Virus record (IMG/VR): IMGVR_UViG_3300045007_000460
Span: 1 to 21,015 of that record
Direction: 5' to 3' (one strand)
Source of the DNA: a virus
DNA length: 21,015 nucleotides
The notes under the pieces are model-generated. The model had not been told where the DNA came from and did no database searches. It saw only the letters and a list, made by a program, of their open reading frames with translations. This document shows positions 1 through 21,015 of the stretch, piece by piece. Within the stretch, counting starts at the first letter, position 1. Each line of letters opens with the position of its first letter. Made by a program: the position numbers and the translations under genes.

Positions 1-1
1 A

Positions 2-172
2 CTTATCAAAATCATTTGTGACAGCCCAATAGCCATGTTTGATTGGACGGGTAATACTGTAACCACCAAATCTACTCACATTCGTCTATATTTAAGAGAG
101 ATTGGATGGTCTAGAAAAAAGATAAATACAGCATTCAATTCCATAAAACAAATGATTAAAGAAATGCTGTAA
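2..172 (+). CDS. 3' end of an unknown gene (truncated by window edge)
   Basis: The frame is open from the first bases of the window to a TAA at 170-172, giving about 56 residues that end in KQMIKEML. The visible part is mixed polar and basic, with a WSRKKINTAF segment that could be the end of a helical DNA-binding domain, but no family is recognisable. It ends 9 bases before the GTG of the SNF2 helicase gene, so the two are probably cotranscribed. The start and most of the gene lie outside the window. Confidence 0.55.
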   Translation, partial: LIKIICDSPIAMFDWTGNTVTTKSTHIRLYLREIGWSRKKINTAFNSIKQMIKEML

Positions 173-181
173 TCCAAGTGG

Positions 182-2305
182 GTGGTAAGTATTCCAGCTC
201 AGGAGAGTTCCTTGGATATTCCTACTACAACCAAAATAACTACAGAAGTCCATTGTTGTCGCTGTGGGTTACTTTTAGAAAAACACATCAGCAGAACAGC
301 CGGAATTGGGCCTATTTGTGCTGAAAGGCTGGGAATTTGCCAAGAAGCCCTAGTCCAATTAAATTGGGAACTTAATCCGAATAAGGTAGCCGCCACCAAA
401 GACGATGGTGAATTGGTTCTTACTTTTATTTCCGAGAAATCCGAAATTTGCCTTTCTTTTCGCTACAAAAAAGAAATAGTTGAAACTGTAAGAAAAATAC
501 CAGGAAGACGATATGAACCACATAGCAGAAAGTGGTTTATTCCTGCCTCAAAAGAAAATGTCGAACTTCTTCTTGTGCTTCCTGAAACACGAATATTCGT
601 AGGGCACCTAGCCCACTTTCAAACTTTACTAAAATCGCCCCACTCTGGACGTCTCAGCAATCCTGAGGGGGGATTTAGGGGTTACCCAGAGGAAAACTCC
701 AACAAAGCCGGTTTAATACAAGGACAAATAGCACTAAATTTTCCTTATGACCAAAACCTGATTATGAAAATAAGGCAGATTCCTGGTAGAAAATGGGATT
801 CTGCTAGGAAGATGTGGTTTGCTCCTGTAAGTTATGATGCTATCCAAATACTGAAAGAACTAAATTTCCAATTTGGGAAAGAATTGCAAAAGAAAGAAGA
901 AGAATTAAAACCCAAAATTATAAAAGAAATAGAATTGCCCTCTGGATTAGAACTCTTCCCTTTTCAAAAAATGGGAGTAGAATTTATCGAATCCAGAGGA
1001 GGAAGAGCTTTACTAGCAGATCAAATGGGCTGTGGGAAAACTTTGCAAGCCATAGGTTGGTTGCGAATTCATCCAGAACTACGACCCGCTATCATAATTG
1101 TCCCTTCCAGCGTCAAAATTAATTGGGAACGTGAAATCCACAAGTGGATCCCAAAGCAAAAAACCATTATTTTACAAGGTCGGGACTCCACTCTTCCTTT
1201 GCCCACAGATATCAACAATAGAATGATTATCATAAACTATGATATTGTAAAAGACTGGAAAACTCGTTTAAAGCAAATAAATGCAAAGGTCCTGATTGCT
1301 GATGAATCTCAGATGATAAAGTCTCGTGGCGCTAAGCGTACCAAAGCTACAATGTCCTTAGCTAAAGTCATTCCTCACATAATTTGCCTAAGTGGGACCC
1401 CCATCATGAACAGACCCATCGAATTTTACAACACCTTGTACATGATAAATCCGGCATTATTCCCAAGTTGGTGGGGATTCGCCACACGTTATTGCGGGCT
1501 AAAGAAAACCTTTTGGGGCACAAACGTGTCTGGGGCAACAAACATAGAAGAATTACACCAAAAATTGACAGAAACGGTGATGTTGAGAAGACTAAAACAA
1601 GATGTTCTTCCAGAATTGCCAGAAAAAATAAGAAGTGTTGTGCCCATAGAAATTACGAACCAAACAGAATACTGCCAAGCAGAATCTGATTTCATTTTGT
1701 GGCTCAGGAAAAAAGAAGGGAGACTTGCTGCTGAAAAAGCAGAAAGGGCCGAAGCCATAACTAGAATAACCTACTTAAAAACACTAGCAGCCAGGGGGAA
1801 AATAGAAACAGCTTTGTCTTGGGTACAAGACTGCATAGAAACCAATAACAAAATAATTGTTTTTGCTGTTCACCATGAAATTATAGATTCAGTTACGAAA
1901 AAATTTCCAGAAGTTTCTGTGAAACTTACAGGCAGTGAAAATTTAGAACAAAGACAAAAAGCCATAGACACCTTTCAAAATGATCCAAATTGCAAAATCT
2001 TTGTGGGTCAGCTGCAGGCAGCAGGGATAGGAATCACCCTGACCGCTGCTAGCCATGTAGTTTTTTTAGAATGTGGGTGGAAACCCTCTGAACACGACCA
2101 AGCAGAGGACCGTGCTCATCGCATAGGGCAAAAAAGTTGTGTCAATATTTACTATTTAGTTGCAGAAAATACAATAGAGGAGGAAATTATCAAGCTTATT
2201 GACCAAAAGAGAGAAATACTACAAAGAATACTTGATGGAACAACCCCAGAAACTGAAAGTATTCTAACAGAACTACTAAACAAATACAAAATAGGAGAAG
2301 AATAA
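182..2305 (+). CDS. SNF2-family helicase (SMARCAL1/HARP-like) with N-terminal zinc finger
   Basis: This 707-residue protein is a DNA-dependent ATPase of the SNF2 superfamily 2 type, likely acting in remodelling or fork repair of the element's DNA. In order: a zinc finger like that of DUF6011 proteins (Cys25/26, Cys28, then GIGPIC with Cys46); two HARP-like modules at about 77-135 and 177-225, each with an IPGR(R/K) and a (K)WF/MWF signature; a linker at 142-165; then the motor. Motor motifs seen are ADQMGCGKT (about 279-288), the DES-type motif II IADES (about 373), SGTP (about 403) and the C-lobe motif AEDRAHRIGQ (about 641-650). The GTG start at 182 is required to keep the zinc finger but lacks a good ribosome binding site. 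Residues 142-165 are encoded exactly by one copy of a 72-bp inverted repeat. The stop overlaps the next start (TAATG). Confidence 0.93.
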   Translation: MVSIPAQESSLDIPTTTKITTEVHCCRCGLLLEKHISRTAGIGPICAERLGICQEALVQLNWELNPNKVAATKDDGELVLTFISEKSEICLSFRYKKEIVETVRKIPGRRYEPHSRKWFIPASKENVELLLVLPETRIFVGHLAHFQTLLKSPHSGRLSNPEGGFRGYPEENSNKAGLIQGQIALNFPYDQNLIMKIRQIPGRKWDSARKMWFAPVSYDAIQILKELNFQFGKELQKKEEELKPKIIKEIELPSGLELFPFQKMGVEFIESRGGRALLADQMGCGKTLQAIGWLRIHPELRPAIIIVPSSVKINWEREIHKWIPKQKTIILQGRDSTLPLPTDINNRMIIINYDIVKDWKTRLKQINAKVLIADESQMIKSRGAKRTKATMSLAKVIPHIICLSGTPIMNRPIEFYNTLYMINPALFPSWWGFATRYCGLKKTFWGTNVSGATNIEELHQKLTETVMLRRLKQDVLPELPEKIRSVVPIEITNQTEYCQAESDFILWLRKKEGRLAAEKAERAEAITRITYLKTLAARGKIETALSWVQDCIETNNKIIVFAVHHEIIDSVTKKFPEVSVKLTGSENLEQRQKAIDTFQNDPNCKIFVGQLQAAGIGITLTAASHVVFLECGWKPSEHDQAEDRAHRIGQKSCVNIYYLVAENTIEEEIIKLIDQKREILQRILDGTTPETESILTELLNKYKIGEE
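605..676 (+). repeat. 72-bp perfect inverted repeat, copy 1 (in frame inside SNF2 gene)
   Basis: Bases 605-676 are the exact reverse complement of 16029-16100, 72 of 72 positions; identity stops sharply on both sides. The left edge (CACCTAGCCC) falls on a codon boundary and the element supplies exactly 24 codons, HLAHFQ at the start and NPEGGF at the end, placed in the linker between the two HARP-like modules. It contains a small internal hairpin, CTCAG-CAATC-CTGAG (653-667). No transposase is nearby and no target-site duplication is evident. Confidence 0.95.
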
Positions 2306-2439
2306 TGACAATCCCGGAGAAGATTAGGCAAAAAATTGTTAAGTTTCATCTGAATCTATTCAGACAATTTCTTACTGAATGTAGAAAAACTCAGGTAGAA
2401 AATATTACTGATTACTATAATTGGTTCGAAATACCATAA
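2305..2439 (+). CDS. Small hypothetical protein, 44 aa
   Basis: The ATG overlaps the stop of the helicase gene (TAATG) and is preceded by AGGAG at 2292-2296, the layout of a translationally coupled phage gene. The 44-residue product starts MTIPEKIRQKIVKFHLN and ends NWFEIP; it is mostly helical and amphipathic, with no recognised motif. Its coupling to the helicase suggests a small accessory partner, but that is inference only. Confidence 0.6.
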   Translation: MTIPEKIRQKIVKFHLNLFRQFLTECRKTQVENITDYYNWFEIP

Positions 2440-2474
2440 AGCAAATTGCAGTAAATGTTAAAAGGGTGATACAA

Positions 2475-2633
2475 ATGACACAACGGACACGTACTCTGAG
2501 TACGGACATAGGTGGCGAGTCCACCACAAGGGCAACATGATTGAGATTTATACCAGACCCAACATTCATGATTGTCTGTAGACACCACGGACCACGCATA
2601 GTGCGACGGAGGATAGTACGGTATTCTGAATAA
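2475..2633 (+). pseudogene. Possible small gene interrupted by an in-frame TGA
   Basis: An ATG at 2475, preceded by AAGGGTG, opens a frame of 21 codons to a TGA at 2538-2540. The same frame then continues for 30 codons with protein-like content (FIPDPTF, then CRHHGPRIVRRRIVRYSE) to TAA at 2631. It could be a gene killed by one nonsense change, a read-through site, or noncoding sequence. The region 2440-2696 is GC-richer than its flanks, and a second frame (WRVHHKGNMIEIYTR, ending at the TAG that covers 2579-2581) also looks protein-like without a start, so a frameshift is another option. The 80-codon open frame on the opposite strand over this region has no recognisable content. Confidence 0.25.
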
Positions 2634-2696
2634 CCATGCACGAGCACAAAATAAATATTATTTTCTTAGAAAAATAAACTTCACATAGGAGACCAC

Positions 2697-3020
2697 GTGG
2701 GAGAAGAATTCAAAAACTCCTTTTCCATAGGTTTGCTCCTCTTTCTGCTTATTCCCCTTTTGCCCTGGGTTGTAATTTGTATTTTTATATATTACGCGGT
2801 AAAAGTCCTCATGGAAGCTGCAGAAAAGTCGGGAGAAAAAAACCCATCAGGAGAAGAGACAGCAGAAGTTTCTGAAAGAGACTATCATGACGCTGTGGCT
2901 GCCTTAAGCAAATTAGGCTTCACTAAGGCAGAAGCAAGAGAAGCTGTTCAAAAAGCCATGGAACAAGGAGCAATAAAAATTGAAGATTTATTAAAGAAAG
3001 CTATTCAAAGTAGGGGATAA
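2697..3020 (+). CDS. Membrane-anchored protein with RuvA-C/UBA-like domain
   Basis: This 107-residue protein starts at GTG 2697, with AGGAG at 2686-2690 giving ideal spacing. Residues about 10-38 are a long hydrophobic stretch (one or two membrane passes, around LLPWVVICIF), followed by a charged linker. The tail, about 62-101, reads DYHDAVAALSKLGFTKAEA and REAVQKAM. This is the three-helix pattern of RuvA domain III and related UBA-like folds: DAVxAL, LG(F/Y), AEAxxAV. In RuvA this domain contacts the RuvB motor. Here it would face the cytoplasm and could tether a partner protein to the membrane. The fold call rests on motif reading; the partner is unknown. The next gene starts 3 bases after the stop. 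Confidence 0.75.
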   Translation: MGEEFKNSFSIGLLLFLLIPLLPWVVICIFIYYAVKVLMEAAEKSGEKNPSGEETAEVSERDYHDAVAALSKLGFTKAEAREAVQKAMEQGAIKIEDLLKKAIQSRG

Positions 3021-3023
3021 CTA

Positions 3024-3470
3024 ATGTATTTTTCTGTATCAACTAAAAACAAAGACCCAGATTTTTCTTGGATTATTGTCAAAAACCCCAACTCCACTTT
3101 TTCCAGAAATCTGTCGGGAGAAGATTGTACCGTAACAGCCAAATTTGAAAACGAACAGACCTTTGCTGGTCATGTTCAAAATTCACCATTAACTTTCCTA
3201 GAAATAGCCCGCAAATTAAATATGGGCAATTATCTCCACGCCCAACTCTCAGCGGTATGTCCCCATAACTTGCGGGGGTTTGATACTACGTTTCGTTCTG
3301 CACTAAGGGGTAATTTTACGGCCTCAGAACTGCCAGAAGAAAAATACTTTGCACCCAAATTTTTCACTGCTATCTTGGGACCATGTCACCGAAAAGAAAG
3401 AAAAATGCTCCTTTACCAACATTGTGAATGGTTTTACAAAACCCCATATTTGGCATTTAAATCAAATTGA
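3024..3470 (+). CDS. Hen1 N-terminal-domain-like protein (RNA repair)
   Basis: The 148-residue product resembles the N-terminal domain of bacterial Hen1, the 3'-terminal RNA ribose methyltransferase. Features that match by eye: MYFSVSTKNKDP followed by IIVKNP (Hen1: an L-T-I-T-T start and a HKNP/HKHP segment), the NYLHAQLSAV and FRSALRGN segments (Hen1: QYVNDRPY and FGTALAGR), and ELPEEK..AIL. No SAM-binding or HEN1 catalytic domain follows, so it could not methylate. In known systems the Hen1 N-domain binds and stimulates the Pnkp ligase, and a Pnkp ligase fragment follows here, overlapping by 122 bases in another frame. The similarity is weak and the neighbour raises confidence. It may be a streamlined activator or a deletion remnant. 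Confidence 0.55.
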   Translation: MYFSVSTKNKDPDFSWIIVKNPNSTFSRNLSGEDCTVTAKFENEQTFAGHVQNSPLTFLEIARKLNMGNYLHAQLSAVCPHNLRGFDTTFRSALRGNFTASELPEEKYFAPKFFTAILGPCHRKERKMLLYQHCEWFYKTPYLAFKSN

Positions 3471-3906
3471 TACAATGTGTTGGAGCAATCCGGTTTTCAA
3501 GCCTTGTTTGTGGCATGAAGTAGATTTATTGTCTACAGCATCAAAGTCAAAATCCATAGCAAGATGGAAAGAATTCTGTGACAGGGGGGAGGGCTTCGTC
3601 TATAAACCAGCAGAATTCTTAAACTATACAGAAAACTATTATCCAATACAACCAGCTTTAAAGGTGAGGGGGAGAGAATATCTCCGCATTATCTATGGTA
3701 TTGACTATTTAGAACCAGAGTATTTCGACAGGCTCAAAGCAAGGGGGACAAGAAGAAAAAGAGTTTTGGCTATTCAAGAACATGAACTAGGCATGAAAAT
3801 TCTTTTGTCTTTTTTAAGGCGAAACAAAACCATGACAGAAAAATTTGTGGCAGCTTTTATTGGAATGGAAACAGCAAATATGGCTAATATAGACGCCACA
3901 CTATAA
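3349..3906 (+). CDS. Pnkp/Rnl-type RNA ligase, C-terminal part only
   Basis: The frame carries the C-terminal signature of the ligase module of bacterial polynucleotide kinase-phosphatase. With TTG 3349 as residue 1: a HIWHL segment (33-37), ligase motif IV EGFVYK (81-86), motif V region ALKVRGREYLRIIYG (103-117) and the family-specific tail RLKARGTRRKR..ALGM-like stretch to the stop. Motif I (KxDG), motif III and the kinase and phosphatase domains are absent, so adenylyl transfer is not expected from this protein alone. The only starts are TTG 3349 or ATG 3475; the latter has no ribosome binding site and would drop HIWHL, which is also conserved in the family. The gene may therefore need a frameshift from the overlapping Hen1-like frame, or be a remnant of a Hen1-Pnkp locus after an internal deletion. 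Confidence 0.75.
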   Translation: MHPNFSLLSWDHVTEKKEKCSFTNIVNGFTKPHIWHLNQIDTMCWSNPVFKPCLWHEVDLLSTASKSKSIARWKEFCDRGEGFVYKPAEFLNYTENYYPIQPALKVRGREYLRIIYGIDYLEPEYFDRLKARGTRRKRVLAIQEHELGMKILLSFLRRNKTMTEKFVAAFIGMETANMANIDATL

Positions 3907-3918
3907 GGAGAAGGAAAA

Positions 3919-4065
3919 GTGAAAATTGTATCAGCACTGTGTTTTGGGTGGTTTTGGTTTCTCAGTTTACTCGCTATTAGGGAGATCAACCTTAATCCCG
4001 AAGGGGCGTGGATAACCGCAATGCTCGCAGCTATTGCTTTAACTATCGGACTATTGTCGTGGTAA
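3919..4065 (+). CDS. 48-aa membrane microprotein
   Basis: A GTG at 3919 follows a strong AAGGAGAAGG site. The product has two hydrophobic segments, at about 4-19 (VSALCFGWFWFLSLLA) and about 29-47 (AWITAMLAAIALTIGLLSW), joined by a short polar turn REINLNPEG, so a two-pass hairpin in the inner membrane is likely. No family is recognised. Context (another single-pass microprotein directly downstream) fits small phage membrane proteins of unknown role. Confidence 0.65.
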   Translation: MKIVSALCFGWFWFLSLLAIREINLNPEGAWITAMLAAIALTIGLLSW

Positions 4066-4099
4066 CAAGAAGGAAACATAATACTTGGGGAGATTAAGA

Positions 4100-4168
4100 A
4101 TGAAAAAAATTGATATAGTTTTATTAATAGCATTTGGTATTGCAATAATCTATCTATTGACAAGATAG
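4100..4168 (+). CDS. 22-aa single-pass membrane peptide
   Basis: ATG 4100 is preceded by GGGGAG at 4087-4092, spaced 7 bases. The peptide is MKKIDIVLLI followed by AFGIAIIYLLTR: a lysine-rich start, about 17 hydrophobic residues and a terminal arginine, the minimal plan of a transmembrane microprotein. The short length limits confidence, but the site, membrane pattern and position between two genes support expression. Confidence 0.5.
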   Translation: MKKIDIVLLIAFGIAIIYLLTR

Positions 4169-4193
4169 TGGGGGTCCCATACAGAGGAATCAG

Positions 4194-4730
4194 ATGATAT
4201 ATTTCACCTCAGATTATCACCTTGGTCATTACAATATTATCAAATATTGTAACAGACCATTCAATTCAACAGCACAAATGGATGAGACTATTCTCACTAA
4301 CCTATACAATTCTACTAAATCAGGGGACATCCTGTATTTTTTAGGAGACCTTACTTTCAGCAACGAAACAGCAGACAACTTCTTTAGGGCATTCAAACAT
4401 CTAAAGATCATTTTTATTAAAGGAAATCATGACAACAAAAAAGCTGCTGCGATTGCTAAAAATTATGAAATTCCTGTTTATGATTTGTTAAGTATCACGA
4501 TTGATACTATTCCACTGACTCTTTGTCATTATGCCATGAGAACATGGCATAAGTCTCATTTCAATTCCTACCAACTACATGGGCATAGTCATGGTACTTT
4601 GCCCCCCATGGGAAAACAGTATGACGTTGGGGTAGATAACAACAGATTTTTCCCCATCTCTTGGGACACCTTAAAATCTATATTGGCAAATTCCCCAAAT
4701 AATTTAAACTATATAAATCATGCCCTTTGA
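4194..4730 (+). CDS. Calcineurin-like metallophosphoesterase
   Basis: This 178-residue protein has the full set of metallophosphoesterase motifs: D7-x-H9 (TSDYHLGH), G51-D52 (FLGD), G77-N-H-D80, C111-H112 and G130-H-S-H133. These bind two metal ions and hydrolyse phosphomonoesters or diesters. The short length and the SDxHxGH start match a group of small phage and bacterial phosphoesterases whose substrates are not settled. A GAGG site lies upstream of ATG 4194. The last 11 bases overlap the primase gene start, implying coupled translation. It could remove 2',3'-cyclic or 3'-phosphate ends, which would suit the RNA-repair-like genes nearby, but that is speculation. Confidence 0.92.
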   Translation: MIYFTSDYHLGHYNIIKYCNRPFNSTAQMDETILTNLYNSTKSGDILYFLGDLTFSNETADNFFRAFKHLKIIFIKGNHDNKKAAAIAKNYEIPVYDLLSITIDTIPLTLCHYAMRTWHKSHFNSYQLHGHSHGTLPPMGKQYDVGVDNNRFFPISWDTLKSILANSPNNLNYINHAL

Positions 4731-5640
4731 TGCACTAAAATATTTGGAAGATTACAATATTCCCTACAGAGCTAGCGGTAGAAACGTTGGTTCTGGTTGG
4801 GTGGGTATTCACTGTCCCTTCTCTTCCTGTCCAGACCCCTCTGTCCATGGTGGATTTAATCTAGCGGGCGGCTTTTATTCTTGCTGGCTGTGTGGTTGGC
4901 ACTCCTTGGAAAAAGTCATTATGGCTTTGGAGGGAGTTTCCTACTATGAAGCACAACAACGAATTTCGGAGTACCAAACCACTAAAAGCAACTATAGGCA
5001 AGAAATCACAATATCCGGAATAAAAAACATAACCTTCCCAATGGGAACCACCAACATTCAATCGCAACATAGGGAATATCTAATCAAAAGAGGATTTGAC
5101 CCTGACGAAATTGTAGAAAAATATCGTATACTAGGGACAGGTCCAGTTTCTTTTATTACTACCGGAACCAAAAAAATCAGTTTCCAACATCGAATTGTTA
5201 TTCCAGTAACAATTCAAAGAAAAATCACCAGTTTCCAGGGGAGGGATATTACAGGCAAAAGTAGCATTAAATACAAACCATGTCCTAAAGAATTACAAGT
5301 TTACCCACTGAAAAGTACCATATACAACCTTGACAACTGTGACACAACAGTAGTAATAATGGAGGGAGTATTAGATACCTGGAAGTGGGGAGATGGGGCT
5401 GTGGCCACTTTTGGTCTTCAGTATACCGAAGACCAACTATTTATGTTGTTAGAACATGGAGTAAAAAGAGTTGTGGTCATGTTTGACCCAGAACCCCATG
5501 CCCAAAAACAGGCAACCAAACTAACCAAAGATATTTCAATTTTTGGAATCAAGGCTGGAAGGGCTGTGCTCGAAAATAAAGATCCAGGAGAATTAACAAA
5601 AGAGGAGATTGGAAAGTGGAAAAAGAAACTAAGACTTTAG
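4720..5640 (+). CDS. DnaG-like primase (CHC2 zinc finger plus Toprim)
   Basis: The 306-residue protein synthesises RNA primers. Its zinc-binding domain has Cys32, Cys37, His43, Cys55 and Cys58 (CPFSSC, then FYSCWLCGWH). The Toprim fold carries the acidic motif EGVLD (about 215-219) and the MFDPE motif (about 254-258). A glycine-containing linker IKRGFDPDEI (around 124-134) matches the RNA polymerase domain entry of DnaG-type primases. It is shorter than cellular DnaG (about 580 residues) and lacks the helicase-binding C-terminal domain, as in many phage primases. It overlaps the phosphoesterase gene by 11 bases. The cognate helicase is probably the DnaB/RepA-type protein at 12584-13891. Confidence 0.92.
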   Translation: MPFDALKYLEDYNIPYRASGRNVGSGWVGIHCPFSSCPDPSVHGGFNLAGGFYSCWLCGWHSLEKVIMALEGVSYYEAQQRISEYQTTKSNYRQEITISGIKNITFPMGTTNIQSQHREYLIKRGFDPDEIVEKYRILGTGPVSFITTGTKKISFQHRIVIPVTIQRKITSFQGRDITGKSSIKYKPCPKELQVYPLKSTIYNLDNCDTTVVIMEGVLDTWKWGDGAVATFGLQYTEDQLFMLLEHGVKRVVVMFDPEPHAQKQATKLTKDISIFGIKAGRAVLENKDPGELTKEEIGKWKKKLRL

Positions 5641-5888
5641 ATTGGGTAATGAAATCAGACGCAGAATTAATAGATTGGTTACAAAAACAACAAGGTTGTG
5701 GGTTAATCAGCAGCGACAACGGATATTGGGCTGTATCCACTAGTGGGATACAAAACGTTCCAGTTGGGGGAGACCCCCAAGACATTGACACCACATTCTT
5801 TGTTTTTAAGCACGAATGGAAATCTACTATACGAGAAGCCATTCTTGCTGCTATGGATGAATTAGGGGGTGCCACAAATGGTGCGTAA
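5616..5888 (+). CDS. Phage-type hypothetical protein, 90 aa
   Basis: The chosen GTG at 5616 has AGAGGAG about 9 bases upstream and overlaps the primase gene by 25 bases; an internal ATG at 5649 has no site. The core reads ELIDWLQKQQGCGLISSDNG and then IDTTFFV..WKSTIREAIL. I believe this pattern recurs in small phage and prophage proteins of unknown function, but I cannot name the family. It is acidic, soluble, probably alpha/beta, with no catalytic motif. Confidence 0.7.
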   Translation: MEKETKTLDWVMKSDAELIDWLQKQQGCGLISSDNGYWAVSTSGIQNVPVGGDPQDIDTTFFVFKHEWKSTIREAILAAMDELGGATNGA

Positions 5889-6147
5889 AGGGCGACAAAA
5901 AATGATATTAAAGGTATTATGCTTCACAACAGTTCTTTTATGCAATACTTCTTTTGCTCAAACCAAACCCCAAGAGAACTATACCATTTATGGTCGTGGT
6001 TATCAAGTGGAGGGATATGTTAAAGATGGAGTTATTTATGATAAGGGGTATCGCGTAAAAGGCTATTACAAAGAAGACAATCGTGGGCAAGGAACTATCT
6101 ACGACAGAAAATATGAACCTAAAGGCTACTATAAAAGGAACAAATAA
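5878..6147 (+). CDS. Secreted protein of three IYD-GY repeats
   Basis: From ATG 5878 (89 residues) the protein has a basic N-region, a hydrophobic core LKVLCFTTVLLC and a likely signal-peptidase site after NTSFA, so it should be exported. ATG 5902 is an equally possible start. The mature part is three copies of a tyrosine-rich unit of the form IY(G/D)xxYxxxGYxK: IYGRGYQVEGYVK, IYDKGYRVKGYYK, IYDRKYEPKGYYK. Such repeats occur in small periplasmic or secreted proteins of Gram-negative bacteria and probably form beta hairpins; the function is unknown. It overlaps the preceding gene by 11 bases. An exported protein among replication genes suggests an accessory cargo gene. Confidence 0.75.
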   Translation: MVRKGRQKMILKVLCFTTVLLCNTSFAQTKPQENYTIYGRGYQVEGYVKDGVIYDKGYRVKGYYKEDNRGQGTIYDRKYEPKGYYKRNK

Positions 6148-6366
6148 ATGGATGCACGTGGTTACTATGAAGTAGAACTATCAGAATTAATTGAATTCTG
6201 TGGTGGTCGGGGCAAAATTTTTGCTCAAAAGAACCCCCGCAGTTTCATGGTGAAGAAACACCAAGAATTTATTGATTCCTTGTTTGACAAGGGATATGAT
6301 GAAATTGGGGAATTGCACATGCAGTCTATCGATGATTATGTTGACTGGGGTGGGCAATGGACCTAA
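6148..6366 (+). CDS. Hypothetical protein, 72 aa
   Basis: ATG 6148 directly follows the previous stop, with AAAGGA upstream. The product is acidic and rich in aromatic residues (MDARGYYEVELSELIEFCGG ... DDYVDWGGQWT). No motif or family is recognised. It overlaps the next gene by 10 bases, consistent with an operon. Confidence 0.6.
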   Translation: MDARGYYEVELSELIEFCGGRGKIFAQKNPRSFMVKKHQEFIDSLFDKGYDEIGELHMQSIDDYVDWGGQWT

Positions 6367-7184
6367 AGGATTGGAGATCCTTTAATTTGTATAGGAGGTA
6401 TGGCCAGACTGAAGCTGTCAGCAAGAAGTATTTTAAATACGAGGGGAAGTCAGGCCGTACCTGGCTGGTAGCCGATCAGCCGAATGCTGCCGATAACATT
6501 TATTGCTCCAACCCTGGGAACGGTCCTGGTAACGGGTTTGGGGGAGCAAAACTGTCTTTGGCCCTCGTCGAGGGAGGATTCTTTGTTCTTAATGGGGGCT
6601 GGCACTCAAACAGTGATTCGCTATTTAGGGATACTGGCATCGACTTGAGGAGTAAACATCTGACCCAAGTAGTTGTGGGCAGAAACCGCACCACCAACAG
6701 CAATCACGAAACAATTATCACAGACGTTCTGTACTGGGAGAAGGAACCGCTGGTGGGTTCGTTTTATAGATACAAGGAGATCTGCGATCAAGTTATACAG
6801 GAATACAACTTGGATAACCTTGTATACTATATGGAAAGCCAGGACGGTTCGTCTTGTGGGTGGTACAAGAGTTGGAAGCCCGGAGATGCAAACGCGCCTG
6901 GTCCAGTAGAACTGGTGTCGGAAGCAGAGACTATCGCCCTTCACAGCCCAGAGCCTGCAGCTCCCGCAGCTAGAGTAGACCTGATTCCATCGGAGAAGAC
7001 TGAGGAGATTGATTTGCTGCTCTCCAATATGACCGGCAGGAGTCGTAGACACACTATTGCCTCTGGGCTCTGTATGTGCTGTGGGTTGCCAGTAGGAGTA
7101 TTTCGTGATGCTTTGTCTGTAAAGGAGTACACCATTTCCGGCTACTGCCAAGGGTGTCAAGATGCTGTATTTACCTCCGTATAA
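6357..7184 (+). CDS. Hypothetical protein with C-terminal C4 zinc finger
   Basis: A 275-residue protein with a novel-looking N-terminal two thirds (Gly/Asn-rich stretch NPGNGPGNGFGG at about 53-64, then FFVLNGGWHSNSDSLF) and an Ala/Pro linker near 198-205. The C-terminus is a four-cysteine finger, CMCCG ... SGYCQGCQDAVF, a pattern seen at the ends of various phage proteins and likely zinc-binding. The base composition is clearly GC-richer than in the flanking genes, suggesting a separate origin. The opposite strand also has a long open frame here, but it has no ribosome binding site or recognisable content. Confidence 0.65.
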   Translation: MDLKDWRSFNLYRRYGQTEAVSKKYFKYEGKSGRTWLVADQPNAADNIYCSNPGNGPGNGFGGAKLSLALVEGGFFVLNGGWHSNSDSLFRDTGIDLRSKHLTQVVVGRNRTTNSNHETIITDVLYWEKEPLVGSFYRYKEICDQVIQEYNLDNLVYYMESQDGSSCGWYKSWKPGDANAPGPVELVSEAETIALHSPEPAAPAARVDLIPSEKTEEIDLLLSNMTGRSRRHTIASGLCMCCGLPVGVFRDALSVKEYTISGYCQGCQDAVFTSV

Positions 7185-7218
7185 ACAAGGCAGGAAAAGT
7201 AAGCTAAGGAGAACCAAA

Positions 7219-7407
7219 ATGTGCAGAGAACCGAGAAACAATATGAAGAAGTGGACAGTTTTCATGCTTACGCCATACGCAGAGTGGGAGGGCGTAGAAG
7301 GGGCAACAGCGAAGGAAGCCATTGCCAAGTGTGATGCACCAGAGTTTGACCTAAACGACGGCCCTATTCACTTCGTAGCGGTAGAGGAAGAACCCGATGA
7401 ACACTAA
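7219..7407 (+). CDS. Small acidic hypothetical protein, 62 aa
   Basis: ATG 7219 has AAGGAG at 7206-7211, spaced 7 bases; it is preferred over any start further upstream. The protein reads WTVFMLTPYAEWEGVEGATA then KEAIAKCDAPEF, a beta-strand/helix pattern (strand, VEG-AxxxxEAIAKC, strand) like many small phage proteins with a DUF1024- or 'VEVEA..EAI'-type layout. The function is unknown. Confidence 0.6.
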   Translation: MCREPRNNMKKWTVFMLTPYAEWEGVEGATAKEAIAKCDAPEFDLNDGPIHFVAVEEEPDEH

Positions 7408-7432
7408 CTATGTGCTATCACCTATCAGTTCG

Positions 7433-7444
7433 CATATTAATATG
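7433..7444. promoter_or_regulatory. 12-bp perfect palindrome before the 7460 gene
   Basis: CATATTAATATG is perfectly palindromic and lies immediately before the AAAGGAG site of the 7460 gene. It could be an operator for a dimeric repressor or a chance AT-rich palindrome. Confidence 0.25.
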
Positions 7445-7459
7445 AAAGGAGATAAATAG

Positions 7460-8794
7460 ATGAAAGAATGGATTCCCATTTCAGAAGCCGTAAAAGAATT
7501 GGGGGAAGACCCCTCCACCATTTTCCTCCCAAAATTGGGGAAACAACTGAACCAAGCAAAACCAGGAACAACCAAACTACTCTACGTCCTTGTAGGGAAA
7601 AAACAAACAACCCTTTCCCACATACATAGGAAAGACCTTCCCCTGTTAAAACAAATTTTACACGGAGAAAAAGTTCAAAAAGTCGATGAGCATCGGCCCA
7701 ACATTATACCCATCTACCTCGCAACCAAGAACCTCGGATATGAACTAACAGATGGACAACTAAAAATAATAGGCAGAATGTTAAACAAAAGAGGATATGA
7801 AACATTCAGAAAGTATGATACCAAAAGTAAAATTGCCAGGGCTTCTATAGACGTAGACCTTGTTCCTTCCAAAGTCCTACTTGAATGCATAAAGGAATTG
7901 CCCTGGTTAAATGTGCCCCCTTCTATAGGATTTACTCCTACTCCAAAAAGGGCTCCTACTCCAAAAAGGGAAGAAGAAATCCCAGAAGAAGTGAAAATTC
8001 TCCCTGTATCCGAAGTGAGGAAAGTTGAAGAAGAAAAACCTAAAAGTTTGTACCCCATAGTTGAAACCTTTCTTTCCCAACTGGAGAATTATTTGCGCCC
8101 AGACCTAGCACCTATACTAAAAGAAATCAAAGAAATAAAGGAAGAAATTCAAGAGATAAAAGAAAAGTCTCCTATTACTACATTTCAACCACAAATCCCC
8201 ACAGACATTTCACATGAACAACTAAATAAAACCATTTCTGCTATGCGGGAAGAAATAGAATTAGAAAAAGATAGGGAAATTTCTATCCTACAGGAAAAAT
8301 TGGAATTAGAAAAAGAAAAGGAAATCTATGTTCCTGCTCCCCCCCAAGAAGCTAACCCCAAAACAATGGCGAGTTACATAGAAGCTCTGTCGGCTTTTGG
8401 AGAACCAACAAAACTGTCACAGTTTATGACAGCAGCAGAATCTTTAAAAACATTCCAACCAACAGAAAGTTCTGAAGAATTCCCTTCTCACATGGTTTGG
8501 TATGGCAGGGAATGGTTTTCAATCGAGCGTTCAATTTGGTTCCAAAAAGATTTTGCAGAACTTGATATTGGACAGAAAAGAGCAGTCTTGCACATGCTTT
8601 TGCTTATGTCCAATAATCCTTATCACAAATCGCTGAATACCCATAAACCTGCTTCTCTACATTATTATCCCTCGGGAACCCCAGTCCAGGCCTGCTTATA
8701 TAGCAGGGCTTCAAGCAACATAAGAGTATTTTGGGACTATAATAACGACGAAAAGAAAATAAATTTCCATAGGATTATAGTTAAAGCCGGGTGA
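7460..8794 (+). CDS. Coiled-coil protein with RelE/ParE-like C-terminal domain
   Basis: This is a 444-residue protein. The N-terminal 150 residues hold two helical segments (WIPISEAVKELG; YLATKNLGYELTDGQLKIIG) that may be duplicated HTH-like units. A Pro/Lys linker with a tandem APTPKR repeat follows (about 155-165), then a charged coiled coil at about 215-295 (LKEIKEIKEEIQEIKEK). The last 100 residues read like the RelE/ParE toxin fold: WFQKDFAELDIGQKRAVL, NNPYHKSLNTHKP, then SSNIRVFWDY and INFHRI. That is the usual F-x-KDF, NPxHxSLN, RV-x-W/F-Y, I-x-F order. No separate antitoxin gene is evident. The domain may be a repurposed toxin fold or an active nuclease. AAAGGAG precedes ATG 7460. Confidence 0.65.
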   Translation: MKEWIPISEAVKELGEDPSTIFLPKLGKQLNQAKPGTTKLLYVLVGKKQTTLSHIHRKDLPLLKQILHGEKVQKVDEHRPNIIPIYLATKNLGYELTDGQLKIIGRMLNKRGYETFRKYDTKSKIARASIDVDLVPSKVLLECIKELPWLNVPPSIGFTPTPKRAPTPKREEEIPEEVKILPVSEVRKVEEEKPKSLYPIVETFLSQLENYLRPDLAPILKEIKEIKEEIQEIKEKSPITTFQPQIPTDISHEQLNKTISAMREEIELEKDREISILQEKLELEKEKEIYVPAPPQEANPKTMASYIEALSAFGEPTKLSQFMTAAESLKTFQPTESSEEFPSHMVWYGREWFSIERSIWFQKDFAELDIGQKRAVLHMLLLMSNNPYHKSLNTHKPASLHYYPSGTPVQACLYSRASSNIRVFWDYNNDEKKINFHRIIVKAG

Positions 8795-8842
8795 TACCCG
8801 GCCTCCTGAACACTCCCCCCATAAGGAAACTTGAGGGGGGAG
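8786..8842 (+). terminator. Two hairpins at the end of the 7460 gene
   Basis: The first is GCCGGGT-GAT-ACCCGGC (8786-8802), a perfect 7-bp stem that covers the stop codon. The second is CTCCCCCC (8813-8820) with GGGGGGAG (8835-8842), a perfect 8-bp stem with a 14-base loop. Neither has a T tract, so a classic intrinsic terminator is not shown; they could act as mRNA end-stabilising or weak termination structures. Confidence 0.4.
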
Positions 8843-8881
8843 GATTGAGGAGTCTAATTTTGGAAAGGAGGTTCTGCGAAA

Positions 8882-9118
8882 ATGGCGGTAAAACTGGAAT
8901 TGGTTAACATCCCGGAAGGTAGAGTCCGCCCGGTAGAGGATTACTCCTGTATCCCTTCCAAAGCAGTTGCCTATAATTACATCCAGGCGACTTACGACAC
9001 TTTGCGAGGGCATCCAGCAGGCACAGACCAGGACGAAGAAATAGCAGTGTATCGTAATGGTTATTGGACTACACCTGACGGCGAGCAATGGACTGACTTC
9101 ATAGTCAGTATGTACTGA
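8882..9118 (+). CDS. Hypothetical protein, 78 aa
   Basis: ATG 8882 follows AAAGGAGG at 8864-8871, a near-perfect site. The protein begins MAVKLELVNIPEGRVRPVED and ends WTTPDGEQWTDFIVSMY. It is acidic and soluble, with no recognised family. It starts a run of small GC-richer genes that continues to 10345. Confidence 0.6.
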   Translation: MAVKLELVNIPEGRVRPVEDYSCIPSKAVAYNYIQATYDTLRGHPAGTDQDEEIAVYRNGYWTTPDGEQWTDFIVSMY

Positions 9119-9148
9119 GAAAAACTACGTTTGAAAACGGAGAATACA

Positions 9149-9337
9149 ATGCCACGTTATCGAGTAACTCTACATCACCAGTATTATGTTAAAGAAGTGG
9201 TGGAAGTTGAGGCCAGCAATGAAATTGACGCTGACATCACAGCCAATGATTGCGGAGAAGGAGAATCTATCGAGAAAAGCGATCTTATTGCTGGAGATAC
9301 TCAGACCTGGGCAATAGAGAAGGTCAAGGATGCCTGA
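9149..9337 (+). CDS. Hypothetical protein, 62 aa
   Basis: ATG 9149 is chosen because GGAG lies 6 bases upstream; a TTG 18 bases earlier is in frame but less likely. The product reads PRYRVTLHHQYYVKEVVEVE then ASNEIDADITAND. This is a beta-strand pair and an acidic helix, the layout of small phage proteins with a 'VEVEA' strand. The function is unknown. Confidence 0.6.
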   Translation: MPRYRVTLHHQYYVKEVVEVEASNEIDADITANDCGEGESIEKSDLIAGDTQTWAIEKVKDA

Positions 9338-9371
9338 TTTGCTGCAGAACCAACTACAGACGTTCTAATAG

Positions 9372-9393
9372 TTTGTGTGGCTGAATACACAAA
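9372..9393 (+). promoter_or_regulatory. Hairpin directly before the ribosome binding site of the 9407 gene
   Basis: TTTGTGT (9372-9378) and ACACAAA (9387-9393) form a perfect 7-bp stem with an 8-base loop. Its 3' arm ends 1 base before AGGAGG (9395-9400). It could tune access to the site or be the 3' hairpin of the preceding transcript. Confidence 0.35.
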
Positions 9394-9406
9394 TAGGAGG
9401 TAATAC

Positions 9407-9742
9407 ATGGAAAAGCCAGAAGGTTATACTATTGAGCAGCCCACCAAGTGGCGTAAAGGGACAGCCCTTACTGCCCACAAAATCTACGCACGCGACGGCG
9501 TAGGTTGGTGGACACCTATTTGCGTTCCCAAGTTGCACACAGGGATAGTAGCAGGAGTCGCAAGGGTTCACCACCTCATGACCCACTCATGTTGGCGTAA
9601 AGAGAACTACAACAAACCTGTGCGGTGTATCATTACTACAACTGACTACCAAATGTGGTATGGCGTACACCTGCCCGGTGAGTGTCCGGCGTTACACTAC
9701 AAGTCGCGGCCCAAGGAAGAAGCCACAAATGGAACTAGTTGA
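9407..9742 (+). CDS. Hypothetical protein, 111 aa
   Basis: ATG 9407 follows AGGAGG with 6-base spacing. The protein begins MEKPEGYTIEQPTKWRKG and contains WWTPICVPKLHTG and several His and Cys residues (HHLMTHSCW, CIIT, GECPALH). No family is recognised. Its end overlaps the next start by 14 bases. Confidence 0.6.
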   Translation: MEKPEGYTIEQPTKWRKGTALTAHKIYARDGVGWWTPICVPKLHTGIVAGVARVHHLMTHSCWRKENYNKPVRCIITTTDYQMWYGVHLPGECPALHYKSRPKEEATNGTS

Positions 9743-9878
9743 CTCATATCACTACGTTTCCCTCGCTGACAAACTGCGTGAGGTGGGCATCCCAACAAAG
9801 GTAAAAAAATACCTTGGCCAAACACTACCTTCATCATTGTACTTCTCATCGTGTCCTGGGCCGCATAGTACAGGATAA
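9729..9878 (+). CDS. Small protein with possible -1 frameshift into a membrane segment
   Basis: ATG 9729 has AAGGAAG upstream. The zero frame gives 49 residues (MELVDSYHYVSLADKLREVG, then IPTKVKK and an unremarkable tail) ending at 9878. An A7 run at 9803-9809 sits as A-AAA-AAA in the zero frame. A -1 slip there joins residue 27 to IPWPNTTFIIVLLIVSWAA, ending at TAG 9866-9868, a 46-residue product with a convincing C-terminal transmembrane segment. Either programmed frameshifting or a homopolymer length error could explain it. The ~95 bases after the gene hold no clear feature. Confidence 0.45.
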   Translation: MELVDSYHYVSLADKLREVGIPTKVKKYLGQTLPSSLYFSSCPGPHSTG

Positions 9879-9973
9879 GTGGCTTACAACATTGCCCATA
9901 CGTCCAGACAAGGGTGCGAACACGCCACTCCGGACGACGAAGCCTGACACCCCCTACACGGAAAAGGAACAAA

Positions 9974-10345
9974 ATGAAGCCGAAAAGAATAAGTAAGAAA
10001 GAGCATGAAGCTGTACGGGAAGCACTAAAGTTGCACGCCCAAAAGTTGGCCGATCATTCAGAATCCCCTGCAAGCTACTTTTCATGCCGCAACGCACCAT
10101 GTTGCTATATTGAGAAGCTACCAGCGAAGCTACCAGCACACTTTCACATCTACCCTCTTTCCACTACTGACACAGAGCACTTCATGTCCGTCAACTGTAG
10201 TTGCGAAGAGGCCGTTCGCGCACACGGAGATGTAATCTGTGTTGCTACGCATTGGCTATCTGGCAGATATCCACGCTACTACTTGCACACACACCCCATT
10301 GGCAAGTGTCCGTGGAAAACTCCCATAATTCAGATTCTTTATTGA
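9974..10345 (+). CDS. Cys/His-rich hypothetical protein, 123 aa
   Basis: ATG 9974 is chosen over a start 60 bases upstream because AAAAGGA precedes it with good spacing. The N-terminus is basic (MKPKRISKKEHEAVREALK) and helical. The rest contains CRNAPCC, NCSCEEA, VICVATHW and KCPWK, plus several His, suggesting metal binding without matching a known finger. It is the last gene before the 286-base noncoding stretch. Confidence 0.6.
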   Translation: MKPKRISKKEHEAVREALKLHAQKLADHSESPASYFSCRNAPCCYIEKLPAKLPAHFHIYPLSTTDTEHFMSVNCSCEEAVRAHGDVICVATHWLSGRYPRYYLHTHPIGKCPWKTPIIQILY

Positions 10346-10360
10346 AAGCGGCTTTTTTTC

Positions 10361-10386
10361 TTGAAATTAAAATTTTAGGCTATAAT
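10361..10386 (+). promoter_or_regulatory. Possible sigma70-type promoter
   Basis: A perfect TATAAT stands at 10381-10386. TTGAAA at 10361-10366 would give only a 14-base spacer; TTCTTG at 10358-10363 gives 17 bases but is a weaker match. The predicted start near 10392-10394 is just upstream of the structured region, which would fit a promoter for it. Confidence 0.35.
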
Positions 10387-10392
10387 TAATAG

Positions 10393-10570
10393 TGAGTGCC
10401 ACAGGAGGAATTCTGTGGCTCCATTCAATTCCCTTGGCAGGGGTGAAGATGCTCGTCTTGTTTCTGTGGTTGGTAAATTCTCCTGTGGCGGGTGACTATT
10501 ACCTCACTCTCGTAGTCCCTCTATGAGACCACACAAGTGACGCTTCACTCCTGTCAGGGGAATTATTCTT
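10393..10570 (+). ncRNA. Structured RNA candidate (22-bp helix and junction)
   Basis: Bases 10427-10448 pair with 10543-10564 over 22 uninterrupted positions, 19 Watson-Crick and 3 G-U; the only deviations are wobbles, which favours selection as RNA. Inside are CGT/ACG, CTTG/CAAG (10457-10460 with 10534-10537), TGTGGT/ACCACA (10465-10470 with 10528-10533) and two arms: GGTAA/TTACC (10472-10503) and CTCGTAG/CTATGAG (10509-10527). Upstream is a hairpin GCCACAG/CTGTGGC (10398-10419). An alternative 10-bp pairing, 10398-10407 with 10480-10489, would disrupt these, so the RNA may switch. No coding potential is seen. It may be a leader of the 10632 gene or a free RNA; no known class is recognised. 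Confidence 0.6.
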
Positions 10571-10587
10571 ATTTCAACAAAAGTTGG

Positions 10588-10617
10588 CTAAATGGCCCTG
10601 TTTGTCTGGGGTTTAAA
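10588..10617 (+). promoter_or_regulatory. Conserved leader motif, copy A (before initiator-like gene)
   Basis: GCTAAATGGCCCTG, a 4-base insert, then TCTGGGGTTTAAAA. It matches the motif at 16140-16167 except for the insert and two substitutions. It ends about 14 bases before GTG 10632, a start with only a weak GGGAAG site. Confidence 0.6.
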
Positions 10618-10631
10618 AATGGGAAGAACCT

Positions 10632-11321
10632 GTGGACAACATCAAAAAAGAATGTGAGAAATACCTTAAAGCACCTAGAAGAATACCAGGAAAATTCCTC
10701 CAACTAAAGAGATACCAAGAAAAAGACAAAAATGATAATCCTATAGGTCCAAAGATTTTTATCTCAAGTGTGGATAAATTTCTACTATCCTATATTCAAG
10801 ACCTTCCCTTTACCCCCTCTAATCAAAGATTAGCTCTTATGGTTGGGTGCGGGCAAACAAAGCAAAGTATTGGTCAACATCTCTTAAAACTTAAAAACTG
10901 GGGCATCATAGAAGACAATGGAAAATATGGAATCAACAGGAAAATAAATATTCTAAAACTACCCCCTCCCCCTGAAGGGTGCATAACAAAGGGCATAACT
11001 ATTCCCCCAGAAGTAATCAAAGAATTCAAATCCTGCTCCCAACGGCTAGTTGCCGCAGCAGAAATTAGTTTTCCTGAGAAAAATCAAATTTGGAAAGCCT
11101 GGAAGATCGGAATGTCCCTATCTTCTTATAAATACAATTTTGTAAAATGTGAAGAAAAACTAGAAAAAATAAAGGCAAGGTTAAACAGAGAAAAGATTAG
11201 GTTAACTGATATAAAAAAGCTGTTTAACCGCAAAAATTTGGACAAGGAAATTGTCAAGGATTTGGACAAGGAAATTGTTAGGTTAACTCATATAAAAAAC
11301 TGTTTAACCTTGATGAGTTAA
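10632..11321 (+). CDS. Winged-helix replication-initiator-like protein
   Basis: A 229-residue basic protein starting at GTG 10632. An N-terminal winged-helix-like region at about 45-105 reads SVDKFLLSYIQDLPFTPSNQ, then LALMVGCGQTKQSIGQHLLK and LKNWGIIEDNGKYGI. This resembles the N-domain of phage replication O proteins and DnaD-type helix-turn-helix units. The last 45 residues contain DLDKEIV repeats because iterons are embedded in the coding sequence (11237-11278). With further copies just downstream, the protein is best seen as the initiator that binds these iterons. The iteron core TGGACAA also occurs at the start codon (10633-10639), which could allow autoregulation. Direct proof of binding is lacking. 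Confidence 0.65.
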   Translation: MDNIKKECEKYLKAPRRIPGKFLQLKRYQEKDKNDNPIGPKIFISSVDKFLLSYIQDLPFTPSNQRLALMVGCGQTKQSIGQHLLKLKNWGIIEDNGKYGINRKINILKLPPPPEGCITKGITIPPEVIKEFKSCSQRLVAAAEISFPEKNQIWKAWKIGMSLSSYKYNFVKCEEKLEKIKARLNREKIRLTDIKKLFNRKNLDKEIVKDLDKEIVRLTHIKNCLTLMS

Positions 11322-11404
11322 CCGCACAAAAAGGCGAAAAATTTTTGGACAAGGAAATAGTCACTTTTGGACAAGGAATAAGCGGTATTTGGACAAGGAA
11401 ATAC
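11179..11404 (+). repeat. Iteron cluster, probable replication origin core
   Basis: Two repeat families interleave. Family 1, TTTGGACAAGGAAAT or one-base variants, starts at 11237, 11261, 11344, 11366 and 11388, with steps of 24, 83, 22 and 22 bases, about two helical turns. Family 2 is GGTTAA or its complement at 11179, 11200, 11224, 11281, 11304 and 11318. The block TAGGTTAACT..TTTAACC recurs at 11198-11229 and 11279-11309, about 80 bases apart, so the unit looks tandemly duplicated. GGTTAACTCAT (11281-11291) and ATGAGTTAACC (11313-11323) form an 11-bp perfect dyad over the stop of the initiator-like gene. Confidence 0.75.
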
Positions 11405-11647
11405 ATTATTACTTCTAGAGTAAAAAAGTAAAGAGTAAAGAGTAGTTTTATCTTCGATAAAACTATCAAGCGTCTGAAGATTGCGATTGCAATCTTCAAG
11501 ACGCGGGAAAGCTGCTAATTTTTTCTTAATTTTGACTGATAGTTTTAACATCATTTTGGAGCTAGATTTCTTGAGGTTAAAATCTTTGAAGTTGACACCA
11601 AACACCCATTTGAACCCATCAAAAATGACAGCTAGGGGATTATCACT
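11405..11647. other. Noncoding origin flank with large dyads and AT-rich DNA
   Basis: No gene is seen here. AGTTTTATC (11444-11452) and GATAAAACT (11456-11464) form a 9-bp stem with a 3-base loop. GCGTCT+GAAGATTGC (11470-11484) pairs with GCAATCTTC+A+AGACGC (11489-11504), a 15-bp stem with one bulged A. AAAACTATCA (11459-11468) and TGATAGTTTT (11537-11546) are inverted repeats enclosing that hairpin. A GAGTAAA direct repeat lies at 11428-11443, and AT-rich runs at about 11505-11590 could be the unwinding element. Confidence 0.6.
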
Positions 11648-12580
11648 ATGACACCTTCAGAAATTTCTGTTCTCCGTCACAAATCCAGAATAGTTGAAAA
11701 AACCAAGAAGAAACAAAAGTCCATATCTATGAAAAAGAACATTGAGTTAGAATGGGTCTTTGAAAATTGTCCTAATTTGTCTAAACAAGTCCTAGGGAAA
11801 AAATCCTATTTGGATTCTGTTCAGGTAATACAGGGACTAATACGGGGATTGAATACGATATTCAAGGACTATGAAGAAGAAATTATTGATAAAGCCAAAA
11901 ATTGCGAAATCTCCTTGATAAAAGCCAAAGAGTTGTTCCGGCGCAAATTTACTTTTGAAGAAAGGAGGGAGATTTACCGGAGGCTAAATCTTCTACACGA
12001 ACAAACCTACTATCCCAAACACAAGAAACATCTTCCCAAAAACTTGTCGGCAGCCCTAGGCTGTGGGAATAGATATATTGACAAATGCTATTTATTGGGG
12101 GTTATGGAAAAAGAACCACAGAAAATACAGAAGGAAAAAATTTATATTGTAGAACGGGAAATGGATATTATTAACAGTACTTGGTTCCACAACAGGATAA
12201 ATCAAGAAGATTTGGAAAAAGTTATAATTAAATTGCGAAGACACTATGGGAAACTAGCAAAAAATCAAGAAGAATTCACTTTGTGGTCGGACTGGAATAC
12301 TTGGCCAAAGTTTTTCCAAAACTTTGTTGATTTCATAGAAAAGCATTATGGGTTCAATTCAGGGAAAATTTCCATAAATAAGCTGAACTCTGGTTGGTTT
12401 AAATACTGGAATAAACCATATAGAAACTATATGGAACATATAACCAAGGAAATTGAAGAATACTGTGAATTACAAAAAGAAGAGGCTAAATATGAAGAAG
12501 TACTCCGCAAGGAGTATGAAAGATTGAATACTATAATGGTGGAAGAAGAAAGTTTTGATTTACGCAGACCTACTTTGTAG
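11648..12580 (+). CDS. Basic hypothetical protein, 310 aa
   Basis: ATG 11648 has a weak AGGGGA upstream. The protein is Lys/Glu-rich and mostly helical. It has a basic start (KTKKKQKSISMKK), a helical segment with FRRKFTFEERREIYRRLNLL, a short NLSAALGCGNRYIDKCYLLG segment that could be an HTH, and a Trp-rich stretch (LWSDWNTWPKFFQNFVDF). The C-terminus is a charged helix. It sits between the putative origin and the replicative helicase gene with only 3 bases before the latter, so a replication accessory or helicase-loader role is plausible but not shown by any motif. Confidence 0.6.
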   Translation: MTPSEISVLRHKSRIVEKTKKKQKSISMKKNIELEWVFENCPNLSKQVLGKKSYLDSVQVIQGLIRGLNTIFKDYEEEIIDKAKNCEISLIKAKELFRRKFTFEERREIYRRLNLLHEQTYYPKHKKHLPKNLSAALGCGNRYIDKCYLLGVMEKEPQKIQKEKIYIVEREMDIINSTWFHNRINQEDLEKVIIKLRRHYGKLAKNQEEFTLWSDWNTWPKFFQNFVDFIEKHYGFNSGKISINKLNSGWFKYWNKPYRNYMEHITKEIEEYCELQKEEAKYEEVLRKEYERLNTIMVEEESFDLRRPTL

Positions 12581-12583
12581 CCT

Positions 12584-13891
12584 ATGTCCAAGCCTAGTAT
12601 TATAATTTTAGCTAGCAATACGGGCACAGACCAAGAAGAAAACGATGAAACCCTGATTGTCATAGGGGCGATAATTTCAGACGAATTTCTGAATCGTGTT
12701 GCCAAAGTTGGAATACTCAAATATCTCACCACCAAATATTCTAAATTTCTGGTGGGGGCATGCTTGGACTATCACCGGAGGTTTGGTAGAGCACCAAAGT
12801 CTTCAATTACTGAGGTCGTTGAAGACAAAATCCAGAAACTGGAACCAACAACAGCCAAGCTGACAAAGAGATTGTTGGAATATGTGGCGGAACGATATGG
12901 TGATGGTGGGGATGAATTTGATTTTGATTATATTCTCCACAGGACAGAACAATACATACAAAAACAGTCTTTAATTCTTCGTAGGTTGCAAGAAGAACCC
13001 CTATTGGAAGAAAATAGAATATCAGAAGCCTTAGAGTTACTAAGTGGTTACAAATCCCCTTCCTTGTCAGAAGATATTGGCAAAGCCCAGCTTTCAGAAG
13101 TTCTTCCCAGATTGACTATCTCCTTCCAAGATTTGGAAGAAATGGACTTAAAAAAACGTGGCTTCCTTTTACTTGGAAATTTCCCCCTGGAAAGAAACAC
13201 AGTTACACTGATATCTGGGGACCCTGGTGCGGGAAAGACTTGGTTAGTCTATGAGCTAGCTAAGATAGCTAGTACGGGGGAACGGGGGTTTGGTGGGCAC
13301 TGTTACGCTAGCGACAGGACCAAAACTTTGATTGTTGATGGGGAATTGCCCCTAAAGGATATAGAAGAACGCAGTAAAGTAATGGAGCTAGGGGGAATTA
13401 GGCACTTATCCCTATTATCAAAGTCTTTGTTAGAAAAACACGATATTGTACCAGGACTTAATCTGACAGACAGGGAGGTTAGACAACTGCTCTCCGATTA
13501 TTTAGAAGAGAATGGAATTGAACTGCTAGTGTTAGATAACCTGTTTAGTCTTTTTGGTGGAATAGATTTAAATTCTGCTGAAGCTTGGAGTCCTGTAAAT
13601 GATTGGTTATTGAAATTGCGGAGTAAGGGGGTTTCTACTATACTAGTACACCACCCTAACAAACAAGGAACCCAACTAGGTACACATTCCAAATTATTCA
13701 ACATAAATAATGCGCTCACATTGAGGCGAGAAATCCCCAATGATGGGGACGCAGATTGCTGCTGTTTTTCTATAAAAGTTGATAAACAGAGAGGACGGGG
13801 GATAAAACTGAGTGGAAAAAAATTTATATTCAAAGATGGCGAGTGGTCCCATGAAATCAAATTTAGAGGAAAAACCGAGAAGGATTCATGA
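12584..13891 (+). CDS. Replicative helicase of the RepA/DnaB type (RecA-fold ATPase)
   Basis: A 435-residue protein. The N-terminus (ETLIVIGAIISDEFLNRVAK to about 110) resembles the DnaB N-terminal helical domain. The motor has Walker A SGDPGAGKT (about 211-219), a Walker B-like strand LLVLDNLFSLF (about 312-322), and a sensor-like strand STILVHHPNKQG (about 357-368), typical of RepA/AAA_25 hexameric helicases. It probably unwinds the fork ahead of synthesis with the CHC2/Toprim primase. The start ATG 12584 has no clear ribosome binding site, suggesting coupling to the gene 3 bases upstream. Cys-rich DADCCCFSIKVDKQRG near the end matches the tail strand of the family apart from the three Cys. 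Confidence 0.87.
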   Translation: MSKPSIIILASNTGTDQEENDETLIVIGAIISDEFLNRVAKVGILKYLTTKYSKFLVGACLDYHRRFGRAPKSSITEVVEDKIQKLEPTTAKLTKRLLEYVAERYGDGGDEFDFDYILHRTEQYIQKQSLILRRLQEEPLLEENRISEALELLSGYKSPSLSEDIGKAQLSEVLPRLTISFQDLEEMDLKKRGFLLLGNFPLERNTVTLISGDPGAGKTWLVYELAKIASTGERGFGGHCYASDRTKTLIVDGELPLKDIEERSKVMELGGIRHLSLLSKSLLEKHDIVPGLNLTDREVRQLLSDYLEENGIELLVLDNLFSLFGGIDLNSAEAWSPVNDWLLKLRSKGVSTILVHHPNKQGTQLGTHSKLFNINNALTLRREIPNDGDADCCCFSIKVDKQRGRGIKLSGKKFIFKDGEWSHEIKFRGKTEKDS

Positions 13892-14060
13892 GGAGAGAAT
13901 AAAATATTCTTGTTCTTGTGGGTGCACGGAATTTATTCAAGAAACTCTCCTAACATTAGAAATTTGGGAGACTTATTTATTGCCGACTCCTATTTCAAAA
14001 TCATCAATTTACTGCGCTAGATGCAAAACACCAATCGCTGTCAGAAATTTAGAGGATTAG
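13851..14060 (+). CDS. Zinc-ribbon-like small protein
   Basis: The frame encodes CSCGC ... YCARCKTPI, i.e. two pairs of closely spaced cysteines about 38 residues apart, a zinc-ribbon plan. ATG 13851 (69 residues) is the most ordinary start, but its site is weak and it overlaps the helicase gene by 41 bases; GTG 13812 is also in frame. GAGGAG at 13890 lies inside the reading frame and does not precede a usual start codon. The function is unknown. Confidence 0.55.
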   Translation: MKSNLEEKPRRIHEERIKYSCSCGCTEFIQETLLTLEIWETYLLPTPISKSSIYCARCKTPIAVRNLED

Positions 14061-14062
14061 TA

Positions 14063-14488
14063 ATGACGAAGGAGGAACGCTTTTTAGCCACACTAAAGTT
14101 TGGTATTGAAAACCCAACTAAAATAAAATCCTGTTTGGAAAAACTGTTTAAATCCAATCACCCCATTTTACAAGAATCTCGTGGGGCCCAATTATTTTTT
14201 GCCCAAGCCTGTTTTGACGCTATAATCCAAAGGGGGTTTAGTTTCAGAAAAATGACTTTTTCTGAAGAGGAAGAAAAACGGTCAAATTCTGTGCTCATGG
14301 TGTTGGCTTCGACTACCACCCCCATGATAGCCAGCCAAATATCAAAAGAAACAGACATTTCCATATCCTGTATCCATAAATTATTGGGAAAAATGGTTTT
14401 GTGCAATATGATATCACATAGCCCCCCAGTTAGGGTGGGAAAGTCTTATGCTAAAGGTTATTTTTTAGTCAAAAATGATAAAATTTAG
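14063..14488 (+). CDS. Helix-turn-helix protein, 141 aa
   Basis: ATG 14063 has AGAGGA at 14051-14056, 6 bases away, and follows the previous stop by 2 bases. The C-terminal half reads VLASTTTPMIASQISKETDI then SISCIHKLLGKMVLCNMIS, a winged-HTH pattern (strand, ASQIS helix, turn, recognition helix SISCIHKLLGKM, wing). The N-terminal 65 residues are helical. It could be a transcription regulator of the element, but the target is unknown. Confidence 0.65.
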   Translation: MTKEERFLATLKFGIENPTKIKSCLEKLFKSNHPILQESRGAQLFFAQACFDAIIQRGFSFRKMTFSEEEEKRSNSVLMVLASTTTPMIASQISKETDISISCIHKLLGKMVLCNMISHSPPVRVGKSYAKGYFLVKNDKI

Positions 14489-14494
14489 TATAAT
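14489..14494 (+). promoter_or_regulatory. Possible -10 box before the 14514 gene
   Basis: A perfect TATAAT overlaps the end of the HTH gene, 20 bases before ATG 14514. No convincing -35 element is present, and the DNA here is AT-rich, so chance is likely enough to keep confidence low. Confidence 0.25.
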
Positions 14495-14513
14495 AAAAAA
14501 TAGGAGTTAGCTT

Positions 14514-15203
14514 ATGCCACTCATTACCCACCAAGTTTTGCAGAAAGCGGTGAAGGAACTCAATTCTAAATATGGATTAAAGTTGAGATTTGTCACCACT
14601 AGGGAAATGTTAATTAATCAAATTTTGCATACCGTAAATGATTTGTTAGAAAAAGAAAAAGAAATTCCTCGTAACATTGAAGCCCTTTATGAAGCTCTTT
14701 TGACTTCTCAGGCTCGTGCTGAGGAACATCAATATGGGGAGGAAACTGTGATGGAAGAAGACATTTGTGGTGCTTATGGTGTGGATTATTCGGCAGAAGA
14801 CCCAGAATGCCAAGATTGTGACAAACAAGAAGAATGTGAGGAATTGACCAAAAAGGCCAAGGAAGCAGCTTTGGTCAAGGAAGCTGCTTTAACTAAACCT
14901 GCTCCCGCGAAAGAACCTAAAAAAGAGGCAAAACCTCAAAAAGAAAAGAAGGTTCCTAAATCTGGAGAGGGTCTTAGTCGTTATGGCCATAAACTTGGGA
15001 GCATGAATCATACTCTTGATGACTTGTTGGCCGAAGGTGCTACTCTGGAACAGCTAGCCAACGCGTTAGTTGAGAAACACGGAATAGACCCCAAAAAGGC
15101 TGCGGCAAAAGTCCGGGGCCACCCCGCCTGGCTTACTCAAACCATTGGCCTTGAGTTCACTGTAACAGACGGAGTTTATAAAGCCACGATTGAGAGTTTT
15201 TAG
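14514..15203 (+). CDS. Phage-type Cys-cluster protein with Lys/Ala/Pro linker
   Basis: A 229-residue protein. Residues 1-65 are helical; a cluster at about 84-110 reads CGAYGVDYSAEDPECQDCDK then EECEEL, a CxxC-type metal site I have seen in phage accessory proteins. A histone-H1-like linker rich in K, A, E and P spans about 112-156. The C-terminal part, RYGHKLGSMNHTLDDLLAEG then ATLEQLANALVEK, looks like a small DNA-binding or recruitment domain. AGGAG precedes ATG 14514. A role as a DNA-associated protein is inference; the family has no function I can name. Confidence 0.65.
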   Translation: MPLITHQVLQKAVKELNSKYGLKLRFVTTREMLINQILHTVNDLLEKEKEIPRNIEALYEALLTSQARAEEHQYGEETVMEEDICGAYGVDYSAEDPECQDCDKQEECEELTKKAKEAALVKEAALTKPAPAKEPKKEAKPQKEKKVPKSGEGLSRYGHKLGSMNHTLDDLLAEGATLEQLANALVEKHGIDPKKAAAKVRGHPAWLTQTIGLEFTVTDGVYKATIESF

Positions 15204-15217
15204 GATAGTTTTTCTTT

Positions 15218-16051
15218 ATGAAGGTTGGGATGATCTTACCTGTCTATAGAGATGACAGGCATTATTGGTATAAAAACTTTGTAAAAAAGATGATTCCCTC
15301 CCTTTTTTACTTGAGGAATACTCCAATAAAATTTCTTATCAATTTTCAGAGGTTTGGACAAAGTCAAGTAGATCAATTGATAGCCAATATGGCTTTATCT
15401 TATGGCTCTTCTTTTCAATACGGACATATAATTAATTACTACGAACCTCCAGTATCCATGTCGAAGATACGTGAAGACACAGCACAAATAGATCCAACTT
15501 GTGATATTTACATTTGTGCTGATGACGATATGGTATTTGGTAGAAATGCTTCACGTAGATACAACGAAATAATCAAGTATATGGAAGAAACCCCAAAATG
15601 TGGCGTAGTCATGGCTTTAGGTTATTATGGGGGGAACCACACCAAAGAGAAAATAATTGACACTTACGAAATGATATGGCAGACAGCCAGAGGACTTTTC
15701 TTAAGAAATGTAGGAGATCCAGGCTGGGTGTTTGTTCCCCCCGATTCTTGGGAATGTGTTGGAGGGCTAGAGGATGCTTATGCTGTATATTCTAGATTTG
15801 CTTTGGGGTATACTGGAGCTAAAACCTTTTGCCTGGACATTATCTCCCATGGAGGAAAAAGCGACCACAGATTTGAAGTAGCTAATCGGAAAAGGGGGCG
15901 GTATCCAATAGATACAGATATACACAACCCTAAGTTCGATTGCATAACAAAGTTGATTCGCCAAAAGTGGGAAGACCCGGATTGGCTTTTATGGAGAAAA
16001 CGATTACCCAAGGGACTAGCTAGCCTCCAAATCCCCCCTCAGGATTGCTGA
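15218..16051 (+). CDS. GT-A glycosyltransferase-like protein
   Basis: The 277-residue protein starts with the strand MKVGMILPVYRD, typical of family-2-like glycosyltransferases, and has a DxD metal/nucleotide-sugar motif in YICADDDMVF (D102-D104 region). SMSKIRE before it and WECVGGLEDAYAVYSRFALG then HGGKSDHRF after it fit acceptor-side elements. The sugar and acceptor are unknown; phage enzymes of this kind can modify DNA bases or host surface sugars. There is no good ribosome binding site at ATG 15218. The last eight codons (LQIPPQDC and stop) lie inside a 72-bp inverted-repeat copy, so the native C-terminus may have been replaced. Confidence 0.75.
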   Translation: MKVGMILPVYRDDRHYWYKNFVKKMIPSLFYLRNTPIKFLINFQRFGQSQVDQLIANMALSYGSSFQYGHIINYYEPPVSMSKIREDTAQIDPTCDIYICADDDMVFGRNASRRYNEIIKYMEETPKCGVVMALGYYGGNHTKEKIIDTYEMIWQTARGLFLRNVGDPGWVFVPPDSWECVGGLEDAYAVYSRFALGYTGAKTFCLDIISHGGKSDHRFEVANRKRGRYPIDTDIHNPKFDCITKLIRQKWEDPDWLLWRKRLPKGLASLQIPPQDC

Positions 16052-16100
16052 GACGTCCAGAGTGGGGCGATTTTAGTAAAGTTTGAAAGTGGGCTAGGTG
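16029..16100 (-). repeat. 72-bp perfect inverted repeat, copy 2 (end of glycosyltransferase gene)
   Basis: Exact reverse complement of 605-676. The copy begins in codon 271 of the glycosyltransferase gene and supplies its last codons and stop; the remaining 49 bases are noncoding. In this orientation CTCAG-GATTG-CTGAG (16038-16052) forms a hairpin over the stop codon. Confidence 0.95.
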
Positions 16101-16139
16101 TAATTTTGCTTTTAATTTTTTAAATAAAATAAAAATAGG

Positions 16140-16167
16140 GCTAAATGGTCCTGTCTGGGGTTTGAAA
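16140..16167 (+). promoter_or_regulatory. Conserved leader motif, copy B
   Basis: GCTAAATGGTCCTG followed by TCTGGGGTTTGAAA, matching the copy at 10588-10617. It ends 9 bases before ATG 16177, which has no AGGAG-like site. Bases 16101-16137 before it are an almost pure AT run with no gene. Confidence 0.6.
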
Positions 16168-16176
16168 GTCTGATAA

Positions 16177-16440
16177 ATGGCGAAAAAACCAAAACAAAAG
16201 ACTTATGGCAAGGAAGTAATAAGGCTAGTTAAAACGCACAACAAGACCCAAGTTTCCGAATGGTCTAGAGAAGTTATTTCCTACCGTGAAGACGGAACCA
16301 TTTTAAGGAAAAAAACTTTAAAACTTCTAACAGGGGGGGAATATACTTGGAAGTGGCGAGTATGGAAGATTATTCCAACCACACAACTTTCCACTCATTG
16401 GAAAACTATGTGTGAAAAAGAAGGATTCACAAGAATTTAA
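16177..16440 (+). CDS. Small basic hypothetical protein, 87 aa
   Basis: ATG 16177 follows the leader motif rather than a normal ribosome binding site. The protein is strongly basic at its start (MAKKPKQKTYGKEVIRLVK) and has beta-rich, Trp-containing sequence later (GGEYTWKWRVWKII), suggesting nucleic-acid binding. It lies directly before the sliding-clamp gene, so it may belong to the replication group. No family is recognised. Confidence 0.55.
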   Translation: MAKKPKQKTYGKEVIRLVKTHNKTQVSEWSREVISYREDGTILRKKTLKLLTGGEYTWKWRVWKIIPTTQLSTHWKTMCEKEGFTRI

Positions 16441-16450
16441 AGGAGAAAAC

Positions 16451-17221
16451 ATGAAAAGAAAACTACTGAAAAAAGAAGAACCCAAATCAACTGATAGTTC
16501 TATAACAGTCAAAGCCAAGGAATTTTCCAACTTTTTAGGTAAGATTTATCTTGGCTCTTTATTGAATGAATGCGTTTTAAAAAGTGTGGGCAAAGAAATA
16601 ATAGTGGAGGCCATAGACCCCACCAACATAATCTTTCTTACTGTTCGGTCCGATGTGGACATTTCCAACTTTGGTGACCTGGGTATTGGAGAAATCCAGC
16701 CCTTCCAAAAGTATATAAGTGATTGTCCCAAAGAAGAAATTGAGTTGATAAAAAAAGAAGACCGTATAAAAATTTCTTATTCTGGGATAGACCTAGACTA
16801 TCTTCTCACTAACCCCACTCTCATCAGCACCAATGAACCTGAAATGGGAAAAATGGAATTATTGATAGAGGGTTGCAACTTTAGTTTTAATTTAACCAAG
16901 GAAGTTCGGGACAGCTTTCTTTACATGGTCAATTTGCTGAAAACCAAAACTTGCTCTATAAAATTAAACAAAGGGGAGGTCTTACTAACAGGTGGGTTGG
17001 CACATGAACACCAATTTAAAATTCCTGTTGGTAAGCTGGAAGAGGGTTCCATGGAAGAATCCTTCACCTGTTCCTTTTATAGTGACTATGTAAAGGCTGT
17101 TTTTTCTGTATTAGATTTTAGAGGAGAAGAGTTGCCCACCATAATGTTCCAAGAAGAGGAATATCCGTTAATTATCAATAGTGGTGATGACTATTGGGCT
17201 ATACACCCACTACGACTATAA
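16451..17221 (+). CDS. Probable DNA sliding clamp (PCNA/gp45-like)
   Basis: From ATG 16451 (AGGAG at 16441-16445) the protein has 256 residues, the size of PCNA and T4 gp45. The pattern of short alternating strands, a first domain around ITVKAKEFSNFLGKI and VEAIDPTNIIFLTV, an interdomain region near LISTNEPEMGK, and a second domain ending WAIHPLRL fits a two-domain clamp. The D-P-T-N segment resembles the 'aMDpsn' loop of clamps. Clamp families diverge strongly, so the call leans on the clamp-loader gene 180 bases downstream. It would tether the polymerase, which is not in the window. Confidence 0.6.
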   Translation: MKRKLLKKEEPKSTDSSITVKAKEFSNFLGKIYLGSLLNECVLKSVGKEIIVEAIDPTNIIFLTVRSDVDISNFGDLGIGEIQPFQKYISDCPKEEIELIKKEDRIKISYSGIDLDYLLTNPTLISTNEPEMGKMELLIEGCNFSFNLTKEVRDSFLYMVNLLKTKTCSIKLNKGEVLLTGGLAHEHQFKIPVGKLEEGSMEESFTCSFYSDYVKAVFSVLDFRGEELPTIMFQEEEYPLIINSGDDYWAIHPLRL

Positions 17222-17246
17222 CCCGAACAAACCAAAGGAGGAAGCT

Positions 17247-17405
17247 ATGGGGAATGGGAAGTTTGGTGAAGATTGTTGTCAACAGTGTGGTTCACCAAGG
17301 GACCAATTTACTAAACAATGCTCTCGTTGCTTAGAGGTTAAAAGGGAATGGTATTATCGTAAAAATTGCCCAGGAGTGTTGGAGGAAATGAGAACAACTA
17401 CATGA
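17247..17405 (+). CDS. Small zinc-ribbon protein, 52 aa
   Basis: ATG 17247 has AAAGGAGG at 17234-17241. The peptide contains CCQQCGSPRD and QCSRCLEVKREWYYRKNCPG, a CxxC-x10-CxxC ribbon, probably zinc-binding. It is wedged between clamp and clamp-loader genes, with its stop overlapping the loader's ATG (ATGA), so it is likely translated with them. Confidence 0.7.
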   Translation: MGNGKFGEDCCQQCGSPRDQFTKQCSRCLEVKREWYYRKNCPGVLEEMRTTT

Positions 17406-18322
17406 GCTATATTTGGTATGAGAAATATCGTCCTCTTTCCTTAGATGATTTAGAGCTCCCGGCAAAAGTCCGGGAGCAACTAAATCGTTACACACAGGAT
17501 AAGGACATACCACACTTACTGTTTCACGGTCCAGCTGGTGGGGGAAAAACTACGGTCGCAAAGATTTTACTCAACACAATCCCTAATCAGCATTTATTAA
17601 TAAATGGTTCTTCGGAAAGATCCATAGATGTAATGCGAGAAACTGTTCAGAAGTTTGGATCTTCTTTACCACTACCAGGTAAAATAAAAATTGTATTTAT
17701 TGATGAGGCAGATGGACTTTTAGCTCCAGCCCAAAAACAATTACGGGGAACTATTGAAAAGTGCCAAGAAACCTGTAGATTTATTTTCACCTGTAATTAT
17801 CTTTCTAAAATTCTTGAACCTATTGCTTCTAGATTCCAGAAAATCAAGTTTCATCAATATCAAAAGGGTTCTCTGTTAAAGCACTTAATAAAGATACTGA
17901 AACAAGAAAACGTTAAGCACAACATAAAAGACCTGAATTTCGTTGCGGATAAATTCTTTCCAGATATTCGTACGATTATTAATTCCCTACAAATATGTAG
18001 CGTATCTGGAACTTTAGACTTATCCCATTTACAAGAAATAGAAGAAGAACTTTATTTCAAGGAAATTTCGGAAGCACTTAAAATGGGCAATTTAAGGAAA
18101 ATCCGGGAAACAGTGGCTTCACAACATGATTTTACCCCTTACTATAAATCGCTTTTTGATATCTTTATTTATGAAGTTCCGGAGGAAATAAGGCCAAATG
18201 TGGCCGTTTTGATTGGAGAATATCTTTATCGGGATTCTTCAGTTTTAGACAAGGAAATCAATTTTGCTTCTCTTTGTGTTGAAATCATGCATTCAATAGG
18301 GTGTAAAAATATAACATTTTAG
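17402..18322 (+). CDS. Clamp loader ATPase (RFC small subunit / T4 gp44-like)
   Basis: A 306-residue AAA+ protein that loads the sliding clamp onto primed DNA. It opens with WYEKYRP (5-11), the RFC box shared by archaeal/eukaryotic RFC and gp44. Walker A is GPAGGGKT (43-50), Walker B is IDEAD (100-104), sensor 1 is TCNY (130-133) and the arginine-finger motif is SRF (143-145), where cellular RFC has SRC. A C-terminal helical collar follows (to 306). The ATG overlaps the stop of the zinc-ribbon gene. No second (gp62 or RFC-large) subunit is obvious nearby. The type is that of archaea/eukaryotes and T4-like phages, not the bacterial gamma complex. Confidence 0.92.
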   Translation: MSYIWYEKYRPLSLDDLELPAKVREQLNRYTQDKDIPHLLFHGPAGGGKTTVAKILLNTIPNQHLLINGSSERSIDVMRETVQKFGSSLPLPGKIKIVFIDEADGLLAPAQKQLRGTIEKCQETCRFIFTCNYLSKILEPIASRFQKIKFHQYQKGSLLKHLIKILKQENVKHNIKDLNFVADKFFPDIRTIINSLQICSVSGTLDLSHLQEIEEELYFKEISEALKMGNLRKIRETVASQHDFTPYYKSLFDIFIYEVPEEIRPNVAVLIGEYLYRDSSVLDKEINFASLCVEIMHSIGCKNITF

Positions 18323-18335
18323 AAAGGAGATTAAA

Positions 18336-18607
18336 ATGGGCGTTTATGATACCTAGTTTATGATACCTACTGGAATGTTAATAAACCCGAGGAAATAAAT
18401 CCGAGTTCTGTGGGCATCCAAATTAGAGTTGGGGATAACAACTTTGTTGATTACTACATAGGGGATTTCGTAGAAATCCCAGATGGTATTTATTTTGGTT
18501 ACGGGGGAGCTGTTGTAATTTTTAATGGAACAGTAGTTGCTGTTTTTTCAGAAAAGGATTATTACAATAAATGGGGGGGCACCCCAGAGATTAAATTGGA
18601 GTCATAA
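18336..18607 (+). pseudogene. Small gene broken by a 14-bp tandem duplication
   Basis: AAAGGAG precedes ATG 18336, but the frame stops after six codons (MGVYDT, TAG 18354-18356). Removing one of two identical 14-base units (18342-18355, 18356-18369) restores an uninterrupted 85-codon frame to TAA 18607: MGVYDTYWNVNKPEEINPSS ... EIKLES, with a beta-rich core DGIYFGYGGAVVIFNG. The downstream part alone could start from GTG 18410 (65 residues). It may be a real recent mutation, a phase-variable switch or an assembly error. The family is unknown. Confidence 0.7.
18342..18369 (+). repeat. Perfect 14-bp tandem duplication
   Basis: GTTTATGATACCTA occurs twice head to tail, at 18342-18355 and 18356-18369, with no mismatch. 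It shifts the frame and makes the TAG described for the 18336 gene. Confidence 0.95.
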
Positions 18608-18609
18608 AA

Positions 18610-19026
18610 ATGCAAACTTTTATGCCTTATCCAGATTACAGAAGAACTGCTGCTTGCTTAGATAGAAGTCGGTTGGGTAATCAAAGAATAGAAGCCCGAA
18701 CCATTATAAGGACTCTGGAAGGAATATACAAGGCTTGGGATAGGCATCCCGCTGTTCAAATGTGGAAAGGGTTTATTCCGGCCCTAAAACTGTATTTCAA
18801 CATGATTTCAGAAGAGTGGGTGAATAGAAAATATGTCCACAATTTGGGTTTTTATCCAGTACCAAGTATAATAAAATATCCACCTTGGTTTGGTAAACGG
18901 GAATTTCATGATAGCCACAAAGCCGCATTATTGTATAAAAGCCCAGAATGGTATTCCCAATTTGGTTGGGCAGTAGAGCCGAGGATAGAATATTGGTGGC
19001 CTTCAAAACATTCTTTCACTTTATAG
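18610..19026 (+). CDS. Pyrimidine-dimer DNA glycosylase family protein (Pyr_excise)
   Basis: The 138-residue protein matches the pattern of the T4 endonuclease V-like family in bacteria and phages: MQTFMPYPDYRRTAACLDRS at the start, then RLGNQRIEARTI, HPAVQMWKG, KYPPWFG with EFHDSHKAALLYKSPEW, and the WWP ending. These enzymes excise UV-induced cyclobutane dimers or act on related lesions. The length is usual for the family and the start ATG 18610 follows the broken gene by 2 bases. A repair role for the phage genome is likely. Confidence 0.88.
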   Translation: MQTFMPYPDYRRTAACLDRSRLGNQRIEARTIIRTLEGIYKAWDRHPAVQMWKGFIPALKLYFNMISEEWVNRKYVHNLGFYPVPSIIKYPPWFGKREFHDSHKAALLYKSPEWYSQFGWAVEPRIEYWWPSKHSFTL

Positions 19027-19105
19027 GAAAAGTTGGTTGGACAATAATCCTGCTAATTTCCGCTTTTTGTTATATGGAAAAGGAATATCTTTAAATGGAG
19101 TTAAA

Positions 19106-19465
19106 ATGGCTATCGATTTGCATACTTTGGGCAAGGAACAGGCAGCTTTAAATCTATTAAATATCGTTTGTGAGATAAGTGACCAAAGGAATCGTCTGCA
19201 CAACCTCCGTTGGGTCCAAACAATTTTGTCCCGTTTTGGTCGGGGAGTTAATGTTCTTAAGAAAATAGATAGTCCCCATATTAGAATGGAGATGGTTGTT
19301 TTGTGGAGAAAAGATTGGGTAAATACAATTAATAGAAAAGGAACAGTTGGCCCGAATGTTAAATCTCACCTGCGGTCTGTTGTTTATGCTAGGACCAGGG
19401 AAATAATGAGAACTGCTTTTACCCAAATAAAGGAAAATAAAGAACAGCAAAAAAACCAACAGTAG
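19106..19465 (+). CDS. Basic hypothetical protein, 119 aa
   Basis: ATG 19106 has GGAG at 19097-19100. A TTG at 19037 is in frame and would add 23 protein-like residues (NNPANFRFLLYGKGISLNG) and close an 80-base gap, so the longer form (142 residues) is a real alternative. The product is helical and rich in Arg, Lys and Gln, ending QIKENKEQQKNQQ. No family is recognised. Confidence 0.6.
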   Translation: MAIDLHTLGKEQAALNLLNIVCEISDQRNRLHNLRWVQTILSRFGRGVNVLKKIDSPHIRMEMVVLWRKDWVNTINRKGTVGPNVKSHLRSVVYARTREIMRTAFTQIKENKEQQKNQQ

Positions 19466-19478
19466 GTATCAAACAGAA

Positions 19479-19856
19479 ATGGAAAATCCGATAGAATTTA
19501 TCAACAATGCTTGGCTGAAGAATGCCCCTGTAACTTCTCGGGAGAACCAATTTGCAGAATATTTTCCCGTTGTAAGAATACTGAGTTTTTACCCAAAACT
19601 ACTCAAAAAAATGGGTATTTTTTCTGGCCTACAGCCTGAGTTACCTGTTTGGTCTTCGGGTTGCATTTTATATCATATACTCCCCAAGGTTTCTCAAGTT
19701 CCAAGAAGCAAAAAATATATCTCCGCCAAGCAGGAAGAAGAAAAACCAGAAATGGTCGCTATAGGAAAAATATTCTGTGTCAATAAAAAGCATGCTAAAC
19801 AACTTTCTATAATTTTAAAGCAACAGAGAATTAGTTTGGGGGAAAAGGGGAAATGA
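19479..19856 (+). CDS. Hypothetical protein, 125 aa
   Basis: ATG 19479 has only a weak site (GTAGGT). The product begins MENPIEFINNAWLKNAPVTS, has a hydrophobic middle (VWSSGCILYHILPKV) and a basic C-terminus with KKHAKQLSIILKQQRISLG. No motif or family is recognised; the position in a tight run of genes supports it. Confidence 0.6.
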   Translation: MENPIEFINNAWLKNAPVTSRENQFAEYFPVVRILSFYPKLLKKMGIFSGLQPELPVWSSGCILYHILPKVSQVPRSKKYISAKQEEEKPEMVAIGKIFCVNKKHAKQLSIILKQQRISLGEKGK

Positions 19857-19878
19857 ATTTTCAAGGTATGATAAAATT

Positions 19879-20238
19879 ATGGGTATAAAAGAACTGATTG
19901 GCAGTAAGAGTAAGGTGGAAGAATTCAGAGAGCTTGCTGAGAAGGCCGAAACTAAAGAAGAATTGCGAGAATTAGAAACACATCTTCTAAAGCCCGAAAA
20001 GCTCCCCCCTGTTATACATGAAGTCAAATATCTAACGGATTTAAAGAAAAACACAGTCCGTTTGGTATTTGGTAAATCAGAAGAATACGAACTTTTTTGT
20101 AAACATTTCAGGGTATTAAATTACATTGAAACTAATGTCACAGATATCCACAAATTAATAGCCTTTCTTCAGGCCCTTGAAGAAAAGATCATAATTTATC
20201 AGGATGGTAAAATACAAGTAAATAAGGAGAAAACCTAA
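19879..20238 (+). CDS. Hypothetical protein, 119 aa
   Basis: ATG 19879. The N-terminal third is a charged helix (SKVEEFRELAEKAETKEELR), perhaps a coiled coil; the rest has strands and a helix (NTVRLVFGKSEEYELFCKHF, then KLIAFLQALEEKIIIYQDG). No family is recognised. The stop overlaps the next start (TAATG), so the two are coupled. Confidence 0.6.
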   Translation: MGIKELIGSKSKVEEFRELAEKAETKEELRELETHLLKPEKLPPVIHEVKYLTDLKKNTVRLVFGKSEEYELFCKHFRVLNYIETNVTDIHKLIAFLQALEEKIIIYQDGKIQVNKEKT

Positions 20239-20816
20239 TGCTAAGCCCCCCAACGCCAAAGAAAAAGTCCCCCCAAAAGAGGATTTTGACAGAGGAGCAG
20301 CGACAAACTATTAGGGAAAAAGAACGGCAACTATATGCTCATTATCAGCAAATAGGGATTTGTACTACTTGCCGCAAAACTCCTGCTGAAGAGGGAAGTA
20401 CAAGGTGTGCGGATTGTAATGAATTGCGGAAGCAAAAATACTTCCAGCCCCGTACGGAAGAAACCCGAACCAAAAGGGAAATAGGGTACAGGAAAAGAAA
20501 TGAAATTGTTCTAACTAAAATAAAAGAACACAAAATTCTCTATAAGCCCCTAAGTGGGGGTCTTTACCAGACCCCGCAAGGAACAGTATTCTTTATTTGT
20601 TCGGTTTCCTTCCACAGATATGGTGACCAAATAGGAATGACTTACCGGATAAGGAATGAAAAGAAACTAGAATTTGATTATTGGGTTGCCTACTATGCCA
20701 AAGATGATAGTGTTTATGTGTATCCCAAGAAGAAGAACTTGACTGTGGAATACTTCCGCCTAGAAGACATGGAACTCTACAAAAATGAGTTTGAAGCATT
20801 AAAGGAAAAGATGTAG
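20238..20816 (+). CDS. Zinc-finger protein, 192 aa
   Basis: The ATG overlaps the previous stop. A basic start (TPKKKSPQKRILTEEQR) leads to a finger GICTTCRKTPAEEGSTRCAD then CNELRKQ: CxxC-x12-CxxC. This is the form often found as 'GLCTxCGxRPxxxGxxxCxxC' in phage and bacterial DNA-associated proteins. The C-terminal 90 residues (ILYKPLSGGLYQTPQGTVFF and later WVAYYAKDDSVYVYPKKKN) are beta-rich and unknown. Confidence 0.65.
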   Translation: MLSPPTPKKKSPQKRILTEEQRQTIREKERQLYAHYQQIGICTTCRKTPAEEGSTRCADCNELRKQKYFQPRTEETRTKREIGYRKRNEIVLTKIKEHKILYKPLSGGLYQTPQGTVFFICSVSFHRYGDQIGMTYRIRNEKKLEFDYWVAYYAKDDSVYVYPKKKNLTVEYFRLEDMELYKNEFEALKEKM

Positions 20817-20821
20817 TAAAA

Positions 20822-21015
20822 ATGAGAAAAGCAATTAGGTTAGAAAATTTATCTTACAAAGACAAGATAAGGCTAACACAAAGAAGTATTGTAACTGCTG
20901 GTTACAAAATTTCTGAAAGTTCGTATTATAGTAGTCCCAGAATTTCTTCCGAAATACCGGATTGTTCTCTTCCGTGCACATTTGACCATCTAAGTGCCTG
21001 TCAGTTTTCTTGTTT
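20822..21015 (+). CDS. 5' part of an unknown gene (runs off window)
   Basis: ATG 20822, with AAAGGA about 15 bases upstream, opens a frame of at least 64 codons to the window end. It begins MRKAIRLENLSYKDKIRLTQ and contains several Cys (DCSLPCTF, LSACQFSC). The length and function cannot be judged. Confidence 0.5.
   Translation, partial: MRKAIRLENLSYKDKIRLTQRSIVTAGYKISESSYYSSPRISSEIPDCSLPCTFDHLSACQFSC

Follow-up and report, generated by a model that had tools for sequence, protein, structure and literature searches.

An exact 72-bp inverted repeat in a viral DNA fragment, read in frame in an SNF2-family helicase gene and lying over the end of a second gene

Introduction

Template switch, templated insertion and conversion-like repair are established mechanisms in recombining phages. 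A templated insertion or template-switch duplication reproduces a distant segment exactly over a short length and has no consistent target duplication. Another kind of repeat is found in the PeSL cassettes of T4-type phages, which are repeated dyads located at gene borders and carrying an early promoter.

Several families of small dispersed elements have been described. The Rickettsia palindromic elements (RPEs) are about 150 bp long and form ten families, with 44 insertions in one genome; in each RPE, a conserved peptide is encoded by an ORF (PMC10969869). The mycobacteriophage mobile elements (MPMEs) are about 440 bp long, with inverted repeats and an ORF of 123 residues, and the 17-bp repeats of cluster O mycobacteriophages are strict dyads with more than 30 occurrences, both between and inside genes (PMC4351075).

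Here, we describe an inverted repeat of 72 bp in a stretch of viral DNA of 21,015 bases (the window). The window is a full IMG/VR record, listed without completeness, and we take it as a fragment on the basis of its replication-type genes, which are accompanied by no recognised structural genes. Like the RPEs, the repeat is short and is read in frame at a tolerant site in a protein-coding gene (PMC10969869). Unlike them, it measures 72 bp, occurs in two copies in a 21-kb fragment, forms an ordinary hairpin and belongs to no family that we could find. It is not filed here as an RPE, because it has no strong palindrome or hairpin such as those of the RPEs and only two copies were seen.

The comparison with phage elements is similar. 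The MPMEs are also very small and dispersed in phage genomes, but the present repeat has neither their size nor their inverted repeats or ORF. The cluster O repeats and the PeSL cassettes are likewise repeated sequences of phage genomes; unlike these, the 72-bp repeat has no promoter, no strict dyad and no high copy number. With templated insertions and template-switch duplications it shares the form of a short exact distant copy, for which an inverted orientation is possible, although for the phage repeat the mechanism is one that we infer.

Results

The inverted repeat

The coordinates of the repeat and of its surroundings are given in table 1. The two copies are reverse complements of each other at 72/72 positions, exactly as the original prediction had claimed, and the ends of this identity are abrupt. 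The GC content of the repeat is 50%, against 39% for the whole record. A repeat search calls longer arms of 85 nt (605-689 and 16016-16100), which are 94% complementary: the 13 bases beyond the 72-bp repeat at one end are identical at 8/13 positions. This level is reached by about 0.5% of random pairs, for a length picked post hoc, and the weak extension would be consistent with a tract that was longer and has decayed at this end, or with an element of more than 72 bp.

Table 1. Features of the 72-bp inverted repeat and of its host genes in the window.
Feature	Coordinates	Strand	Remarks
Copy 1 of the 72-bp repeat	605..676	+	in-frame residues 142-165 of the SNF2-family helicase
Copy 2, exact reverse complement	16029..16100	-	last residues and stop of ORF 15218-16051, 3' spacer
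Possible imperfect extension beside copy 1	677..689	+	8/13 identical
Partner of the possible extension, beside copy 2	16016..16028	-	
AGGG abutting the left end of copy 1	601..604	+	chance or target-site-duplication look-alike
AGGG abutting the right end of copy 1	677..680	+	chance or target-site-duplication look-alike
Host gene of copy 1	182..2305	+	DUF6011, two HARP-like modules, SNF2 helicase
Host gene of copy 2	15218..16051	+	possible GT-A-like protein; resembles Rhizobium phage hypothetical proteins

Given the base composition of the window, 8.6e-35 inverted exact matches of at least 72 nt are expected by chance, and the longest chance match of this kind is about 14 nt. The 72-bp pair is the only exact repeat of at least 25 nt in the window. 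The comparators, 450 kb of phage and viral DNA mostly cut to pieces of similar size, gave no exact inverted repeat of at least 25 nt; their direct repeats of this length are tandem or local for the most part, and a few are spaced by 0.5-2.3 kb. In view of the chance expectation of about 1e-34 and of the lack of inverted repeats of this length in the comparators, the pair is considered real in the sequence and unusual.

Two other compositional features were observed in the record. A 24-bp unit occurs three times (two of them in tandem) at 11231-11361, where ORF 10632-11321 ends and immediately beyond. The regions 6000-7500 and 8500-10500 are patches of 45-48% GC, compared with the 39% of the record, with many short ORFs; they are possible imported modules.

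For a window that is an IMG/VR record, a repeat of this kind could in principle be an artefact of assembly or amplification, in which two molecules or strains would have been misjoined via a common 72-bp segment. We regard this as unlikely. As the repeat borders on four different flanks, the sampled DNA must contain it at least twice, and 72 is, to our knowledge, not a usual assembler word length. Furthermore, both host genes look whole, the tandem order of the HARP modules is found in another phage helicase, and the protein encoded at 15218-16051 terminates at about the same place as its homologue.

Copy 1 and the linker of the SNF2 helicase

Copy 1 begins at a codon boundary of its host ORF, contains no stop in the host frame and encodes the residues HLAHFQTLLKSPHSGRLSNPEGGF. 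The 24 in-frame codons that had been predicted between two HARP-like modules are present as described, and their location in a linker is supported by the predicted structure of the helicase, a rough guide only (predicted without alignment; mean pLDDT 54), in which residues 142-165 form the linker of lowest confidence and are flanked by two similar strand-helix modules.

Counted between the last tryptophan of module 1 and the FPY of module 2, the linker measures 67 aa, or 43 aa when the repeat is subtracted. The equivalent HARP-HARP linker in Arthrobacter phage Ottawa has 46 aa, a comparison with one homologue lineage of about 26-29% identity; apart from it, no phage helicase lineage with tandem HARP modules was found. 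As judged from these lengths, insertion into the copy 1 site may be weakly favoured. The score of the alignment with the Ottawa protein shows no gain when residues 142-165 are deleted (146 versus 148), and reaches 161 when a block of 24 aa is deleted from after residue 157; the exact deletion brings no gain because the linker is unalignable at this divergence. In the alignment of SNF2 homologues, suggested as a check of the insertion, the linker length (43 versus 46 aa) is compatible with it.

Among phages, tandem HARP-like modules were seen in Ottawa and Kharcho only, and the helicase encoded at 182-2305 has DUF6011 together with two such modules. About 300 genomes of one phylum were also searched for proteins with tandem HARP modules and gave zero matches above the cut-off. 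The region 2697-3020 encodes a small protein with a membrane-like N-terminal stretch and a RuvA C-terminal-like domain.

Copy 2 and the end of ORF 15218-16051

Copy 2 starts at base 2 of codon 271 and provides part of residue 271, the residues up to 277 and the stop codon. The gene had been named a glycosyltransferase with copy 2 as its end. The second part of this description stands, with the last seven residues, the stop and the 3' spacer all contained in the copy; the name is unsupported by Pfam, PHROGs and PDB sequences. The sole relatives found are phage proteins annotated as hypothetical. The protein contains a DDD motif, CADDDMVFG, which presumably fits a GT-A type enzyme.

When the protein is aligned globally with one of a Rhizobium phage, similarity extends through DPDW..KRLPKGLASLQ / DPTW..KRMPKKLNNLK, after which it is lost at copy 2. 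Since the similarity to this homologue stops where copy 2 starts, copy 2 is read as the natural tail of the gene together with its spacer. Both this site and the linker of the helicase are of a kind where an insert harms little.

The state of the two host genes bears on a further suggestion of the original prediction, that the copies are a recombination site able to invert 15.4 kb, considered here as a pair of sites that would act as a switch. The 72 bp of perfect inverted identity are compatible with this, and such a length of perfect identity suffices for general recombination. However, inversion would leave a helicase of just 167 aa and replace the end of the other gene, and about 15 kb of co-directional genes would be turned head-on to the rest; no recombinase was recognised among the window proteins scanned. 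A switch is contradicted by this gene orientation and by the breakage of both genes, and because inverting the 15.4 kb destroys both of them we hold it to be extremely improbable.

Search for other copies and relatives

No third copy of the repeat, intact or diverged, was found in the 21-kb record: the best other local alignment scores 23, and shuffled repeats reach 25. BLAST searches of annotated phages and plasmids with the repeat gave zero relatives. Exact 16-25-mer seeds gave no relative in IMG/VR, and one exact 21-mer gave zero matches in 85,000 prokaryote genomes of GTDB, both being searches that diverged relatives would escape. The 16-mer matches obtained in IMG/VR were rejected as relatives, their similarity stopping within 16-20 nt, and were judged to be due to chance. 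The absence of a known family with this sequence, assumed at the outset, holds for the searches of phages, plasmids, IMG/VR (exact seeds) and GTDB (one 21-mer). Other genes of the window gave no close relative among the matches listed, and none of the matches listed was a relative with an empty site for either copy. A tRNA scan detected none.

Folding, flanks and codon statistics

The hairpin of the repeat is mediocre (z about -1.8), being within the best 2-4% of 85-nt windows, and the 72-nt windows of the repeat rank in the best 3-10% of the record. With their full native flanks, copies 1 and 2 adopt different folds; the gain in folding due to these flanks is matched by 8% of random flanks for copy 1 and by 2-3% for copy 2, and the outer pairing at copy 1 is not above chance. 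An outer stem, considered as the mark of a longer structured element, was not relied on, as random flanks match it and the folds differ.

Stronger structures are found elsewhere in the record. A double hairpin at 8770-8880, after the end of ORF 7460-8794, has a folding energy of -50.2 kcal/mol (z -4.8) and exceeds anything in the 72-bp repeat. A hairpin with a 15-pair arm is located in a spacer between ORFs at 11420-11530 (-35.9 kcal/mol, z -5.6).

A terminator-like stem-loop, CGTCCAGAGTGGGGCG followed by ATTTTAG, is scored in each copy, and copy 2 lies in a 3' spacer. Both observations would agree with a functional DNA or RNA site present twice, for example a bidirectional terminator, a protein-binding site or a replication signal, a reading that we nevertheless find quite improbable. 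The stem has five pairs and the T tract is short, and the record contains 39 such matches versus 19 in shuffles; in copy 1 the stem-loop lies inside an open gene and is oriented against transcription. Rfam contains no match for the repeat, and no diverged copies are present in the other spacers of the record.

The only direct repeat flush with the ends is the AGGG at copy 1, and there is none at copy 2. As a target duplication, it would imply an insert of 76 bp, which breaks the frame. A MITE or another derivative of an insertion sequence was considered and rejected, as terminal inverted repeats with a target-site duplication are not seen at each copy.

The codon score of the repeat is 2.0, which among true coding windows is the 16th percentile; at least this score is reached by 48% of open wrong-frame windows. 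Codon statistics are indecisive both on a coding or non-coding origin of the repeat and on which copy is donor and which recipient.

Discussion

We give about an even chance to our preferred explanation, in which about 72 bp were copied recently, and once only, to an ectopic site of the same phage genome in inverted orientation. Priming would have taken place on the opposite strand, at a distance of 15 kb, from a 3' end located at a break or a stalled fork; about 72 nt would have been copied before the strand returned, producing a second, inverted copy in the form of a templated insertion or a conversion-like patch. The copy would have been kept where one side is a disordered linker, with 24 codons open by chance, and the other comprises the last residues and the 3' spacer of another gene; the duplicate presumably survived owing to the tolerance of both sites. 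With no additional assumption, one ectopic copying event of recent date would account for an identity that is exact and ends abruptly, for the absence of relatives in the searches and for the tolerant nature of both locations.

We infer how the copying proceeded and that it was one event of recent date, and we lean slightly towards the helicase as the recipient. The gene-conversion tract of the original prediction is retained here as a conversion-like or templated copy, by a putative mechanism. What speaks against a one-off copy is the rarity of such accidents, as the 450 kb of comparators had no dispersed inverted repeat of similar length.

The principal competitor is a small passive element that would enter tolerant linkers and gene ends in frame, in the manner of the RPEs. 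Because the record is a 21-kb fragment, an element of which just two copies are visible is possible, and the open host frame and linker position of copy 1, the GC content above that of the record, the possible further homology over 13 bp at one end and the AGGG on either side of copy 1 are all consistent with it. We consider it somewhat unlikely, however, given that no relative was found in the collections searched, that the hairpin is ordinary and the copies fold differently with their native flanks, and that the AGGG duplication would entail a frameshift and has no counterpart at copy 2. There is a small chance that the repeat is the first representative of a phage-borne family of very small passive elements inserting in frame into protein linkers, with the remaining members outside the fragment.

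If the repeat results from a single copying accident, as we prefer, it offers a clean snapshot of how unrelated DNA can lengthen a phage protein by 24 residues in a single step. If the complete genome contains more copies, the repeat would be the equivalent, in a phage, of the Rickettsia elements, and the in-frame growth of proteins by passive elements would become testable in a fast-growing system.
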